This document shows, one piece after another, positions 1 to 64,000 of a stretch of DNA of 64,000 nt. The notes beneath the pieces are model-generated. The model saw nothing but the letters and a program-made list of their open reading frames with translations. It was not told the DNA's origin and did not search any database. Position 1 is the first letter of the stretch. Each line of letters opens with the position of its first letter. The stretch covers positions 3,038,001 through 3,102,000 of the forward strand of contig NZ_CP084469.1 of the NCBI RefSeq assembly GCF_020405205.1, given 5' to 3'. The stretch comes from Natrinema salinisoli. GTDB lineage: Archaea > Halobacteriota > Halobacteria > Halobacteriales > Natrialbaceae. The translations under genes were made by a program, and so were the position numbers.

Positions 1-524
1 GAGAGGACGATCAGGTTCTCCGGCTGGGTCGCGTTCTCGACGACGTGCTCTAAGACGGTGCACATGGTACTCCCCGTCGCGAGCATCGGATCGGCGATGA
101 TGACCGTGTCCTCCTCGTGGATCTCGGGGAGTTTCACGTAGTCGACCGAGATGGGGAAGGATCCGTCCTCGGCACGACCCGCTTCCTCGTCGCGACTCGC
201 GCTGATGACGCCCTGTCGCGCCCGCGGGAAGGCCTTCAGCAGTCCCTCGACGAACGGCGTCGCGGCGCGCAGGACGTTGATGATAACGACGTCGTCGAGT
301 CCGCGGACGCGTTCGCCCATCGTCTGCTCGAGGGGCGTCTCGATCTCGACGTACTCGGTCTCCATCCGGCCGTCGATGATCTCGTAGCCGCAGATGCGGC
401 CGAGTTTGACCAGTCCCTTGCGGAAGCTGACCTGCTCGGTCTCGACGTCGCGCAGCCGCGAGAGCGTGTCCTTCGCCAGTGCGTGCGTGATGAGATAGGC
501 GTTGTCCCGGTCTTCGATCGGCAT
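1..524 (-). CDS. upp: uracil phosphoribosyltransferase, 3' end outside window
   Basis: UPRTase converts uracil and PRPP to UMP in the cytoplasmic pyrimidine salvage pathway. The visible N-terminal ~174 residues start [20 protein letters not shown] and run to the PRPP-binding loop, read as [18 protein letters not shown], which is diagnostic for UPRTase. The ATG at 522-524 is chosen because the family begins just before this 'R-D-N-A-Y-L-I-T-H' region. The C-terminal uracil-binding part lies beyond the left edge. The gene is divergent from the next one, with a 182-bp gap for both promoters. Confidence 0.93.
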
Positions 525-706
525 ACCAGTACAGCCACCCGCCGGGTAGTTCACAGTATCGATCACTCGCGGGGCGCGGCGTCACCGGCGGGCTCGAGCC
601 ACGCCACCCTCGCGAACCCGCTATTGCGATCGATCAGCCGACTGGGACAGGCGAGCGTCGGCAGAGAGGTTTATATTCGTTCACCCGTTATCACCGGCTC
701 AACCGA

Positions 707-1429
707 ATGGAAGAGAGCATCTCGGGGTTCAAAGTTCGCGGTGACTGGGGCGACATCGTCGAACACGGCGAGCGTATCACGCGCGCGCTTCGAGACGTTG
801 ACGTACACGATCCTGACCAGGAATACGGCGCACAGTTCGCGAGCGCCTTCGAGGAGTGGGACGAGTGGCGCCCCAAGGCCCACGAAACGCTCGATTCCGA
901 CGTCAGCGAAAAGACCGCGGATCAGGCCAGCGTCGAAGAAGGCAAGGGCGAGAAGGCCGGCAAGGAGCCCGACGAGGACATCAAAACAGCCGGCGAGAAA
1001 CTTTCCGAGTCCTACGAGCGACTCGAGGACGACGACGCCGAGGGCGCGGTCGGCAACTGGAAGGAGTCGATCGATTACGTCGCGCGGGCGGCCGACTCCG
1101 CGAGCCGCAAGGCGCTGCGCCGCGTCGAGGACACGGTCTACCAGAACGTGATGACCCAGCTCGCGCCCTACTACTTCGACAACGAACTCGTCAGCGCCAA
1201 CGTCCAGCAGGCCGCGCGCAACGGCGGGAACGGCGAGCAGTTCGTCTTCGAGGTCAACGTCAACGACGACGACCTCAAGGAGGCGGTCTCCGACCGCCTC
1301 GCCGAGTACGAAGACGAAATCGACCGCTGGCACGTCGAGGTCGAGAAGGACACCGACGCCGCCGAGGCCATCGAGGGCGCGGAAGCGCCGCCGGAAAACG
1401 GCGACAACTCCAGATCCACGACGAACTGA
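707..1429 (+). CDS. haloarchaeal conserved protein (DUF5828-like)
   Basis: A 240-residue acidic cytoplasmic protein with no signal peptide or membrane segment. It is mostly charged and helical, with a Lys/Glu-rich linker around residues 65-100 and a conserved-looking core (YVARAADSASRKALRRVEDT, then VYQNVMTQLAPYYFDNELVS). The C-terminus (about 220-240) is a disordered acidic tail. It resembles, from memory, a protein family restricted to haloarchaea (DUF5828); no function is known to me. A TATA-like stretch (gtttatattc, about 669-678) lies 29 bp upstream of the ATG, fitting a leaderless transcript. Confidence 0.8.
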   Translation: MEESISGFKVRGDWGDIVEHGERITRALRDVDVHDPDQEYGAQFASAFEEWDEWRPKAHETLDSDVSEKTADQASVEEGKGEKAGKEPDEDIKTAGEKLSESYERLEDDDAEGAVGNWKESIDYVARAADSASRKALRRVEDTVYQNVMTQLAPYYFDNELVSANVQQAARNGGNGEQFVFEVNVNDDDLKEAVSDRLAEYEDEIDRWHVEVEKDTDAAEAIEGAEAPPENGDNSRSTTN

Positions 1430-1515
1430 AGCGGCCGGGTTGCCGTCCCCTCACCCCCACAATAATCCGCCCGATATCAATTGAATTTTATTCGCCCCGA
1501 GCGGTCGTTCTCTAC

Positions 1516-1941
1516 ATGGGACGCGATCTGCGGGGTATCGCGGAGTGGCTGCTCGAGCCGAGCGTCGATGAGGCACCCCTTGGCGTGGGAATACTGGGGT
1601 GGCTCGTCCTTTTCAACGGGATCCGAATCGTTGTTCGAGGCAGTAGCGGGGAGACCTCTCTCGGGATATGGCCATCAGTCGTCTTCGGTGGGTGTCTGGT
1701 CGCTCTCGCAGTGTCGATCGTTACCGGCCGACCGATCGGCCTCGGTGGCGGGGTTCTCGCCTGGAGCGTCCACATTACAGCGGGGTTTTTCGGGGTTCTC
1801 GAGTCAGGTACCGTCGAAGACGATGTCGATTTACTACTGGGTATCGTGGCCGCCACGACACTCTGGGCGACCGGAGTGTGGATCCTGTACGGAAACATGG
1901 ATTTCTTTCTCGAGCACACCGCACCCGAGTCCAAAGACTGA
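1516..1941 (+). CDS. small integral membrane protein, unknown
   Basis: A 141-residue protein with about four predicted membrane helices (roughly residues 22-40, 50-67, 72-90 and 105-125) and short charged loops. The C-terminus is acidic. I do not recognise the family. The ATG at 1516 is preceded by an AT-rich promoter-like run (caattgaattttattcg, about 1478-1494). It is a lone gene between two unrelated ones. Confidence 0.7.
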   Translation: MGRDLRGIAEWLLEPSVDEAPLGVGILGWLVLFNGIRIVVRGSSGETSLGIWPSVVFGGCLVALAVSIVTGRPIGLGGGVLAWSVHITAGFFGVLESGTVEDDVDLLLGIVAATTLWATGVWILYGNMDFFLEHTAPESKD

Positions 1942-2053
1942 CGAGACGCAAATCGAACAGCGGCGAGTCACCCGTGATACACCGGCTCACAACCGTCCCT
2001 GGCGACCGCAGGTCGGCACACACTTGTAGGGGCCGCCAATATGAACCGGATAG

Positions 2054-3247
2054 ATGGTCGAAATCGCCACGCTCGGGACCTTCGCCGTGGCCGCACTCGC
2101 GAGTCTCTTCATGGCCTGGGCGATCGGTGCCGGCTCGAGCGGTTCCACCCCGTTCGCCCCGGCGGTCGGCGCGAACGCGATTTCCGTCATGCGAGCGGGC
2201 TTTCTCGTCGGGCTACTGGGCTTCAGCGGCGCGGTTCTGCAGGGTGCAAACGTCTCCGAAGCGGTGGGGACCGAACTGATCGCCGGCGACGTCACGCTAT
2301 CGTCGCTGGCCGCCACGATCGCCCTGCTCATCGCGGCCGGGCTGGTGGCGATCGGGATCTTCACCGGGTATCCGATAGCCACGGCGTTTACCGTCACCGG
2401 GGCGGTCATCGGCGTCGGCCTCGCCATGGGCGGCGCGCCCGCGTGGGCGAAGTACACCGAAATCGCCACCCTGTGGGTGCTGACGCCGTTCGTCGGCGGC
2501 GGTATCGCGTACGCGGTCGCCCGGGCGCTCCGGGCCGACGGGGTCTCCGAGGAGTATCTCGTCATCGTCCTCGCGGCGCTCGTCGGCGCGATCGTCGCCA
2601 ACATCGAGTTCGCGATCCTCGGCTCCGGTGCCGGCGGCGCGTCGATCGCACAGGCCTCGAGCGGCTGGCTTCCCGGGCCGGCGATCGCCGGCACCGCTGC
2701 CGCGACGCTCGTGATCGCGATCCTCTGGGCGGGTGCGCTCGCGTTCGACCTCCGAAGCGGAACGGAACAGGGAGAACGCCACTTCCTGCTCGTCCTCGGC
2801 GGACTCGTCGCCTTCTCCGCCGGCGGCAGTCAGGTCGGACTGGCGATCGGACCGCTGATCCCGCTCTCGGGCGAGCTCGAGCTCCCGCTGCTCGCGATGC
2901 TCGTGGGCGGCGGATTCGGGCTCCTGCTCGGATCCTGGACCGGCGCGCCGCGGATGATCAAGGCGATCTCGCAGGACTACTCCTCGCTGGGGCCGCGACG
3001 GTCGATCGCCGCGCTCATCCCCTCGTTTATCATCGCACAGGCCGCGGTCTTCTACGGCATTCCGGTCTCGTTCAACGAGATCATCGTCAGCGCGATCATC
3101 GGGAGCGGCTACGCCGCGGCCGGTGCCGGCGGCGGCGTCAGTCCCCGGAAAATGGGCTTTACCGTGCTCGCGTGGATCGGGTCGCTGGCCGGCGCGATTA
3201 TCGTCTCCTACGCCGGCTACGCCGCCATCGCCGCACTCTTGCTCTGA
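2054..3247 (+). CDS. inorganic phosphate transporter, PiT family
   Basis: A 397-residue polytopic membrane protein of the PiT (Pho-4) family, which takes up phosphate with a cation. Two inverted PiT repeats are visible. The first holds MAWAIGAGSSGSTPFAPAVG followed by ANAISVMRAGFLVG, the haloarchaeal form of the GANDxxN signature. The second holds GAGGGVSPRKMGFTVLAWIG near the C-terminus. About ten hydrophobic helices are spread along the whole length and there is no large soluble domain. No PhoU-like gene is adjacent. ATG 2054 fits the beginning of the first helix. Confidence 0.9.
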   Translation: MVEIATLGTFAVAALASLFMAWAIGAGSSGSTPFAPAVGANAISVMRAGFLVGLLGFSGAVLQGANVSEAVGTELIAGDVTLSSLAATIALLIAAGLVAIGIFTGYPIATAFTVTGAVIGVGLAMGGAPAWAKYTEIATLWVLTPFVGGGIAYAVARALRADGVSEEYLVIVLAALVGAIVANIEFAILGSGAGGASIAQASSGWLPGPAIAGTAAATLVIAILWAGALAFDLRSGTEQGERHFLLVLGGLVAFSAGGSQVGLAIGPLIPLSGELELPLLAMLVGGGFGLLLGSWTGAPRMIKAISQDYSSLGPRRSIAALIPSFIIAQAAVFYGIPVSFNEIIVSAIIGSGYAAAGAGGGVSPRKMGFTVLAWIGSLAGAIIVSYAGYAAIAALLL

Positions 3248-3296
3248 GCCGCGCGACATCGAACGGTCTTTACACGAGAGGTCGTGAGTGCGACGT

Positions 3297-4043
3297 ATGG
3301 ACGAGGACGCCGTCGACGTCACCGCCGACGGAGACGCGGACGAGACGATCCAGTGGCGGCGAGACGCCAGTACCTCACGCACCGTGCGGCTCCTGTGGGC
3401 GTTCGGCGTCGGCACCTTCTTCGCCGCGATCGGCACCGTCGTCTGCTGGCGACTGTACAGGCTCGCCGGCGAGGCCGCGGGCAGCGCCGGCCGGACCGTC
3501 GTCGTCGCCCTAATCGTCTCGCTCTCCGCGACCGTTCTCGCGCTGGCCGCCTCCCGTCACACCGAAGGCCACCTCGAGGCGCTGACCCGCCGGCTCCCCG
3601 TCGACGTCCCCTCGGGGGCGAGTCTGGACCGCGCGATGGACGCCGCCGTCGGTGCAGTGGTCATGGGCGCGATCATCGGCACGCTGATGGGAATCGGTCG
3701 ATACGTTTCACAGAACGAACTGCTGGCCGTCGGTGCCGGCCCCTTCACCGGGCTGGCAGCACTGAGTATTCCGCTCGCCTTGCTCGCGCTCGTCCTCGCC
3801 TCGTTTCTCCAGTCGGTCGGGACGTTCGACCGCGACGGGCGGACGATCTACCTCTACGAACCCGAACAAGCGATCGACCTCGCGGTGATCGACGCCGTCT
3901 CGGTCCGATACGTCGGGGACACCGCCGTCCTCCGACTCAAATACGCACAGCCGGACGGACAGTACGTACAGGGACCGCGCCGGATCGTCGTTCCGCCCGC
4001 TGTCGCACACGATATCGCCGCCCTCGTCGACTCGGACCCCTGA
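3297..4043 (+). CDS. haloarchaeal membrane protein with C-terminal soluble domain
   Basis: 248 residues. An acidic N-terminus (1-22) is followed by paired helices (about 32-52 and 63-82), a second pair (about 110-130 and 145-170), and a C-terminal ~75-residue soluble domain ending in PRRIVVPPAVAHDIAALVDS. That last part looks like a small beta-rich regulatory domain, but I do not recognise the family. A GTG three codons upstream (3288) is the alternative start; ATG 3297 is preferred. It runs convergently into the CBS-domain gene with a 3-bp gap. Confidence 0.75.
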   Translation: MDEDAVDVTADGDADETIQWRRDASTSRTVRLLWAFGVGTFFAAIGTVVCWRLYRLAGEAAGSAGRTVVVALIVSLSATVLALAASRHTEGHLEALTRRLPVDVPSGASLDRAMDAAVGAVVMGAIIGTLMGIGRYVSQNELLAVGAGPFTGLAALSIPLALLALVLASFLQSVGTFDRDGRTIYLYEPEQAIDLAVIDAVSVRYVGDTAVLRLKYAQPDGQYVQGPRRIVVPPAVAHDIAALVDSDP

Positions 4044-4046
4044 GGA

Positions 4047-5453
4047 TCATTCGTCGTTCTCGTCGATCTCCATCGGTGGGGCCTCTCCTTCGGCCTCCCC
4101 GTCCGGTTCTTCGTCCGGCATCTCGAGTTTTTTGAGGCGGGCCTTCATGATACGGGTGTTTTCGACGGTTTCGACGGTGATTCTGACGCCGTCGTAGGTG
4201 ATTTCCTCGCCCTCCTCGACGAGCCGACCGGCGCGGTTGAAGATGAAGCCGGCGATGGTCTCGAACTCCTGCCCCTCCGGGAGGTCGATATCCAGCGCCT
4301 CGTTGACGTCCTCGATGTTGACCTCGCCGCGGACGAGGACCGTATCGTCGTCGATCTCCTCGATGGGCTGATCCTCGCCGCCTTCCAGGATTTCGCCGAC
4401 GATCTCCTCGATCATGTCCTCCATCGTCACCAGCCCCTCCGTCGTCCCGAACTCGTCGATGACGAGCGCCATGTGCATCCGGTTTTCGCGCATCTCCCCG
4501 AGCAACTCGTCGACGTTCTTGGATTCGGGGACGTGCAGCGTCGGCTGGATGAGATCCGCGATCTCGAGTTCGTCGTTGACCGGCTCGCCGTAGTTGAGAT
4601 CGCGGACGAGATCGCGGATGTGAACGACGCCCTGGACGTTGTCGAGGCTCCCCTCGTAGACCGGAACGCGAGCGTGACCGCTCTGGATGCAGGTTTCGAT
4701 GGCCTCGTCGATGTCGGCGTCCTTCGGGACGGCCGTCATGTCCAGCCGTGGCGTCATGACCTCCTTGACGATCGTGTTGTTGAAGCGGAATATCCGCTGA
4801 AGCATCTCGTGTTCCTCCTCCTCGAGCACCCCTTCGCGCTCGCCGGACTCGATCATCTCCTGGATCTCGTCGCGCGTGACGTAGGGGGTTTCGATCGCGC
4901 CCGTCGAGCCGGTCAGCCGGTTGATCTGGCGAGTGAGGTAGTCGAAGAGAACCACGAGCGGGAGCATCAGCTTCTCGGCGATCTTCAGTGGTCCGGCGAC
5001 CCGGATCGACCAGGATTCGGTGTTCTCGACGGCGTAGGACTTGGGCGCGCTCTCTCCGAACAGTAACACGATCGCGGTGATCCCGAGCGTCGCTGCCGTC
5101 ACGGCCGCCAGACCACCGAGATACAGCCCGAGGATGGCCGTCGCGATCGAGGACATCGCGATGTTGACGATATTGTTCCCGACGAGGATCGTCACGAGCA
5201 ACCGGTGTGGATCCGACTTCAGCGCTTTCACGCGCTCCGCGCCGGGGATCCCGTCTTCCGCCATCCCCTCGACGCGGTGTTTCGGAATGGAAAACAGCGC
5301 GATCTCCGACGACGAAAAGAACGCAGAGAGACCGACGAGTGCGACGAGGGCGACCGCTCCGAGGATCGTCACCATCGATTTCTCGATTTCGAGTCCTACC
5401 ACTGGGACCTCGTAAACAGCCAACACGACCGCAGGGGGCGGAGACAACGCCAT
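4047..5453 (-). CDS. CNNM/HlyC-CorC family membrane protein
   Basis: 468 residues with three modules. A DUF21/CNNM transmembrane domain covers about residues 25-205 (SSSEIALFSIPKHRVEGMAE is typical). A pair of CBS domains covers about 215-345 (VTRDEIQEMIESGEREGVLE precedes it; VMTPRLDMTAVP and DEFGTTEGLVTMEDMIEEIV are signature parts). A CorC_HlyC domain covers about 355-440. Members of this family are implicated in divalent-cation (Mg/Co) efflux or its regulation. The acidic tail after residue 445 is typical of halophiles. Family assignment is firm; the transported ion is inferred. Confidence 0.92.
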   Translation of the reverse strand: MALSPPPAVVLAVYEVPVVGLEIEKSMVTILGAVALVALVGLSAFFSSSEIALFSIPKHRVEGMAEDGIPGAERVKALKSDPHRLLVTILVGNNIVNIAMSSIATAILGLYLGGLAAVTAATLGITAIVLLFGESAPKSYAVENTESWSIRVAGPLKIAEKLMLPLVVLFDYLTRQINRLTGSTGAIETPYVTRDEIQEMIESGEREGVLEEEEHEMLQRIFRFNNTIVKEVMTPRLDMTAVPKDADIDEAIETCIQSGHARVPVYEGSLDNVQGVVHIRDLVRDLNYGEPVNDELEIADLIQPTLHVPESKNVDELLGEMRENRMHMALVIDEFGTTEGLVTMEDMIEEIVGEILEGGEDQPIEEIDDDTVLVRGEVNIEDVNEALDIDLPEGQEFETIAGFIFNRAGRLVEEGEEITYDGVRITVETVENTRIMKARLKKLEMPDEEPDGEAEGEAPPMEIDENDE

Positions 5454-5564
5454 TGATATACAGCCTTATGGCTGGATCGGTTAACAGTTTCCCATTTTAG
5501 ACCGGAAACGGTCATCGCCGCCGCCGACGACACGTTTACCCGACTGTTTCCCCTACAGTTGATC

Positions 5565-5870
5565 ATGAGTGAGACCACCGATCCACCGATCACGTTCTAC
5601 CGGCTCCAGGGCTGTCCGTTCTGTGAGCGGGTCACCCGACTGTTGAAGGAGTACGATCTCGAGTACCGGTCGCGATTCGTCGAGCCGATGCACTCCGAAC
5701 GAAACGTCGTCAAACGCGTCGCCGGCGTCCGAACGGTTCCCGTCGTCGTCGACGACAACACCGGCGTCACGATGGCGGAAAGCGCCAACATCGTCGACTA
5801 CCTCGAGTCGACCTACGGCGAGGGCGACCGTCCCGACGCGGCCGCGGCGGGTGCCGGGGGTGACGACTGA
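5565..5870 (+). CDS. glutaredoxin-like / GST N-terminal domain protein
   Basis: 101 residues with a thioredoxin fold. The motif GCPFCERVTRLLKEYDLEY supplies a CxxC redox pair near residue 15, and the cis-Pro loop is VRTVPVVVDD. The downstream helix reads MAESANIVDYLESTYG. It has the length and shape of a glutathione-S-transferase N-terminal domain without the helical C-terminal half, so it probably acts as a thiol-disulfide oxidoreductase. It overlaps the following redoxin gene by one base (TGATG), so the two are translationally coupled and probably work together. Confidence 0.85.
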   Translation: MSETTDPPITFYRLQGCPFCERVTRLLKEYDLEYRSRFVEPMHSERNVVKRVAGVRTVPVVVDDNTGVTMAESANIVDYLESTYGEGDRPDAAAAGAGGDD

Positions 5871-6382
5871 TGGACTTCGAGGTCGTCGAACTCGGCCCGA
5901 CGGATCATCCCGAGCCCGGCGAGGAGGCCCCCGAGTTCACCCGCCCGCTCGTCACCGACGAGTTCTGGGAGGACCGGACGCTGTCGGAACTCGTCGGCGA
6001 GAGCGACGGGACGACCGTCCTCGTGTTCACGCCGATGACCGGCTCCTTCCTCGCGAAGTACATCTGGGACGAGTTGACGGAGCGAAACTGGGACGAGCGC
6101 GCGGGCCGAGTCGTCGGCGTCACCGCCTCGACGCCCTACGGCATCAAGCGCTTCCTCGGCGACAACGACTATCCGTTCGCGTTCTTCGCCGACCCGAGCA
6201 ACCGGGTCGCCGAGTCCTACGGGATCGAGCACGAACTCGACGGCATGACCGGCATCAGCGAACCCCGCGCCGCCTTCTTCGCGCTCGACGACGCCGGCAC
6301 GATCGAGGGCGCGTGGGTCGCCACCAACTGGCCCCACTTCCCCGACTACGACGAACTCGAGACGGAACTCGGCCTCGAGTAA
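5870..6382 (+). CDS. redoxin-domain protein (peroxiredoxin-like)
   Basis: 170 residues with the AhpC/TSA/redoxin fold (VLVFTPMTGSFLAKYIWDEL, then GVTASTPYGIKRFLGDNDYP). The position that holds the peroxidatic cysteine in peroxiredoxins (P-x-x-x-T-x-x-C) reads TPMTGSFLAKY, with no cysteine, and the protein contains no cysteine at all. It therefore cannot be a normal thiol peroxidase. It is coupled to the glutaredoxin-like gene upstream by a one-base overlap, which suggests a partner or scaffold role (inference). Confidence 0.82.
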   Translation: MDFEVVELGPTDHPEPGEEAPEFTRPLVTDEFWEDRTLSELVGESDGTTVLVFTPMTGSFLAKYIWDELTERNWDERAGRVVGVTASTPYGIKRFLGDNDYPFAFFADPSNRVAESYGIEHELDGMTGISEPRAAFFALDDAGTIEGAWVATNWPHFPDYDELETELGLE

Positions 6383-6440
6383 CGAGTCGAGCAACCCCGA
6401 ACGATACATTTTTGGCCGATATGGGCCGAGTTCGAATCGA

Positions 6441-7070
6441 ATGAGCGATCTCGACCGCGCAGCCGACGCGATCGACTCGGGGGAGCTCGTCGTCTACCCC
6501 ACAGAAACCGTCTACGGCCTCGCCGCGGCCGCGCTCGATCCCGGTGCCGTCGAACGCGTCTTCGAGGTGAAGGGACGCGACCGCTCGAAGCCGGTCTCGT
6601 TCGCCGTGCCGTCGGTCCCGGCGGCGCTCGAGTACGTCCGTGCCACCGACCGAGAACGGCGGTTCATGGCGACGTTTCTCCCCGGACCCGTGACGGTCCT
6701 CTGTCGTCGCCGGGACGCCGTCCCGGACGTGCTCACGGCGGGTCGTGACCGCGTCGGCGTCCGTGTGCCGGACAACGATCTCGCGCTCGCACTCTGTGAG
6801 CGGGCCGGAACGCCGATCACCGCGACGAGCGCGAACGTCAGCGGCCGGGCCAGCGCGCGAACGCTTGCGGATCTCGATCCCGAGATTCGCGAGGCAGCTG
6901 CGGTCGTCCTCGAGGACGTCGACGATCAGGACTCGTCGGCCCGTCAGACGGAGTCCGACGAGGGCGAAACAGACGGTACCGAGAGCACCGTCGTCGACGT
7001 CTCGAGCGAGACGATCCACCGCCGCGGGGCGCAAGCCGACGAGATCGAGGCCTGGCTCGAAGGTTCGTGA
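6441..7070 (+). CDS. L-threonylcarbamoyladenylate synthase (Sua5/YciO/TsaC)
   Basis: This enzyme makes threonylcarbamoyl-AMP from threonine, bicarbonate and ATP, the first step of the t6A37 tRNA modification. 209 residues. Signature segments are VVYPTETVYGLAAAALDP, VKGRDRSKPVSFAVPS (KxR..P), FLPGPVTVLC and ITATSANVSGRASARTL, in family order. It matches the short TsaC-like form. An acidic insertion (about 153-180) precedes STVVDVSSETIHRRG. It is a lone gene whose 3' end faces the hairpin element and the Cas4-like gene. Confidence 0.9.
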   Translation: MSDLDRAADAIDSGELVVYPTETVYGLAAAALDPGAVERVFEVKGRDRSKPVSFAVPSVPAALEYVRATDRERRFMATFLPGPVTVLCRRRDAVPDVLTAGRDRVGVRVPDNDLALALCERAGTPITATSANVSGRASARTLADLDPEIREAAAVVLEDVDDQDSSARQTESDEGETDGTESTVVDVSSETIHRRGAQADEIEAWLEGS

Positions 7071-7473
7071 CGTCGCGACAGCCCTGAGTAAAACAGAATC
7101 ACGCCGAACCGACCCTCATCTGCGGTGGCGCGCGCTGTGCTGCGGTGAGTCAGTGACGAACCGCGGCACGAAGCCGTGCGAGGGATGAGCGAGCGGTGCG
7201 AGGCGCGAACGTAGTGAGCGGCTCGAAAAGCGAACGGTGACCGAAGGGAACCGTGAGCAGAGCGAGCGTTAGCGCGGAACCGAAGGTTCCGCGAACCATA
7301 CGAACGGACGTTTCGCGTCCGTGAGTAGAAATCGGTTGGGGAGGGCGTGGCGATTCCCTGTTGCCACGGTAGCAGGACACTTCATCTCTCACATTCCCAG
7401 TAGAACCCACTGCTCCATTCACACCTCATCGAAGGCCCCAACTCGAGCAGAGGGGCCGAACTGCGGGCAGTCA
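7071..7473. other. 403-bp convergent intergenic region, non-coding
   Basis: No credible protein-coding frame is present; the open frames here are arginine-rich shadows of repeats. Most of the stretch is the hairpin-chain element listed separately. The region lies between two convergent genes, so it must also hold both terminators. Confidence 0.7.
7128..7375. repeat. dispersed hairpin-chain element, copy A
   Basis: The stretch contains several stems in series. A perfect 9-bp stem lies at 7273-7281/7285-7293 with a GAA loop. A 7-bp stem lies at 7304-7310/7316-7322 with a TTTCG loop. A 5-bp stem lies at 7234-7238/7250-7254. It shares a head (GGCGCGCTGTG-like, near 7126), internal pieces (AAGCGAACG, GCGAGGGATGAG) and a tail (AATCGGTTGGGGAGG, 7330-7344) with the element at 14.1-14.3 kb. 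It is either a structured RNA or a MITE-like dispersed repeat. Confidence 0.6.
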
Positions 7474-8187
7474 CTATCCGAACCCCAACAACGACCGCAG
7501 CGTTCGCGTTTTGACCCCGCACTCCGCGGCGAACTCGCAGGACTCGCACTTCGAGCGATTGGTCGTCCGCGCCGGCGGCCCGTCTAATTCGCGAACCGAA
7601 CGAAGCGCGCTCCGATACTGCGCTTTCCGTCGCGTCGTCACGTCGACCGACCGGATGACACCGCACGCCGGGTACTCGAGCCAGACTCGATCGACCGACT
7701 CCTCGTGCTCCCAGGCCAGCGCCTTCGCTGCCGCGACCGCGTAAACCGACTGGGGCTTCCAGACGCCGTTTTCGGGTGGTTCGCCGGTCGAAACCAGTGC
7801 CGGCTCGAGCGGGTCGGTAAGCACCTTGTGAACGATCCCGCGACAGTGGCGACCGGTCGCAAGGACGTCGCGTTCACGCGGATTACGGAGGCGCTCCCAG
7901 TGGCCCGCGTCCGTGAGTCGGTCCCGAGTCGCCGCCAGCTGGTCGCGGTACCGGACGGACGGAACAGCGATCGGTTCGGATTCGAGCGCACTCGGCGGGG
8001 CCGCGAGCAGTTCGTCGTAGCGGGTCGCAAGCGAACGGATCGATTCGATCTCGGGCGGCGGTTCGCGATCCTCGTCGGGGAGCCGCCGCTGATAGTAACA
8101 CTTCCGTGGGCAGTACGCGGCAGTTCGGAGATCGCTGAACGAGACGTGCGTTCGGGTCACGGGCCGTCTGGCCGCGGCTTGGTACAT
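7474..8187 (-). CDS. Cas4-like PD-(D/E)XK family protein, nuclease site apparently lost
   Basis: 237 residues from ATG 8187. The order FSDLRTAAYCPRKCYYQRRL (N-terminal Cys), then a central domain, then CESCEFAAEC near the C-terminus reproduces the four-cysteine Fe-S layout of Cas4. The catalytic GxxD and ExK elements are not recognisable: the region reads RGIVHKVLTDPLEPALVSTG and NGVWKPQSVYAVAAAKAL. Only the Q-x-V-Y part of the last motif remains. No other cas gene or repeat array is nearby. It may be a structural or DNA-binding relative, or have a reorganised active site. Confidence 0.72.
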   Translation of the reverse strand: MYQAAARRPVTRTHVSFSDLRTAAYCPRKCYYQRRLPDEDREPPPEIESIRSLATRYDELLAAPPSALESEPIAVPSVRYRDQLAATRDRLTDAGHWERLRNPRERDVLATGRHCRGIVHKVLTDPLEPALVSTGEPPENGVWKPQSVYAVAAAKALAWEHEESVDRVWLEYPACGVIRSVDVTTRRKAQYRSALRSVRELDGPPARTTNRSKCESCEFAAECGVKTRTLRSLLGFG

Positions 8188-8204
8188 AAACCCTCGCCGG
8201 ACCG

Positions 8205-8456
8205 CTACGGGATCCAAATCGACACATCGAGCACGAACCTGGACACCGGGAACGGCCTTCCGTCGCGAATCGTCAGGAGATAGCTGACGGACGCCACGAC
8301 GCACAGGGTGAGTCCGCCGACGACACCGGCGATCGTGAGCGCGAGCGCGCCGTCTGCGACGACGGATCCCATCGCGACGTAACAGCCGACCGCCAGTGCG
8401 CCACCGAACAGGACCGCCTCGAAGAGCGCGGAGAGGAGTCGAAATCCACGGTACAT
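8205..8456 (-). CDS. small two-to-three-helix membrane protein
   Basis: 83 residues from ATG 8456, with hydrophobic segments at about 8-30 and 37-60 and a short amphipathic C-terminus. No recognised family. A GTG five codons upstream (8471) is an alternative start. It lies 17 bp upstream of the Cas4-like gene on the same strand, so the two could be cotranscribed. Confidence 0.6.
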   Translation of the reverse strand: MYRGFRLLSALFEAVLFGGALAVGCYVAMGSVVADGALALTIAGVVGGLTLCVVASVSYLLTIRDGRPFPVSRFVLDVSIWIP

Positions 8457-8546
8457 TCCTCTATACGACACTCCCGTCGAGAATTTTCAATCTATCGAAC
8501 AATACCGGATCGGCCGCCGAAACCGGAGTACTGCGGTTACGTCGCC

Positions 8547-9137
8547 TTAGAAGTCGACTTCGGTCTCCATACCCTCCGTCGCGTCCTCGAGGCCGTCCTC
8601 GCGGAGATCGGACGTCATGCGCTCGGAGAGATCGGCGTCCGCGAGGATGCTGTCGAACTCGTCGCGGTAGCGGTCGTTGGCCGCTCGAGACTGGTCCTCC
8701 GCCGCGGCGACGCGGCGGTAGCGGCGGATCTGGGCCTCGCTGACGTCGTACTCCGCGGCCAGCGTCGCGTCGTCTTCCTCGCGGTCACGGATCGCTGCGA
8801 GGTCGACCTCGTCGGCGTCGGTCTCGCCGACGAGATGGAGCGCCATTCGGGCCTCGAAGACCGCATCGGAATCGCCCTCCAGCTCGTCGGCGATCTCCTC
8901 GTCGCTCCGATCGTCGTAGAAGCCTCTGGCGACCGTGAGCAACTCCTCGTCCGAGAGGGGCGTCTCGAACTCGTATCGCTCGCGCATCTGCTGGACGACG
9001 CTCTCGAGCCGGTCCGCGTCCGAGCGCTCGTCCCGCTCGATCGAGCCGCGGGTGTTCTCCTGCGATTCGGTGACCGTTTCCTCGCCGTCGGTGACGTCGG
9101 TGAAGATATCCCGGAGTTCTTCGGTTTTCTCGTTCAT
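8547..9137 (-). CDS. cmi4: conditioned medium-induced protein 4 (Cmi4) homologue
   Basis: 196 residues, cytoplasmic, very acidic. Recognised from memory by MNEKTEELRDIFTDVTDGEE at the start and DLREDGLEDATEGMETEVDF at the end, which match a haloarchaeal protein first noticed because its mRNA rises in conditioned medium. The middle contains two helix-turn-helix-like stretches (RSDEEIADELEGDSDAVFEA; DATLAAEYDVSEAQIRRYRR), so DNA binding is plausible. The gene is monocistronic and divergent from the large Fe-S oxidoreductase gene. Confidence 0.7.
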   Translation of the reverse strand: MNEKTEELRDIFTDVTDGEETVTESQENTRGSIERDERSDADRLESVVQQMRERYEFETPLSDEELLTVARGFYDDRSDEEIADELEGDSDAVFEARMALHLVGETDADEVDLAAIRDREEDDATLAAEYDVSEAQIRRYRRVAAAEDQSRAANDRYRDEFDSILADADLSERMTSDLREDGLEDATEGMETEVDF

Positions 9138-9318
9138 GGGTGCACACTCCAGACGGGAGTCTATTTAAGCCTGTTGCCAGATTACGTTGGGCAGCTGAAT
9201 CGAACACGGACAACTATTATAAACTCGGGACGGGATGATAATTTTCGCAAGACAGCGGAGGGGTGTGCTACCGAGCAGTGTGGCAAGAATTAAGTTACAG
9301 CCACCCCCCTGATTGGAC

Positions 9319-11505
9319 ATGAACGGTTTAGCACAGTCGGACGTGGCGAGGGAGACGTACTGGGGGATCACCAGCGTCGAGTACGCGGTGTTCTACCTCC
9401 TCGCGTTTATCGCCCTCGCCGTCCTCGTCTACGGCGTCTACCAGCGGTTCGCCCGCTACGCCAAAGGGGACGACGATTCCTTCGCCCGTCTCGACGACCT
9501 TCCGGACCGCATCGTTAGCAGCGCCAAGATCGTGCTCTCGAACGAGAAACAGTTCAACAGGGACCTCTACGGCGGCCTCATGCACTCGTTTATTCTCTGG
9601 GGATTCCTGACGCTCTTCATCGCGACGTCCATTCTGATGGTCGACGAGTACGCCGCCCAGAAACTTCTCGGCTTCTCCTTCTGGGAGGGTGACTTCTACC
9701 TCGCCTACCAGTTCATGGTCGACGCGATGGGCCTGCTCTTCGTCGTCGGCATCGGGATGGCGATGTACCGCCGCTACTGGGTCCGCAATCACCGCCTCTG
9801 GGGCCGCCACACCTCCAACGAAGACGACGTTTTCATCTGGACGCTGTTCGCGCTCGGCGTCGGCGGCTTCCTGCTCGAGGGGCTGCGCGTCTACAGCGCC
9901 GGCATTCCGGACCACGAAATCGTCAGTTTCGTCGCCTACGGCATGGCGCTGGGCTTCGACGCGATGGGGCTCTCGACGCTGGGTCCCGAACAGGCCGGGT
10001 TCAACACCGCCGGTCTGAACGTCGAGAACCTCCACTGGCTCGCGTGGTGGTCCCACTCGCTGATCGCGTTCTTCTTCATCGCGTGGATCCCCTACGCCAA
10101 GCCGTTCCACATGATCTCCTCCTTCGCGAACGTCGTCACGCGCGACGAAAAGGCGGGCCAGCGCCTGCCCAACGTCCCCTCCGATCTGGACGCGACCAAC
10201 GCCGAGTCCATCGACGACTTCACCTGGAAGGAGATCCTCGACCAGGACGCCTGTACCAAGTGCGGCCGCTGTTCCTCCGTCTGTCCCGCCAAGGCCTCCG
10301 ACCGGCCGCTCGATCCACGTGACGTCATCCTCGACCTCAAGTCCTACCGCGAGGACCTCGACGCCGGCGGCGAGGAGCAGCCCATCGTCGCCGACGGCGG
10401 CACGAGCGTCATCAATTCGGAGACGATGGAGTCCTGCATGGCCTGTATGGCCTGCATGGACGCCTGCCCCGTCGAGATCGAGCACCTCAAGAGCTTCACC
10501 CGACTCAATCGCCAGCTGACCGACCAGGGAGACGTCGACTCGAGCATGCAGGACGTCTTCCAGAACGTCATGCAGAACGGCAACACCTTCGGCGACTCGC
10601 CGCGAAACCGCGGCGACTGGGCCGACGAACTCGAGTTCGACGTCACCGACGCCCGGGAGGAGGAAGTCGACTACCTCTGGTACGTCGGCGACTTCCCGAG
10701 CTACGACGAGCGAAACAAGCAGGTCGCCCGCTCGCTGGCGACCATCCTCAAGGAGGCCGACGTCAGCTTCGGCATCCTCTTCGACGACGAGAAGTTCGAC
10801 GGCAACGACATCCGCCGCGTCGGCGAGGAACTGCTCTACGTCGAACTGGCCGGCCACCACGTCGAAACGTGGGAGGACTGCGAGTTCGACAAAATCGTCT
10901 GTACCGATCCCCACTCCTACAACACCTTCAAGAACGAGTATCCGGAGGTCAACTTCGACGAGTTCGCCGACGACCCGATGATGCCCTTCGAGTACGAGGA
11001 GCAGTGGAACGAGGACGGCGAGATCGACGTGCTCCACTGGACGCAGGCCGTCGAGGAACTCGTGACCGACGGTGCCCTCGACCTGAACGGCACTGAACTC
11101 GACTACACGGTCACCTACCACGACCCGTGTCACCTCGGCCGGTACAACGACGAGTACGAGGCACCCCGCGAACTCATCAAAGCGACGGGCTGCGAACTCG
11201 ACGAGATGCCCCGCAACCGCAGCAACTCCTTCTGCTGTGGCGGCGGCGGTGGCGGCCTCTGGATGGACTTCGAGGAAGAGCCCAAACCCAGCGAGGAACG
11301 GATTCGGGAGGCGCTCGAGGACACCGACGCCGGCAGCGGCGTCGAGAAGTTCGTCGTCGCCTGTCCGATGTGCATGACGATGTACGAGGACGGCCGCAAG
11401 ACCGGCGGCTACGAGGACGAGATCGAGATCGTCGACGTCGCCGAACTCATCGTCGAAGCGATCGGGAAGGTAGACGAAGCGCAGGTCGAAGTCGCGGCGG
11501 ACTGA
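9319..11505 (+). CDS. membrane-bound HdrD-like Fe-S oxidoreductase with NarI-type cytochrome b domain
   Basis: 728 residues. The N-terminal ~280 residues form a NarI-like membrane domain with about five or six helices and several His. A ferredoxin dicluster follows: CTKCGRCSSVCP near residue 312 and CMACMACMDACP near 373. The C-terminal half is HdrD/GlpC-like: HDPCHLGRYNDEYE near 600, FCCGGGGGGLW near 637 and VACPMCMTMYEDG near 681 form one complete CCG cluster site. The first CCG repeat has lost its cysteines. Such fusions pass electrons between a soluble donor (often ETF) and menaquinone; that role is inferred. A TATA-like tattataaac lies about 100 bp upstream (9214-9223). Confidence 0.88.
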   Translation: MNGLAQSDVARETYWGITSVEYAVFYLLAFIALAVLVYGVYQRFARYAKGDDDSFARLDDLPDRIVSSAKIVLSNEKQFNRDLYGGLMHSFILWGFLTLFIATSILMVDEYAAQKLLGFSFWEGDFYLAYQFMVDAMGLLFVVGIGMAMYRRYWVRNHRLWGRHTSNEDDVFIWTLFALGVGGFLLEGLRVYSAGIPDHEIVSFVAYGMALGFDAMGLSTLGPEQAGFNTAGLNVENLHWLAWWSHSLIAFFFIAWIPYAKPFHMISSFANVVTRDEKAGQRLPNVPSDLDATNAESIDDFTWKEILDQDACTKCGRCSSVCPAKASDRPLDPRDVILDLKSYREDLDAGGEEQPIVADGGTSVINSETMESCMACMACMDACPVEIEHLKSFTRLNRQLTDQGDVDSSMQDVFQNVMQNGNTFGDSPRNRGDWADELEFDVTDAREEEVDYLWYVGDFPSYDERNKQVARSLATILKEADVSFGILFDDEKFDGNDIRRVGEELLYVELAGHHVETWEDCEFDKIVCTDPHSYNTFKNEYPEVNFDEFADDPMMPFEYEEQWNEDGEIDVLHWTQAVEELVTDGALDLNGTELDYTVTYHDPCHLGRYNDEYEAPRELIKATGCELDEMPRNRSNSFCCGGGGGGLWMDFEEEPKPSEERIREALEDTDAGSGVEKFVVACPMCMTMYEDGRKTGGYEDEIEIVDVAELIVEAIGKVDEAQVEVAAD

Positions 11506-11885
11506 TCGACTCGCGGTCGGCTCGATTTCGGTGATGCGTGCGTTTCGATCGCGTTCTTCGACAGCCTGACGCGCTGGTTGCGGAGCCGTGTATTCACTGT
11601 GCGGTTAGGATTCCAGATCGTCACGAAATACTTCAATCATCTCGTCTTTCGACTCGTAGTCATCTCGAATTATTCGCTCGAGTACTACCGATTTGGGGAC
11701 GGTCCGTCCGGTCTCAAGACGAATCTCCGCCTGAAGCTCCTCGAGGAGCTCGTTCGTTGTCTCCGTGATCTCGACCGACGGAAATATATATCACTCTTCT
11801 AACTTCTTTCGTAAAACTATTTTCGTCGAGTTTCGCGCCGAACGGTCAGAAACCGCCGGGAGACGAACGGCCCGAGCGGATATCC
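11506..11885. other. 380-bp intergenic region with one gene remnant
   Basis: The only coding signal is the start-less antitoxin-like frame on the minus strand (11605-11790). The remaining ~95 bp on each side are featureless apart from a TATA-like gaaatatatatcac at 11781-11794. Confidence 0.6.
11605..11790 (-). pseudogene. truncated ribbon-helix-helix/antitoxin-like gene without start codon
   Basis: The minus strand encodes 61 residues ending TAA at 11605-11607. They include ETTNELLEELQAEIRLETGR, TVPKSVVLERIIRDDYES and KDEMIEVFRDDLES, a pattern like VapB-type or other small ribbon-helix-helix proteins. A TGA stop (11791-11793) lies immediately upstream in frame, and there is no ATG, GTG or TTG before residue ~52. 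It therefore looks like a gene that lost its 5' end. No toxin partner is visible. It could instead use a non-standard start; I consider decay more likely. Confidence 0.5.
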
Positions 11886-12611
11886 CTAGTCGGAACGGCC
11901 AACCGAAGCCGACGCGTCAGCAGTGGTATCGATCCGCTTTACGTCGCGAACGAACTCGAGGAAGTTCTCGAAGACCAGCTTCGCCTCGCAGGCCGCTTGG
12001 TAGTTCTCGTCCGTGATCTCGTCGAGCACGGACTCGCGGCGCTCGTCGGAGAGCTCCTTCCGATGAACGAGGTCGCGAGCGGTTTCGATATCGTATTCGG
12101 GATGGAACTGGACGCCGAACACGCGGTCGCTGCGGAAGCCGTGGTTCGAGTAGTCGTTTTCGGCGAGGGGTTCGGCTTCGGGCGGGAGTTCGGTGACCGC
12201 GTCGGAGTGGCTGGTGAAGGCGGTGAAGGTCTCGTCGATGCCGTCGAACAGCCGGGACTCGCCGGTGTGCTCGATCTCGCTGTAGCCGACCTCGTAGACG
12301 TCCATGTCCGCCACGGTGCCGCCGAGGACGTCGGCCAGCAGCTGGTGGCCCCAACAGACGCCGAGGAACGGCATTCCGCGATCGATCGCCTCGTCGACCC
12401 ACTCCGCCACCGGCTGCATCCAGTCGTCGTTCCAGTAGACCGACGCACGCGAGCCGGTAACGACGGCGCCGTCGTAGTCGAAGTCGTCGGGAACCGTGCC
12501 GTCGGTGGCGTCGAACTCCGCCAGCGAGGCGTCGAGTTCGCGCCGGAAGTTCCGCGTCGTGTTCTCGTCCCGATGGGCCGCGTTCAGGACGGCAATACGG
12601 GGTTCACTCAT
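11886..12611 (-). CDS. class I glutamine amidotransferase (GMP synthase subunit A-like)
   Basis: 241 residues with the class I GATase fold. The nucleophile elbow is FLGVCWGHQLLADVLGG (Cys near 97) and the catalytic His-x-Glu is VFGVQFHPEYDIETARD. No synthetase domain is attached, and a longer C-terminal tail (about 205-241) follows. Proteins like this are usually annotated as GuaA-like amidotransferases of unknown substrate. Start ATG 12611 gives the standard N-terminal IAVLNAAH strand. True GuaA-A is less likely because the neighbours are unrelated. Confidence 0.85.
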   Translation of the reverse strand: MSEPRIAVLNAAHRDENTTRNFRRELDASLAEFDATDGTVPDDFDYDGAVVTGSRASVYWNDDWMQPVAEWVDEAIDRGMPFLGVCWGHQLLADVLGGTVADMDVYEVGYSEIEHTGESRLFDGIDETFTAFTSHSDAVTELPPEAEPLAENDYSNHGFRSDRVFGVQFHPEYDIETARDLVHRKELSDERRESVLDEITDENYQAACEAKLVFENFLEFVRDVKRIDTTADASASVGRSD

Positions 12612-12744
12612 TACACCATAGTGGCGACTCGAGAAGAATAGACCTTCCGCCCCGCGCCGACATTGCCGAAACCGACGACGGTAGGTTCGGAGGGCCGACC
12701 TCGAGTAGAGCGGCTGACGGGCATCGAACCGCCCGGTCTGACCG

Positions 12745-13992
12745 TTACCGGTGGTGGTAGTTCCCGTCCTCATCTCGGTAGAATCGCTCGCCGGTGTCGA
12801 ACCACCCGTCGAGGAACTGGCCGCGGTCGCTACTTCCGTCGTATTCGGCGCTCTCCATTTCAGCCGGTTCGTACCAGCTTTCGTCCCCTGTCCCGGTCCC
12901 GTGCAGGTAGCCGTCGGCGACCACCGGTCCCGAGAGCTGGAGTCGACCGTCTCCCTCGCCCTCGAGAGCCGCTCCTTCGTCGTCGACTAACCGGGCGCGA
13001 CAGTCCGGTACCGGCCGACCGACCCCCGCACCGTCGACGTCGATTTCGGGCGGCGTACCGGAAATTTCGAACCGCTGGCTCAGCGCGGTCGGACACTCGA
13101 GACGGCCGTAGACCCGCGCGACCGGGACGCCGTGATCGCGGTAGGCCGCGACTACGTCGTCGTCGACCGGGACCTGGCAGATCGCCCGCTCGAGGGAGTC
13201 GGCGGCGGTCCCGAACCCGGATTCGGCCGCGATATCGCGAAGGGCCCGCTCCCGACCCGGGAGCAGCGTTGCCCCTTCCCGATCGATCGCGGTCGCGGCG
13301 TCTCCGGGATCGAACGCCCGGTCGAGGAGCAGCGTGCCGCCGACGTACAACACGGAGAGGGCGACGCGAACGAGACCGTCCGCGGCCGACAGCGGTGTGA
13401 CCAGCGGGACGGTATCGTTCGCCGCGAGCCCCCACGCGACCACGCTCGCGATGCAGTTTCGCTCGACGATGTCGGCAGCGTAGCCGGCGACGGGCCGACC
13501 GGCGTCTCCGTGGAGGGCGAGCAGTGGCCGGCCGTTCGCCGCCGCCTCGTCGAATTCGACGGCACCGCGATCCGCGTCGGTCAGCTCCTCGAGCGTCACC
13601 GACCGATCGAACGGAATCGATCGGACCAGATCACGTTGGGCAGCCTCGGAGACGACGATATCGGGGTCAAGGACCTCGAAGGGGCGCTCGACGGACGCCG
13701 GCGTCAACAGGTGCGAGATCGGGGCGAACGTCGCACCGAGCCGCCGACAGGCGAAGAACAGTGCGAGCGCAGCGACTCGGTTTCGCGTGACGAGACAGAC
13801 GGTGTTTCCGGGGCCGAGATCCAGCGTGGAAAGCCGCTCGGCCGTCCGCGTCGCGATGGTCGACAGTTCGCCGTAGGAGACCCGGTCCTCGTGGATCGTC
13901 TCCGCCGGCGCGTACAGTCGCCGCTCGGAGATGTCGATGACCGCCGTCCGATCCGGGAACTGCTCGGCCCGTCGCGCCAGCGAGAGTGTCAC
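12745..13992 (-). CDS. degenerate adenylate-forming (ANL) enzyme without C-terminal domain
   Basis: About 415 residues from GTG 13992; upstream GTGs at 14007 and 14046 are possible. The N-terminal ANL fold is clear: SYGELSTIATRTAERL, PGNTVCLVTRNRVAALALFF, and later RVYGRLECPTALSQRF and YEPAEMESAEYDG. The ATP-binding loop (normally S/T-S/T-G-T-T-G) reads LLALHGDAGRPVAGYA. The protein stops at FYRDEDGNYHHR, just where the hinge and the ~110-residue C-terminal domain with the catalytic lysine should begin. It is probably not a working ligase and may be a regulatory paralog (inference). Confidence 0.75.
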   Translation of the reverse strand: MTLSLARRAEQFPDRTAVIDISERRLYAPAETIHEDRVSYGELSTIATRTAERLSTLDLGPGNTVCLVTRNRVAALALFFACRRLGATFAPISHLLTPASVERPFEVLDPDIVVSEAAQRDLVRSIPFDRSVTLEELTDADRGAVEFDEAAANGRPLLALHGDAGRPVAGYAADIVERNCIASVVAWGLAANDTVPLVTPLSAADGLVRVALSVLYVGGTLLLDRAFDPGDAATAIDREGATLLPGRERALRDIAAESGFGTAADSLERAICQVPVDDDVVAAYRDHGVPVARVYGRLECPTALSQRFEISGTPPEIDVDGAGVGRPVPDCRARLVDDEGAALEGEGDGRLQLSGPVVADGYLHGTGTGDESWYEPAEMESAEYDGSSDRGQFLDGWFDTGERFYRDEDGNYHHR

Positions 13993-14351
13993 GGCGAGGA
14001 CTCCCACGCTCGAGCACGTAGTAGGCGGGGAGTCAGGCGCAAGCACGAGAGGGAATCAACGATCGTGCTCACCGATCCGCCGGACTGAGACGAATTAATT
14101 GCCGGCTTGGCGCGCTGTGCCGCGATGAGCCGTGCGAGGCCGAACGAAGTGACGGCCTAGAGAAGCGAACGGGGAGCAAAGCGACCCGTGAGCTATCGGC
14201 GAATCGCGGCTCGAAACCGCGAGGGATGAGTGAGTGAGCGAAGCGAGCGAACGAATCGGTTGGGGAGGACGTGGTCCTCCCCGGTGCCGCGGTTCGTCGA
14301 TAGCGTTCGGGACCGGACATCGCACGACTCTCACCCCTTGCGGGAACAGCG
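13993..14351. other. 359-bp intergenic region, mostly repeat element
   Basis: The region lies between the hydrolase 3' end and the ANL-like gene start, both on the minus strand. It contains hairpin-chain element copy B and no convincing coding frame. The promoter for the ANL-like gene must lie in roughly 14010-14100, where aattaattgc (14093-14102) is AT-rich. Confidence 0.6.
14108..14300. repeat. dispersed hairpin-chain element, copy B
   Basis: Short stems follow one another: 14137-14141/14154-14158, 14169-14173/14185-14189 and 14205-14209/14217-14221. The head (GGCGCGCTGTG) and the tail (AATCGGTTGGGGAGG, 14255-14269) match copy A at 7.1-7.4 kb, while the hairpin sequences themselves differ. 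This pattern of conserved ends and compensating stems suggests selection on RNA structure or a mobile origin. Confidence 0.6.
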
Positions 14352-15137
14352 TTACTCGTCGTCCGTGCGTTGCTCCTCGAGAAACCCGAGCAACCGATCG
14401 TTGACCGTCCGCGAGCGCTCGATAAACGCGAGGTGCCCCGCGCCCTCGAGTTCGACAAACTCCCCTCGTGGAAGCCCCCGTGCGAGATCCCGGCCGGCAG
14501 CAGGGGATACCAGTTCGTCCGCAGCCCCGTGAATCACCTGCGTCGGTTGCGTTACTTCGACTAGCCACTCGGTCGCGTCGAACCCCTCGAGCGCCGCCGT
14601 CTGTGCATCCCAGCCCTCGCGGTCGGCATCGCCGTCCGCCCGCCACTCGACGATTCCGTCGCGAACGTCGGGTTGAGCCCCGAGGAAGTCCGCGGAGAGC
14701 CCCGCCGAGAGCGAGTCGCGAAGCGCGTCCGGGTCGTTCGGGGGTTCGAACAACGGCTCGATGTCGAACGCCGACCCTCGAGCGGCGGTTCCGAACAGCG
14801 TCAGCGTCTCGACGCGACTCGAGGTCCGGGCCGCCTCGAGCGCGAGCGCACCTCCGAGGCCACAGCCCACGAGGTGGGCCTTACGAAGCTCGCAGTCCGC
14901 GAGGACCGCCTCGAGGTCTTCGACGAGGGTCTCGAGGCCGTAGGGGCCGTCGGGTCGGTCGGAGCGGCCCGTCCCCCGGAGATCCCAGACGACGACCTCG
15001 TGGGGGCCGGCGAGTGCGGCGTGTTGCCAGCCCCATAGCCAGCCGCCGAGGCCGGCCTCCGGGACGAAGACGACCGGCTCGCCCTGGCCTGCGCGGTCGT
15101 AGTACAGCGAGACCGATCCGTTCGAAGCAGTTGGCAT
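14352..15137 (-). CDS. alpha/beta hydrolase with cysteine in the nucleophile elbow
   Basis: 261 residues, a typical alpha/beta hydrolase length. Oxyanion region: VVFVPEAGLGGWLWGWQHAA. The strand-5 elbow is LVGCGLGGALALEAA, so the nucleophile is Cys where Ser is usual. The acid is in VIHGAADELVSP and the base in LEGAGHLAFIERS. A Cys-Asp-His triad is known in dienelactone hydrolases; the substrate here is unknown. Neighbours give no pathway clue. It ends 14 bp after an AT-poor repeat region and lies 81 bp downstream of alaS on the same strand. Confidence 0.85.
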   Translation of the reverse strand: MPTASNGSVSLYYDRAGQGEPVVFVPEAGLGGWLWGWQHAALAGPHEVVVWDLRGTGRSDRPDGPYGLETLVEDLEAVLADCELRKAHLVGCGLGGALALEAARTSSRVETLTLFGTAARGSAFDIEPLFEPPNDPDALRDSLSAGLSADFLGAQPDVRDGIVEWRADGDADREGWDAQTAALEGFDATEWLVEVTQPTQVIHGAADELVSPAAGRDLARGLPRGEFVELEGAGHLAFIERSRTVNDRLLGFLEEQRTDDE

Positions 15138-15218
15138 ACGTGAACAGAGAAGACGGACGCCGAAAGAAGGGGACGGTTTCGACTCGACCGACGGCTGTCT
15201 GCAGCGTCAAGCCGGTGA

Positions 15219-17996
15219 TCAGGCGTTCAACACTTGCCGCAGCACATCGGGCGCGTCCTCGAGCGCGTCGTCCAGGTCCTCGACGTTAGGGCCGCCGCCC
15301 TGTGCGAAGTCCGGCGGGCCGCCGCCGCCGCCGCCGACCTTCGCCGCGAGTTCGCCGACGACTTCGCCGGCGTTGACGCCGACGTCGTCCGGCACGGCCA
15401 CGACGAACTGCGCGCCGCTTTCGCCGCTGCCGATGACTGCGATCTTGCCCTCCTCGGCGAGGGCGTTGGCGGTCGCTCGCAGTTCGTCCATGTCGGCGTC
15501 GAGGCGCTGGACGACGGCCGTCGCGTCGCCGACGTCGACCTCTTCGCCGCCGCTACCGCCGCTCGCGCGGGCCGCGGCGAGCTGTTCTTTGAGGTCCTCG
15601 ATCTGTTTGCCCCGCCCCTTCCACTCCTCGAAGAAGCGTTCGGCGGTTTCGGGGACGTCTTCGGGCGAGACGTCGAGGATCTCGGCGGCTTCGTAGAGCG
15701 CGTCCTCTTTGACTTGCGTCGCCTCGATGGCGGCCTCGCCGGCCGCGAAGGTGATCCGTTCGACGCCGTCCTGGACGCGTTCGGTATTGAGGATCTTGAT
15801 CGTCCCGATATCGCCGGTCCGAGCGACGTGGGTCCCGCCGCAGGCCTGGGTGTCCTCGTCGACGTGGATCAGCCGGATCTGTTCGCCCGGCGGGATCCCG
15901 CCCTGATAGAGGTCGAAGCCGTGTTCGGCCTCCGCGTCGTGACGGTCGGGCCACTCCTGGCTGACTGCGGTGTTGTCCATCACGATCTCGTTGGCCAGGG
16001 ACTCGATCTCCTTGACGTCCTCCCGGGAGATCCGGTCGTAGTGGCGAACGTCGATCCGCGAGGAGTCGACGCCCTTCTGCGCACCGGCCTGTCGGATGTG
16101 CTCGCCGAGTACCCGCCGCGCGGCGTGGATGACGATGTGCGTCGCCGTGTGATGGCGCATGAGCTGTCGCCGGCGGCCGCCGTCGACCTGTCCGTTGACG
16201 AACTCGCCCTTACCTGGGTCCTCGTCGGTCCGGTGACAGATGACGCCGCCCTCGATCTGGACGTCTTCGACTTCGACGGTCGTATCGTCGGTCGAGAGCG
16301 TCCCCGTGTCCGCGGGCTGGCCACCGCCCTCCGGGTAGAACATCGTCTGGTCGAGGACGACGTCGTAGCCCTCCTCGCGCTCGAAGACGTCCAGGACGAC
16401 CGCCTCGAACTGCGTTCGCTGCTGGTCGTCGTAGTAGAGCTTCTCCGTTTCCGGGAGATCTTCGAACCGTTCGTCTTCCTCCTCGGTCGTCTCCGCGACC
16501 GACTCCGGGGTGTCGTGGCGCTTCGCGACGAGACTGTAGAAGTCGTCCGGAATGTCGACGTCCGCGCCCGTTTCCTCGGCGATTTCCGCGACCATATCCG
16601 GCTGAATGCCGTGGGAGTCGTAGAGTTCGATCAGTTCGTCGGTCGGGATCGGCTCGCCTTTCGTCGCGTACTCCTCGGCCAGCGTCTCGACTCGGCGGCC
16701 GCCCCGCTCGAGCGTCTCGCGGTACTTCTCGACCTCGGTGCGGACGATGTCGCGGATGGTGTCGCGGTTCTCGTAGTCGAGTCGCTCGGCCTGCATGTCG
16801 ACGAGTTCGTCCAGCGGCGCGTCGACGCCGACGGTGTCACAGAGGCGCTTCGTACGCCGGAGGACCATCCGCGTGAGATACCCCGTGCCGACGTTCGAGG
16901 GGACGATGCCGTCCCCGAGCATGTACGCCAGCGTGCGGCAGTGGTCCGCGATCGCGTAGATGTCCTCGAGGGGCTCCATCAGTTCCTCGAGTTCCGTCGC
17001 GTCGACGCCGAGCTCGCCGGCGATCTCGCCGCGGGCGGTCTCCATGTCCTCGGCCTCGTCGATGTCCATGTGGCCCGCGAGTTTCGCGGTGCGATGGATC
17101 AGCTCCTCCTCCTCGTCGGTGTGCGCGAGACCCGCGTTGTCCTTGAGGAAGGCGATCATGTCGGGATAGACCGCCTCGTAGACGGTCGGCGTGCCCTGGG
17201 AGACCCAGGTCCACCGCTCGAGCCCGTAGCCGGTGTCGACGATGTAGGTGTCCATCGGGCTGTAGCGGTTCCCGTCTTTCATCTCATACTCGCCGTCCGG
17301 GTCCTGTTCCATGGACATGAAGACCAGCGTGGCGAGTTCGACGCCGCGGTAGATGACCTCGATGGCGGGGCCGGCGTTGCCGCCGCCGACCCACGGGTCT
17401 TCGATGTAGATGACCTCCTCGAGATCGACGCCCATCGAGTCGAAGAAGCCGTCGCAAAGTTCGACGGTCTTGTCCTTCCAGTAGACTTCGCCGTGGTAGG
17501 CGTACTCGTCTTCCTCGACGTCCTCGCGCGTGTTGAACGCGTGGTGGGCCATCATCTCGAAGGCCATCGTGTGCCGTCCCGTCTTGCCGACGTTGTCGAT
17601 GTCCTGCATCCGGATGCAGGGCTGGGAGACGCAGAGCGGGTTCGCCGGGGGCGGCGTCTCGCCGCTCGTCACCAGCGGCTGGAAGTCGTAGATCGACGCC
17701 TGCGTCAGCAGGACGTCGTCCCGCCAGCGGTTCGCCGCGACCGGATAGGGGTCGATACGCTCGTGCTCGTTGGCCTCGAAATAAGAGAGAAAGGCCTCGC
17801 GCATCTCCGCTAAGTCGTACGACTCGTCGAATCCCGAGTTGTCGATGAAGCCGTACTCCTCGCAGGGCGGTTCGCCGCAGGTTACCCTGCTCTCGTCGCG
17901 CGTCCAGAAGTGAGCGCCACACTCCGGACACTCCTTGCGCTCGAATCCTTCCTCCTCGAAGTACTCGAGGCGGTACTCCTCCTCTAGTTCGCTCAT
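15219..17996 (-). CDS. alaS: alanyl-tRNA synthetase (archaeal type)
   Basis: 925 residues; it charges tRNA-Ala. ATG 17996 gives [20 protein letters not shown] and then a zinc-binding CPECGAHFW element. The class II catalytic core spans about 60-330 ([40 protein letters not shown]). The editing domain carries [17 protein letters not shown] and [19 protein letters not shown], i.e. the HxxxH and Cys-x3-His zinc ligands that clear Ser/Gly mischarging. The C-terminal oligomerisation domain ends in a Gly-rich stretch ([20 protein letters not shown]). All expected domains are present. Confidence 0.97.
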
Positions 17997-18285
17997 TACG
18001 CGTGTATTGGCCCTGCAGCGCGTAAAACAGTTCCGCAACCGCCGTCGGACGCGCGGTCGGCGGGGCTCGAGCGCGTCGGTCGACCCGCCGTCAGCGATCG
18101 ATCTGGCCGGCGTATCGCGTCGGTCTCCGGTCCACTGCTATCGAGCATCCGTTCGGACCGTCCGCGGTATCGACCGATTTCTTGGATTTTCTTTACTTTC
18201 GATTGAAAAATTCACTACGCTGTCCAGTAAATCCTTAACGGTGGAATCACCTCTCGGTACATAGACTAGCGCGGACTCCGACGCA

Positions 18286-20433
18286 ATGACCCGCCCCCGA
18301 GCGACCACACAGACGCGAACGATCCTCTACGTCGCCGATCTCGAGGCGACGGCCAGCGACGGTGCTGCCGCGCTCGAGGCGGTCGAATCGGGGCCCGACC
18401 GCTCGGCACGGCCGGCGACGACCGTCGAGCGGGTCCGCAACTGGGCGAAAGGGGTCGACTGCGTCGTCTTCGCCGAGACGCCGACGACCGCGGCGGGCTC
18501 GAACCTGCTCGAGGTGGTCGACGCCTGCGGCGAGACGCCGCTGGTGCTCTTTTCGGACTCGTCGTACGCGCCGACGGCCGCTCGATCGACCGACGGTATC
18601 GACGGCTACGTTCGTCGCGATACCGACGACGCCGTCGAACATCTCGCAGACGAGATCGAGTGGGTCTGCGGTGGCGTCGACCGCGCCGAGAGTGCCGATT
18701 CGGAGACCGAAACGGAAACAAAAGCGGAAGCGGGGACGAACGCGGAATCCGACTCCGGTGCGATCGCGATGGCCGGCGAACGAGCGGCACCGACTCCGAC
18801 CCGTGCCGGCCGACTCCTCGAGGCGGTTCCCGAGCTGGCCGCCTGCCGCGACCGCGACCGCCTCTTCGAACTCGTGGTCGACGCCGCGGCCGACGCCTTC
18901 GAGTGCGAGTACTGCTGGCTCTCGACGATTCACTTCGGGCAGTTCGAGCCGCGGGCGACTACGACGGCGGTTCGGGAGGACGACCTCGAGTCGACGTCGC
19001 GCGAGGGACCGCTCGGTGACGTCCTCCGGACGGGAGAGCCGCTCCGCCTCGACGATGTCGCGACCGACGACCGGCTCGCGGCTCCTTTCGACGGAATCGA
19101 ATCGCTGTATTGTTTCCCCGTCGGCGACGTCGGTATCTTGCACCTCGCCGCCGAGGAGCCGGCGGCGTTCGACGAGCCCGACTGCGACCTGCTCGCGCAG
19201 TGGTGTCGTTCCGTCACCGCAGTCCTCGAGCGGATCGACGCCGACGCGAGTCGGGATACGGCGCGAGAGCGACTGCGCCGGGAACGGGACCGACTGCGGG
19301 AGGAACGCGATCGGCTCGCGGACGAACGCGACCGCTCTCGCGCCCTGTTCGCGAACGTTCCGGAACCGACGGTCAGATACGAGGTCGACGACGGACGGCC
19401 GATCGTTCGGGACGTCAACGACACGTTCACCGAGGTCTTCGGCACCGACGCCGAGACGATCGTCGGCGACCCCGTCGACGAAGACACCGTCCCGCCCGGA
19501 CTCGAGCAACGACGGGCCACGCTGCTCGAGTCGCTGCGGGCGGGCGAGCGCCGGCAGCTCGTCAGTCGCCGGGAAACCGTCGACGGCATCCGCGAGTTCC
19601 TGCTGACGCTGGTCCCGGTCGATGCGGATCCCGACGAAGACGCGGCCGGGACGACCGCCGATCACAACCCCGAAGGGTTGATCATCTATAGCGACGTCAC
19701 CGAGGCGAACCGTCGCGAACGAGAGCTGGCGGCCGCTCGGGCGCGCCTCGAGACGATCGCCGATATGGTCGACGAGGACGTCCGCGGGCCGCTGAACGTC
19801 GCGCGCGGATATCTCGAACTCGCGGAGGAGACCGGCGATCGGGAGCACTTCGAAGAAGTCGACGACGCGCAGGAACGATTACGGGAGGTCGTCGACCAAC
19901 TGGTCGCGATCGCTCGACGGGACGACGCGCTCGTCGAGACCGAACCCGTCGCCATTCACGACGTCGCGCGCCGGGCCTGGGTCGCAGTCGATACCGGCGA
20001 CGCGCGGCTCGTCACGCAGGCGGCGAACGACCGCGTCCTCGAGGCGGACAAAACGCAGCTGCGAGAGCTGTTCGAACACCTGTTGCAGAGTACGGTCGAC
20101 GTATCGGAGCGCTCCGACGCGGGGACCGACGGCGAGACGAGCACCGAGAGCGACGCGACGCCCGTCGTGACCGTCGGGGCGACCGACGACGGCTTCTACG
20201 TCGCGCGACGGGATCCCGGGGCCGAGACCGGGAACAGAACCGGACTCGAGACGGATCCGGTCCCCGGGCAACTGGCCTCGGCCGACGGCACCGGGTTCGG
20301 GCACGGCACCGTCGAACGAATCGCCGACGCCCACGGCTGGAACGTCGGCGTCGCCGAGGACGACGACCGCGTCGCCTTCGCGTTCCGCGGTGTCGACGCT
20401 GGCGACGGGAATAGGAACGGGAACGAAGGGTAG
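18286..20433 (+). CDS. multidomain sensor protein with degenerate histidine-kinase module
   Basis: 715 residues, soluble. Domains in order: receiver-like (about 10-125), whose phospho-Asp position reads DCVVFAETPT; acidic linker; GAF (about 180-330); coiled coil (about 330-368, LRRERDRLREERDRLADERD); PAS (about 370-480); HisKA/HATPase remnant (about 488-705). The H-box reads DMVDEDVRGPLNVARGYLEL, with Glu where the phosphorylated His belongs. The N-box is FEHLLQSTVDVS (normally N-x-x-x-N-A). Only the G2-like GTGFGHGTVERIADAHGW survives. It is probably a pseudokinase sensor; what it signals to is unknown. Confidence 0.83.
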   Translation: MTRPRATTQTRTILYVADLEATASDGAAALEAVESGPDRSARPATTVERVRNWAKGVDCVVFAETPTTAAGSNLLEVVDACGETPLVLFSDSSYAPTAARSTDGIDGYVRRDTDDAVEHLADEIEWVCGGVDRAESADSETETETKAEAGTNAESDSGAIAMAGERAAPTPTRAGRLLEAVPELAACRDRDRLFELVVDAAADAFECEYCWLSTIHFGQFEPRATTTAVREDDLESTSREGPLGDVLRTGEPLRLDDVATDDRLAAPFDGIESLYCFPVGDVGILHLAAEEPAAFDEPDCDLLAQWCRSVTAVLERIDADASRDTARERLRRERDRLREERDRLADERDRSRALFANVPEPTVRYEVDDGRPIVRDVNDTFTEVFGTDAETIVGDPVDEDTVPPGLEQRRATLLESLRAGERRQLVSRRETVDGIREFLLTLVPVDADPDEDAAGTTADHNPEGLIIYSDVTEANRRERELAAARARLETIADMVDEDVRGPLNVARGYLELAEETGDREHFEEVDDAQERLREVVDQLVAIARRDDALVETEPVAIHDVARRAWVAVDTGDARLVTQAANDRVLEADKTQLRELFEHLLQSTVDVSERSDAGTDGETSTESDATPVVTVGATDDGFYVARRDPGAETGNRTGLETDPVPGQLASADGTGFGHGTVERIADAHGWNVGVAEDDDRVAFAFRGVDAGDGNRNGNEG

Positions 20434-20446
20434 CTGCGACCGGCGA

Positions 20447-21439
20447 TCAGGCGTCCGCCTCGAGCGCCAGCGAGGCCAACATCGCCTCGAGTTGCAGGCG
20501 CTCGTTCGCGCCCTCGGTGATCCGGTAGTCGACCTCCCCGAGTCGCTCGAGGAGTCGAACCGTCGCCCGTTCTGGAATATCGAACTCCCAGGCGGAGCGG
20601 TGCAATTGGTCGATGACGTCGCCGCCGGCGAGGCCCCGTTCGGTCAGGAGGTCCTCGAGGGCGGCGCGGGCAGCGGTGAAGTCGCCGTCGATGGTGTGCT
20701 CGACCATCGCCTCGACTTCCTCGGGGCGGGCAGTCGCGGTGATCGCGAACACCGTCTCCTCGTCGACGGTTTCTCCCATCACCGCGGCGGCCTGCAGGGC
20801 GTTGATGGCTTTCCGCATGTCGCCGTCGGCCGCGTAGACTAAGGCGTCGACGCCGTCGTCGGTCACCTCGATCTCCTCGGTGGCGGCGATCTCTCGGACC
20901 TGGGCCTCGATGGCGTCTTCGGTGAGTTCGGTAAAGCGGAAGACCGCACACCGCGACTGGATGGGGTCGATGATCTGACTCGAGTAGTTACACGAGAGAA
21001 TAAACCGCGTGTTGTTCGAGAACTGCTCCATCGTCCGGCGCAGCGCGGACTGGGCGTCGGACGTCAGCGCGTCGGCCTCGTCGAGGAAGATGATGCGGTG
21101 GTCGTAGCCGCCGAAACTCGAGCGCGCGAAGTCCTTGATCCGATCGCGGACGACGTCGATCCCGCGCTGGTCGGAAGCGTTGAGCTCGAGGAAGTTCTCC
21201 CGCCAGTCGTCGTCGTAGACTTCTCGAGCGATCGCCTGTGCAGCAGTGGTCTTCCCAGTACCGGCCGGCCCCGCGAACATGAGATGCGGGAGATCGTCCT
21301 GCTCGACGTAGTTTTTGAGCCGCGGAACGATGTCCGTGTGGCCCTTGATGTCGTCGAGTCGCTCCGGGCGGTACTTCTCGATCCAGACTTCGGTCTTCCC
21401 GGGTGTGGGCTCCGCCGCCTCGGCGTCGGCCTCGCTCAT
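20447..21439 (-). CDS. rfcS: replication factor C small subunit
   Basis: 330-residue AAA+ clamp-loader subunit that, with RfcL, loads PCNA on primed DNA. It shows Walker [16 protein letters not shown], Walker [19 protein letters not shown], the SRC motif QSRCAVFRF and the RFC box [17 protein letters not shown] at the N-terminus. No intein. The C-terminal collar domain is complete. The gene is convergent with the sensor gene (13-bp gap) and lies about 15 kb from orc1. Confidence 0.96.
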
Positions 21440-21627
21440 ACCGGTCGAAAGTGGGGCCGCAAGATAAAACGACCGAAGGTGGTTCTCGAGCGCGATCGAC
21501 GAGGCGGCGTCGGACGGCCGTAGCGGCGACCGCTAGCCGCGACACCGACATCGCGATCCGCGACCGCTACGAATCCTGATATCTGCGTAACAATTATTAC
21601 TGCCTGCTCGAGGTAGACCGCCTCGTG

Positions 21628-22728
21628 ATGGAAGGGATCGATACGGTATCGCGGCTCGTCGTCGTCGTGCTGGTCGCACTCGTCGTCTGCGGGACCGTCC
21701 CCGCGACGGTCGCCGGCCAGACTGACGGCCAGACCGGCGGCACGGTCGTCGTCGACGAAGGCGAAACGGTCGACAGCCTCGAGGCGTTCGGCGGGAGCGT
21801 CGTCGTCCGCGGCACGGTGACGGGCGACGTCAGCGCCGTCGGGGGCGACGTGCGGATCGAACAGACCGGTTCGGTCGGCGGAGATATCGACGCCGCCGGC
21901 GGGAGCGTGACGATCGCGGGGACCGTCGACGGTGACGTCAACGTCGGAGCGGGAAGCCTCACCGTCGCCGAAAGCGGCACCGTCGGCGGCACCCTCATGG
22001 CCGGCGTCGGGAGTGCGACGATCGACGGCACGATCGAGGGCGACGCCGAAATCGGTGCGGAGACGATTCGACTGGGCGAGACGGCCAGTATCGCGGGCGA
22101 TCTGCGGTACGACGGCGACCTCGAGGGGAACACCGACGCGGTCGCCGGCGAGATTCAGGAGGACCCGTCGCTGGGAGTCGACGTCGCGCCGACGATCCAA
22201 CCCTTCGCGTCGTGGCTGTTCACCGCGTACGTCCTCGCGCTGAATCTACTGGTCGGTGCCCTGTTGCTCGCGCTGTTCCCCCGCTTCTCGGCGGGAGTCG
22301 CCGACCGCGTCGCATCGGGGCCGCTCCGCTCCGGACTCGTCGGACTCGGGGTCCTCGTCGGGATTCCCGTGCTCCTGATCGCGCTCGCGATCACCGTCGT
22401 CGGCATCCCGCTGTCGATGATCGGCGGCTTCGTCTTCGGCCTGCTGCTGTGGATCGGGACGATCTACGGCCGCTTCGCCGTCGCCGCGTGGCTCCTCTCG
22501 CTGGTCGGGCTCGGCAATCGGTGGCTCGCACTCGTCGTCGGACTGGTCGCCGGCGCGCTCCTCTCCCGGCTTCCGATCCCGATCGTCGGCGAGGCGATCA
22601 ACCTGCTCGTCCTGCTGCTGGGACTCGGCGCGCTCGTTCGCGGGCTAGTCGGCCACTGGCGAACCGCCCGCGGTCGAGATCGCGACCGCCGCGTCGGGCC
22701 CGGCACCGACGAACCGACCGCCGACTGA
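21628..22728 (+). CDS. bactofilin-like (polymer-forming) membrane protein
   Basis: 366 residues. A signal-peptide-like helix (about 8-28, ending VAGQ) is followed by a beta-helical stretch of about 135 residues made of repeats such as GDVSAVGGDVRIEQTGSVGG and VDGDVNVGAGSLTVAESGTV. This is the polymer-forming/bactofilin pattern. Four or five membrane helices follow from about residue 195 to 345, with a charged tail. Unlike cytosolic bactofilins, the beta-helix is predicted to be outside the membrane, suggesting an envelope role (inference). A GTG one codon earlier (21625) is an equivalent start. Confidence 0.82.
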   Translation: MEGIDTVSRLVVVVLVALVVCGTVPATVAGQTDGQTGGTVVVDEGETVDSLEAFGGSVVVRGTVTGDVSAVGGDVRIEQTGSVGGDIDAAGGSVTIAGTVDGDVNVGAGSLTVAESGTVGGTLMAGVGSATIDGTIEGDAEIGAETIRLGETASIAGDLRYDGDLEGNTDAVAGEIQEDPSLGVDVAPTIQPFASWLFTAYVLALNLLVGALLLALFPRFSAGVADRVASGPLRSGLVGLGVLVGIPVLLIALAITVVGIPLSMIGGFVFGLLLWIGTIYGRFAVAAWLLSLVGLGNRWLALVVGLVAGALLSRLPIPIVGEAINLLVLLLGLGALVRGLVGHWRTARGRDRDRRVGPGTDEPTAD

Positions 22729-22771
22729 CCGCGAGCGACGCGCTCAAGGCCGTCGCCTCGTAACTCGAGGT

Positions 22772-23023
22772 ATGCACGTCACCGTCGACGTCAAAGGCGA
22801 GGACACCTACGAACTCGAGCTCGAGGCGGTGGCGGGGGCCGGAGACGGGTCCGCAACGAATTCCGATACCGCCGACGCGCCGCCGACGTACGCGGACCTG
22901 CTCCGCGAGGTCGATTTGAGCCCCCACGAGGTGAGCGTCCTCGTCGACGGTCGCCCGGTCCCCGAGGATCAGCCGGTCGAGAGCGACCACGTGACGGTGT
23001 TACGACTGATCAAGGGCGGGTAA
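22772..23023 (+). CDS. samp2: ubiquitin-like small archaeal modifier protein (SAMP2 type)
   Basis: 83 residues, beta-grasp fold ending in Gly-Gly. It is activated by the E1-like UbaA for protein sampylation and tRNA thiolation. The segments VDLSPHEVSVLVDGRPVPED and VLRLIKGG match Haloferax SAMP2 closely. Two differences are visible. A Gly/Ala/Ser/Thr/Asp insertion (about residues 20-38) lengthens the first hairpin loop. The residue equivalent to SAMP2 Lys58, the chain-forming lysine, is Thr (SDHVTVLRL). It lies 43 bp after the bactofilin-like gene. Confidence 0.92.
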   Translation: MHVTVDVKGEDTYELELEAVAGAGDGSATNSDTADAPPTYADLLREVDLSPHEVSVLVDGRPVPEDQPVESDHVTVLRLIKGG

Positions 23024-23068
23024 CTGCGCTCCCGAAACGGACCCACCTGGGTACTAGCTGACGGACGA

Positions 23069-24214
23069 TTACTCGTCGAACCGATCGAGTCGAAACATAT
23101 CGATGGGATGGTCCGTCTCGCCGTCGACCGCGAGGTCGGCGAGGATCTCGCCGATGACGCTGGCGAACTTGAAGCCGTGGCCCGAGAAGCCGGCTCCGAC
23201 GGCCACCTGCGGGTGGTCGGGGAGCGTATCGAGGATGAAGTGCTCGTCCGGGGAGTTCGTGAACATGCAGGTCGCGAGGCGCATCGTCGGTCCCGCCGCG
23301 TCGGGGAAGTAGTTCGCCGTGGCGTCGCGGAGGAGCCGCTCGTCCTCGAGGCCGGGTTCGGTGTCGTAGTCGTCCGGATCGACCTGCTCGTCGCGGTGGT
23401 GGTACTTGCCGATCTTGAATCCCGGCACGTCGTAAATCGGCAGCCCGTAGAACCGTCCTTCGGGTACCTTCAGGTTCCAGACCGGGAACTTCTCGGGTTC
23501 GAACGTCGACGGTTGTTCGGGCTGGAACCAGCCGAGTACTTGCCGTTCGGGGACCGCGAGCCCCTCGAGCGCGTCAGCGAACGTGTGGTTCCAGGCACCG
23601 GCGGCGAGGATCATGTTCGCGGCGTCGTAGGTTCCGCGGTCGGTCTCGACCCGAACGCCGCCGTCCGAGGTCGGTTCCCACTCCAAAACCCGTTCGCGGG
23701 CGCGTATTTCGGCGCCGGCCGCCTGGGCCGTTTCGACGTGACCGACGATCGACTGTTCGGGGACGACGAAGCCGCCGTCGGGCTGGTACAGCGCTCTGTA
23801 CCCCTCCGGGAGCTGATAGCCCGGGAACCGCTCGGACAGCTGCTCGCTCGTCAGTACCTCGTGGGGAATATCGTGCGCTTCGCAGGAGCGCAGCGACCCC
23901 TCGAAGACGGCGCTCTCCGCGGGACCGGCGTCGATCGACCCCGTCCGGTGAATCACCTCGCGGTCGGTCTCGGCCGCGAGGTCGTCCCAGAGATCGTAGG
24001 CCCGTTTCAGGAGCGGAATGTAGGACGGATGCTCGTAGTAGGCTCGCCGGATGATCCGCGTGATACCGTGTGACGATCCCTTCGCGTGGGGGACGTCGTA
24101 GCGCTCGAGTCCGAGCACGTCGAGTCCGCGATCGGCGAGGTGGGCGGTCGTCGCGCTGCCCATCCCGCCGACGCCGATCACGAGGACGTCGTATCGATCT
24201 CCGCTCGTGCTCAT
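23069..24214 (-). CDS. N-methyl-L-tryptophan / monomeric sarcosine oxidase family flavoenzyme
   Basis: 381 residues, FAD-dependent amine oxidase that demethylates N-methyl amino acids and releases formaldehyde and H2O2. Dinucleotide motif: VLVIGVGGMGSATTAHLADR. GSSHGITRIIR follows, typical of SolA/MSOX. TCMFTNSPDEHFILD holds the cysteine that carries covalent FAD in this family. The C-terminal GFSGHGFKFASVIGEILADL is also standard. The substrate (N-methyltryptophan or sarcosine) cannot be told from sequence. A tryptophanase gene lies 1.2 kb away. Confidence 0.9.
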   Translation of the reverse strand: MSTSGDRYDVLVIGVGGMGSATTAHLADRGLDVLGLERYDVPHAKGSSHGITRIIRRAYYEHPSYIPLLKRAYDLWDDLAAETDREVIHRTGSIDAGPAESAVFEGSLRSCEAHDIPHEVLTSEQLSERFPGYQLPEGYRALYQPDGGFVVPEQSIVGHVETAQAAGAEIRARERVLEWEPTSDGGVRVETDRGTYDAANMILAAGAWNHTFADALEGLAVPERQVLGWFQPEQPSTFEPEKFPVWNLKVPEGRFYGLPIYDVPGFKIGKYHHRDEQVDPDDYDTEPGLEDERLLRDATANYFPDAAGPTMRLATCMFTNSPDEHFILDTLPDHPQVAVGAGFSGHGFKFASVIGEILADLAVDGETDHPIDMFRLDRFDE

Positions 24215-24530
24215 CTACAGCCCGATTCAACGACGCGACTCTTGAGTGTTCGTCCGTCTCGTCCCCGTCTCGAAACGGATAGCAGCTCGGCTCGGATCTC
24301 CGGAATGTGTGAGCGATCTGCGCCGAGGGCGTTCCTCCCGTCCCGAAACGGTGTTGCGGCGGCCATCGGGTCAGTGAAAGCCCAGCCGCTTTCCCGGTCG
24401 ACGCGGTAGTCCGGATATGACCGACCACGTCCGCGAGTCGGACATACCGAGCGGCGGTCCGAGACCGATCCCGCTCGATCGTCCCGGAATCGACGCGTTG
24501 TTAGCCCGCGGCGACCGATGCTCCTGACGA
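24215..24530. other. 316-bp divergent intergenic region with a possible micro-gene
   Basis: The first ~200 bp after the oxidase start show no clear element; the promoters of both flanking genes must lie here. A 36-codon frame (24417-24527) occupies the right end and is listed separately. Confidence 0.5.
24417..24527 (+). CDS. possible 36-residue small protein upstream of GNAT gene
   Basis: ATG 24417 to TGA 24525-24527, three bases before the GNAT start codon. It encodes MTDHVRESDIPSGGPRPIPL and then DRPGIDALLARGDRCS. Codon third positions are GC-rich as in real genes here, and the spacing suggests one operon with the acetyltransferase. I do not recognise it; it could be a leader peptide or chance. 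Confidence 0.4.
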   Translation: MTDHVRESDIPSGGPRPIPLDRPGIDALLARGDRCS

Positions 24531-24965
24531 ATGTTCGTCCGTACCGCCACCCTCGACGACGCCCTCGAGGTCCGGCGCATCCTCGACGGGGCGATGCTCG
24601 AGCCGGGCGACGTGGAACGGCGAATCGACGCCACGGACGTCTTCGTTGCGGGCGATCGGCAGGGCGGATCGACGGACGCCGACGCCGCCGATTCGACGGA
24701 CCGAGAACGGATCCTCGGGACGACCGTTCTCGAGCCGATCGGGAGCGAGGAGGGTGCCCACGTCGCGGCCATCGGCGTCCGCCGACGCCACCGGGGTCGG
24801 GGGATCGGCTCGGCGCTGATCGAACGCGCGCTCGAGCGGGAGGGGCGGCTCACGGCACGGTTCGACGACGGCGTCCGACCGTTCTACGAGCGGCTCGGCT
24901 TTTCGATCGAGCCGATCGACGAACAGCGCCACCGCGGGGTGGCGGTAACGGCCGACCGAATCTGA
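24531..24965 (+). CDS. GNAT family N-acetyltransferase
   Basis: 144 residues. The acetyl-CoA pyrophosphate-binding motif A is clear: VAAIGVRRRHRGRGIGSALIE (R-x-x-G-x-G). The beta6-alpha4 part reads VRPFYERLGFSIEPID. It acetylates an unknown amine. An acidic loop (about 40-62) interrupts the beta-sheet and is probably a halophilic insertion. Confidence 0.88.
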   Translation: MFVRTATLDDALEVRRILDGAMLEPGDVERRIDATDVFVAGDRQGGSTDADAADSTDRERILGTTVLEPIGSEEGAHVAAIGVRRRHRGRGIGSALIERALEREGRLTARFDDGVRPFYERLGFSIEPIDEQRHRGVAVTADRI

Positions 24966-25034
24966 CAGGAACCCACAGGAACCCGTCTCCTGCCAGCGCA
25001 GTTTTATCAAACGGAACGTGGTACGTGCCCTCGC

Positions 25035-25403
25035 ATGGTACTCCAACGGATGCTCAGCGGCGATCCGTCGAAGAGCTCGAAGGTCTATCTGGCGATCGGT
25101 GCGCTTTCGCTCGTGAAAGCGATCGCGGTCCGCAAGGACCGGGACCGGTTCCGACGCGAGCTGATGGACGCCGGATTGTTCCTCGGCGTCGGTCTGTTGC
25201 TGCGCCGATTCAGCAGAATGAAGGCACAGAAACGGCAGGAGCTCGAGTCCCAGCTCCCGGACTGGGCGGCCGAGATGGTGACCTCCGAAGCCGCGTCGAA
25301 CGGACTCCAGCAGCTCGCGAAACGACAACTCGGACGCCGATCGGAGCCCGAACCCGAGCCGCGGCTTCGCGACCGGGCTCGACGCGTCGTCTCGAGTCGG
25401 TAA
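25035..25403 (+). CDS. haloarchaeal hypothetical protein, 122 residues
   Basis: Unusually basic for this proteome: Arg/Lys-rich with one or two weak hydrophobic segments (about 17-30 and 46-60, AGLFLGVGLLLRRFS) and an Arg-rich tail. The middle (LESQLPDWAAEMVTSEAASN) is conserved-looking. It is possibly membrane-associated or nucleic-acid-binding; I recognise no family. A TATA-like gttttatcaaac lies at 25001-25012, 23 bp upstream of ATG. Confidence 0.68.
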   Translation: MVLQRMLSGDPSKSSKVYLAIGALSLVKAIAVRKDRDRFRRELMDAGLFLGVGLLLRRFSRMKAQKRQELESQLPDWAAEMVTSEAASNGLQQLAKRQLGRRSEPEPEPRLRDRARRVVSSR

Positions 25404-25430
25404 CCGCACCCGCCGTCGGTCGCGTTCTTC

Positions 25431-26810
25431 TCACTCCGACCCCCCATCGACGGCGATCGGCGGGTCGGCAGAAACCGGTTCGAGCGCCGCGGAAAAGTGA
25501 CGGAGCTCCGGAACCGCGGGGTTGGAAACGATCTCGAGGCCGGACACCTCCTCGCGGCGCTCGAGGACGGCCCTAGCCGTCTCGACGACGTGCTCGAAGT
25601 GCTCCCGGTGGTAGGTCCGGCGCGGAACCGCGAGCCGGACCAGTTCCGGGCGGTCGGTCTCGGGGAACGCGAAGCTCCCGAGTTCGACGCCCCTGACTCC
25701 GCCCTCTCGGTACAGTTCGCAGACCAGCGCCTGCCCCGGAAACTCGTCGGCCGGAATCCCCGGGAACGCCGCCCCGGCGTCGAGGTAGACAGCGTGGCCG
25801 CCGACCGGTTCGTACACCGGAAGGCCGGCTTCCTCGAGCATCGCGCCGAGTTCGCGGACCTGTTCGACTCGGTCTTCGATATACGCTTCCTCGACGGCCT
25901 CGCGCAGGCCGACGGCCATCGCGGCGACGTCTCGGCCGGCCATCCCGCCGTACGTGGGAAAGCCCTCGTAGAGGATGGCACGCTGTTTGCACCGCTCGAA
26001 GAGGGCCTCGTCGTCGCTCGCGACGAAGCCGCCGACGTTCACCAGCCCGTCTTTCTTCCCGCTCATGACGAGCGCGTCGGCGGAGCCGAGTTGCTCGCGG
26101 GCTACCTCGGCGACCGTCGCCTCGGCGAACTCGTCCTCGCGCCGGGTCACGAAGTAGGCGTTCTCCGCGAACCGGCAGGCGTCGATCACGAACGCGGCAT
26201 CGATCTCGTCGGCGAACGCGCGGACGCGACGGGTGTTTTCGACGCTGACCGGCTGGCCCGCCGCCGAATTGTTCGTGACCGTCAGGATCACCAGCGGGAC
26301 GCGGTCCGCGCCGACCTCGTCGACGGCCGCTCGCGCCCGCTCGAGCGAGAAGTTCCCCTTGAACGGCTCGTCCGCCTCCGGGTCGTGGGCCGACGGAACC
26401 GGACAGTCGACCGGATCTGCACCCTGATTCGAGACGTGCGCTCGCGTCGTATCGAAGTGGGTGTTATTGAGCGCGACGTCGCCCTCGGAGAGCAGCGCCC
26501 CGTAGAGAACGTTCTCCGCGCCGCGGCCCTGGTGGGTCGGCACCACGTGCTCGAATCCCATCACGTCCGCGACCGCGGATTCCAGGCGATCGAAGCTCGA
26601 CGAGCCGGCGTACGCTTCGTCGCCTCGCAAGAGCGCGGCCCACTGGTCGTCACTCATCGCACCCGTGCCGCTGTCGGTCAACAAATCAATGAAGACCTCG
26701 TCAGCGGAGAGATCGAACACGTTGTACCCGGCCTCCTCGAGCGCCGCCGTTCGCCGTTCCCTCGATGGCAACTGAATCCGCTCGACGACTTTCGACTTGT
26801 ATGCGACCAT
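25431..26810 (-). CDS. tnaA: tryptophanase
   Basis: 459 residues, PLP-dependent enzyme that cleaves tryptophan to indole, pyruvate and ammonia. Diagnostic parts: THQGRGAENVLYGALLSEGD (phosphate site), VTNNSAAGQPVSVENTRRVR, VIDACRFAENAYFV, and MSGKKDGLVNVGGFV with the PLP lysine. PTYGGMAGRDVAAMAVGL follows. Length fits TnaA/tyrosine phenol-lyase; tryptophanase is preferred on overall pattern, but tyrosine phenol-lyase cannot be excluded. No TnaC-like leader or TnaB permease is adjacent. It probably supplies catabolic pyruvate or indole. Confidence 0.9.
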   Translation of the reverse strand: MVAYKSKVVERIQLPSRERRTAALEEAGYNVFDLSADEVFIDLLTDSGTGAMSDDQWAALLRGDEAYAGSSSFDRLESAVADVMGFEHVVPTHQGRGAENVLYGALLSEGDVALNNTHFDTTRAHVSNQGADPVDCPVPSAHDPEADEPFKGNFSLERARAAVDEVGADRVPLVILTVTNNSAAGQPVSVENTRRVRAFADEIDAAFVIDACRFAENAYFVTRREDEFAEATVAEVAREQLGSADALVMSGKKDGLVNVGGFVASDDEALFERCKQRAILYEGFPTYGGMAGRDVAAMAVGLREAVEEAYIEDRVEQVRELGAMLEEAGLPVYEPVGGHAVYLDAGAAFPGIPADEFPGQALVCELYREGGVRGVELGSFAFPETDRPELVRLAVPRRTYHREHFEHVVETARAVLERREEVSGLEIVSNPAVPELRHFSAALEPVSADPPIAVDGGSE

Positions 26811-27013
26811 GGCCGTTCGACACCGCCGCGCGTGTTCAGTCTAGCTGGCGTCTTGTGATCGTCGATGGCTCGAGGCATGCCCTTCCGAACGGATCGGCGC
26901 ATCGATGGACGGAACCGACGGGACGTCGATGGATGCGACTACGAAATCGACGGATGCACTGCTGACGGGATCGACGACGACAGTGCGATCGGACTCGGTC
27001 GGTCCGTCGAGAA

Positions 27014-27529
27014 TCAGTACGCGTCGGACCCGGCAGTGCCGAAGGCATCGTCGGCCACCCGCGTCGTCGTCGGATCGCCGACGAGTTCCAGCCCGTCGGT
27101 CCCGCCGTCGCGGAGAACGAGCGTGTCGAACGAGGCGTCGTCGCTCGAGACCGAATCGGTGGACGCGGGAGTTTCGACGGGATCATCGGCAGCAGTCGGC
27201 CAGTCGAGGGTCGGATCAGTCGCGGTGAGCGCATCGAGTTCGGCCGCGGTGGCGTCGATCGCGTCGCCGTCGTCCCGGACGGTCACGTCCGCATCCCCGA
27301 CGAACTCGGTCTCGAGAGCGGTCTCACGGTTCGAGTCCGCCATCTCGTCTCCGAGATCGGCGAACAACTCTGCAGCGGTCGCGTCGCTGATCTCGTCGGG
27401 CGCCGCCTCGTGCTTCCCGCCGCTTTCGACGAGTTCGGCCGGCGTCTCCGCGCCGCACGCCTCGAGGATCGCGTCCGGATCGGCCTCGACGTCCTCGAAA
27501 ACCTCCGTGACGGTCGAATCGGTGCTCAT
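27014..27529 (-). CDS. acidic haloarchaeal protein of unknown function
   Basis: 171 residues from ATG 27529. A short ordered N-terminal part contains TVTEVFEDVEADPDAILEAC and GAETPAELVESG, a helical module often seen in small haloarchaeal proteins. A long Asp/Ala/Thr/Ser-rich region follows, and the C-terminus includes FDTLVLRDGGTDGLELVGDP. No membrane segment. The family is unknown to me. It is the first gene upstream of tnaA on the same strand, with a 203-bp gap. Confidence 0.65.
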   Translation of the reverse strand: MSTDSTVTEVFEDVEADPDAILEACGAETPAELVESGGKHEAAPDEISDATAAELFADLGDEMADSNRETALETEFVGDADVTVRDDGDAIDATAAELDALTATDPTLDWPTAADDPVETPASTDSVSSDDASFDTLVLRDGGTDGLELVGDPTTTRVADDAFGTAGSDAY

Positions 27530-27687
27530 GACTGCGCCGCCACTCCGGTCCGCCTTCGTTACGATGTCATTACCGCGGAACGAGGATCTCGACGCCGCCG
27601 TTAATGCGTCGTTCACGTCGGATCGGTCGATCGAAACGCAGCATCGATACCGGGGTAGAACGCGGTCGAGCGCGGCGATCGCTCGGG

Positions 27688-28866
27688 CTAGAACAGGTCC
27701 TGCGTCAGCTCGAGAGTTTCCTCGCGGTCGTCCCAGTCGACGAACAGCGCGACGCTGGTCGCGCTCGTGATGATGTCCTGCAGGTGGATTCGGGCCTCGG
27801 CGAGCGGATTGACGATCTCGCTGATGATCCCGGGCTGATTGGGGAGTTCACCGCCGGTGACCCGGATGACCGCGATCGGCGAGTCGACGGTGACGCTCGA
27901 GAGTGCGTCGCGGGCGATGACCTCCCGGTGGAGGATGTTCTCGGCTCGCTCGGCCTCCTCCTCGTCGATGTAGAAGGTGATCGTGTCCATGCCGCTGGCG
28001 ACGGCGTCGACGTTGACGTCGCTCTCGGCGAGCGCCTCCGAGAGGTGGTTGAAGACGCCGGGCTCGTTGCGGATCGCTCGGCCGGCGACGGTCAGGCAGG
28101 CCAGCGGTCGCTCGCGAAGGTCCACGAGGTTCCTGAACTCGCCTTCGATGCTCGTCCCGCCCGACAGGAGGTCCCCGTGCTGGTAGTGGACGACGCGAAC
28201 GTCCAGATTGCCGCCCTTGTAGGACAGCGCGGAGGGGGCGACGACCTCGGCCCCGCGGAACGAGAGGTTTCGGAGTTCGTCGACGGAGATCTCGCCGACG
28301 TTTCGCGCGCCTTCGACGACGTGTGGATCGCCGGTCATGACGCCCTCGACGTCGGTCACGATGACGACCTCGTCGGCGTCCATGTACTTGCCCATCATGA
28401 CCGCCGTCGTGTCGCTGCCACCGCGACCCAGCGTCGTGATCGAGCCGTCCGGCCCCTCGGCGAGGAAGCCGGTGATGACGGGCACCGTGCCGTCGAGATC
28501 CGCTGCGACCTCCTGGGCGCGTTTCTGCGTTTCTTCGACGTTGACCTCGCCGTACTCGTCGGTGACGACGGGCCACCGCTCGCTGCCGGGCTCGAGGAAG
28601 ATCGCATCGATTCCGCGGGCCGACAGCGCGGCCTTGAGCATGCGGACGGACGTCCGCTCGCCCATGCTGACGATCTGAGCGCGGTCGGCTTCGTCGGTCT
28701 CGAAGCTGATTTCGTCGAGCAGTTCGTCGGTGGTCGACCCCATCGCGCTGGCGACGACGGCGATCTCGTGACCGTCCTCGACGGCCGCGGCGATCGAATC
28801 CGCGGCGCGGTTGATCCGGTCACCGCTTCCCAGGCTCGTCCCGCCGAACTTCGCTACGACGCGCAT
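27688..28866 (-). CDS. lysC: aspartate kinase
   Basis: 392 residues; it phosphorylates aspartate at the head of the Thr/Met/Lys pathway. The kinase domain begins MRVVAKFGGTSLGSGDRINR and includes TLGRGGSDTTAVMMGKYM and VTDVEGVMTGDPHVVEGARN. Two ACT regulatory domains follow (about 255-390), visible as LTVAGRAIRNEPGVFNHLSE and IRVTGGELPNQPGIISEIV. It is a lone gene rather than part of a Thr/Lys operon. Confidence 0.95.
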   Translation of the reverse strand: MRVVAKFGGTSLGSGDRINRAADSIAAAVEDGHEIAVVASAMGSTTDELLDEISFETDEADRAQIVSMGERTSVRMLKAALSARGIDAIFLEPGSERWPVVTDEYGEVNVEETQKRAQEVAADLDGTVPVITGFLAEGPDGSITTLGRGGSDTTAVMMGKYMDADEVVIVTDVEGVMTGDPHVVEGARNVGEISVDELRNLSFRGAEVVAPSALSYKGGNLDVRVVHYQHGDLLSGGTSIEGEFRNLVDLRERPLACLTVAGRAIRNEPGVFNHLSEALAESDVNVDAVASGMDTITFYIDEEEAERAENILHREVIARDALSSVTVDSPIAVIRVTGGELPNQPGIISEIVNPLAEARIHLQDIITSATSVALFVDWDDREETLELTQDLF

Positions 28867-29071
28867 ACTGACACCTCACGGGCTGCGTGCGTTACGGTGG
28901 TGTGGCTCATACTGCGTTCGTAACCAGAGCGCGCAGATAACTGTGTCCCATCGTCCGCGTTTTTATCCGGGTCGGACGGGGCGAGTCCGACCCCAGCGGA
29001 CGGGATCGACTCGTTCGGGGCGGTGCGCCGCGACTGGGATTTATAATCGTGGGCAGCATTACCATCCGTCG

Positions 29072-29509
29072 ATGAACGTACGGGACGCACTCGAGGCCGA
29101 CGCAGACGCGCTCGCGTCGATCGCGGACTCCCCGACCGACGTGATGCGGAATCTCGTCCACGACCGGACGGTGCGCGTCGCCGAGAACGGGAGCCACGAT
29201 CCCAACGCGGACGTCTCCGGGTCGCAGTACGACGGCTCCGATCCCGAGGACCTGCTGGGGTTCATCAGCTTCGACGCGCGGGAGGATACCGTCCACGTCA
29301 CCCAGCTCGACGGGACGAGGGAAGCCTGCAAGCGGCTGCTGGCCGAACCGGTCCGCTTCGCCGAGCGCGAGTCGATGGCCGTCGAAGTCCTGGCGGCACA
29401 GGACGCCGACTCCATCGAAACCGCTGCCGAGGACCTCGGCTTCGATCGACGCGGCCGCGGCCCGCGGTTCGACGGCTCCCCGACGGTCCGGTTTCGGCTC
29501 GAGCCGTAG
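29072..29509 (+). CDS. GNAT-like haloarchaeal protein lacking a clear acetyl-CoA motif
   Basis: 145 residues. The start MNVRDALEADADALASIADS and the strand LLGFISFDAREDTVHVTQLD follow the GNAT layout, and the C-terminus (IETAAEDLGFDRRGRGPRFD) resembles the last GNAT elements. The R-x-x-G-x-G/A loop is replaced by DGTREACKRLLAEPV, so activity is doubtful. The start is chosen because ATG 29072 follows a TATA-like gatttataatc (29038-29048) at leaderless distance. Confidence 0.7.
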   Translation: MNVRDALEADADALASIADSPTDVMRNLVHDRTVRVAENGSHDPNADVSGSQYDGSDPEDLLGFISFDAREDTVHVTQLDGTREACKRLLAEPVRFAERESMAVEVLAAQDADSIETAAEDLGFDRRGRGPRFDGSPTVRFRLEP

Positions 29510-29692
29510 CGTCCCTCACTGACGCCGGCCATCGGCATCGAACGAATTCGGCCGGTCCGATCAGCGTTTTCGAACCCGATCCCCGGAGACAGCGTCGGGT
29601 ACCAGTTGCGGGCGATCTCTCCTTTGTATCAACGTATCAGTTCCGTAACCATCCGAAGCAATTATTGCCGTCAACGGTGCCTCCGGTGGTGT

Positions 29693-31375
29693 ATGCCATC
29701 GAACCACAACTTATCCGGGTACGAGGAGACTCGAGCGGAGTTCACGTGGGATCGGATCTACGACGAGGCGGCGTGGGATGCCCCGTCAGAACTGAACATC
29801 GCACACGAGGTCTGCGATCGACACGCCGAGAACAGAGAGAAGGTAGCGCTCTACCAGGTCGACGAGGACGGCGAGTTGACCACGCTGACGTTCTGGGAAC
29901 TGGCCGAGCGAACGAACCGATTCGCGAACGTCCTGGAGTCGCTCGGAATCGAGCGGGGCGACCGCGTCTTCTCGTACATGCCGCGGATCCCCGAGCACTA
30001 CGTCGCGCTAGTCGGGACGCTCAAACGCGGGGCCGTCTTCGGCGGGATCAACGAGCGGTTCGGCCCCGACGGCATCTCCTACCGGCTGGACGACTGCGAC
30101 GCGAAGGCGATCGTCACCACCGCGGCAAACCGGGACACCGTGGCGGCCGCGCTCGAGGACGCCCCCTCGGTCGAACACGTCATCGTCGTCAGCGACGACG
30201 GGACGGGAATTCGGCGGGGCGACGCGAGCTACCACAGTGAGATGGAGACGGCGAATCGCGAGTACGAGCCGGCCGACACCGGCGGCGAGGACGACGCGCT
30301 GCTGTACTACACCAGTGGAACGACCGGACTCGCGAAGGGCGTTCTCCACAAACACCGGTGGGTCGCCGGCGTCGCCGCCACGCAAAAGTACTCCGTCGAT
30401 CTACGGGAGGGCGACCTGTACTGGTCCACGGCGGACCTCGGCTGGCTGACCGGACCGATCAACACCCTCGGTGCCTGGTTCTGGGGAACGGCACTGTTTA
30501 CCTACGAAGGCGAGTTCGACCCCGAGGAGTGGGCCGACCTGCTCGACACCTACCCCATCTCGGTCCTGTTCTCGGTCCCGACGGCCTACCGCATGCTCCG
30601 CGAGCACGAGGACGTCCTCGAGGGAGTGTCGCTCGATCTGCGGCACGCGCTGTCGATCGGCGAGCCGCTCTCGGCGGGCGTCGTCGAGTGGGGCGAAGAG
30701 ACCCTCGGCGTCACGATCCACGACACCTACGGCCAGACCGAGACGGGGAACATGATCATCGACAACTACCCGACGATGGACGTTCGGCCGGGATCGATGG
30801 GGAAGCCCCTACCGGGTATCGAAGCCGCGGTCGTCGACCCGGAGACGGGTGCGGTGCTCGAGCCCGGCGAAACCGGCGAGATCGCCCAGCGCGGCGACTA
30901 CCCCTGCTTCTTCGCGGAGTACTGGGAGAAGCCGGAGAAGACGGACTCGTGTTTCGTCGACGGCCCCGACGGGGAATGGTATCTTTCGGGCGATCTGGCG
31001 CACACGGACGAAGACGGCTACTTCTGGTTCGAGGGTCGGGCCGACGACGTCATCCTCTCCTCGGGCTACCGGATCGGCCCGTTCGAAGTCGAAAGCTCGC
31101 TGGGCGAGCACGAGGCCGTCGCCGAGGCCGCCGTCGTCCCGAAGCCCCACCGCGAGCGCGGGAACATCGTGAAGGCCTACGTCGTCCCCAGCGAGGATGC
31201 AACGCCCTCCGAGGCGCTCGAGGAGGAGATCAGCACCCACGTCCGAGAGGAACTCTCGGCTCACGAGTACCCCCGCGAGATCGAGTTCCGGGAGGAACTG
31301 CCGAAGACGGTCACGGGGAAGATCCGTCGGACGGAGCTCCAGGACGAAGTGGACGGAGAAGCAAAGGCGGAGTGA
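29693..31375 (+). CDS. acyl-CoA synthetase (AMP-forming, medium-chain type)
   Basis: 560 residues, ANL superfamily. It activates a carboxylic acid with ATP and CoA. P-loop: LLYYTSGTTGLAKGVLHKH. A5 motif: HDTYGQTETGNMIIDNYP. WYLSGDLAHTDEDGYFWFEG and RADDVILSSGYRIGPFEVES mark the A7/A8 motifs and hinge. The catalytic Lys is in LPKTVTGKIRRTELQ near the C-terminus. It resembles ACSM-type and acetyl/propionyl-CoA synthetases; the substrate is unknown. It is intact, in contrast to the degenerate paralog at 12.7-14 kb. Confidence 0.92.
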   Translation: MPSNHNLSGYEETRAEFTWDRIYDEAAWDAPSELNIAHEVCDRHAENREKVALYQVDEDGELTTLTFWELAERTNRFANVLESLGIERGDRVFSYMPRIPEHYVALVGTLKRGAVFGGINERFGPDGISYRLDDCDAKAIVTTAANRDTVAAALEDAPSVEHVIVVSDDGTGIRRGDASYHSEMETANREYEPADTGGEDDALLYYTSGTTGLAKGVLHKHRWVAGVAATQKYSVDLREGDLYWSTADLGWLTGPINTLGAWFWGTALFTYEGEFDPEEWADLLDTYPISVLFSVPTAYRMLREHEDVLEGVSLDLRHALSIGEPLSAGVVEWGEETLGVTIHDTYGQTETGNMIIDNYPTMDVRPGSMGKPLPGIEAAVVDPETGAVLEPGETGEIAQRGDYPCFFAEYWEKPEKTDSCFVDGPDGEWYLSGDLAHTDEDGYFWFEGRADDVILSSGYRIGPFEVESSLGEHEAVAEAAVVPKPHRERGNIVKAYVVPSEDATPSEALEEEISTHVREELSAHEYPREIEFREELPKTVTGKIRRTELQDEVDGEAKAE

Positions 31376-31426
31376 CGATCGGTCCCGCGTCTCGAGGCGA
31401 TCGCGTCGGCGTCGGTCGGCGGTCCC

Positions 31427-33022
31427 TCAACTGAACTTCTGGACCGTCACGTTCAGCGTATCCAGATCGACGATCGGGGCGAACCCGGCGTCGGGATCGA
31501 TGTTGACGCTCTTCTGGAAGTCCGTCTGGGCCTGCCAGCAGCCGGAGTTGATCGCGAGCACGTCGTGGTACTTGCCGAAGCCGAGCTTGTGGACGTGGCC
31601 CGTGTGGAAGATGTCGGGCACCTCGTCGATGATGAGATAGTCTTTTTCTTCGGGTGCCAGCCGGGTGTGACCGCCGAACTGCGGCGCGACGTGGCGCTTC
31701 TTGAGGAGGTGGTACATCGCCTTGTGGGGATCGTCGTAGCTGGCTTTTTCTTCCGGGAGCTCCGCGATGACTTCGTCCAGCGAGACGCCGTGGTACATCA
31801 GGACGGAGACGCCCTCGAGGGTCACCATCGACGGGTTGCTCACGATCTGGGGATCGTGTGCGGACATGATCTCCCGCAGCACCTCGTCGAATCCCGGCTG
31901 CGGTTCGGCGAGTCGAACCGCGTCGTGGTTCCCCGGAATCATGACGATCTCGATGTCGCCCGGGATTTTCTTCAGGTGCTCGCTGAACGCCTCGTACTGC
32001 TCGTAGATGTCGACGATGTCCAGTTCCTCGTCCTGGTCGGGGTAGACGCCGACGCCTTCGACCATGTCGCCCGCAAGCAGCATGTACTCGACGTGTTCAG
32101 CTTCCGGAGTGTGGAGCCAGTCGGCGAAGTCGTTCCACGCGTCGGCCATGAACTCCTGACTGCCGACGTGGACGTCGCTGATCAGCGCCGCCTGCACGTG
32201 GCGATCCGCGGTCGACGGCTCGTGGGTGCGAGGGATGTCCGGGAAGTGCATCGAATCGACGAAGGCGATCCCCGAATCGTCGGCCAGCGTCCCCTCCATC
32301 GCCAGCACCTCGTCGCAGAGTAGCTCCTCGACGAGATCGGCGTACTCCCTGTCTTTCATCACGAGCCACGGGAACGTTCCCGTCGCGTCCTCGAGTTCGA
32401 TCAGCCAGTGACCGCTGGCGGTCGACCGGATGTCGTTGACCAGCCCGACCATCGCGACCTCGCTGCCTCCCGCCATACCCTGAATGGCCGTCGCCGGACG
32501 GTGGTTGACCCGTCCCCGCAGTTTCGCACCCAGCCGATCGAGCCGGTCCCGGAAGACGGAAACGAAATCGTCGTACTCGCCCGTTCCCGTACTCTGGCCG
32601 GTCATGTCGCCAACGATCTCGAGCGATCGCTGGGCGGGATCGGACGATCGGTTCGCGGACGAATACCCCTTCGTTTCGACTGGAGATCGGCCGGCTGATT
32701 CCGCCCCCGGACCGGTCACGGTTCCAGTTGAAACGGAGGGGGGCGACTCCGTCGGCGGCGAGTCGTCGTCGACGGCTGCGTCAGCTCCCGAACCGGATCT
32801 CGAGGGAGCGCTCTCGTCGGACGTCGAGAGGACCGCCTCCACGTGATCGGTCCGAACGACCAGCGCGTCGTCGGGAATCTCGTCGAGGACGCGCTCGAGC
32901 GCCGCGGCCGGATCCTCGGCCGCCGCGAGCCGCGTCACCGCCTCGCGCTCGGCGTTGTACCCGCGGCTTGTGAGTTCGCTGACGATTCGAGCGGGAGCCT
33001 CGAGTGGCACTACACGTCGCAT
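31427..33022 (-). CDS. polD1: DNA polymerase D small subunit DP1
   Basis: 531 residues; exonuclease/regulatory subunit of the euryarchaeal replicative polymerase PolD. An N-terminal helical domain (1-65) and a low-complexity linker (about 66-130) precede an OB fold (about 175-250) and a calcineurin-like phosphoesterase domain. The latter's motifs are intact: LISDVHVGSQEF, LLAGDMVEGVG, MIPGNHDAVRLA, VLMYHGVSLDE and IFHTGHVHKLG, so 3'-5' exonuclease activity is expected. The linker-coding DNA contains two ORB-like sites in opposite orientation. It is divergent from the signal peptidase gene. Confidence 0.95.
   Translation of the reverse strand: MRRVVPLEAPARIVSELTSRGYNAEREAVTRLAAAEDPAAALERVLDEIPDDALVVRTDHVEAVLSTSDESAPSRSGSGADAAVDDDSPPTESPPSVSTGTVTGPGAESAGRSPVETKGYSSANRSSDPAQRSLEIVGDMTGQSTGTGEYDDFVSVFRDRLDRLGAKLRGRVNHRPATAIQGMAGGSEVAMVGLVNDIRSTASGHWLIELEDATGTFPWLVMKDREYADLVEELLCDEVLAMEGTLADDSGIAFVDSMHFPDIPRTHEPSTADRHVQAALISDVHVGSQEFMADAWNDFADWLHTPEAEHVEYMLLAGDMVEGVGVYPDQDEELDIVDIYEQYEAFSEHLKKIPGDIEIVMIPGNHDAVRLAEPQPGFDEVLREIMSAHDPQIVSNPSMVTLEGVSVLMYHGVSLDEVIAELPEEKASYDDPHKAMYHLLKKRHVAPQFGGHTRLAPEEKDYLIIDEVPDIFHTGHVHKLGFGKYHDVLAINSGCWQAQTDFQKSVNIDPDAGFAPIVDLDTLNVTVQKFS
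32665..32686 (-). promoter_or_regulatory. origin recognition box-like site inside polD1 (reverse)
   Basis: Reads ATCTCCAGTCGAAACGAAGG plus GGT on the minus strand, nearly the same as the origin box at 38184-38211. It encodes DP1 residues about 113-120 (SPVETKGY) in the low-complexity linker. Confidence 0.65.
32719..32744 (+). promoter_or_regulatory. origin recognition box-like site inside polD1 (forward)
   Basis: Reads GGTTCCAGTTGAAACGGAGG followed by GGGGC. It faces the site at 32665-32686 about 32 bp away, in the arrangement of an inverted ORB pair. It corresponds to DP1 residues about 93-102. Confidence 0.65.
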
Positions 33023-33254
33023 TCGCGAGCGCGGGCAAAAGGATAGCGGATCCCCCGCTGCCGAGAGTTCGATCCAGTTGGGCAGGATCGGCGACTCTAT
33101 TTAAGTAACGCGTACGGAACCATCGCTGAACGGTGTCCTCATTACTCGCGTGGACCTCGACCGATATCACATCGCTCACCAATATCACAGTACCTGCGTG
33201 GACCGCCGAGCGTCGCCGGAAGTTTGATATCTAGTTCGCCGTAATCGGTTGCCA

Positions 33255-34130
33255 ATGGACGGTCCCGACGGCGGCGAACGGAACAACGATCGATCCGATC
33301 CTCGCGACGCGCGCTCGGGACCACAGCGTTCGACGGACGACGCCGGGGATCGTCGGCCACGGCCCGGCGCGAAGGAACGACCCGATCGCGACAGGGTAAC
33401 GATCGATGACGACGGAGTTCTCCGCTGGTTCCTCGAGACCGACGACCGGACCGTCACGGTCTGTCGGGACGCCGCGACGATCGTCGCTCTCGTCCTCGTG
33501 ATCGGTCTCCTCCTGTTCGGTATCAACGGCACCTGGCCGCCGTTCGTCGCCGTCGAGAGCGGGAGCATGGAGCCCAACATCCAGGAAGGGGATCTCGTAT
33601 TCATCGTCGACGATGGCCGGTTCGTCGGCGACGATGCCGTCGCCGGAACCGGTATCGTCTCCCTCGAGAGCGGACGGGAGAGCGGCCACGAGAAGTTCGA
33701 CGCCCCCGGCGACGTCATCGTGTTCATGCCGAACGGTGATCCGAAGCGGACGCCGACGATCCATCGCGCCCACTTCTGGGTCGAGGCGGGCGAGAACTGG
33801 GTCGCCACGAAAGCCGATCGCGAGTTCATGAAGGGCGCGAGCTGCAACGAGCTCCTCTCGTGTCCGGCACCCCACGACGGGTTCATCACGAAAGGCGACG
33901 CCAATCCGGGGTACGACCAGTTGCCGCAGTCGGGTGCGAAAACGACCGTCATCAGTCCGGAGTGGGTGACCGGAAAAGCGATGGCCCGCGCCCCGTGGCT
34001 CGGTGAGATTCGATTAGCCGTCGGTTCGATACAGGCGCTGACCGGAATCGGATCGGCCGCCATCGTCATCGCTACGGGTGTGGTCACGCTCGTCCTGCTC
34101 GGGGCGGCCGCCGGCGGCCGGGATCCGTAA
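33255..34130 (+). CDS. sec11: signal peptidase I (S26), paralog 1
   Basis: 291 residues. A disordered, charged N-terminus (1-55) leads to VTIDDDGVLRWFLETDDRTV, a membrane helix (about 72-90), and the catalytic Ser in VAVESGSMEPNIQEGDLVF. PTIHRAHFWVEAGENW holds the conserved His and FITKGDANPGYDQ the Asp of the archaeal Ser-His-Asp set. A second membrane helix closes the protein (about 264-285). It removes signal peptides from secreted proteins. The gene is divergent from polD1 and followed 97 bp later by a paralog. Confidence 0.92.
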   Translation: MDGPDGGERNNDRSDPRDARSGPQRSTDDAGDRRPRPGAKERPDRDRVTIDDDGVLRWFLETDDRTVTVCRDAATIVALVLVIGLLLFGINGTWPPFVAVESGSMEPNIQEGDLVFIVDDGRFVGDDAVAGTGIVSLESGRESGHEKFDAPGDVIVFMPNGDPKRTPTIHRAHFWVEAGENWVATKADREFMKGASCNELLSCPAPHDGFITKGDANPGYDQLPQSGAKTTVISPEWVTGKAMARAPWLGEIRLAVGSIQALTGIGSAAIVIATGVVTLVLLGAAAGGRDP

Positions 34131-34227
34131 CGGGCTCGCCGAGGGTCTCGGTTCCGATGGCGGAGCGCTCGGTCGCCGAACACCGCGAACAGAAAGTTGA
34201 TTGGCGGGCCGGGCAAAGGGGGTGACG

Positions 34228-35193
34228 ATGAGCGGTTCTAGCTCCGGGGATCCCCCAGGTGATTCCGGCGACGACGTTCGTGAGAACGAGGATCGAAGCG
34301 CTGGCTCGTCACAGACCCAACCCTCGCCTGAGGAACGTCCGCGGAGCACCGCCGAGAACGAGGCCGTAACGATCGAAGACGACGGCGTCCTCCGCTGGTT
34401 CCTCGAGACCAACAACGAGACCGTCGTGATGACGCGAGACGTGCTGAGTAGCGTCGCCATCGTCGCCGTTGTGGGCCTCCTTCTGTTCGGAATCAGCGGT
34501 ATCTGGCCCCCGCTAGTCGCCGTCGAGAGCGGCAGCATGGAGCCGAACATGCAGAAAGGCGATCTGATTTTCGTCGTCGATGACGGCCGATACGCCGGCG
34601 ATGCCGCCGTCGAGGGGACCGGCGTCGTCACCCTCGAGCGCGGGCAAGAAACGGGCCACGAGAAGTTCGGCAACCCCGGCGACGTCATCGTCTACAGACC
34701 CGACGGGAGCCAGCTGCAAACCCCGGTAATTCATCGCGCCCATTTCTGGGTCGAAGAGGACGAAAACTGGGTCGAGACGAAAGCCAGCGAGGAGATCGTT
34801 GGCGATGCGACCTGCAGCGAGGTCGCTACCTGTCCCGCCGAACACGCCGGCTTCGTCACGAAAGGCGACGCTAACCGCGGATACGATCAATTGGCGAGAT
34901 CCGGTGCGAGAACCGACGTCGTCAAACCCGAATGGGTCACCGGCAAGGCGATGTTCCGAATTCCGTGGCTCGGCCACGTCCGGCTGACCTTCGACGAGCT
35001 CCTCGGCGGGATGCTCGTTCCGACTGCCCCCTCGAGTACGCCGATGTACGAGCCCGTTCCGGTGACGCAGACGCCGACGCCCGCCGGACCCGAAACGACC
35101 AGTGGTGGAGGCCACGGTGACTTCGCCGGGGCCGCCGCTCTCGCCACTACCGGGGCCGGACCTGCAGTTGCGGTCGGCCGGGCCGGTCCCTGA
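34228..35193 (+). CDS. signal peptidase I (S26), paralog 2, without C-terminal membrane helix
   Basis: 321 residues, clearly a tandem duplicate of the preceding gene (shared VTIEDDGVLRWFLETNNETV, VAVESGSMEPNMQKGDLIF, PVIHRAHFWVEEDENW, FVTKGDANRGYDQ). The Ser, His and Asp are retained. After WLGHVRLTFDELLGGML the C-terminal helix of paralog 1 is replaced by a Pro/Thr/Gly-rich tail (PSSTPMYEPVPVTQTPTPAG). It therefore has one membrane anchor and may differ in topology or substrate range. Confidence 0.9.
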   Translation: MSGSSSGDPPGDSGDDVRENEDRSAGSSQTQPSPEERPRSTAENEAVTIEDDGVLRWFLETNNETVVMTRDVLSSVAIVAVVGLLLFGISGIWPPLVAVESGSMEPNMQKGDLIFVVDDGRYAGDAAVEGTGVVTLERGQETGHEKFGNPGDVIVYRPDGSQLQTPVIHRAHFWVEEDENWVETKASEEIVGDATCSEVATCPAEHAGFVTKGDANRGYDQLARSGARTDVVKPEWVTGKAMFRIPWLGHVRLTFDELLGGMLVPTAPSSTPMYEPVPVTQTPTPAGPETTSGGGHGDFAGAAALATTGAGPAVAVGRAGP

Positions 35194-35454
35194 TTCGCCC
35201 GCCGAACTAATTTCGGCTCGTTTGACGTTTTTTCGTCTCCCCTTTCGTCCGTTCGACCGCAGTGAACGATTATTCGATACTTAGTGAATATCGATTCATA
35301 CGATCTCGAGTGGAAATAGAGGGGTCAGGTCCACTCTGACGATCCGTCGCGTCGCAACGCCGATCCGACTACGGCAGGCTGTCGGAACGGGAGCGGGAAT
35401 CGAGACGAAAAGAACGACAGATGCAGTGAGTGGACGCCGGACGGAGCCGATTCG

Positions 35455-37218
35455 TCAGTTTTCGAATCGGGCCTGGACGAACGGCTGCACGTCGTCGATA
35501 TCGCTCAGTCGGGAGTCGCTCAGTAACACGGCCTCCGTCTCTTCGAGTGGAACGGAGAGACTGATCTCTTTGGTTCGACCGTACCGGCCCTTCGAGACGA
35601 CGACGGCGTTGACGATCCCGAGCATGTCGAGCTCGCTGATGAGATCCGTCACTCGCCGCTGGGTCAGGACATCTGCGTCGATCTCCTCGCACAGGCGCTT
35701 GTAGATGTTGAACACCTCGCCCGTGTTGATGCTGTGGACGCCGTTTTTCTCGAGCAAAATGATCGCGAAGAGGACGAGTTTGCTCTGCGTGGGGAGGGTC
35801 CGGACGACCTCGACGACCCGATCGAGTTCGATCTTGTCCTGGGCCTGCCGGACGTGTTCCTCGACGATCGTTTCGGCCTGTGACCGTTCGGCCAGTTCGC
35901 CCGCAGTCCGAAGGAGGTCGAGCGCGCGTCGCGCGTCCCCGTGTTCCTGTGCGGCGAAGGCCGCACACAGCGGGATCACGTCGTCCGAGAGTGCGTCGCC
36001 CTTGAACGCGACGTCCGACCGGTGGTTGAGAATATCCCGCAGCTGATTCGCGTCGTAGGGCGGGAAGACGATCTCCTCCTCGCCCAGCGACGACTTGACC
36101 CGCGGATCGAGGAAGTCGGTGAATTTCAGATCGTTCGAGATGCCGATGATCGAGACGCGCGAGTTCTCGAGTTCGGAGTTCATCCGGGAGAGGTTGTAGA
36201 GGGTGTCGTCGCCGCTTTTCTCGACGAGCTTGTCGATCTCGTCGAGCATGATCACGACGACCCGCTCGTCGTAGTCGACGGCGTCGAAGAAGACGCTGTA
36301 GACCCGGTCGGTCGGCCACCCCGTCATCGGGACTTCCTCGAAAGAGTCCTTGTCGTCTTCGAGTTCCGCAATTCGGTCGTCGACCTCGTCGCGCGCGTCG
36401 AACGGCGTCGACTCGAGCGGGTGCGCGGGCGAATCGGTTGCCGATGAGTCGCCCTGATCGGTGCCGGCGACGGCCGTCGGATCTGTGGTATCCGAGGACG
36501 CTACGGCCGGAGCCGATTCCGAAGACCCCTCCGTTTCGAGTGGAGAATCGACCGACGTAGCGTCGGTATTGGGTCCAGGAGAACCGTCTCCGTGCGAGTC
36601 GGTTTCGTCGCTCGAGACGAAATCGAAGGGGTCCGACGCCGTCTGGTCATCTGACAGGTCGTCGGTTCCAGTTTCCTCGGCGCTGCGACGCTCCGCGTCG
36701 GCGTCGTACTCGTCGAGGGCGTCCAGCAGCGACTCGAGTTCCGCGACTCGGTCGTCGATGCGCTCTTTGTTCTTGTCGATGAACTTGTTCGCGAGTTGCG
36801 CGAGGACGCGGTACTGGGTATCGGTGACCTCGCAGTTGATGTACTCGACGTCGCAGGGAACGCTGTACTTTTGAGAGGTACTCTCGAGTTCCTTGCTGAC
36901 GAATTTGGCGCTCGCGGTCTTGCCGGTCCCCGTTTTCCCGTAGATGAGAATATTCGATGGCGTTTCACCGCGGAGTGCGGCGACAAGGATCGTCGCCATC
37001 TTGTTGATCTGATCGCTCCGGTGGGGGAGCTCGTGTGGGGTGTAGGACGGACGAAGCACCTCCTTGTTCTCGAAGATCGGTTCGCCGCTGAGGAGGTCGT
37101 CGAACAACCCCTGATTCGACTCTTCGTCGTCGAGATCGGCGCTCTCGAAGTCCGTCGAGAACCCGCTCGTTCCGTCACCGTCGTCTGAGTCAGTGATCTC
37201 TGAGTTGTCGTCTGACAT
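35455..37218 (-). CDS. orc1/cdc6: Orc1/Cdc6 replication initiator
   Basis: 587 residues, larger than the ~400 typical of archaeal Orc1/Cdc6. AAA+ motifs: Walker A NILIYGKTGTGKTASAKFV, Walker B VVVIMLDEIDKLVEKSGDDT and sensor-1 VSIIGISNDLKFTDFLDPR. The C-terminal winged helix (about 490-587) binds ORBs. The extra length is an acidic Ser/Asp/Thr-rich insertion (about residues 155-285) between Walker A and Walker B. It sits next to the origin, with one ORB 13 bp upstream of its ATG and another inside its insertion-coding DNA, which suggests autoregulation (inference). Confidence 0.96.
   Translation of the reverse strand: MSDDNSEITDSDDGDGTSGFSTDFESADLDDEESNQGLFDDLLSGEPIFENKEVLRPSYTPHELPHRSDQINKMATILVAALRGETPSNILIYGKTGTGKTASAKFVSKELESTSQKYSVPCDVEYINCEVTDTQYRVLAQLANKFIDKNKERIDDRVAELESLLDALDEYDADAERRSAEETGTDDLSDDQTASDPFDFVSSDETDSHGDGSPGPNTDATSVDSPLETEGSSESAPAVASSDTTDPTAVAGTDQGDSSATDSPAHPLESTPFDARDEVDDRIAELEDDKDSFEEVPMTGWPTDRVYSVFFDAVDYDERVVVIMLDEIDKLVEKSGDDTLYNLSRMNSELENSRVSIIGISNDLKFTDFLDPRVKSSLGEEEIVFPPYDANQLRDILNHRSDVAFKGDALSDDVIPLCAAFAAQEHGDARRALDLLRTAGELAERSQAETIVEEHVRQAQDKIELDRVVEVVRTLPTQSKLVLFAIILLEKNGVHSINTGEVFNIYKRLCEEIDADVLTQRRVTDLISELDMLGIVNAVVVSKGRYGRTKEISLSVPLEETEAVLLSDSRLSDIDDVQPFVQARFEN
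36525..36547 (-). promoter_or_regulatory. origin recognition box-like site inside orc1
   Basis: Minus strand reads TTCTCCACTCGAAACGGAGG plus GGT, matching the origin boxes. It encodes residues about 224-232 (DSPLETEGS) of the acidic insertion. Confidence 0.6.
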
Positions 37219-37230
37219 TCGTCGTACTGA

Positions 37231-37252
37231 ACCCCCTTATTTCGAGTGGAAC
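37231..37252 (-). promoter_or_regulatory. ORB1, next to orc1 start codon
   Basis: Minus strand reads CGTTCCACTCGAAATAAGGG plus GG. It is 13 bp upstream of the orc1 ATG and overlaps the expected transcription start. Confidence 0.75.
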
Positions 37253-37269
37253 GCCGAACCCCGGAGCAG

Positions 37270-37279
37270 GAATATAGCG
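37270..37279 (-). promoter_or_regulatory. probable TATA box of orc1
   Basis: Minus strand reads CGCTATATTC. It lies about 52 bp upstream of the orc1 ATG, which puts transcription start near 37247, inside ORB1. Confidence 0.5.
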
Positions 37280-37803
37280 GTGTAATGCCCTTAATCGGGC
37301 GATTCACCGTTCCAGATACCGGGTTCGGATCCAGTTGATGCAAACGAAACAGAGGAAAAGCATGCTAATAAAGGCTTCCTTTCCCCTTGGGTCTTGCCCG
37401 GTTTTAGCGGTCAGTGTCCGATCGATCCCGACGCTGCGGTTCGATTTCGAAATCTGTAGGGACCGACTCTCTGTGAACGAGACGGTCACACGAATCGATA
37501 CTCGGGGTGGCACGTCGGGAACGAATTTCGAGTCGAACTGAGGACCGTGATCGATACCTGTCGCTCGGCCCCAGAACGACCGGCCGCCAGAATAAACGGC
37601 CCCGATCTATTCGATGAGCACGTCGGTCGGGCCGAAACTCGTTGTCGGTCGAGTCACGGGTCGTGAACAGTCCCCGAGGAGCGCTTTCGAAGGCCTTTCG
37701 ACGAGCCCGTCTGCTCTTTCTGCTTTCGGTGAGACAATCGGCTTCCTCGAGTGCCAGATCTGGGAGCGAGCAGGATCTGAGAGCGAACGTGTGTGGTGTG
37801 GAA

Positions 37804-37828
37804 GATCATGTCTGATGTTATCATGATC
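37804..37828. repeat. 7-bp perfect inverted repeat beside ORB2
   Basis: GATCATG (37804-37810) and CATGATC (37822-37828) separated by 11 bp, ending about 10 bp before the C-tract of ORB2. It could be a protein-binding site or a small cruciform. Confidence 0.55.
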
Positions 37829-37838
37829 CGATGGTTGA

Positions 37839-37869
37839 CCCCCCCCCACCCCTTCGTTTCGAGTGGAAC
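37839..37869 (-). promoter_or_regulatory. ORB2, reverse orientation, with long C/G tract
   Basis: Minus strand reads GTTCCACTCGAAACGAAGGG followed by GTGG and a run of nine G. It is the left member of the inverted pair that flanks the CTAG-rich core. Confidence 0.82.
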
Positions 37870-37951
37870 CTGCCGAGAGGGCGGGTGGGGGTTCGACGAC
37901 ATTTCATGACGAGAAGTTTTATGTAGTGATGTGAGAAACAGTATCCGTAGA

Positions 37952-38059
37952 ACTAGCAGACACACTAGTCTTACTAGGGCCTTGTTCCTAGTTACTAGTT
38001 CCTGCTAGAGTCACTTCTCACGGCCGTCTCGATTACTAGAATCGTTATCGAGTTACTAG
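37952..38059. repeat. CTAG / TTACTAG repeat cluster in the origin core
   Basis: CTAG occurs at 37953, 37965, 37974, 37988, 37995, 38005, 38036 and 38056, i.e. eight times in 107 bp. Four copies are part of TTACTAG (37971, 37992, 38033, 38053). The stretch lies between the two inverted ORBs and is AT-richer than its surroundings, so it is the best candidate for the unwinding element. Confidence 0.8.
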
Positions 38060-38183
38060 ATCGATCGCTATTGGGGAATTCACCAGCGAGATCCTCTCGC
38101 AACCTCCTTCGAGTCGAAACAGAGGGTCGAAATCGTCGCAGTCCCGGTCGATCAGCTCTCGTCACCACCCACGGTCCCGTCAC

Positions 38184-38211
38184 TCTCCAGTTGAAACGAA
38201 GGGGTGGGGGT
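38184..38211 (+). promoter_or_regulatory. ORB3, forward orientation
   Basis: Reads TCTCCAGTTGAAACGAAGGG followed by GTGGGGGT. It is the right member of the inverted pair, about 315 bp from ORB2. Confidence 0.82.
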
Positions 38212-38568
38212 ATTCGAATCGCTCCGCTCCTCCGTTACGAACTCGTTTCATTCCGATTCGCGTGTTATCTCTTCACAATCGCTCGAATAACTCATGGTTA
38301 TTTTATCGTCTCTTGCGATCTACCGTGCTACGCCATCGCAGTTGGAACGCGTCCAGCCCGCACACCCTATCTGACACTTCTGTGATCCGCTATCTCCATC
38401 ACGTTTTATTTTCAAATCGGATCAACACGGAACGTTCCTGTTCTCAAAGACGATCCTCGCATATTATATTTCTCTTTCGTCGAATTGTCTACACGTCTGA
38501 CGTAGGCTTAAGTGAGTTCAGTTAGTAGTACGCGCAGATGCACCCCGCGGTGCTGGAGGCCCCAAAGG

Positions 38569-39207
38569 ATGGGACTGTTCACAGAACTCAAAGATAGTAT
38601 CTCTCGGGCTACAGACCGCCTGTTTTCGGAACAGGAGCCCAAACGAATCGGTATCTACGGTCCGCCGAACGCCGGCAAGACGACGCTCGCGAACCGTATC
38701 GCACGTGACTGGACTGGCGACGCGATCGGCGCTGAGAGTCACGTCCCTCACGAGACTCGTCGCGCACGCAGGAAAGAAAACGTCGAGATCGAACGAGACG
38801 GAAAGACGGTGACCATCGACATCGTCGACACACCCGGTGTGACGACGAAAGTCGACTACGAAGAGTTCACCGACGAAATGGACGAAGAGGACGCGATTCG
38901 TCGCTCCCGCGAAGCGACCGAAGGCGTCGCGGAAGCCATGCACTGGCTTCGAGAGGACGTCGATGGCGTCATCTACGTCCTGGATAGCGCAGAGGATCCG
39001 ATCACGCAGGTCAACACGATGCTGATCGGCATCATCGAATCACGCGATCTCCCGGTTCTCATCTTCGCGAACAAGATCGACCTCGAGGAATCGAGCGTCA
39101 AGCGGATCGAGGACGCCTTCCCGCAGCACAAGACCGTGCCGCTCTCGGCGAAGGAAGGCGACAACATGGACGAAGTCTACGACAGCATCGCGGAGTACTT
39201 CGGGTGA
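38569..39207 (+). CDS. oapA: Era/Obg-like GTPase, origin-associated protein OapA
   Basis: 212 residues. G1 IGIYGPPNAGKTTLANRI, G3 DIVDTPGVTTKVD, G4 IFANKIDLEES and G5 PLSAKEGDN are all intact, so it should bind and hydrolyse GTP. First gene of the three-gene operon conserved beside haloarchaeal origins, hence 'origin-associated protein'. A Shine-Dalgarno-like GGAGG (38555-38559) lies 9 bp before ATG 38569, and a TATA-like gcttaagt near 38506-38513 gives a short leader. Its role in replication is by association. Confidence 0.9.
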   Translation: MGLFTELKDSISRATDRLFSEQEPKRIGIYGPPNAGKTTLANRIARDWTGDAIGAESHVPHETRRARRKENVEIERDGKTVTIDIVDTPGVTTKVDYEEFTDEMDEEDAIRRSREATEGVAEAMHWLREDVDGVIYVLDSAEDPITQVNTMLIGIIESRDLPVLIFANKIDLEESSVKRIEDAFPQHKTVPLSAKEGDNMDEVYDSIAEYFG

Positions 39208-39614
39208 TTACGATGCCAAAAGCAACCAATGCGGACGACCCGGACGCACCCGACGGCGTGCAGATCGACCTGATCAGCGGCGAACGCATGGACGGCATGG
39301 CGACCATGGAGAAGATCAGGATGATCCTGGACGGCGTCCACGACGGCAATATCGTCATCCTGGAAGAGGGGCTCACTCCCGACGAGGAGAGCCGACTCAT
39401 CGAGGTCACGATGGCCGAAATCAGTCCCGACGAATTCAATGGGATCGAGATCGAAACCTACCCGAAATCCGACACCCGCGATTCGTCGTTGCTCGGCCGC
39501 ATCATGGGAGGTGAGGAGGCGGAAGCGAAGCTGACGGTGATCGGCCCGGCCAATCAGATCGAAACGCTCCACAAGGACGAAACGCTCATCAGCGCGCTCG
39601 TGTCCCGTAACTAA
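39204..39614 (+). CDS. oapB: DUF2073 protein, origin-associated protein OapB
   Basis: 136 residues from GTG 39204, which overlaps the oapA stop (GTGA); ATG 39213 is the alternative. DUF2073 pattern: GVQIDLISGERMDGMATMEK, IRMILDGVHDGNIVILEEGL and PDEESRLIEVTMAEISPDEF. Small alpha/beta protein with no catalytic motif known to me. It is translationally coupled to oapA and oapC, so the three probably form one functional unit. Confidence 0.87.
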   Translation: MITMPKATNADDPDAPDGVQIDLISGERMDGMATMEKIRMILDGVHDGNIVILEEGLTPDEESRLIEVTMAEISPDEFNGIEIETYPKSDTRDSSLLGRIMGGEEAEAKLTVIGPANQIETLHKDETLISALVSRN

Positions 39615-40633
39615 TGCCTCACCAGTGTACGAACTGTGGCCGGACGTTCGCCGACGGCTCCAAGGAGATGCTCTCCGGCTGTCCCGACTGCGGCGGGAAC
39701 AAGTTCCAGTTCGCACCGACTGCGGCCGCCGTCGCTGACTCGTCCGCCGAAGCCGAGGGCTCGGGCTCGCTCGATGCCGACGGTACCGCGGGGGAATCCA
39801 CCGCTCCCGAGTCCGACAGCGTGGCGACGCGAGCTGCGGAGACGGTTCGTGATCTGGTGGCCAGCGATTCGTCCGACGGGTCGGCGGCCGATACCCCGGC
39901 GGAACCGCCGCTCGAGGAGTCGGCCGAGACCATACAGTCGGACGCCTCCTGGCCCTCGAGCGAGGACGCCCCCGAAACGGATTCGACGACGTCGGACGGC
40001 GAATTCAAAGAATGGCCGGAAACGGCTCGACGGCCCGAGGACCGATCGGAGTCCTCGGACGAAGCGGCTGCCGACGCAGCACCCGAAACCGGACCCACCG
40101 ATCGAACCGACTCCGAGTGGCCACCGCAGTCCTCGGCCTCGAGCGGTCCGACGACGACGATCGCGGACGACGAGAACTCGGCACAGGCCAACGCCCGCAG
40201 CGAGGTCATTACGACGAACGACCTTCCGTCCCGCTCCGGGACGGCCACACGGGATACATCGGACCACGGCACCGAGGCTGGACCGGACCCTGGCGACCCG
40301 GCAGGCTCGGAACACGGCCGCGAGGTGGACAGTGCGGTCGAGACGCCGGCTGATGCCGACGATGGTTCCAGTGACGAACTCGACGCCGACCAGTCGCCCG
40401 ACCACGGTCGCGTCGTCAGCGAGCCGAGCGGTCAGCGACCGTCGCTCGAGGAGCTCCGGGCGGAACTCAACGAGCAGTTCGAGAGCATCAAGATCGTCAG
40501 TCCGGGACAGTACGAACTCAATTTGATGGAACTCTACAACCGCGACGAGTACATCATCTCCTTGCAGGAAGACGGCCGATACGTCATCGACGTTCCGGAT
40601 TCGTGGCGCGCCGGCGACGACGAGGACGAGTGA
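39614..40633 (+). CDS. oapC: zinc-ribbon protein OapC with long disordered linker
   Basis: 339 residues; start overlaps the oapB stop by one base (TAATG). N-terminal zinc ribbon MPHQCTNCGRTFADGSKEML then SGCPDCGGNKFQF (CxxC...CxxC). Residues ~36-275 are Ser/Glu/Asp/Thr/Pro-rich and presumably disordered. A conserved C-terminal domain (about 278-335) contains LRAELNEQFESIKIVSPGQY and ELNLMELYNRDEYIISLQED. It may tether DNA or protein partners of OapA/B (inference). Confidence 0.87.
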   Translation: MPHQCTNCGRTFADGSKEMLSGCPDCGGNKFQFAPTAAAVADSSAEAEGSGSLDADGTAGESTAPESDSVATRAAETVRDLVASDSSDGSAADTPAEPPLEESAETIQSDASWPSSEDAPETDSTTSDGEFKEWPETARRPEDRSESSDEAAADAAPETGPTDRTDSEWPPQSSASSGPTTTIADDENSAQANARSEVITTNDLPSRSGTATRDTSDHGTEAGPDPGDPAGSEHGREVDSAVETPADADDGSSDELDADQSPDHGRVVSEPSGQRPSLEELRAELNEQFESIKIVSPGQYELNLMELYNRDEYIISLQEDGRYVIDVPDSWRAGDDEDE

Positions 40634-41012
40634 CTGAACCGACGACGTTCGGTTTCGTCTCTCGTGACACCGTATTGTTTCGACTGCGGACTCGTCGCGA
40701 ACTTCGATTCTAGTCTCTTTACGGACACTTCTCGTTCCAGACGAAACAGTCCCAGTGGGGGGACCGGCCGGAGTAGGACCGCGGCCGCTAGGTTAGAATC
40801 TCGGCGAGTATCCGACGAACACTGATACGTTCCGGCGAGCAGTTGTCCGTTCGTCCCTCCGCCGTCGCTGGCGACCCGCGGTCTTCGGTCCGGACGAGTG
40901 CAGCGGGCTCCCCTGCTGGACGGACCTACCGGAGGCCCGAATCGTGACGGTGACGCCGGCAGACCGGCCGGAGACAGATGGATTTAAGCGACGCGGATAC
41001 GACCCATCGCAC
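40634..41012. other. 379-bp intergenic region after oapC
   Basis: No ORF is supported. A weak ORB fragment (TTCCAGACGAAACAG at 40736-40750, followed by a displaced G-run) is present. A TATA-like gatttaag at 40980-40987 lies 26 bp upstream of the micro-gene at 41013. Confidence 0.5.
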
Positions 41013-41102
41013 ATGAGCACCGCAACCAAGGTCGTTCTGTCAACGGTCGCCGTATCGGCGCTACTGTCGATCCTGCTCGTCTTTCAGAACGCACTCGCCT
41101 GA
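41013..41102 (+). CDS. 29-residue single-span membrane peptide
   Basis: ATG 41013 to TGA 41100-41102. It begins MSTATKVVLSTVAVSALLSI and ends LLVFQNALA: one transmembrane helix with a short basic N-terminus and no charged tail. A TATA-like element sits at leaderless distance, and the stop overlaps the start of the next gene (TGATG), so translation is likely coupled. Together these signals support a real small protein despite its size. Confidence 0.65.
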   Translation: MSTATKVVLSTVAVSALLSILLVFQNALA

Positions 41103-41884
41103 TGTTCGAGGCTCGTGCGCTCTCGGATCGAGTCGAAGCCGTCCGCGAGGCCCGGACGCCCGACGTACAGGTTCTCGACTGCGAACGTGACTTCGAGACG
41201 CTGACTCCCGCCCTCGCCGAGGATCTCGGCCTGGTCGTCGACGCGCTCGAGCCCGCGACCTATCCGACGTCCTGGCTTCCGGACGACGCCCCGACCTTAC
41301 TCACTCACTACGCGAGTTCGGACCTCACGATCGGGATGCCGGGCGACGGCAGCGTCGTCTGGACTCACCAGACCGACCCGCCGATCGTCCTCGTCAAACC
41401 GCGAGTCGAGGGCTCGCCCGAGTCGTTCGTCGACTTCTTGATCGCCGAAGCGCTCGTTCAGGTCGACCTCGAGGTGCCCGAACACTTCATCGGCTTCTTC
41501 GAGGAGACGTATCCCGACCTCGATGCGGCAGTCGCGCTCGATCCGAACGGGACCTATCAGGTCGCCGCGGCGCTGTACGACGGCTGGGTCGGGCTCCAGA
41601 CCCGCGAGGTCTTCGCGGACTGGCACGACGAGCATCCCGAACTCGCCGACGCCTGGCAGGACGCGGGGACACGGCTCGAGGATCGCGTGTCGGAACTCCC
41701 GCGTGCGGTCGCGCGCGATGAGACCGATTTCGCGGACGCGACGGAGCTGGCGTGTGCGGCGATCAAGCATGCGATCGAACTGCCGGCACCCTTCGCGGCG
41801 CTCGATACCGACGCGTATCTGGACCACGGCCCGGCGTACGCGATCCAGTGGGCCGAGAAGACGTTCGACTCGCTCGAGGACTAG
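41102..41884 (+). CDS. conserved haloarchaeal hypothetical protein, 260 residues
   Basis: Soluble, acidic alpha/beta protein. Notable stretches are VQVLDCERDFETLTPALAED, HYASSDLTIGMPGDGSVVWT and ALDPNGTYQVAAALYDGWVG. No enzymatic motif is recognised. From memory it resembles a haloarchaea-only DUF family found beside oapC (DUF7089), with low certainty. The start codon overlaps the micro-peptide's stop, so it depends on its translation or shares a ribosome-reinitiation site. Confidence 0.75.
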   Translation: MFEARALSDRVEAVREARTPDVQVLDCERDFETLTPALAEDLGLVVDALEPATYPTSWLPDDAPTLLTHYASSDLTIGMPGDGSVVWTHQTDPPIVLVKPRVEGSPESFVDFLIAEALVQVDLEVPEHFIGFFEETYPDLDAAVALDPNGTYQVAAALYDGWVGLQTREVFADWHDEHPELADAWQDAGTRLEDRVSELPRAVARDETDFADATELACAAIKHAIELPAPFAALDTDAYLDHGPAYAIQWAEKTFDSLED

Positions 41885-42012
41885 CCCGTTCGAATCGTTC
41901 GGAAGAGTGCTCGGTTTACTCGCGCCTCGTTTCCGTCATCGCCGCACAGCGCGCGCCGCTCTACTGGCCTCCTCTGCAGGCAGAAAATCGAGAATCACAC
42001 TACTGAGGGGGC

Positions 42013-42591
42013 TCAGAACTCGGCGTCGACGCTGCCGTCCTCGTCGAGGTCGATGACGCCGTCGAACAGGCCGCGGAACCGGTCGACGAGCGCTTCGTCG
42101 TGAGGGTCCTCCGAAAGGTGGAAGAGACCGACTGCGTCGTGTTCCTCGAGCAGTTCCAGGATCCGTTCGACCGCCTCGAGGGCCTGCTCGTCGCCGGCGT
42201 AGTAGGCGAGTTCGGTGACGGAGTCGAAACTGATGCGGAGTTTGCCGTCGTGATCGGCGAGGAAGCCGTCGATGTGATCGACGATGCCGTCGACGTCGTC
42301 GGGGGCGGCGACGTAGTGGACGGTGTCGGACGAGCGTCGGGAGTAGCCGCGTTCGATGCTCAGCGTGTCCAGGATTTCGGCTCGCTCTTCGTCGACGTCG
42401 TAGTACTCGAGTTTCTGTCTGACTTCGCGGGCGGTGGTTCGCGTGGAGACGACGAGGAAATTGTCGGTGTCGGCTTTGAGGAAATCCGTGTCGATGCGGT
42501 CGGTTTCACCGGTGCTTGGATGGAGGAGGAGCACGCCGGTCCCACCCGCTACCGTCGCCGGTGTGTCGTCTATTTCGAGCGTATACTCCAT
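42013..42591 (-). CDS. RecA/KaiC-fold-like protein without Walker A
   Basis: 192 residues. The layout resembles the RAD55/KaiC/DUF835-type domain: an N-terminal strand (TGVLLLHPSTGETDRIDTDF), NFLVVSTRTTAREVRQKLEY, then a Walker-B-like KLRISFDSVTELAYYAGDEQ and EEHDAVGLFHLSEDPHD. The G-x-x-x-x-G-K-T/S loop is absent at the expected place, so ATP binding is unlikely. In haloarchaea similar proteins are annotated only as DUFs. It is divergent from the metal-box region upstream. Confidence 0.72.
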   Translation of the reverse strand: MEYTLEIDDTPATVAGGTGVLLLHPSTGETDRIDTDFLKADTDNFLVVSTRTTAREVRQKLEYYDVDEERAEILDTLSIERGYSRRSSDTVHYVAAPDDVDGIVDHIDGFLADHDGKLRISFDSVTELAYYAGDEQALEAVERILELLEEHDAVGLFHLSEDPHDEALVDRFRGLFDGVIDLDEDGSVDAEF

Positions 42592-42778
42592 ATTGGCGTG
42601 AACAACTCTGGGGACTCCCTTAAGCGTGCGGATGTCTCTCTCGTCGGGGGATTCGGTCGGAAACGGAGGAAGGGTCTGAAAAACTGGCGAGGGGTGGGAC
42701 AGTGCGACTCACCGAGCGTCGACACGAAATCCGGATGCCCACGGATTTCGGCTATCGACGACCCTTCACCTCGTACAT

Positions 42779-42794
42779 TTTAGGCCAGCCTAAA
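42779..42794. promoter_or_regulatory. TTTAGGC-CA-GCCTAAA palindrome, DtxR/SirR-type operator candidate
   Basis: Perfect 7-bp arms with a 2-bp centre. The TTAGGC...GCCTAA pattern is that of metal-dependent DtxR/MntR/SirR-family repressors. It coincides with a TATA-like acattttagg, so binding would block transcription starting near 42805. Confidence 0.65.
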
Positions 42795-42804
42795 GAAACT
42801 GTCG

Positions 42805-42888
42805 GTGGTTCTCGTCTCACTGAGAACGGTTGGGGATTCGCTCGAGCTGGAGCATGCGTGGTTCGTTGCGGTGGAAGAGATGCAGTGA
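42805..42888 (+). CDS. possible 27-residue leaderless micro-ORF behind the palindrome
   Basis: GTG 42805 to TGA 42886-42888, encoding MVLVSLRTVGDSLELEHAWF and then VAVEEMQ. The start codon lies about 25 bp after the TATA-like/palindrome site, exactly where a leaderless archaeal transcript would begin. No homology is recognised. It could be chance or a regulatory transcript. Confidence 0.35.
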   Translation: MVLVSLRTVGDSLELEHAWFVAVEEMQ

Positions 42889-42982
42889 AGCGGTGGTAGT
42901 GATGATGGTACTGATGGTGATGGTGTGGTGGACGGGACACCGATGGGAACGCGTTTAGGGCCACGAGTCCATCGTCTCGCAC

Positions 42983-43663
42983 ATGAGCGTACGCGAAGAG
43001 TTCGACGAGTGGGCGGCCAGCGGTCGAGACAAAGGGATGGAGGAGCGCCACTGGCACACCGCAAAGCACGCGCTGGCACGGATGCCGGTCGAACCCGGCG
43101 ACACCGTCCTCGATCTCGGCTGCGGGAGCGGCTACGCCGGTCGCGCGCTTCGGGATACCAAGGGAGCCGGCCGAATCTACGGTCTCGACGGCGCGCCCGA
43201 GATGGCCCGCAACGCGGCGGAGTACACGGACGACCCGGCCGTCGGCTATCTCGTCGGGGACTTCGACGAGCTGCCGTTCGCCGACGATTCGATCGATCAC
43301 GTCTGGAGCATGGAAGCGTTCTACTACGCCGCGGATCCCCACCACACGCTCGAGGAGATCGCACGAGTCCTCCGACCAAGCGGTACCTTCTACTGCGCTG
43401 TCAACTACTACGACGAAAACGTCCACTCCCACGAGTGGCAGGAGTTCATCACCATCGAAATGACCCGTTGGGATCGCCAACAGTATCGCGACGCCTTCCG
43501 CGAAGCGGGACTGTTCGTCGCCGAACAGGACGCCATTCCCGATCGAGAGATCACGATTCCGAGCGAGTCCGAGTTCCCGACCGAAGACTGGGAAACCCGC
43601 GACGACATGGTCGAACGCTACCGCGAATTCGGGACGCTCCTCACCGTCGGCGTCGCTCCCTGA
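42983..43663 (+). CDS. class I SAM-dependent methyltransferase
   Basis: 226 residues. SAM-binding motif I is TVLDLGCGSGYAGRALRD, motif II region IYGLDGAPEMARNA, post-II VGDFDELPFADDSIDHVWSM, and EEIARVLRPSGTFYCAVNYY. It belongs to the UbiE/Methyltransf_11 type; the substrate is unknown. The C-terminal region (about 155-226) has substrate-recognition character. No biosynthetic cluster lies around it. Confidence 0.88.
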   Translation: MSVREEFDEWAASGRDKGMEERHWHTAKHALARMPVEPGDTVLDLGCGSGYAGRALRDTKGAGRIYGLDGAPEMARNAAEYTDDPAVGYLVGDFDELPFADDSIDHVWSMEAFYYAADPHHTLEEIARVLRPSGTFYCAVNYYDENVHSHEWQEFITIEMTRWDRQQYRDAFREAGLFVAEQDAIPDREITIPSESEFPTEDWETRDDMVERYREFGTLLTVGVAP

Positions 43664-43681
43664 CCGCTCCGTCCCCACCCA

Positions 43682-43700
43682 CTGATAGCCGACCTATCAG
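43682..43700. terminator. 7-bp perfect inverted repeat after methyltransferase gene
   Basis: CTGATAG (43682-43688) and CTATCAG (43694-43700) with a 5-bp loop, 19 bp after the stop codon. It could be a transcription stop or an operator. Confidence 0.4.
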
Positions 43701-43703
43701 CGA

Positions 43704-43729
43704 AAACCCCCTCATTTCGACTCGAGACG
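43704..43729 (-). promoter_or_regulatory. isolated ORB-like site
   Basis: Minus strand reads CTCGAGTCGAAATGAGGGGG and then TTTT, very close to ORB1. It is in non-coding DNA about 5 kb from the origin. Confidence 0.5.
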
Positions 43730-43902
43730 CGTATTATCCCTCGAGCACCTGTCACACGCCCGGTGACTCGAGTCGAAACGGTCCCGTCGCCTCGGTGATC
43801 GTTTCCTGTCTCGTCGGTGATGGCCGTTCGAACTGCCGAATCGCCGCGCGGATGGCACGTCTGCGGGCCAACCGTCGCAGGAGTCTTCCCCAAATCGGTG
43901 GA

Positions 43903-44478
43903 CTACTCGTCCCGTTCGCCGGCCGGAATCGTCACCTCGAGCCAGTTCTCTTCCGGCGGGAGCGGGCAGTCGAAGGTGTCGCTGTAGGCACAGAACGGGG
44001 AGTACGCGAGGTTGAAGTCCACGACGATTTCGGTCCCGTCTTCGAGTTCTTCGGCCGGCTCGAGTTCCATGTACCGACCGCCCTGATAGCTCTGCTGGCC
44101 CGTCGTCTTGTCCCGGAACGGCACGAACAGCGGTTGCTCGTTGGGACTCTCCTGCTGGTAGGCCGCGAGTTCGAACGTGCCGTCTTCGAGCTCCTCGTCG
44201 TCCCGGTCGAGTTCGAATTCCAGCGTCGCGACGCGGAGATAGCGCATCTCCCGACCCGCGGTGGTGTCCATCAACACGACCTCGGGGTCGTCGTGCACCG
44301 TCGCGGTCGCGCTCACGCGGTAGGCCGGGTCCGGCTCGAAGTAGTCGAGTCCGTCGAATTCGTCCCGTTCCTCCGGCGGGATCGGGGACTGGGGATGGTC
44401 GGCGAAGAACTCGTCTTTCTCGGCGCGTTTCGACTCGAGTTCGTCGCGCCAGCGGTCGACGTCGATAGAATCGCTCAT
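43903..44478 (-). CDS. DUF1684 domain protein
   Basis: 191 residues from ATG 44478. DUF1684 features are ELESKRAEKDEFFADHPQSP, LVFAY-like strands (VATLEFELDRDDEELEDGTF), FVPFRDKTTGQQSYQGGRYM and VVDFNLAYSPFCAYSDTFDC with PLPPEENWLEVTIPAGE at the end. The biochemical function of the family is not established to my knowledge. Upstream start MRSGRKRN (44532) is possible but less like the family. Confidence 0.88.
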   Translation of the reverse strand: MSDSIDVDRWRDELESKRAEKDEFFADHPQSPIPPEERDEFDGLDYFEPDPAYRVSATATVHDDPEVVLMDTTAGREMRYLRVATLEFELDRDDEELEDGTFELAAYQQESPNEQPLFVPFRDKTTGQQSYQGGRYMELEPAEELEDGTEIVVDFNLAYSPFCAYSDTFDCPLPPEENWLEVTIPAGERDE

Positions 44479-44637
44479 ATTCGGTGTAGTCGACGGATCC
44501 GGGAAGGCGTTGCGTTTCCGTCCGCTCCTCACCGTTCCGTCTCCGTCGTGAAGCGAGCGCTCCTAAATCGGGAAAACAGCGGTCGCGTGGGTATTCGTCC
44601 GTCGCCGCAGGGGGCCGGGACCGTTTCGAGTCGAGCG

Positions 44638-44874
44638 TTACTCGTCGATCGTGAGTACGCCGTTGTGCACGGAGACGTCGCTCGCTTCGGGCGGGAGTTC
44701 GAACTCGAACTGTTCGCCGTCCGCGACGATGATCGCGGTCGAGCCGACGACGTCGATCGAAATATCGGCGGCGGCAGTGCCGAAATCGACCGCAATGACG
44801 CTACCGTCGTCGTAATCGAACGTGCGGACGACTGCATCTTGGTCGACGTTCCGCAGGGATTGGGGGACCTTCAC
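44638..44874 (-). CDS. small Hsp20-like protein (DUF7127-like)
   Basis: 78 residues with a beta-sandwich pattern: RTFDYDDGSVIAVDFGTAAA, STAIIVADGEQFEFELPPEA, and SDVSVHNGVLTIDE, the last matching the end of an alpha-crystallin domain (N-G-V-L-T-I). It is shorter than a true small heat-shock protein and lacks the I-x-I tail. Annotated from memory as a haloarchaeal DUF. Monocistronic. Confidence 0.75.
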   Translation of the reverse strand: MKVPQSLRNVDQDAVVRTFDYDDGSVIAVDFGTAAADISIDVVGSTAIIVADGEQFEFELPPEASDVSVHNGVLTIDE

Positions 44875-44967
44875 ACGCGGCCTAGGGATTCAGGTAAGTA
44901 AAGGGTCACGCTGGCAGCAACCAGTGATTCCGATCGGCGCGACCGTACATGTTTCCGTCACTATCAC

Positions 44968-45045
44968 GCCGACTCGATTCGAACGTGGACGCGGAGACGC
45001 TGACTTGGTCCGAACGTGGATGCAGAAACGCCGACTCGGTTCGAG
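44968..45045. repeat. 31-bp imperfect tandem repeat
   Basis: Copies begin at 44968, 44999 and 45030 (third only ~16 bp). Shared core: GACT(C/T)G(A/G)TTCGAACGTGGA-like. The array lies in the 297-bp gap upstream of the XPD-like helicase gene. Confidence 0.6.
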
Positions 45046-45171
45046 GAGGACACAGATGGGAGCAGCGATACGGGCTGGCTCGAGTCGAGCGAGCTGTGTC
45101 CGCGACCGTTCCCGACATTTATAACTCGAGGCGCGGCCATTCCAGTCCGTCAACGCTATGGACGACCGACG

Positions 45172-47562
45172 ATGAGTACGGAGAGAATGACGAACTGGCG
45201 GACGGTGTTCGGTCACGAGCAGCCCTACGATCCCCAGGTCGACGGCATCGAGACGGCCATCGACACCGGACGGGATGGCGGCTACACCGTCATCGAAGGG
45301 GCCTGTGGCACCGGGAAGACGATGATCGCACTCACCGCGGGGATCGAACTCGTGCGCGATCCCGACACCGATTACGAACGCGTGCTCGTGCTCACGAGCG
45401 TCAAACAGCAACTGCGCCAGTTCGAAGAAGATTTAGAGACGATCAACGAGAACCTCCCCGCCGACTGGGACCCGATTTCGGGACACACGCTCGTCGGAAA
45501 GGCCGACGTCTGTCCGTACAACCGGGAGGGCGCGGCAGGGATCGACGACGGCAACGTCTACGACCGCTGCGAGACGCTCCGGGACCGAACCCGCGACCTC
45601 ACCGGGGAGGGCGGCGAGACGACCGCCCAGAACCTGGCCGCCCGCGCTCGCAGCCAACAGATCGGACTGGCCGACAGCGGGAGCCAATCGAAGAACACCT
45701 TCCTCGAGACCGCCGGCGAACCGACGCCCTACCCGCCGAATCTCCCCGAGTACGGCGAGGGTGGTCCCGTCGGCGCCGAAACCGAGTACTGTCCGTTCTA
45801 CGCGCAGTACCTCGAGGACCTGCCGGACGACGAGGAGGACGGTTCGGCGGCGGAAGCGGTTCCGTACGACTTCACCGACGCCGGGATGGTGACGCCAGAG
45901 GAGCTGGTCGCCCGCTCGGTCAAACACGGCACCTGCCCCCACTCCGTGATGGGGGCCGCCCTCGGCGAGGTCGAGGTCATGATGGGGAACTACTACCACG
46001 CCTTCGATCCCCGAACGGTCGGCTCCTTCACCGGCGCGCTGCTCGACGACTCCACGTACGTCGTCTGCGACGAAGCTCATATGTTGGAACCGCGCGTGCG
46101 CGATCTCGTCAGCGAGGGCGTCGCCGATAGCACCCTCCGAGACGCCGAAACCGAGCTCTCGCGAGTCATTCAGCCGATCAAGTTCGAGCGCGAGGGTCGA
46201 CAGGCCGAAGGCGGCTCCAAGACCGCCGACGCGGATCTCGTCCGCGGGGAACTCGCGGACAGCGACGTCTCCTTCGAGGAGCTCAATCGGATCCTCGAGT
46301 TCGTTCGCGACCTCCGGGAGGAACTCGATCGGCGGGTCACCGCCCACCTCGACCGGAATTACCGCGGCTGGCAGTCGAACCTGAACGACCTCCGCGACGA
46401 GGAACTCCCCCTCCGCGATCCGGGCCAGCCCGCCGAGGACGAACTCTCGGAGTGGGCGAGCGAAGCGGGGTACGGCGACGCCGACTGGGTTCGCGCCGAG
46501 GCCGTCGGCGCGATCGTCGAACGCGTCCTGAACGAGGCCGAAGACGAGGACCGAACCCGCGCTGCACCCGCGGTCGGCCGCGTGCTTGGCGAGTGGTACC
46601 GCCGCGGCCACACCGATTACTTCCGCGAGATCGAACTCGAGCGAACCTGGGACGACACCGAGCCCGCGGACTCGTGGCGCCGCGCCTACAACGCCCGACT
46701 CTCCCTGCACAACTGCGTCCCCAGTGACGCGATCGGCGACCGGCTCGGCACGTTCGGCGGCGGCATCCTGATGAGCGCGACGCTCGAGCCGATGGACGCC
46801 TTCACCGAGGTGACCGGACTCCAGTACCTCGAGCACGAGGAAGACCGACCGGTCGTCGAGCGGCGATACGGACTCCACTTCCCCCGAGAGAACCGCGAGA
46901 GCTTCGCGGTCGCCGCGCCGAAGTTCACCTACGACAATCGCGGCAGTCCCGGGGAAGACAATCCGACGCGACGGTCCTACGCCGACGCCATTTCGAAAGT
47001 CGCGCACCTCCCCGGCAACGTTCTCGTCGGGATGCCCAGTTACGCCGAAGCCGAGTGGACCGCCGGCGTCCTCGAGGATCGGGTCGACAAGCCGGTCCTG
47101 CTCGACGCCGCGAGCGACGACGAGACCACGCAGTCGCTCAAGGACGACTTCTTCGCCGGCGAGGGGAAGGTGCTCGTCACGAGTCTGCGAGGGACGCTGA
47201 CCGAGGGCGTCGACTACAGCGGCGACCGCCTCGCCGCCGCGGTCGTCTGCGGCGTCCCGATCGTCAACACCTCGAGCCCGCGGACGAAGGCCGTTCGCCG
47301 CGCCTACGACGACGAGTTCGGCGACGGCTTCACGTACGCGCTGACGATTCCCGCAGTACGGAAGGCCCGGCAGGCGATCGGCCGCGTCATCCGCAGCCCC
47401 GAGGACGTCGGCGTTCGCGTCCTCCTCGACGAGCGCTACGCCCGCGACAGCTGGGACTCGGTCCGGCCGTACCTGCCCGACGACGGCGAGTTCCAGACGG
47501 TGAGTCCCGACATGCTCGACGTCGGCCTCGAGCGGTTCCGCTCCCGTCTCACCCCGCAGTAG
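45172..47562 (+). CDS. XPD/Rad3-like DNA helicase with Fe-S cluster
   Basis: 796 residues, superfamily 2. Walker A: VIEGACGTGKTMIALTAG; DEAH box: YVVCDEAHMLEPRVRD; motif V/VI: TEGVDYSGDRLAAAVVCGVP and RKARQAIGRVIRSPEDVGVR. Four cysteines between the first motifs (KADVCPYN, YDRCETL, EYCPFYA, GTCPHSVM) fit the 4Fe-4S cluster of XPD/DinG relatives. It is expected to unwind DNA 5'-3' in repair. Start ATG 45172 follows a TATA-like acatttataac (45115-45125). Confidence 0.92.
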   Translation: MSTERMTNWRTVFGHEQPYDPQVDGIETAIDTGRDGGYTVIEGACGTGKTMIALTAGIELVRDPDTDYERVLVLTSVKQQLRQFEEDLETINENLPADWDPISGHTLVGKADVCPYNREGAAGIDDGNVYDRCETLRDRTRDLTGEGGETTAQNLAARARSQQIGLADSGSQSKNTFLETAGEPTPYPPNLPEYGEGGPVGAETEYCPFYAQYLEDLPDDEEDGSAAEAVPYDFTDAGMVTPEELVARSVKHGTCPHSVMGAALGEVEVMMGNYYHAFDPRTVGSFTGALLDDSTYVVCDEAHMLEPRVRDLVSEGVADSTLRDAETELSRVIQPIKFEREGRQAEGGSKTADADLVRGELADSDVSFEELNRILEFVRDLREELDRRVTAHLDRNYRGWQSNLNDLRDEELPLRDPGQPAEDELSEWASEAGYGDADWVRAEAVGAIVERVLNEAEDEDRTRAAPAVGRVLGEWYRRGHTDYFREIELERTWDDTEPADSWRRAYNARLSLHNCVPSDAIGDRLGTFGGGILMSATLEPMDAFTEVTGLQYLEHEEDRPVVERRYGLHFPRENRESFAVAAPKFTYDNRGSPGEDNPTRRSYADAISKVAHLPGNVLVGMPSYAEAEWTAGVLEDRVDKPVLLDAASDDETTQSLKDDFFAGEGKVLVTSLRGTLTEGVDYSGDRLAAAVVCGVPIVNTSSPRTKAVRRAYDDEFGDGFTYALTIPAVRKARQAIGRVIRSPEDVGVRVLLDERYARDSWDSVRPYLPDDGEFQTVSPDMLDVGLERFRSRLTPQ

Positions 47563-47576
47563 CGGCGGCTCACCGC

Positions 47577-48068
47577 TCAATCGTCGGCGTCCAGTTCGAC
47601 GGCCGTTCGCGGCCCGTCCCGTCCCCGTTCCGCGAGCACCTCCTCGACGATGTCGCTACTCGAGTACCGGTGATCGCCCGACGGCTCGAGCCCGCTCGCT
47701 CGCTCGACGCGACAGTCGATTCCCCACTCCGCGAGCAGTCCTTCGATTTCGTCTTCGTCGTGGTGTTGATCGTGTCCCAGGACGAGCACGTCGGGATCGA
47801 TCTCCCGGATGGGGACCGAGAAGTCCTCGGGATGGCCGAGACGAGCGTGATCGACCGCGTCGAGAGCGGCGACGACTTCCCGGCGTTGCTCGCCCGGCAG
47901 GACGGGCTCCTGTTTGTGGGAGATGCTGTCCGCACGGGCGACGATGACGTGCAGTTCCTCGCCCATCGCGGCGGCTTCCTCGAGGTAGTGGACGTGACCC
48001 GGATGGAGGAGATCGAACGTTCCCTGTGCGACGACCCGCGTTCCTTCCCGTTCCGACTTATCTGTCAT
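47577..48068 (-). CDS. ribL: FAD synthase (RibL-type nucleotidyltransferase)
   Basis: 163 residues. The nucleotidyltransferase signature [20 protein letters not shown] (HxGH) and [15 protein letters not shown] (the S/T-S-x-x-I/R motif region) are clear. Archaeal RibL transfers AMP from ATP to FMN, making FAD. Other archaeal cytidylyltransferases share the fold, but length and the [20 protein letters not shown] segment fit RibL. ATGA overlap with the upstream membrane-protein gene indicates one transcript. Confidence 0.87.
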
Positions 48069-48373
48069 ATTGATATCTTCGTTTTCTCGGTCACGGCCGC
48101 CGTTTCGGTGTACAGCGAGTACAGCAAGATCCCAAACCCGACTGCGGTGACCGTGCTCTGGAGGACGACGCCGAGCGCGACTGCGCCGCCGAGGAGGTGA
48201 ACCCCGCCGCCGAGTACCGAGCCGCCGACGATGGTACCGAACCCGACGGCGACTGCCCGGAGTGCCGCCGAGCCCGTTCGTCGAAACGCTCGATAGGCCA
48301 ACAGTGCGACTGCCCCACCTGTGAGTACCGTCGCCGTGTTCGCGGCTGCGATGAAGAGCGCGTAGTCCCTCAT
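48065..48373 (-). CDS. small membrane protein (DUF7521-like), upstream of ribL
   Basis: 102 residues, three predicted helices (about 5-27, 40-65, 70-95) and a short basic tail. The pattern [20 protein letters not shown] resembles a haloarchaeal DUF often encoded after a winged-helix regulator, but no such regulator is present here. It overlaps ribL by four bases (ATGA). Confidence 0.65.
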
Positions 48374-48685
48374 GAGTCGGTTCCGATCCGGCGTCGACCG
48401 CTCGGTTCGGTGTGCGGATTTCGGGTGTCGGACGCTCGAGTACCTGTCGCGACGCGTTGTGCGGCTCGAGTATCGGACGTCTCCATACGGGTTCGTCCCG
48501 ACGGAGATCACTTGAGTACCGTGTCCAGTTCCTGCTCCAAAGGAACTTCTCCGAAGATGTTCACGAGACGGGTTCCGACCGCTGCCACGAATGAACGGAC
48601 GCTGAAAGGATAGTGTGCCGGATCCCGGGCTCGCGTCGAACCGGGGCCTTCAAGCGGGACCGTCGGGATATCCGGACTATCAACC
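48374..48685. other. 312-bp divergent intergenic region
   Basis: No supported gene. A 26-codon minus-strand frame at 48508-48588 ([19 protein letters not shown] at its end) has unusually protein-like composition and may be a gene fragment. The rest is featureless. Confidence 0.45.
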
Positions 48686-50635
48686 GTGTCTGGACTTCTC
48701 CCGTCGGACGCTGGAGCCGCTCCGCTTGCCGCCGAGTCCGGTAGTCTCGCCGTGACTCCCCAGATGCTGGTCGTATTCGGAATCATCGTCATCGCACTCG
48801 TCCTCTTCATCACCGAATGGCTGCCAATCGACGTGACGGCCATCCTCATCATGGTGTTGTTGATGGTGCTCGGGGTTGACGGCGTAGTGAACTTCACAGA
48901 AATATCGACCGAAGAGGGGACCTCCGGCTTCTCGAACTCGGCGACGATCACCGTGCTGGCGATGCTCATTCTCAGCTCGGGAATCAGCCAGACGGGTGTC
49001 GTCCAGATCATCGGTCGCAAGATGTCGGCGTTCGCGGGCGACGACCTGAACAAACAGCTGCTCGCGACGATCGGCGTCAGCGGCCCGATCTCCGGCTTCA
49101 TCAACAACACGCCGGTCGTCGCCATCCTCGTGCCCGTCATCTCGGACATCGCCCACAAGGGGAAGACGTCACCGTCGAAACTCCTGATCCCGCTCTCCTA
49201 CGCCTCGATGTTCGGCGGGATGCTCACCCTCATCGGCACCTCGACGAACATCCTCGCGAGCGACGTCTCCGGGCGACTCCTCGGCCAGCCGTTCTCGATG
49301 TTCGAGTTCACCAAGCTCGGGATCGTCGTCCTCGTCGTCGGGAGCCTCTATCTCATGACTATCGGCCACCGACTGCTGCCCGAACGCGTCCCCGTCGAGG
49401 AGGACTACATTCAGGAGTACGCGATCGAGGAGTACCTGACCGAAGTAGTGGTCGACGAGGGCTCCCCGATCGTCGGGACGACGGTCAAAGACGCCATCGA
49501 TCACGTCGAATTCGACGCCGACATCCTCCAGGTCGTCCGCGACGGCGACGAGTTCATCGAACCGATCAGTCAGAAGACGATCCGAGAGGGGGACCTGCTG
49601 CGACTTCGCGCCGATCGCGACACCGTCCAGCAGTTCGTCGATCGGGGTACCCTTTCGCTCGCGGGCAATCCGGAAACCGTAGACGAACTCGAGCCGGACG
49701 ACATCTCCGAGCGAACCCTCGTCGAGATCGTCGTCCCGCGGGGGTCGTTCCTCGTCGGCGAATCGCTCGAGACGTCGACGTTTCGCCAGCGCTACGACGC
49801 GACGGTGCTGGCGTTCCGGAGCCGCGGCGAGACGGTCCGGGATCACATGGACGAGCGCCGGATTCGCGTGGGCGACACGCTGTTAGTCCAGGCGGCGCCG
49901 GACAGTATCGACCGCCTCTCGCAGAACGACGATTTCATCGTCGCACACGAGCCCGAGGAGCCCGATTACCGTACGGAGAAGATCCCCCACGCGGCGGCGA
50001 TCATGGCCGGCGTCGTCGGGTTCGTCGCAGTCCCGTGGGGGACGGTCGGCTCCGCCCTCGCAGGTATGACGGGGGTCGGCGCGTTCGAGGCGATGACGGC
50101 GCTTTCCCTACCGATCATGGTCACCGCCCTCGCGGGCGTCGTCGCGATGGTCGCGACAGGCGTCCTCAAGCCGACCGAGATCTACGACGCCGTCGAGTGG
50201 GACGTGATCTTCCTGCTGGCCGGCATCATCCCGCTGGGAATCGCCCTCGAGCAGACCGGCGGTGCGGATCTCCTGGGCACGCTCGTCGCCTCGACCGGCA
50301 CCTATCTTCCCGCAATCGGCGTGCTGTGGGTGTTTTACCTCGCGACGGGACTCATCACGGGCGTCATCTCCAACAACGCGAGCGTCGTGTTGATGCTCCC
50401 GGTCGCCGTCGAGACTGCCCAGCAGATCGGCGCGAACGCCTTCGCGTTCGTGCTCGCGGTGACCTTCGCGGCCTCCACCGCGTTCCTCACGCCCGTCGGC
50501 TACCAGACGAACCTGTTCGTCTACGGCCCCGGTGGGTACAAATTCATGGACTTCGTCCGGGTCGGCGCACCGCTCCAGTTGTTACTCTCCGTCGTCACCG
50601 TCTTCGGGATCGCGTTCTTCTGGGGCCTGACGTAG
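48686..50635 (+). CDS. SLC13-family permease with TrkA-C domains
   Basis: 649 residues from GTG 48686; GTG 48752 and ATG 48764 are alternatives. Membrane half 1 (about 25-225) contains SGPISGFINNTPVVAILVPV and YASMFGGMLTLIGTSTNILA. Two TrkA-C (RCK_C) regulatory domains lie in the central loop (about 255-420). Membrane half 2 contains GLITGVISNNASVVLMLPVA and FLTPVGYQTNLFVYGPGGYK. This layout is the sodium/sulfate-dicarboxylate (DASS) type; sulfate or a dicarboxylate is the likely substrate. Confidence 0.9.
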   Translation: MSGLLPSDAGAAPLAAESGSLAVTPQMLVVFGIIVIALVLFITEWLPIDVTAILIMVLLMVLGVDGVVNFTEISTEEGTSGFSNSATITVLAMLILSSGISQTGVVQIIGRKMSAFAGDDLNKQLLATIGVSGPISGFINNTPVVAILVPVISDIAHKGKTSPSKLLIPLSYASMFGGMLTLIGTSTNILASDVSGRLLGQPFSMFEFTKLGIVVLVVGSLYLMTIGHRLLPERVPVEEDYIQEYAIEEYLTEVVVDEGSPIVGTTVKDAIDHVEFDADILQVVRDGDEFIEPISQKTIREGDLLRLRADRDTVQQFVDRGTLSLAGNPETVDELEPDDISERTLVEIVVPRGSFLVGESLETSTFRQRYDATVLAFRSRGETVRDHMDERRIRVGDTLLVQAAPDSIDRLSQNDDFIVAHEPEEPDYRTEKIPHAAAIMAGVVGFVAVPWGTVGSALAGMTGVGAFEAMTALSLPIMVTALAGVVAMVATGVLKPTEIYDAVEWDVIFLLAGIIPLGIALEQTGGADLLGTLVASTGTYLPAIGVLWVFYLATGLITGVISNNASVVLMLPVAVETAQQIGANAFAFVLAVTFAASTAFLTPVGYQTNLFVYGPGGYKFMDFVRVGAPLQLLLSVVTVFGIAFFWGLT

Positions 50636-50677
50636 TACCGCCACGCCGCTTCTCCGTCTCTCCGCGTCTCCCTTGGC

Positions 50678-50845
50678 TTACTCCTCGTCCTCGAGTTCGG
50701 CGTCGTCCTGATCTCGGTCGTCTTCGTCCTCCAGTTCCGGTTCGTCTTCGTCGTCCCGCTCGAGCGCCTCCGAGACCTCTCGTTCCCGCTGTCGCTCCTC
50801 CTCGTCGTCGGCCTGTTTGTCTCGGCTGTTTTTCGAGTCTGCCAC
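50678..50845 (-). CDS. very acidic 55-residue protein
   Basis: From GTG 50845: VADSKNSRDKQADDEEERQR and then mostly Glu/Asp/Arg, predicted as one long charged helix plus a disordered tail. Composition fits a halophilic protein. No family; the frame could extend upstream to 50890. Confidence is limited by low complexity. Confidence 0.45.
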   Translation of the reverse strand: MADSKNSRDKQADDEEERQREREVSEALERDDEDEPELEDEDDRDQDDAELEDEE

Positions 50846-50933
50846 GCTGTGGGACAGGGCGGCGGGCGGGATAACGCTGTGGCACGACACCGCGTGCTCG
50901 TTCTCGAGGCCGAACCCGTGCGCTGACTCGTCG

Positions 50934-51245
50934 CTATCGCGGTTTCGCGGGCCGATACGGACGGAGTGCGGCTTCGTTCGGGACGACGCGAACGAGCGTC
51001 GACGCCGGCTCGTACGCGACGCGCTCGCTCGGTCCTTTCCTCGCGGTGAGCTTCCAGAACCCGGGCGAATCGAACTGTAGTCGACACAGCCCTCGGCCGT
51101 CCGTTCGGACGGATTTCGTCTCGGTCGTGACGAGGGCTCCCTCGACCGGCTGCCGTCGATGATCGCGAACGCGAACGGTGATCGGGGTCCGGACGGCCAC
51201 CTCTCGGCGTTCGACCTCGAGCCGGAGCTGCCGAGTAACTTTCAT
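50934..51245 (-). CDS. small Ig-like/carboxypeptidase-regulatory-like domain protein
   Basis: 103 residues from ATG 51245. TPITVRVRDHRRQPVEGALV then TTETKSVRTDGRGLCRLQFD is the usual 'carried-through' CarboxypepD-reg/Ig-like pattern (V-x-D-x-x-G-x-P-V-x-G-A). No signal peptide, and unusually basic for this proteome. Function unknown; perhaps it binds a partner in the cytoplasm or envelope. Confidence 0.65.
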   Translation of the reverse strand: MKVTRQLRLEVERREVAVRTPITVRVRDHRRQPVEGALVTTETKSVRTDGRGLCRLQFDSPGFWKLTARKGPSERVAYEPASTLVRVVPNEAALRPYRPAKPR

Positions 51246-51319
51246 GGTATAACCTAGCACAGCCATTTTGAAAGAAGCACACTTGCACGTTCCGGGCGAT
51301 CGAACCGATCCGGACGCCG

Positions 51320-52384
51320 CTATCGAGGGGCGACGACGTGCGCGTCGTCGGGTTCGAAGCCGACCGTCAGTTCGTCGCCCTCCGGGATCTCGTCGAGCCG
51401 GAGCACGATTTTCCTGTCGTTCCAGCGGCCGTTGACGCGGACCGTCTCGCCGAGGAACTCGCTGGTCTCGACGCGGACCGTCAGCCGGTTGCGGTCGGCG
51501 GATCGTGAGAGCCCGCCCGGCCGCACGCAGAAGGTGAGCCGATCGGTTCCGTCGACCACCGGCACGGTGAACGTCTCACCGCCGACTTCCACGCGTCCGT
51601 ACTCGCCGTCACGACTCCGAACCGGGGCGTCGAAGACGTTGTTGTCGCCGACGAACTCGGCGACGAATCGCGTCGCGGGTTCGCGATAGATCTCCTGTGG
51701 CCGTCCGATCTGTTCGACGCGGCCGCCGTTCATAACTGCGAGCCGATCGGATATCGCCAGCGCCTCCGCCTGATCGTGCGTGACGTAGACGGTCGTGATC
51801 CCGAGCTCCGACTGAATCCGCTTTATTTGTCGGCGCAGCGATTCCCGGAGCTGCGCGTCCAGCGCGCTCATCGGCTCGTCGAGCAAGAGGAGGTCCGGTG
51901 CCGGCGCGAGCGCTCGAGCCAGTGCAACCCGCTGTTGCTGGCCGCCCGAGAGCTGCTCGGGGTCGCGATCGTCCATTCCCTCGAGATCGACCAGTTCGAG
52001 CAACTCGGCGACGCGTTCGTCCACGGTCGTCCCGTCGGGCGGGTCCCGAAAGCGGAGGCCGTAGCCGACGTTTTCGGCGACGGTCATGTGGGGGAACAGC
52101 GCGTAGCTCTGGAAGACGACGCCGACGTCCCGTTCCTCGGGCGGGACGCCGGTCATCCCTCGACCGTCGAACCGGACGGCCCCCTCGGTCGGCTCTTCGA
52201 AGCCGGCGATCGCTCGGAGGGTCGTCGTCTTTCCGCAGCCCGAGGGACCGACGAGGGTGAAGAACTCCCCGTCGCGAACCGCGATGTCGACGTCCTCCAG
52301 TGCGACCGTCCCGCGATCCGGACCGTCCGTCACGCCAGTTCCGCCATAGACCTTCGACACGCCCTCGAGACTGAGTCCGGTCAC
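51320..52384 (-). CDS. ABC transporter ATPase of thiamine/iron-type importer
   Basis: 354 residues from GTG 52384, overlapping the permease stop (GTGA). Walker A: LVGPSGCGKTTTLRAIAGF; Q-loop VVFQSYALFPHM; signature LSGGQQQRVALARAL; Walker B LLLLDEPMSALD; H-loop VYVTHDQAEAL. The C-terminal TOBE-like domain (about 245-354) is typical of spermidine/iron/thiamine ATPases. Third gene of a three-gene operon with the permease and lipoprotein. Confidence 0.92.
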   Translation of the reverse strand: MTGLSLEGVSKVYGGTGVTDGPDRGTVALEDVDIAVRDGEFFTLVGPSGCGKTTTLRAIAGFEEPTEGAVRFDGRGMTGVPPEERDVGVVFQSYALFPHMTVAENVGYGLRFRDPPDGTTVDERVAELLELVDLEGMDDRDPEQLSGGQQQRVALARALAPAPDLLLLDEPMSALDAQLRESLRRQIKRIQSELGITTVYVTHDQAEALAISDRLAVMNGGRVEQIGRPQEIYREPATRFVAEFVGDNNVFDAPVRSRDGEYGRVEVGGETFTVPVVDGTDRLTFCVRPGGLSRSADRNRLTVRVETSEFLGETVRVNGRWNDRKIVLRLDEIPEGDELTVGFEPDDAHVVAPR

Positions 52385-54294
52385 CGTTCGAACCTCCCGC
52401 CGACGCGGTCGACGACGACGAAGCTCGCGGCCGTGATCACCAGCAACACGGTACCCATGGCGATAGCGGGGCCGGAGCGGCGGCCGAGATAGCGCTCGAC
52501 GGCGACGGGCATGGTGTAGGTGTCGCCGCCGCTGGCCAAAATCACCGTCGAAGAGAACTCGCCGATCGAGATGGCGAACGCGAAGGCGGTCCCGGCGACG
52601 ACGCCGCTGGCTACCAGCGGGAGTTCCACGTCCCGAAGCGCGCGGTACCGGGATGCGCCGAGCGCTCGAGCGGACTCGACCATCGCCGGATCGAGGTTCG
52701 CGAGCAGGGGCGAGACGTTGCGCGTGACGAAGGGGTAGGCGGCGACGGCGTGGGCGGCGACGATCGCGACCGCGCCCGTCACCTGAATCCGCCAGCCGCC
52801 GGGTAGCGGAATTCCGAAGACGAGTCCCTGCAGGAGGCCGATGCCGAAGACGACCCCGCTGACCGCGAGCGGCAACATCGCGAGCGTGTCGACGATCGCT
52901 CCACCGCGATCGGCGCGAACCGTCACGACCGAGACGACGATGCCCATCGGGACGGCGACGGCCAGCGTCGCGAGTCCGAACAGCAGCGAGTTCCGGATCG
53001 CGATCCACGGCAGGGTCTGGTAATCCGCCCCCTCGAGCTGGCGCTCGAGCAGGAAGGCGTAGTGACGCGTCGTGAACCCGCTTCCGTCCGTCACGCCGCC
53101 GACGACGAGGCTCGCCATCGGGCCGACGAAGACGATCAGGGTTACGAGCCCGTAGCCGACGATCGCCAGTCGACGGGGCGACAACGCCGTCCGGAGGTCG
53201 GGAAAGAGCGGCGTCCGGGACGGTGAGGTCGCCCCTCGAGCCAGTCCCGACTGCGCGGATTCGTACCGAAGGTAGGCGTAGGTCAACCCCAGCGAGAGGA
53301 TCGTCTCGAGGACGGCGAGCGTCGCGGCCTCAGAGTACGCCAGCCGACGGACGCGGTCGTAGATCCATACCTCGACGGTCGCGAGCTGCAGGCCGCCCAG
53401 CGCGAGCACGATCGGGAACGTCATGAACGTGAAGATGAAGGTCAGCAGTGCGCCCGTCAGGACGGCCGGCAGGAGCTGTGGAACGACCACGTCCCGGAAC
53501 GCACGACGCGGGCTCGCGCCGAGGCTGCGAGCGGTTTCGACGGTTCGAACGTCGACGGACTCCCAGGCGGCCACGGTGACGCGAGCCACCAGCGGGGCGT
53601 TGTAGAACGCGTGGGCGACGATTACGATCGCGAGCGGGTTCCACTCGATGAACGGATACGGTCCGACTCCGGCGATTCCGAGTAACTGGTTGAGCGTTCC
53701 CGTCCGACCGAACATCGCGTAGAACCCCACGGCGACCATGATTCCCGGCAAGACGAACGGGAGGATCGTCAGCGAACGCAGCGTCCGCCGACCCCGGAAT
53801 TCGTAGTTCGCGAGGATATACGCGGCGGACAGCCCCAGAGCGACGCTCGCAACCGTCGAGAGGGCGGCCTGATACGCCGTAAAGCCGAACAGCCCCTTCC
53901 GAATCCCCGGCGTCTCGAGGCTCGGCCACGGTATCGGTAACGGAACGCCGGGGATCGGGTACTCGAGGGAAACCGAGACGGAGACGGCCGCGAGCCAGCC
54001 GAGCAGCGACTCGAGGTGCGTCCGGACTGCCAGCGGCTCCGCGAAGACGTCCGCGAGGACACCGAAGTAGAACGGGTCGGTGAGTACCTCGCGGAAGAAC
54101 GCGAACGTCGCGACGCCGTCGTCGAAGGCGGCGTTGACGAAGACGACCCCGACCGGCAGGTAGAGCATGACGGCGAGGACGCCGGCCGTCGCGAGCGCCG
54201 TCAGGGAGAGGGCGTGGTGCTCGAGCCAGCGGCGAACGGCTGTGGACCGCTGTCGAAGCCCCGCCACCCGCACGGACCAGTCCGGTCGAGACAC
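52381..54294 (-). CDS. fused two-domain ABC permease (ThiP/FbpB type)
   Basis: 637 residues with two BPD_transp_1 units. EAA loops: ETARSLGASPRRAFRDVVVP (first) and ESARALGASRYRALRDVELP (second). About 12 helices. The size matches ThiP and FbpB, where a single chain forms the whole channel. It lies four bases from the substrate-binding gene and overlaps the ATPase gene. Confidence 0.91.
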   Translation of the reverse strand: MSRPDWSVRVAGLRQRSTAVRRWLEHHALSLTALATAGVLAVMLYLPVGVVFVNAAFDDGVATFAFFREVLTDPFYFGVLADVFAEPLAVRTHLESLLGWLAAVSVSVSLEYPIPGVPLPIPWPSLETPGIRKGLFGFTAYQAALSTVASVALGLSAAYILANYEFRGRRTLRSLTILPFVLPGIMVAVGFYAMFGRTGTLNQLLGIAGVGPYPFIEWNPLAIVIVAHAFYNAPLVARVTVAAWESVDVRTVETARSLGASPRRAFRDVVVPQLLPAVLTGALLTFIFTFMTFPIVLALGGLQLATVEVWIYDRVRRLAYSEAATLAVLETILSLGLTYAYLRYESAQSGLARGATSPSRTPLFPDLRTALSPRRLAIVGYGLVTLIVFVGPMASLVVGGVTDGSGFTTRHYAFLLERQLEGADYQTLPWIAIRNSLLFGLATLAVAVPMGIVVSVVTVRADRGGAIVDTLAMLPLAVSGVVFGIGLLQGLVFGIPLPGGWRIQVTGAVAIVAAHAVAAYPFVTRNVSPLLANLDPAMVESARALGASRYRALRDVELPLVASGVVAGTAFAFAISIGEFSSTVILASGGDTYTMPVAVERYLGRRSGPAIAMGTVLLVITAASFVVVDRVGGRFER

Positions 54295-54298
54295 GGGC

Positions 54299-55429
54299 CT
54301 ACTGGCTGGCGAACTCGCGCGCCCAGTTTTCGATCCAGCCGTCGAGGCTGCCCCGAAGCTCCTCGTAGCCGATCGTCACCGCCTCCGGCGGGACGTGTGC
54401 GTACCGGTCGAACTCCTCGTCGAGATCGACGTGTTCCGCGGCGACGGCCGGGAACTGGACGTTTCGCTGGGCGATCTGGGCCTGCGCATCGCTCGAGAGA
54501 GCGAAGTCGAGGAATTCGTACGCGAGATCGACCTCGCTCGCTCCCTCGAAGATCCCCATTCCCTCGGGGTTGGCGTACCCCTGATCGTTCGGGAAGGCGA
54601 TCTGGTGGCGACTCATATCGTAGTCGTACTGGTTGGCGAACACCTGATCGGTCGAGTACGAGACGACCATCGGCCGATCCCCCTCCATGTACGCACCGGT
54701 GTACGACTCGCTCCAGTCGTTGAGAACCCGGATCCCGTTGTCCATGAGTCCCTGCCAGTAGTCGAGGTATCCGTCCTCGCCGTAGGCGTCGATCGTCCAC
54801 AGCAAGAACGCCTGGCCGGGGTCGGACTGCTGGGCGTTCTGGGCGAGCAGGGCGTCCTCGTAGGCCGGTACGGTGAGATCGTCGAGCGTCTCGGGCTCGT
54901 CGACGACGTTCTCGTCGTAGACGAGACAGATGTAGCCCGTGTCGTAGGCGAGTACCCGGCCATGCGGGTCGCCCATGTCGAGTCCGTCCCGGATCCGGTC
55001 GGCCCGATCGATCCGATCGACGTTGAGGTCCCGAAGGAGACCGCCGTCGTCGAGATTGTCGTCGACTCTGACGAGGTCGTCGACGTTGGCCCCGAGATAG
55101 ACGTCGGCGTCGATATCGGCGCCTTGTTGTTCGCGATCGATGTAGTCGTTGATCCCGTTGTTCGGAACCGTCCACGTCAGTTCCGCGTCGGAGTACGCTT
55201 CCTCGAACGCCTCCTTGAGCCACGGCCCGGCCGGGTCCTCGCCGTCGACCATCGATTCGTAGGTCGCGACCCGAAGCTCCCCCTCGAGATCCGGGTCCTC
55301 CGGCTCCGGATCTCCGGTTCCGGTTCCGTTCCCGTTCCCCTGGTCGTTCTCCCCGTCGCGCGTCAGACAGCCGGCGAATCCGGCGACTGCACTCCCACCG
55401 ACCGCCCCCACGAACGTTCGTCGTTTCAT
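54299..55429 (-). CDS. thiamine-type ABC substrate-binding lipoprotein
   Basis: 376 residues. Tat-type leader KRRTFVGAVGGSAVAGFAGC with a lipobox Cys at residue 21, then a Gly/Glu/Asp linker. ThiB-like features: LRVATYESMVDGEDPAGPWL, NGINDYIDREQQGADIDADV, and GYICLVYDENVVDEPETLDD. Thiamine (or TPP) is favoured over iron by similarity; the upstream DNA shows no recognisable TPP riboswitch. It is exported and anchored, feeding the permease next door. Confidence 0.85.
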   Translation of the reverse strand: MKRRTFVGAVGGSAVAGFAGCLTRDGENDQGNGNGTGTGDPEPEDPDLEGELRVATYESMVDGEDPAGPWLKEAFEEAYSDAELTWTVPNNGINDYIDREQQGADIDADVYLGANVDDLVRVDDNLDDGGLLRDLNVDRIDRADRIRDGLDMGDPHGRVLAYDTGYICLVYDENVVDEPETLDDLTVPAYEDALLAQNAQQSDPGQAFLLWTIDAYGEDGYLDYWQGLMDNGIRVLNDWSESYTGAYMEGDRPMVVSYSTDQVFANQYDYDMSRHQIAFPNDQGYANPEGMGIFEGASEVDLAYEFLDFALSSDAQAQIAQRNVQFPAVAAEHVDLDEEFDRYAHVPPEAVTIGYEELRGSLDGWIENWAREFASQ

Positions 55430-55522
55430 TACCCGGTGGTTGCACTGGGTAGTCTTAAGACCCTTGATCGGCGTCGTGCCGTTTCGAACCCGCCGCTCGA
55501 GCCGAAAGACTTTGTTCCCCGA

Positions 55523-56659
55523 ATGCGACCCACGAATGTGACAGGGACCTCGACCGAGAGTGCCGGCGGAAACAGGCGCCGTCGGTACGTTCTCGCGGGA
55601 ATCGTCGTCGCACTGGGGATCGTGACCGGCGGCATCCTGCTCGAGGTCCTCGGAACGATCCTTTTCGCGCTTACCGTCGCCTACGTGTTGTTGCCGGTCC
55701 AGGGATGGCTCGTCAGGCGCGGCCTCTCCGAGTGGACCGGCGCGCTCGCTGCGACTCTAATCGGGTTCGTGAGTGCGATCGCGGTCTTCGCACCGATCGT
55801 CGTGGCGATGTACTTCCGCATCGAGCAGGTGGTCGACGCTGTCGAGGGACTCCCACGGGAGTTGACGATCACGGTGCTCGAGGTGGCGTACCCGATCAAA
55901 GCGGGCGAGGTCCAGACGATGGCGGCCGACTATCTCAGCGACGCTGCGACCTTGTTCGCGCTCGCGCTCCCGGTGCTCGCGATCAAGTTCGCGCTGTTCG
56001 TCGTCCTCCTCTTTGGTATCTTGCTCAAAGGCGATGAGGCGGGACGGGCCGCCGTCGCACCGATTCCCCATGAGTATCGAGACGTCGTCTACGCGCTCGC
56101 GACGCGCGCTCGCGAGACGCTGTACGCGATCTACGTCCTGCAGGTCGCGACCTCGATCGCGACGCTGGTCATTGCCTATCCGCTGTTCTGGGTTCTCGGC
56201 TACGAGGCGGCGTTGACGCTCGCTATCGTCGCCGCGGTTTTGCAGTTCGTCCCGATCATCGGTCCGAGTCTGCTCATCGCCCCGATCGCGCTCTATCACG
56301 TCGCCGCCGGCGATCTCGTCGCCGCTGTCCTGATGGGCGTTTTCGGCCTGTTGCTCGTGGCCTGGCTTCCCGATATCGCCGTTCGACCGCGGTTAGCCCG
56401 CCGCTCCGCCGGGCTGCCCGGCAGCCTCTACTTCGTCGGCTTCACCGGCGGCCTCTTCACGCTCGGCCCGATCGGCGTCGTCGTCGGTCCGTTACTCGTC
56501 GCGGTCTTCGTCGAAGCCGTCGATCTGCTCGCCGACGAGGTCAACACCGACGCCACGTTCGCGGAGATCATCGAACACGACCTCGAGGAACCGCCCGAGG
56601 AGCCGACCAGCGAAGAAACCACGTTCGCGGAGTCGAGTTCGGAGTTCGCAGACGACTGA
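55523..56659 (+). CDS. AI-2E family transporter (PF01594)
   Basis: 378 residues from ATG 55523. About eight helices; characteristic parts are TLVIAYPLFWVLGYEAALTL, AVLQFVPIIGPSLLIAPIAL and FTLGPIGVVVGPLLVAVFVE. These place it in the AI-2E/TqsA-like permease family, members of which export AI-2 or exchange Na+/H+. Substrate unknown. A Ser/Glu-rich acidic tail follows the last helix. Confidence 0.88.
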   Translation: MRPTNVTGTSTESAGGNRRRRYVLAGIVVALGIVTGGILLEVLGTILFALTVAYVLLPVQGWLVRRGLSEWTGALAATLIGFVSAIAVFAPIVVAMYFRIEQVVDAVEGLPRELTITVLEVAYPIKAGEVQTMAADYLSDAATLFALALPVLAIKFALFVVLLFGILLKGDEAGRAAVAPIPHEYRDVVYALATRARETLYAIYVLQVATSIATLVIAYPLFWVLGYEAALTLAIVAAVLQFVPIIGPSLLIAPIALYHVAAGDLVAAVLMGVFGLLLVAWLPDIAVRPRLARRSAGLPGSLYFVGFTGGLFTLGPIGVVVGPLLVAVFVEAVDLLADEVNTDATFAEIIEHDLEEPPEEPTSEETTFAESSSEFADD

Positions 56660-56740
56660 CCGCTCGCTCGAGATCGGAGGCGGATCGCGGCGACACCACG
56701 GACCACCGACACTTTTCACTTCGCTCCCCGTCCGTTCAGT

Positions 56741-57346
56741 ATGGTCCGGAGTAGCACCATCGTCAACGCGGTCATCGGAGCCGTTATCGGCGTCGTCCTC
56801 TCGTTCATCCCCCTCTCTCCGGCTCTCGGCGGGGCCGTCGCGGGATTTCTCGAGGGGCCGAACGAGCGTGCGGGCACGATTGCGGGAGCACTGGCCGGCG
56901 TGATCACGTTCCTTCCGATCGTCGCCGGTAGCTTCCTGCTTTTCGGCTTCCTCGGGCTCGGACTCCTGGGCGGCGCTCCGGGTAGCGGGATCGCCTTCGC
57001 CTCGATTTTCATCTTCGGGTTCCTCTTCTTCGTGCTCGTCTACACCGTCGGCTTCTCGGCACTCGGCGGCTATCTGGGGGCGTACCTCGCGCGGGAGTAT
57101 CCCGACCGACAGCGCCGGACTCGGGACACGATCGGGTTCGAGACGGACGGCGACCGACCGCCTCGTACCGCTGACACCGTTTCCACCCGTGACGGCGACG
57201 TCGACACGGCGTCGACCCGGGATCGCGATGCCGATGCGACATCGGCACGGGACCCCGACGCCGAGTCGGATCGATCCACGTCGAGCGGATTCGAAGGAGA
57301 TCGGTATTCGGGGCGGGACCGAGATCGTGAATCGGACCTCGAGTAA
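56741..57346 (+). CDS. DUF5518-like membrane protein
   Basis: 201 residues. Four helices in the first 130 residues, with NAVIGAVIGVVLSFIPLSPA and LGGAVAGFLEGPNERAGTIA typical of DUF5518 membrane proteins of haloarchaea. The rest is a disordered, Arg/Asp-rich tail with degenerate repeats (TRDGDVDTASTRDRDADATS). Function unknown. Confidence 0.82.
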   Translation: MVRSSTIVNAVIGAVIGVVLSFIPLSPALGGAVAGFLEGPNERAGTIAGALAGVITFLPIVAGSFLLFGFLGLGLLGGAPGSGIAFASIFIFGFLFFVLVYTVGFSALGGYLGAYLAREYPDRQRRTRDTIGFETDGDRPPRTADTVSTRDGDVDTASTRDRDADATSARDPDAESDRSTSSGFEGDRYSGRDRDRESDLE

Positions 57347-57384
57347 CCCCGTTTCCCACGAAACCGCCCTATCCGCGCCGCGAG

Positions 57385-58662
57385 TCACTCGTATCTGAGC
57401 GCGTCGATCGGATCCGTCCGCGCCGCCCGCCAGGCGGGATACAGTCCGGCGACGATCCCCACGAGCATTCCGACGACGACCGCGAGCGCGACGTACTCGA
57501 GGGGGTAAACGAGCGGGAGATCGATGTACTGCGCGCCGAGATAGCCCCCGAGGAGTCCGAGCCCGGTCCCGAGGATGGACCCGATGACGCCGAGGACGAT
57601 GGATTCGGTGAGAAAGAGGCCGAGAACGTCGCGGTTTTGCGCGCCGACCGCTTTCATGATGCCGATCTCGCGGGTCCGTTCGGTGACGCTCACGAGCATG
57701 ATGTTCGCGATGCCGATCGAGCCGACCAGCAGGGAGATGGCCGCGATGCCCACGATGAAGTTCCGCAGGAGGTCCAGGACGTCCTGCAGCTGCTGGAGGA
57801 GTTCCGTACTCGTCTGAAACCGGACGGCGAGGTCGTCGCCCATCAGCTCACTCGCGTCGGAGCGGTCGCTCTCGAGGTAGGCGGTCGCGCTCTCCCGGGC
57901 GGCGTCGATGTCGGCGTCGGCGGCCGACGGGGCCTCGACGACGATCGCGAGGAAGCGAACGTCGCTACCCGTTTCGGTTTCGGTATCGCCCCCACCACCG
58001 CCCAGCGCCGACGCCTGCTCCGTGTAGTAGGGGTCCGTCGGCACGTAGATCCGAGGCGAGGACTCGAACCCCTCGAAGGGACTTTGCCCCTCGCTCGTGT
58101 CGGTGATGCCGACCACCTCGAGCGTCGTCTGCTGGCCGCCGAAGATCGTTACCGTGAGTTCGTCGCCGACGGTGACGTTCTCCTCGAACTGGTTCGCCGC
58201 CGCCGGATTCAGCACGGCCTCGCGTTCGCCCATCCGGAACTGTCTCCCTTCCGCCAGCCGTTCCTCACGGATGTACGACGGCCCCGAGGCGATCAACCCG
58301 TTCCCCTGTGCGACCGTCTCGTTGCCGTTCGAAACCGTCTGCATCTGAATGTTCGCGTAGCCGTACGCTGCGTCGACGTCTTCGAGTTCCTCGACCGCCT
58401 CGAGATCGTCCTGCGTGAAGACGGGCTGGGCGCCCGCGAGCGGGCCGCCCTCGGTGTCGGGCTCGGCGGCCCAGCCGTAGACGTTGCGCTGGTCGTCCGG
58501 GCTGATGTCGCCGATGATCCCCGCCTGCAAACTGGCGCCCAGCGTGACGAACGCGATCACCGCCGCGATGCCGATCACGATCCCCAGCGTCGTCAGCGCC
58601 GATCGGAGCTTGTGACCGCGAATGGACCGCCAGGAGAGTCGCAGGCTCTCGAGCGGGTTCAT
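57385..58662 (-). CDS. MacB-type ABC permease (FtsX domain)
   Basis: 425 residues: helix 1 (about 16-40), a MacB_PCD periplasmic domain (about 45-265), then three helices with VGSIGIANIMLVSVTERTRE and IGIMKAVGAQNRDVLGLFLT (FtsX). Such proteins act as mechanotransmission subunits or release lipoproteins/peptides rather than classic channels. Overlaps the ATPase gene by four bases. Confidence 0.92.
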   Translation of the reverse strand: MNPLESLRLSWRSIRGHKLRSALTTLGIVIGIAAVIAFVTLGASLQAGIIGDISPDDQRNVYGWAAEPDTEGGPLAGAQPVFTQDDLEAVEELEDVDAAYGYANIQMQTVSNGNETVAQGNGLIASGPSYIREERLAEGRQFRMGEREAVLNPAAANQFEENVTVGDELTVTIFGGQQTTLEVVGITDTSEGQSPFEGFESSPRIYVPTDPYYTEQASALGGGGGDTETETGSDVRFLAIVVEAPSAADADIDAARESATAYLESDRSDASELMGDDLAVRFQTSTELLQQLQDVLDLLRNFIVGIAAISLLVGSIGIANIMLVSVTERTREIGIMKAVGAQNRDVLGLFLTESIVLGVIGSILGTGLGLLGGYLGAQYIDLPLVYPLEYVALAVVVGMLVGIVAGLYPAWRAARTDPIDALRYE

Positions 58663-59420
58663 TCGGAATCGGCCCCCGGATCCGACTCTCGGCCCGCGAT
58701 CGAATCCGTCGTCACGCCGTCGTTGCCGGGTCCGTCGAGTTCCTCGATCCGCTCGATTTTCCCGTCGAGCAGGTGGACGATCCGGTCGGCCCGCTCGGCG
58801 ACGTGTCGCTCGTGGGTGACGACCAGCATCGTCGTTCCGGCCGCGTGAAACTCGTCGAAGAGGTCCAGGATGTCCGCCTCGGTGTCCGTATCGAGGTTCC
58901 CCGACGGCTCGTCGGCCAGAACGATCGCCGGATCGTTGACGAGCGCCCGCGCGAGCGCGACCCGCTGGCGCTGGCCGCCCGACAGTTCGTTCGGGAGGTG
59001 ATCCGCCCGGTCTCCGAGGCCGACCCGCTCGAGCAGGTCCCGCGCCCGTTCCCGGCGCTCCGCGCGATCGATACCCTGGAACAACTGCGGTAGCGCGACG
59101 TTCTCGAGGGCGTTCAGCCGCGGCATGAGGTTGAACGTCTGGAAGACGAACCCGACCTCAGTCCCCCGGAGCCGGGTTCGTTCGCGGTCACCGAGCGCCC
59201 CGACCGTTCGACCGCCGACGGCGACCGACCCCTCCGTCGGCGTGTCGAGACAGCCGACGAGGTTCATCAGCGTCGATTTGCCGGACCCGCTCGGTCCCAT
59301 GATGGCAGTATAGGACCCCTGTGGCACCTCGAGCGTGACGCCGTCGAGCGCGTGCACCGGCTCGCCGATCCGGTAGGTCTTGTGGACGTTCGAGAGGGCT
59401 ACCGCCGTCTCCCGTACCAT
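58659..59420 (-). CDS. MacB/LolD-type ABC ATPase
   Basis: 253 residues. Walker A: AIMGPSGSGKSTLMNLVGCL; Q-loop VFQTFNLMPRLNALEN; signature LSGGQRQRVALARALV; Walker B IVLADEPSGNLDTDTE; H-loop VVTHERHVAERA. Belongs to the MacB/LolD/FtsE class and pairs with the FtsX-type permease downstream. The substrate is not predictable from the context. Confidence 0.93.
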   Translation of the reverse strand: MVRETAVALSNVHKTYRIGEPVHALDGVTLEVPQGSYTAIMGPSGSGKSTLMNLVGCLDTPTEGSVAVGGRTVGALGDRERTRLRGTEVGFVFQTFNLMPRLNALENVALPQLFQGIDRAERRERARDLLERVGLGDRADHLPNELSGGQRQRVALARALVNDPAIVLADEPSGNLDTDTEADILDLFDEFHAAGTTMLVVTHERHVAERADRIVHLLDGKIERIEELDGPGNDGVTTDSIAGRESDPGADSE

Positions 59421-59592
59421 GGAGGGTCGTCCACGGACGGTTCAAAAAAAGTTCGGCGCAACGAGGGGACGTGCGAAAACGGGTTCGACGCCGGTCGGGG
59501 ACTCGAGACGATCGATCGAACGCCGACCCGTCGATCTCCGAGTGTCGTCGCGAGATGTAACGTTTTTCTCGCCGCCGCTCGCTTGAGGAACC

Positions 59593-60297
59593 ATGAAGAC
59601 GGAAGGCGGCTCCACCGCGGCGAAACGCCGCGCCGGCGAACGGGCGGCCGAGGCGGTCGAAGACGGATTCGTCGTCGGACTCGGTACCGGCTCGACGACG
59701 GCCCACGCGATCCGGGCGATCGGTCGCGCCGTCGACGACGGCCTCGCGGTCCGCGGGATTCCGACCTCGTTCCAGTCCCGCCAGCTCGCGCTCGAGGTCG
59801 GGATCCCCCTGACCGATCTCGACGCGGTCGACGGCGTCGACCTCGCGATCGACGGTGCCGATCAGGTCGTCGACGGCGAAACCGGCGCTCACGGCGCCCT
59901 CATCAAGGGCGGCGGTGCGGCTCACGCGCGCGAGAAGCTCGTCGATACGGCGGCAGACCGGTTCGTCGTCGTCGCCGATCCCTCGAAGCTGACCGACCGA
60001 CTCGAGCGCCCGGTTCCGGTCGAAGTGCTCCCCGACGCCCACACCGTTACGGCGGACCGGATCGAGGAGCTGGGCGGCGACCCGACGCTCCGCGACGCCG
60101 AGCGAAAGGACGGCCCCGTCGTGACCGACAACGGCAATCTTGTGCTGGACTGTGCGTTCGGTCCCATCGACGATCCCGACGAACTGGCGACGCGACTCTC
60201 GAGGCTCCCCGGTGTCGTCGAACACGGCCTGTTCGTCGGGGTGGCCGACGCGACGTACGTCGGTACCGACGACGGGGTCGAGGTCCGTCGCTACTGA
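59593..60297 (+). CDS. rpiA: ribose-5-phosphate isomerase A
   Basis: 234 residues; interconverts ribose-5-P and ribulose-5-P. Motifs: VGLGTGSTTAHAIRAIGR, VDLAIDGADQVVDGETGAHG, LIKGGGAAHAREKLVDTAAD and GPVVTDNGNLVLDCAFGPID. All active-site residues of RpiA (the Asp/Asp pair in DGAD and Lys in KGGG) are present. A TATA-like element near 59558-59566 gives a short leader. Confidence 0.95.
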   Translation: MKTEGGSTAAKRRAGERAAEAVEDGFVVGLGTGSTTAHAIRAIGRAVDDGLAVRGIPTSFQSRQLALEVGIPLTDLDAVDGVDLAIDGADQVVDGETGAHGALIKGGGAAHAREKLVDTAADRFVVVADPSKLTDRLERPVPVEVLPDAHTVTADRIEELGGDPTLRDAERKDGPVVTDNGNLVLDCAFGPIDDPDELATRLSRLPGVVEHGLFVGVADATYVGTDDGVEVRRY

Positions 60298-60310
60298 CTC
60301 GAGTTCGAAA

Positions 60311-60754
60311 TTATCCCCTTTCGCTTCGGTACTCGACCACAGTGTCCGTCGGCCCGCCGACCGGTTTCGGAAACAGGCCGGCGGCCACGTAACATGCCCC
60401 GAACAGACGGGTTACCGGCACCACCCACCGTTTCACCTCGAGCTCGTCGGCGTTCTCGTAGGCGACCGCCAGAGCGAGTTCGACGGTCGTTCGGGGGACC
60501 AATGCGAGGACGAACCCGACGGCGGCGAGTGCGTTCCGGACGCTCGTCGGGACCTCCTCGTCGCGACCGAGGAGCCAGACGAACGCCATCCCCTCGAGCC
60601 GAGCGATCGGAATCGTCCAGGGCCGGAACCGTCCGGCGTCAGGGGTTTCGAACGCCAGCCGTTCGCCGTAGCCGATGAGTCTCCCCGGTGCGATCACCTC
60701 GAACAGTCCGACGCCGATTGCCAGTGCTCGACGGACGGGTCCCACTTCGGTCAC
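60311..60754 (-). CDS. membrane protein, paralog of the adjacent gene
   Basis: 147 residues from GTG 60754, overlapping the upstream paralog's stop (GTGA). Shares ARLEGMAFVWLL and LEVKRWVVPVTRLFGACYVA with the gene at 60751-61206. Three or four helices. No known function; a tandem duplication within one operon. Confidence 0.72.
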   Translation of the reverse strand: MTEVGPVRRALAIGVGLFEVIAPGRLIGYGERLAFETPDAGRFRPWTIPIARLEGMAFVWLLGRDEEVPTSVRNALAAVGFVLALVPRTTVELALAVAYENADELEVKRWVVPVTRLFGACYVAAGLFPKPVGGPTDTVVEYRSERG

Positions 60755-61206
60755 CTCGAGCGGATCCGCAGCCGGCGCGAGGACTGGTCTCCGTCGTCGC
60801 GACCCTCGTCGGACGCCGTCTCCGTGCCCGTGCTCCGCGAGAGCAGCGTGACGGTCAGGTAGAGGACGCCGAGCAGCCGCGCTGCGGGCACGACCCACGG
60901 CTGTACCTCGAGGTCGTCGGTGTCGGCGTAGACCAGATGCTGGCTGAGTCCGATGATCGGCCGTGGGACGAGGACGAGCGTCAGCCCGGCGAGCCCGAGC
61001 AGGGCGGAGACGAGCGTTGATCCCTGTCGGCGGCGGACGAGCAGCCAGACGAAGACGAGCCCCTCGAGCCGAGCGCCCGTCAGCGCGAGCGGCCGTCGCC
61101 GGGCCGCGTCGGGGTTTCGCAGACCGATCCGCTCACAGGCCTCGATGACCGGCTTCGGTTTGATAATCTCGAGCAGTCCGAAGCCGATCAGGAGCGTGCG
61201 CAGCAT
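60751..61206 (-). CDS. membrane protein, first of a paralogous pair
   Basis: 151 residues from ATG 61206. MLRTLLIGFGLLEIIKPKPV, ARLEGLVFVWLL and LEVQPWVVPAARLLGVLYLT define the family pattern. Helices at about 1-18, 60-85 and 105-130; an Arg/Asp-rich tail. Unknown function. Confidence 0.75.
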   Translation of the reverse strand: MLRTLLIGFGLLEIIKPKPVIEACERIGLRNPDAARRRPLALTGARLEGLVFVWLLVRRRQGSTLVSALLGLAGLTLVLVPRPIIGLSQHLVYADTDDLEVQPWVVPAARLLGVLYLTVTLLSRSTGTETASDEGRDDGDQSSRRLRIRSR

Positions 61207-61346
61207 GGCCACGTCTACGACGGGGAGCAGCAAAAAACTCGACCTGGGTATGACCACCCATCGGTCGTCGCGGTCCGATCGGCGCTGGTGCCGATACTCG
61301 CCGCTATTCGGCGTAGCGTCCGAAAAAATCGCGTTAGTATCGAACC

Positions 61347-61514
61347 TTACAGGTCGCGGGGCTGGACCGTCTTCCGGTCGTTAGCCTCTGCACGTCGCGC
61401 TGCGTCCGCGAGGAGTTCGTCGACTTCCTCGTCGAGTGCGTCGTAGAAATCCGAGGCGACGTTTTTGTCATCGAGCGCTTCCTTGACGGCGGCTTTGACG
61501 ATAAGATCTGCCAT
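61347..61514 (-). CDS. DUF1931 histone-fold protein
   Basis: 55 residues from ATG 61514 to TAA 61347-61349. It starts MADLIVKAAVKEALDDKNVA, continues SDFYDALDEEVDELLADAAR and ends RRAEANDRKTVQPRDL, the DUF1931 pattern (histone-like alpha-helical fold: helix-strand-long helix-short basic end). It may bind DNA or act as a small architectural protein. A TATA-like atatatatg (about 61542-61550) lies upstream. Confidence 0.88.
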   Translation of the reverse strand: MADLIVKAAVKEALDDKNVASDFYDALDEEVDELLADAARRAEANDRKTVQPRDL

Positions 61515-61800
61515 ACGATATACTCGTTTCCGGTTACCTCATATATATGTTTTGGTTAGTCGTGGAAATACGGGGGTTCCAGCGGTTGATTCGTCCGTTT
61601 CGGTGCGCAGAACCACCGGAAAGTATATAGTTGATGAACAGCCGGCGGGGATTTCGGGGCGATCGAGACACCGTATTCGGCTCGCGCGCGGTCCTCCGGG
61701 GCTCCCGCGCGTGTTCAGCGATACTATCTGCTGAGAATCGTTAGCTCGCGACTCGAACCCCGGTCGACGGATTCGAGTACGTCGGCCCTCGAGGAAAGGT
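61515..61800. other. 286-bp divergent promoter region
   Basis: Contains the AT-rich promoter of the DUF1931 gene (61533-61556) and a second AT-rich patch (aaagtatatagttg at 61621-61634). No ORF. Confidence 0.5.
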
Positions 61801-62559
61801 ATGCGCGAACTCCTCGAGGCCGTCGCCGACGGCTCGCTGTCGCCGGCACAGGCCGAAGCCGAGCTCAGGGGCTACGTCGTCGGCGACGCCGGCCGATTCG
61901 ATGCGGCTCGCGAGCAGCGACGCGGGATTCCGGAAGCGATATTCGCGGAGGGAAAGTCGGCCGAACAGATCGTCGCACTCGCGGAAACCGCCCTCGAGAC
62001 GACGGGTCGGGCGTTGCTCACTCGAGTGTCCGAGTCCCTGTTCGAGGCGCTCGAGACCCATCTCGGGGAGGCGATTCCCGACGCCACGATCGATCGCCGG
62101 ACCACGACGGTCCGTGTGACGAGCCCCGAGTACGAACAGCCGTCGCTCGATGCGACGGTGGGAATCGCGACCGGTGGAACGGTCGACGGGCCGGTCGCGG
62201 ACGAAGCAGGGATGGTTCTTCGAGACGCGGGCGTGACGGTCGATCGGGTCGACGATATCGGCGTCGCGTCGCTGGATCGGACCCTCGATCAGCTCGATCG
62301 ACTCCGCGAGGCGGACGTGCTGATCGTCGCCGCCGGTCGAGAGGGCGCTCTGCCGACCGTCGTCGCCGGTCTCGTCGATACGCCCGTCATCGGCGTCCCG
62401 GTCGCCAGCGGCTACGGCCACGGCGGCGACGGCGAGGCGGCACTCGCCGGCATGCTTCAGTCCTGTACCGTGCTCTCGGTCGTCAACATCGACGCGGGGT
62501 TCGTCGCCGGTGCGCAGGCGACGCTCTTCGCACGCGCGATCGATACTCCACGGTCCTGA
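61801..62559 (+). CDS. larB: nickel-pincer cofactor biosynthesis protein LarB
   Basis: 252 residues. LarB carboxylates and hydrolyses nicotinic acid adenine dinucleotide, the first step of the Ni-pincer cofactor of lactate racemase-type enzymes. AIR-carboxylase (PurE-like) fold in the C-terminal half: GIATGGTVDGPVADEAGMVL, VLIVAAGREGALPTVVAGLV, ASGYGHGGDGEAALAGMLQS and VVNIDAGFVAGAQATLFA. The N-terminal helical part (FAEGKSAEQIVALAETALE) is typical. No larC or larE is adjacent. Confidence 0.92.
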   Translation: MRELLEAVADGSLSPAQAEAELRGYVVGDAGRFDAAREQRRGIPEAIFAEGKSAEQIVALAETALETTGRALLTRVSESLFEALETHLGEAIPDATIDRRTTTVRVTSPEYEQPSLDATVGIATGGTVDGPVADEAGMVLRDAGVTVDRVDDIGVASLDRTLDQLDRLREADVLIVAAGREGALPTVVAGLVDTPVIGVPVASGYGHGGDGEAALAGMLQSCTVLSVVNIDAGFVAGAQATLFARAIDTPRS

Positions 62560-62676
62560 CGACGTCCTTATTCTCGAAAAATATTTCCCGAAACCGAAAA
62601 GCCAAACAGTGTATGGTGAAGGCTATTTATTCGTTCGACCAGTATACTACGGTACCGGCTCCGGCCGGTGTGACCA

Positions 62677-62826
62677 ATGCCCAAGTGTGACCACTGCGGC
62701 GCGCACGTCTCCGAACGGTTCGCACGTGTCTTCGCCGACGAAGACGGCGAAATCCACGCGTGTGTCAGCTGTTCGGCCAACGCCGGAATCGCAGAGGCCG
62801 CGAAAGAGCGCGCTCGCGGTACCTGA
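62677..62826 (+). CDS. small zinc-ribbon protein (DUF7563-like)
   Basis: 49 residues. MPKCDHCGAHVSERFARVFA and then CVSCSANAGIAEAAKERARG gives two CxxC pairs, a complete treble-clef/zinc-ribbon. From memory this is a widespread haloarchaeal mini-protein with unknown target. Composition and codon use match neighbouring genes. Confidence 0.75.
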   Translation: MPKCDHCGAHVSERFARVFADEDGEIHACVSCSANAGIAEAAKERARGT

Positions 62827-62907
62827 CCACATCGCTACCACGCGATCAACAACCACGCGCCCCCACGGACGAGACGCTTTTTACGCACCCCCGCCTGTCC
62901 ACGAGCG

Positions 62908-63156
62908 ATGGCCGACCACGTCGTCTACGTCCTCGAGTGCGCCGACGGCTCCCTCTACACCGGCTACACGACCGACCTCGAGCGACGCGTCGCCGAACAC
63001 GATGCGGGCGAGGGCGCGAAGTACACGCGCGGACGGACGCCGGTCGAACTCCGATACCACGAGGAGTTCGACTCGAGGTCGGCAGCCATGTCTCGCGAGT
63101 ACGAGATCAAGCAACTGAGCAGGGCCGCGAAAGAGCGACTCATCGGGCTCGAGTGA
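62908..63156 (+). CDS. GIY-YIG nuclease family protein (UPF0213 type)
   Basis: 82 residues. GIY-YIG signature: [20 protein letters not shown] and then [20 protein letters not shown], with the Glu near residue 60 ([11 protein letters not shown]). Small single-domain members are thought to be structure-dependent nucleases, role unknown. Confidence 0.87.
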
Positions 63157-63252
63157 GCCGTCCCGACTCGGCGTACGCCAGTCCGCCACCACATTATATC
63201 ACATCTAACGTCCGAAAAATAGATACTGTCCGAGGCTGGTAGTTACCATACG

Positions 63253-64000
63253 ATGCAAATCGACGTCGTCGACGATCTCAAACAACCCGAATACACCGGC
63301 GAGAACCGGTGTGAACCGTGTACCGTGTTGAACCTCGTCATCGCAGCGGTAGTCGGCTCGCTGATCGCGCGCAAGTCCCGCCTCGGCGGCCTCCTCGCGA
63401 TTACGGTCTCCGTCGCGCTAATCTATCTCAGAGGCTATCTCGTTCCCGGAACGCCGACGTTGACGAAACGGTACCTTCCGCCCGAAGTGCTGCGCTGGTT
63501 CGGGAAAGAGCCCGATCCGGGGGTCGCGAGCGGCCTCGGTGCCGCCGGCTCGACCGGGACGACCTCTGCCGATGCATCCCGCTCCGGCACCGATTCGACC
63601 GACACCTCGTCGCCGTCCGGTGACGTCGCCACGTTCGACGAAACCGACGACGTCGCCGCGACCGACGGCGAGGACGAACAGGCGATCGTCGACCTCGAGA
63701 CGTTCTTCCTCGACCACGACGTCCTCGAGCCGTGCTCGGACAGGGACGACCTCTGTCTCACCGACGCGTTCGAGACCGCCTGGTTCGACGAGATCGAGCC
63801 GCTCGACGAGTCGGGGGTCGACGCCGCGGCGGCCGTCGACGCGTTCGGATTCGAGGCCGATCCCGACGAGTTCGAATTCGAGACCCGCGACGAGACTCAG
63901 ATCTTGATGGCGGGGGGCCGCGGAGCCGGCCGCTGGCCCTCTCGGGCCGGGCTGATCGCGGACGTCGCCGCGAGTCGGGCGCTCGAGACGTGGATCGACG
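63253..64000 (+). CDS. haloarchaeal membrane-anchored protein, 3' end outside window
   Basis: At least 249 residues. An N-terminal CxxC (NRCEPCTVLNL) precedes two helices (about 25-42 and 46-58); a long Asp/Ser/Thr-rich linker (about 80-140) follows, then an alpha/beta domain (AIVDLETFFLDHDVLEPCSD; TQILMAGGRGAGRWPSRAGL). Frame stays open to the window end. I do not recognise the family. Confidence 0.7.
   Translation, partial: MQIDVVDDLKQPEYTGENRCEPCTVLNLVIAAVVGSLIARKSRLGGLLAITVSVALIYLRGYLVPGTPTLTKRYLPPEVLRWFGKEPDPGVASGLGAAGSTGTTSADASRSGTDSTDTSSPSGDVATFDETDDVAATDGEDEQAIVDLETFFLDHDVLEPCSDRDDLCLTDAFETAWFDEIEPLDESGVDAAAAVDAFGFEADPDEFEFETRDETQILMAGGRGAGRWPSRAGLIADVAASRALETWID

Follow-up and report, generated by a model that had tools for sequence, protein, structure and literature searches.

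The polD1 gene of Natrinema salinisoli contains, within its coding sequence, an inverted pair of ORBs that recurs in the same reading frame in 133 of the 140 haloarchaeal polD1 loci compared. Codon usage, spacing, and base conservation indicate that this is almost certainly a DNA-level element under selection. We predict from these comparisons, with a probability of roughly 0.5, that the pair is a conserved Orc1-binding element within the gene, distinct from an origin, that tunes polD1 transcription.

An inverted ORB pair in the DP1 linker

The window, that is, the whole stretch of 64,000 nucleotides that was analyzed, displays the gene order polD1 (minus strand), two signal-peptidase-like genes, orc1 (minus strand), oriC1, and a GTPase gene. 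The elements relevant to the pair are as follows, with ORB scores given relative to a maximum of 37.5.

31427–33022, minus strand: polD1, gene for the DP1 subunit (Pfam DNA_pol_E_B and Metallophos)
32666–32686, minus strand: ORB 1 of the polD1 pair, TCTCCAGTCGAAACGAAGGGG on the polD1 coding strand, score 36.0
32687–32720, no strand: spacer between the polD1 21-mers, 34 bp, conserved in length, with sequence and GC at gene background
32721–32741, plus strand (opposite polD1): ORB 2 of the polD1 pair, GTTCCAGTTGAAACGGAGGGG, score 32.5
35455–37218, minus strand: orc1/cdc6, initiator gene of oriC1 (Pfam Cdc6_C, Cdc6_lid, and AAA)
37849–37869, minus strand: left ORB of oriC1 followed by an extended G-string, GGGGTGGGGGGGGG, score 36.4
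38184–38204, plus strand: right ORB of oriC1 followed by an extended G-string, GGGGTGGGGG, score 36.2

The first-pass annotation had described two near-consensus ORBs in inverted orientation in the polD1 linker, and our analysis confirmed them with essentially unchanged coordinates. The pair sits in the variable linker of DP1, upstream of the catalytic part of the protein and ~5 kb from oriC1. ORB 1 encodes SPVETKG, and the coding strand across ORB 2 reads PSVSTGT. Both boxes agree with the consensus of the origin boxes, in GAAAC and in the GGGG string as well. The weight matrix used for scoring was derived from the oriC1 boxes of 110 loci (191 boxes), with polD1 sequences left out; by this measure both polD1 boxes fall in the range of the oriC1 boxes, and the highest score in fifteen simulated 64-kb windows, which served as the null, was 10.1. 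A pattern search of the 4.7-Mb genome returned six exact matches to TCCANTYGAAACNNAGGGG: polD1 and oriC1 hold two each, orc1 holds one, and the sixth lies ~30 kb away. A reversed control pattern had no match across 41 genomes of the family.

Conservation of the pair in haloarchaea

The comparison set comprised the source locus and those of 139 other genomes. Start-to-start spacing of the two 21-mers was 55 bp in 116 of the 133 loci with the pair, 52 bp in 10, and 67–76 bp in the remaining 7; a distance of 55 bp between 21-mer starts is equal to 57 bp between 19-mer starts. Both polD1 boxes scored >20 in 82/140 loci and at least one did so in 117/140. Since both exceed 20 in only the 82, erosion of one box is common, as exemplified by the minus box in several f5 genomes. 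Haloarcula japonica, by comparison, has the pair in its exact form. Across the 116 loci with 55-bp spacing, the mean majority-base fraction was 0.85–0.86 in the boxes versus 0.46–0.48 in the spacer and flanks. The spacer itself had a fraction of 0.46 and a GC content of 0.65, identical to that of the whole gene.

A collection-wide scan with a loose paired pattern, covering 84,980 prokaryote species and 257 Gb, returned 101 places. Among the 80 matches listed of these 101, all were haloarchaeal and 79 were in polD1; the polD1 places among the matches listed were all in the same frame, and 69 were spaced 57 bp. The paired pattern was not found in viral contigs and plasmids. The linker pair was absent from the non-haloarchaeal polD1 genes (loci L163–L182) as well as from polD1 of the haloarchaeal small-genome lineages (loci L146–L151). 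Together, the simulated-window null and the collection-wide scan rule out a chance origin of the polD1 boxes. A by-eye look for co-evolution of the polD1 boxes with variant origin boxes gave no clear sign.

One non-haloarchaeal family (L163, L164, L167) carries a single ORB-like TCTGCAGTGGAAATAGAGGGG in polD1 with a score of ~17. It is located at codon ~350–395, a gene position different from that of the haloarchaeal pair, and may be there by chance.

Selection on the DNA sequence

In a synonymous-shuffle test that preserved both the protein and the codon usage (100 shuffles per gene), the real gene outscored all 100 shuffles in 133/140 loci for the plus box and in 129/140 for the minus box. 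The five strongest codon biases among 457 conserved columns, ACT at T99, CCA at P114, GTT at V97, GGA at G100, and TCT at S113, all lie within the polD1 ORBs. GAA at E116 and GGG at G119, ranked seventh and eighth, are also ORB codons; of the top eight, codon 6, beside the likely GTG start, is the sole column outside the ORBs. Across loci, ORB 1 retains CCA in 125/129, GAA in 136/136, and GGG in 124/131, while ORB 2 retains ACT in 112/113, compared with ~11 expected, GTT in 103/104, and GGA in 119/120. Third positions that the ORB leaves unconstrained (S98, V115, T117) vary. Because all columns share one tree, the other codon columns act as a control for relatedness.

Position 13 of the ORB is G in the minus box of 125/133 loci, whereas origin boxes favor A (86%). 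An A at this position would place a phenylalanine in the DP1 linker, which suggests a compromise between protein and DNA.

The idea, put forward in the first-pass annotation, that the linker was shaped by selection for a DNA site is strongly supported by the codons, the synonymous shuffles, the fixed spacing around a free spacer, and the collection scan. When polD1 linkers were compared across relatives, the ORB bases proved to be conserved and did not vary freely. The linker peptide PSVSTG...SPVETKG would thus appear to be largely a by-product of DNA-site selection, and the polD1 linker a clear-cut example of a DNA-binding site dictating part of a protein.

Predicted control of polD1 by Orc1

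Most genomes have polD1 near orc1. In the non-adjacent genomes, where orc1 is 14–193 kb from polD1, both boxes score >20 in 7/10, versus 75/130 with adjacent genes (Fisher p = 0.52); dependence of the pair on orc1 adjacency was not seen. A gene-linked role is favored because the pair persists in most genomes in which polD1 is not beside orc1. That most genomes nevertheless keep the two genes close leaves room for an origin-related role.

Judging from the likeness of the boxes to those of oriC1, Orc1 is very likely the binder of the pair, although several Orc paralogues exist in haloarchaea and any of them might be the binder instead. In the model we favor, two outward-facing ORBs, held in a nearly fixed 57-bp register by selection on DNA, would be occupied by Orc1, probably by two protomers in a defined arrangement. 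The bound complex may, with less certainty, tune polD1 transcription from within the gene as a roadblock whose strength would be set by the amount of free active Orc1. The orc1 gene, with one ORB at its start and one inside, would come under the same feedback.

Control of polD1 is our leading guess for the main function of the pair, held at slightly below even odds. It is favored because the pair persists at a distance from orc1, because orc1 has boxes of its own, because a satellite box precedes a rhodanese-domain gene, and because the geometry in polD1 is rigid, which speaks for a defined complex over loose titration. Transcriptional control by a member of the Orc1 family has a precedent in Sulfolobus Orc1-2, a DNA-damage regulator (PMC9738581); Orc1-2 is, however, a non-initiator paralogue, while the polD1 boxes match the initiator's own origin boxes. 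A repressor or roadblock acting ~290 bp into a coding sequence would be unusual, and this counts against control of polD1.

The ORBs of orc1 itself are:

36526–36546, minus strand: ORB inside orc1, encoding SPLETEG in a linker insertion, score 32.3
37232–37252, minus strand: ORB just upstream of the orc1 start codon, score 31.6

The ORB inside orc1 is codon-conserved in Natrialbaceae (S225 TCT in 62/66, P226 CCA in 69/73). A remnant of an inverted partner is visible at G215 (GGA in 49/55); in some genomes this decayed partner lies ~46–48 bp away.

The satellite ORB (L142:1993–2013, outside the window; score 36.2) lies ~30 kb to the right of oriC1 and ~70 bp upstream of the rhodanese-domain gene. 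It was present upstream of this gene in 10/10 Natrialbaceae loci checked and in none of the other-family loci examined. It accompanies the rhodanese-domain gene although the distance to polD1 varies greatly, and it has no extended G-string.

A broader proposal, which we put forward tentatively as somewhat less probable than control of polD1 itself, is that Orc1 acts both as initiator and as gene regulator through a regulon of ORBs without the extended G-string. Its putative members would be the ORBs in polD1, those within orc1 and ahead of it, and, for Natrialbaceae, the one before the rhodanese-domain gene. Such a regulon would couple the supply of both replicative polymerase and initiator to how active the origin is; within it, the paired polD1 element would bind a defined Orc1 dimer from its intragenic position.

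Possible titration of Orc1

The main rival to Orc1-dependent control of polD1 is titration, raised as a possibility in the first-pass annotation. Here the pair would be an Orc1 reservoir that is duplicated shortly after initiation at oriC1, reducing the free Orc1 and so blocking re-initiation. We consider this unlikely as the main function, yet a serious candidate. The pair is near oriC1 in most genomes, accounts for one third of the exact ORB matches of the genome, and is without the G-string that origin firing requires; as non-origin ORBs close to an origin, within the distance given above for the window, the two boxes have the property by which a titration locus would be recognized. There is also a haloarchaeal precedent in Haloarcula hispanica oriC2D, an ORB cluster for which titration of Cdc6E has been proposed (PMC3936714). 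Like the polD1 boxes, those of oriC2D are non-origin ORBs near an orc/cdc6 gene, but they are intergenic and number 11, downstream of cdc6E, whereas polD1 has one fixed intragenic pair that is not tied to orc1 adjacency. Two boxes form a small reservoir next to eleven. Moreover, what matters in simple titration is how many sites there are; neither a rigid 57-bp register nor a location in polD1 would be required. The pair is also kept where orc1 is 14–193 kb distant.

In bacteria, E. coli datA is proposed to prevent re-initiation by binding the initiator, and datA together with intragenic and promoter DnaA boxes illustrates how non-origin initiator sites modulate initiator availability or gene expression. 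These sites differ from the polD1 pair in being bacterial, in serving another initiator, and in having no sequence relation to it.

The haloarchaeal origin studies consulted placed their predicted ORBs in intergenic regions next to cdc6 genes (PMC3528665, PMC4595724), and intragenic initiator sites would for this reason escape notice. No earlier report of ORBs in polD1 was found in the accessible parts of the open-access literature searched. Whether by control of polD1 or by titration, the pair points to an unreported way in which Orc1 acts on a replication gene or is retained by it, and an order-wide paired site in the replicative polymerase gene offers a testable handle on limits to initiation or on the matching of replisome supply.

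Comparison with oriC1 and less probable explanations

The polD1 pair shares with the haloarchaeal oriC1 ORBs the core YTCCASTYGAAACGRAGGGG and the outward inverted orientation. It differs in being intragenic, in the distance between boxes (~57 bp versus ~340 bp at oriC1), and in having neither AT-rich DNA between the boxes nor the extended TGGGGG. This extended halophile G-string is absent after both polD1 boxes of the source genome, and among all loci at least four G in the five positions after T19 were found in 2/133 and 0/133 of the polD1 boxes versus 129/191 origin boxes.

These features bear on the suggestion of the first-pass annotation that the pair is an auxiliary origin element. As an auxiliary or ancestral origin it would load Orc1, and perhaps MCM, or loop to oriC1, thereby aiding initiation. 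The outward inverted arrangement, as at the oriC1 boxes, and the position of the pair beside oriC1 in most genomes fit such a role. An AT-rich unwinding element was not found between the polD1 ORBs, however, as the 34-bp spacer has the average GC content of the gene (65%); the extended G-string, which is reported to be essential for H. hispanica oriC1, is missing; and the pair is retained in most genomes with a distant orc1. A second origin is improbable because both the unwinding element and the G-string are lacking, and the auxiliary-origin proposal is disfavored on the same grounds.

It is highly improbable that PSVSTG...SPVET[KE]G is conserved as a peptide motif of the DP1 linker, and of Orc1, with the likeness to ORBs merely following. 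The reading frame and core peptide are constant across loci and Orc1 carries a similar peptide, but codon choice follows the ORB, being fixed at its constrained positions (GAA 136/136; ACT 112/113) and free at its unconstrained ones, and the same DNA is present at the intergenic oriC1 boxes. Codon conservation rules out the peptide as the sole cause.

Retention of the inverted repeat as a stem-loop of the polD1 transcript has hardly any likelihood and is unsupported, given that there is no general covariation between the arms: the repeats could pair in RNA and show slight arm-to-arm association at positions 6 (p = 0.014) and 13 (p = 0.004), but for most variable positions agreement between the arms is no higher than in permuted arms, position 13 is a standing mismatch (G in 125/133 minus boxes versus A in 55/133 plus boxes), and the same sequence also occurs at the intergenic oriC1 boxes.

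Additional observations in the window

Wherever the codon alignment has Val at codon 5 of the polD1 frame, the codon used is GTG (82/82 loci), and the biased CCA directly follows it. The GTG at 33008–33010 is probably the true start of polD1.

The two signal-peptidase-like genes between polD1 and orc1 (33249–35193) are arranged in tandem and are 77% identical over 300 bp; they had no Pfam match and were named by eye. Two weaker ORB-like sites were also observed, one at 35304–35324, downstream of orc1, with a score of 17.6, and another at 43707–43727, ~5.5 kb to the right of oriC1, with a score of 23.3, both relative to the null maximum of 10.1.

Follow-up and report, generated by a model that had tools for sequence, protein, structure and literature searches.

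Comparison of haloarchaeal origins suggests that tagging of CTAG sites may help control chromosome copying

Why should a tetranucleotide that is scarce in the surrounding DNA occur eight times within 107 bp in the core of a replication origin? The question arises from the window, which denotes the whole stretch of 64,000 nucleotides that was analysed. It sits on a 4.19-Mb contig of a 4.70-Mb Natrinema genome, and its OapA is 100% identical to that of N. salsiterrestre, the nearest relatives being Natrinema. The sequence-only reading of this DNA had proposed, by analogy with GATC sites in bacterial oriC, that the methylation state of the CTAG sites could gate origin firing or sequester new origins.

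The CTAG array and the layout of oriC1

The features of the origin are listed below, with coordinates as positions in the window.

35455..37218, minus strand: orc1/cdc6 initiator gene (AAA, Cdc6_lid, Cdc6_C)
37840..37869, minus strand: left ORB with G-string, 13-bp core 37848-37860, reverse complement of GTTCCACTCGAAACGAAGGGGTGGGGGGGG
37880..37891, plus strand: left arm of the inner G-rich inverted repeat
37901..38001, no strand: 100-bp stretch of lowest stability inside the ORB pair; overlaps the CTAG array in the array's left half
37953..38059, no strand: CTAG array of eight sites, with those at 37953, 37974, 37995, 38005, 38036 and 38056 in helical phase
37971..37977, plus strand: first of four TTACTAG copies, the others being 37992-37998, 38033-38039 and 38053-38059 in the same orientation
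38164..38172, minus strand: right arm of the inner G-rich inverted repeat
38189..38210, plus strand: right ORB with G-string, 13-bp core 38193-38205, AGTTGAAACGAAGGGGTGGGGG
38569..39207, plus strand: oapA-type GTPase gene, synteny anchor of the survey
39213..39614, plus strand: oapB (Pfam Origin-associated protein OapB)
39614..40633, plus strand: oapC (Pfam Origin-associated protein OapC)

The locus has what characterizes a canonical haloarchaeal oriC1, namely inverted ORBs with G-strings, an AT-richer core and adjacent orc1/cdc6 and oap genes. Its core of 332 bp is enclosed by the two inverted ORBs, and the CTAG sites start at 37953, 37965, 37974, 37988, 37995, 38005, 38036 and 38056. The sequence-only reading had described eight sites in the origin core, four of them within TTACTAG and all between the inverted ORBs, and this description was confirmed at 37953-38059. 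All four TTACTAG copies are on the plus strand, and the array is closer to the left ORB than to the right. The inner G-rich inverted repeat corresponds to an element shown to enhance oriC1 of Haloarcula hispanica (PMC3936714). The stretch at 37901..38001 is probably the unwinding region; in the family mean, the least stable point of the core lies 100-160 bp from the left ORB. Beside the origin, Orc1 (35455-37218) has a long acidic low-complexity insert at about residues 150-290, which is seemingly missing from most paralogues in the genome, judged by split matches. Two neighbouring and similar signal-peptidase-like ORFs (33249-34130 and 34201-35193) lie directly beside orc1.

The claimed scarcity of CTAG was borne out. 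The whole window contains 28 CTAG compared to 84 expected from dinucleotide shuffles, and outside the array there are 20 sites in 63.9 kb (0.31/kb), below dinucleotide expectation. At this density, 0.03 sites are expected in 107 bp, and the Poisson probability of eight is about 4e-17; background densities throughout come from the window and the fetched loci. When the local, AT-richer sequence was shuffled 20,000 times, the maximum was six CTAG and eight were never reached. A search of the whole genome (4.7 Mb) for three CTAG sites with 0 to 16 nucleotides between neighbours (CTAG-N0-16-CTAG-N0-16-CTAG) returned only two loci, the oriC1 array and C1:658588-658616, where C1 denotes a contig of the same genome (G000). 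Looser CTAG triplets were also seen at G000:C1:1266745-1266822 and 3917123-3917169, in AT-rich DNA outside known origins.

An orphan methyltransferase and its association with the array

An orphan CTAG methyltransferase gene, for which the sequence-only reading suggested a search, was found in the same genome. The region C1:822352-823413 encodes a 354-aa N6_N4_Mtase with 48% identity, over 93% of the protein, to the methyltransferase of pFZ1 (MthZI system). On pFZ1 this methyltransferase adjoins an MjaI-family REase, with which it belongs to the MthZI system specific for CTAG; a search of the present genome for the MjaI family detected no such REase. SMRT measurements in congeners gave m4CTAG levels of 97.0% (N. 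versiforme BOL5-4) and 98.7% (N. pallidum BOL6-1; PMC6696651), and our survey contains different strains of both species, with 7 and 9 CTAG, respectively, in the oriC1 core.

Clustered m4CTAG might protect against, or mark self for, a CTAG-cutting or methyl-sensing nuclease and have no role in timing. CTAG-targeting RM systems do exist (MthZI), and several haloviruses lack CTAG or have fewer copies than expected (PMC6471742). However, the MjaI-family search of this genome speaks against such a defence, which would also leave unexplained why tight clusters occur only at origins, and we give this explanation hardly any weight.

For the class-wide survey, methyltransferases were called at E<=1e-60, and 332 of 391 genomes were positive. 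The 59 negative genomes belong mostly to genus g30 (39/46; probably Halorubrum) and its relatives. The oriC1 loci were anchored on OapA, which resulted in a table of 245 loci with an ORB pair found in 201; Halorubrum-like loci in which oapA has no ORB pair next to it were mostly left unscored (23/46). Among the 201 cores, at least two CTAG between the ORBs were present in 132 of the 162 enzyme-positive genomes and in none of the 39 enzyme-negative ones, so that across the class the array depends on the enzyme. Conservation in related origins, another point raised by the sequence-only reading, is pronounced, with at least four CTAG in 40 of the 41 Natrialbaceae cores in the table. CTAG density in the core exceeds that of the flanks 57-fold in Natrialbaceae, 44-fold in family f3 and 30-fold in other positives, compared to 4-fold in negatives; the related origins of enzyme-positive groups are therefore 30-57x over their flanks and not at background density.

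The pattern is specific for CTAG. Relative to shuffled cores, CTAG is at 5.1x in Natrialbaceae, 3.5x in all other positives and 0.25x in negatives, and none of GATC, GTAC, CATG and the other tetramers tested on the same cores has a CTAG-like enrichment pattern. The density of TpA is alike in positive and negative cores (57-79/kb), whereas the share of TpA steps that fall inside CTAG is 30% in Natrialbaceae, 28% in f3 and 1% in negatives. The groups thus differ by the tetramer and not by TA-richness. These counts bear on the possibility that CTAG and nearby TpA steps simply ease opening of the DNA, the correlation with the methyltransferase being a phylogenetic coincidence. The array does lie over the part of the core with the lowest stability, the weakest stacking step is found in CTAG, and the independent contrasts given below are too few for significance. 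However, enzyme-negative cores are equally TpA- and AT-rich and yet have CTAG at only 0.25x of shuffle, and the cluster at the second origin described below is outside the ORB pair. We consider this account distinctly improbable; a general unwinding element as the sole cause is rejected by the TpA counts.

The flanks were of interest for a further alternative, in which a putative process purges CTAG genome-wide and the origin core merely escapes. Flank CTAG is 0.25-0.46/kb in enzyme-positive and 0.23/kb in enzyme-negative genomes; it is about equally rare with or without the enzyme, and its scarcity is therefore independent of the enzyme, as such a process would have it. However, relaxed avoidance predicts composition-level CTAG in all cores, and positives are 3.5-5x above and negatives 4x below this level. 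The conserved positions and the turnover around retained CTAG, both described in the next section, also indicate positive maintenance. Relaxed avoidance is already disfavoured and in our view very unlikely.

The association between enzyme and array is phylogenetically clumped, with about nine changes of enzyme state on a tree built from OapA, OapB and Orc1. Among eight independent supported pairs, four were concordant, none was discordant and four were ties when the threshold was set at two CTAG (P about 0.12 by sign test). A genus-stratified permutation over four mixed genera gave P=0.022, resting on the CTAG counts of g32 (1,1,2,0,1 vs 0,0,0), g66 (3,3,1 vs 0) and g81 (3 vs 1), with no difference between enzyme states in g30. 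The enzyme without the array is common, as in Halorussus (g37; 0-2 CTAG) and genus g35 (0-1 CTAG), and a core with only 0-2 CTAG is also seen in two enzyme-positive genomes that are Halorubrum-like. Because Halorussus and g35 carry the enzyme without the array, the enzyme looks necessary but not sufficient, and a strict one-to-one dependence is rejected by Halorussus and others.

Several other properties of the surveyed origins were noted. Enzyme-negative oriC1 cores are TATA/ATAT-rich (10-13 per kb) and GATC-poor. A Dam-like replacement in these genomes was considered and rejected, GATC being depleted in their cores (0.3x flanks). The spacing of the ORBs is mostly 310-365 bp in Natrialbaceae, mostly 250-310 in f3 and usually 190-235 in clades where CTAG is scarce or missing, which looks as though about 100 bp of core had been gained with the array. 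Of the g30 genomes (L090-L134), about half have neither orc1 nor an ORB pair beside oapA, and oriC1 appears to be separated or rearranged in this genus.

Phasing in Natrialbaceae and a second orc1/cdc6 locus

Across about 45 Natrialbaceae loci, the distances of conserved CTAG from the left ORB are about 54, 83, 104, 125, 146, 156, 187 and 207 bp, and these positions recur despite an ORB spacing that varies from about 250 to 365 bp. The steps from position 83 on (21, 21, 21, 10, 31 and 20) correspond to a period of ~10.3 bp. Phasing of the eight positions gave R=0.95 with P about 1e-4 under random placement, which is indicative since the positions tested were themselves taken from these loci. 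In the array of the window, six of the eight sites are in phase, with 37965 and 37988 as extras. The conserved CTAG columns are 93.5% identical compared to 58% for the rest of the core (52 Natrialbaceae; columns are not independent). The direction is also biased, TTA preceding CTAG 103 times in forward and 8 times in reverse orientation in Natrialbaceae, where 4 are expected; family f3 has 6 forward and 7 reverse.

Cooperative binding of a protein to the Natrialbaceae array is also suggested by such TTACTAG repeats, which share a strand and a helical face. Taken further, the phased TTACTAG copies could be primarily sites for an origin-binding or nucleoid protein, or for Orc1, which bends or coats the unwinding region, methylation being incidental. 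The ~10.3-bp period (R 0.95) and the 103 vs 8 direction bias fit this well, and UBP with its ucm motif in Sulfolobales, as described in the sections of the source used here, is an archaeal protein on a non-ORB origin motif (PMC12141716). However, other families keep the number of CTAG and lose TTA, orientation and phasing; TTA before CTAG is confined to Natrialbaceae, and both a universal longer motif and universal helical phasing are rejected. A protein unrelated to methylation also fails to predict 0/39 in enzyme-negative genomes, and the cluster at the second origin turns over completely around CTAG. A binding array of this kind is possible but, in our judgement, rather unlikely.

The second tight cluster, CTAGCTAGAACTAGCCTTCTACAATCTAG at G000:C1:658588-658616 (L001:1501-1529), is near another orc1/cdc6. 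It lies about 0.65 kb upstream of this gene and falls outside an inverted pair of ORB-like sequences, at a distance of about 120 bp. This orc1/cdc6 (C1:659240) is 97-100% identical across 21 genomes of the window's genus. In the 210-bp stretch 800-590 bp upstream of the gene, which was picked after the first positions had been seen, the 21 genomes together have 114 CTAG compared to 17 expected, a density of 25.9/kb compared to 0.16/kb in the gene and downstream. Between 3 and 10 CTAG are found in this stretch in 19 of the 21 congeners, and the remaining two carry CTAG slightly further upstream. The surrounding sequence is replaced, since only 1.6% of 10-mers are common between genomes in the CTAG stretch, compared to 18% for the ORB pair next to it and 43% within the gene. 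Retention of CTAG amid this turnover is the clearest sign that selection acts on CTAG itself. Because CTAG is kept while its surroundings are replaced, the common denominator is less likely to be an unwinding element or a binding motif of greater length.

Methylation targets at the origin and comparison to known systems

Taken together, the comparison supports selection acting on CTAG as a methylation target, and across about 200 relatives it suggests that tagging of CTAG sites may help control chromosome copying. The best explanation, in which we have about even confidence, is that selection maintains the CTAG array of the oriC1 unwinding core as targets of the orphan m4C methyltransferase, whose methylation state would affect initiation. 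We infer that the sites of the window are methylated and that, when the origin fires, all eight (sixteen cytosines) would become hemimethylated together. A putative factor or step of initiation that responds to CTAG methylation within or next to the unwinding region could then delay, license or time the next initiation. In asynchronous cultures, the reported CTAG methylation of 97-99% (PMC6696651) provides no indication of hemimethylated DNA that persists for long.

Much of the original interpretation stood, as CTAG is rare, the conserved cluster is in the core, the genome has an orphan enzyme and congeners have m4CTAG. The gating of firing or sequestration of new origins remains a proposal, and several clades with the enzyme lack the array. 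As to a SeqA homologue, PF03925 is absent from the genome at E<=1, with the E. coli positive control detected, and the link of Dam/SeqA to the CTAG array is one of analogy. We put forward only tentatively, as possible rather than probable, a haloarchaeal methylation-based origin control that would have evolved independently of Dam/SeqA. In it, clustered m4CTAG at several origins would be read by a putative protein, and the phased, directional TTACTAG platform of Natrialbaceae would assemble the reader or the initiator along the unwinding region on a single face.

A methylation-free H. volcanii strain grows normally (PMC5867850), and H. volcanii is CTAG-dense at one origin only, oriC2; any control by CTAG methylation would therefore be non-essential there. 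Since oriC1 of H. volcanii is not a strong case, Natrinema or Haloarcula is better suited to testing.

The array resembles E. coli oriC with GATC, Dam and SeqA in having dense palindromic methylation targets in an origin and an orphan methyltransferase. It differs in that the E. coli system has m6A and a DnaA origin and the present one m4C and an Orc1 origin, in that no SeqA homologue was found in the Natrinema genome, and in that the enzyme is dispensable in H. volcanii. Although M.MthZI and R.MthZI of pFZ1 form a complete RM system, the 48%-identical methyltransferase here was found with no MjaI-type REase. Like oriC1 of Haloarcula hispanica, the origin has inverted ORBs with G-strings, an inner G-rich inverted repeat, an AT-rich core and an orc1/cdc6 neighbour (PMC3936714); CTAG is not treated as an element in the sections of that dissection drawn on here.

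Origins with CTAG clusters are a known kind, since they were reported earlier together with the enzyme. Blow et al. (2016) found that peaks of CTAG density at haloarchaeal orc1/cdc6 starts track the orphan methyltransferase and proposed replication control (PMC4752239, Fig 6D), the motif being printed as CATG in the text and CTAG in the figure legend (PMC4752239). Anton et al. (2023) restated the CTAG clusters at origins (HG1) and called the enzyme's function unknown (PMC10609329), and Fullmer et al. (2019) list the methyltransferase family as cHG U (PMC6471742). The present genome likewise has a non-coding CTAG cluster beside orc1/cdc6, orthologous clusters in relatives and an orphan enzyme; motif, enzyme family and place are the same as in Blow et al., and several orc1/cdc6 loci of one genome are involved. 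Unlike these three studies, which worked with 500-bp densities, we give the positions of CTAG within the ORB pair, the phasing and TTACTAG direction in Natrialbaceae, and the tetramer and TpA controls. We also add the absence of the array in 39 enzyme-negative cores, the retention of CTAG through turnover at a second origin, and the clades having the enzyme without the array. In the literature searched, we found neither the helical phasing nor controls with tetramers and TpA nor the turnover around retained CTAG. Little is understood of how re-initiation at archaeal origins is prevented or timed, and the widespread CTAG methyltransferase of Haloarchaea has been called an enzyme of unknown role (PMC10609329). 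With origins that keep CTAG rather than TpA richness or AT content, and an array that is missing in enzyme-negative cores, the published density correlation becomes a testable hypothesis at the level of single bases.
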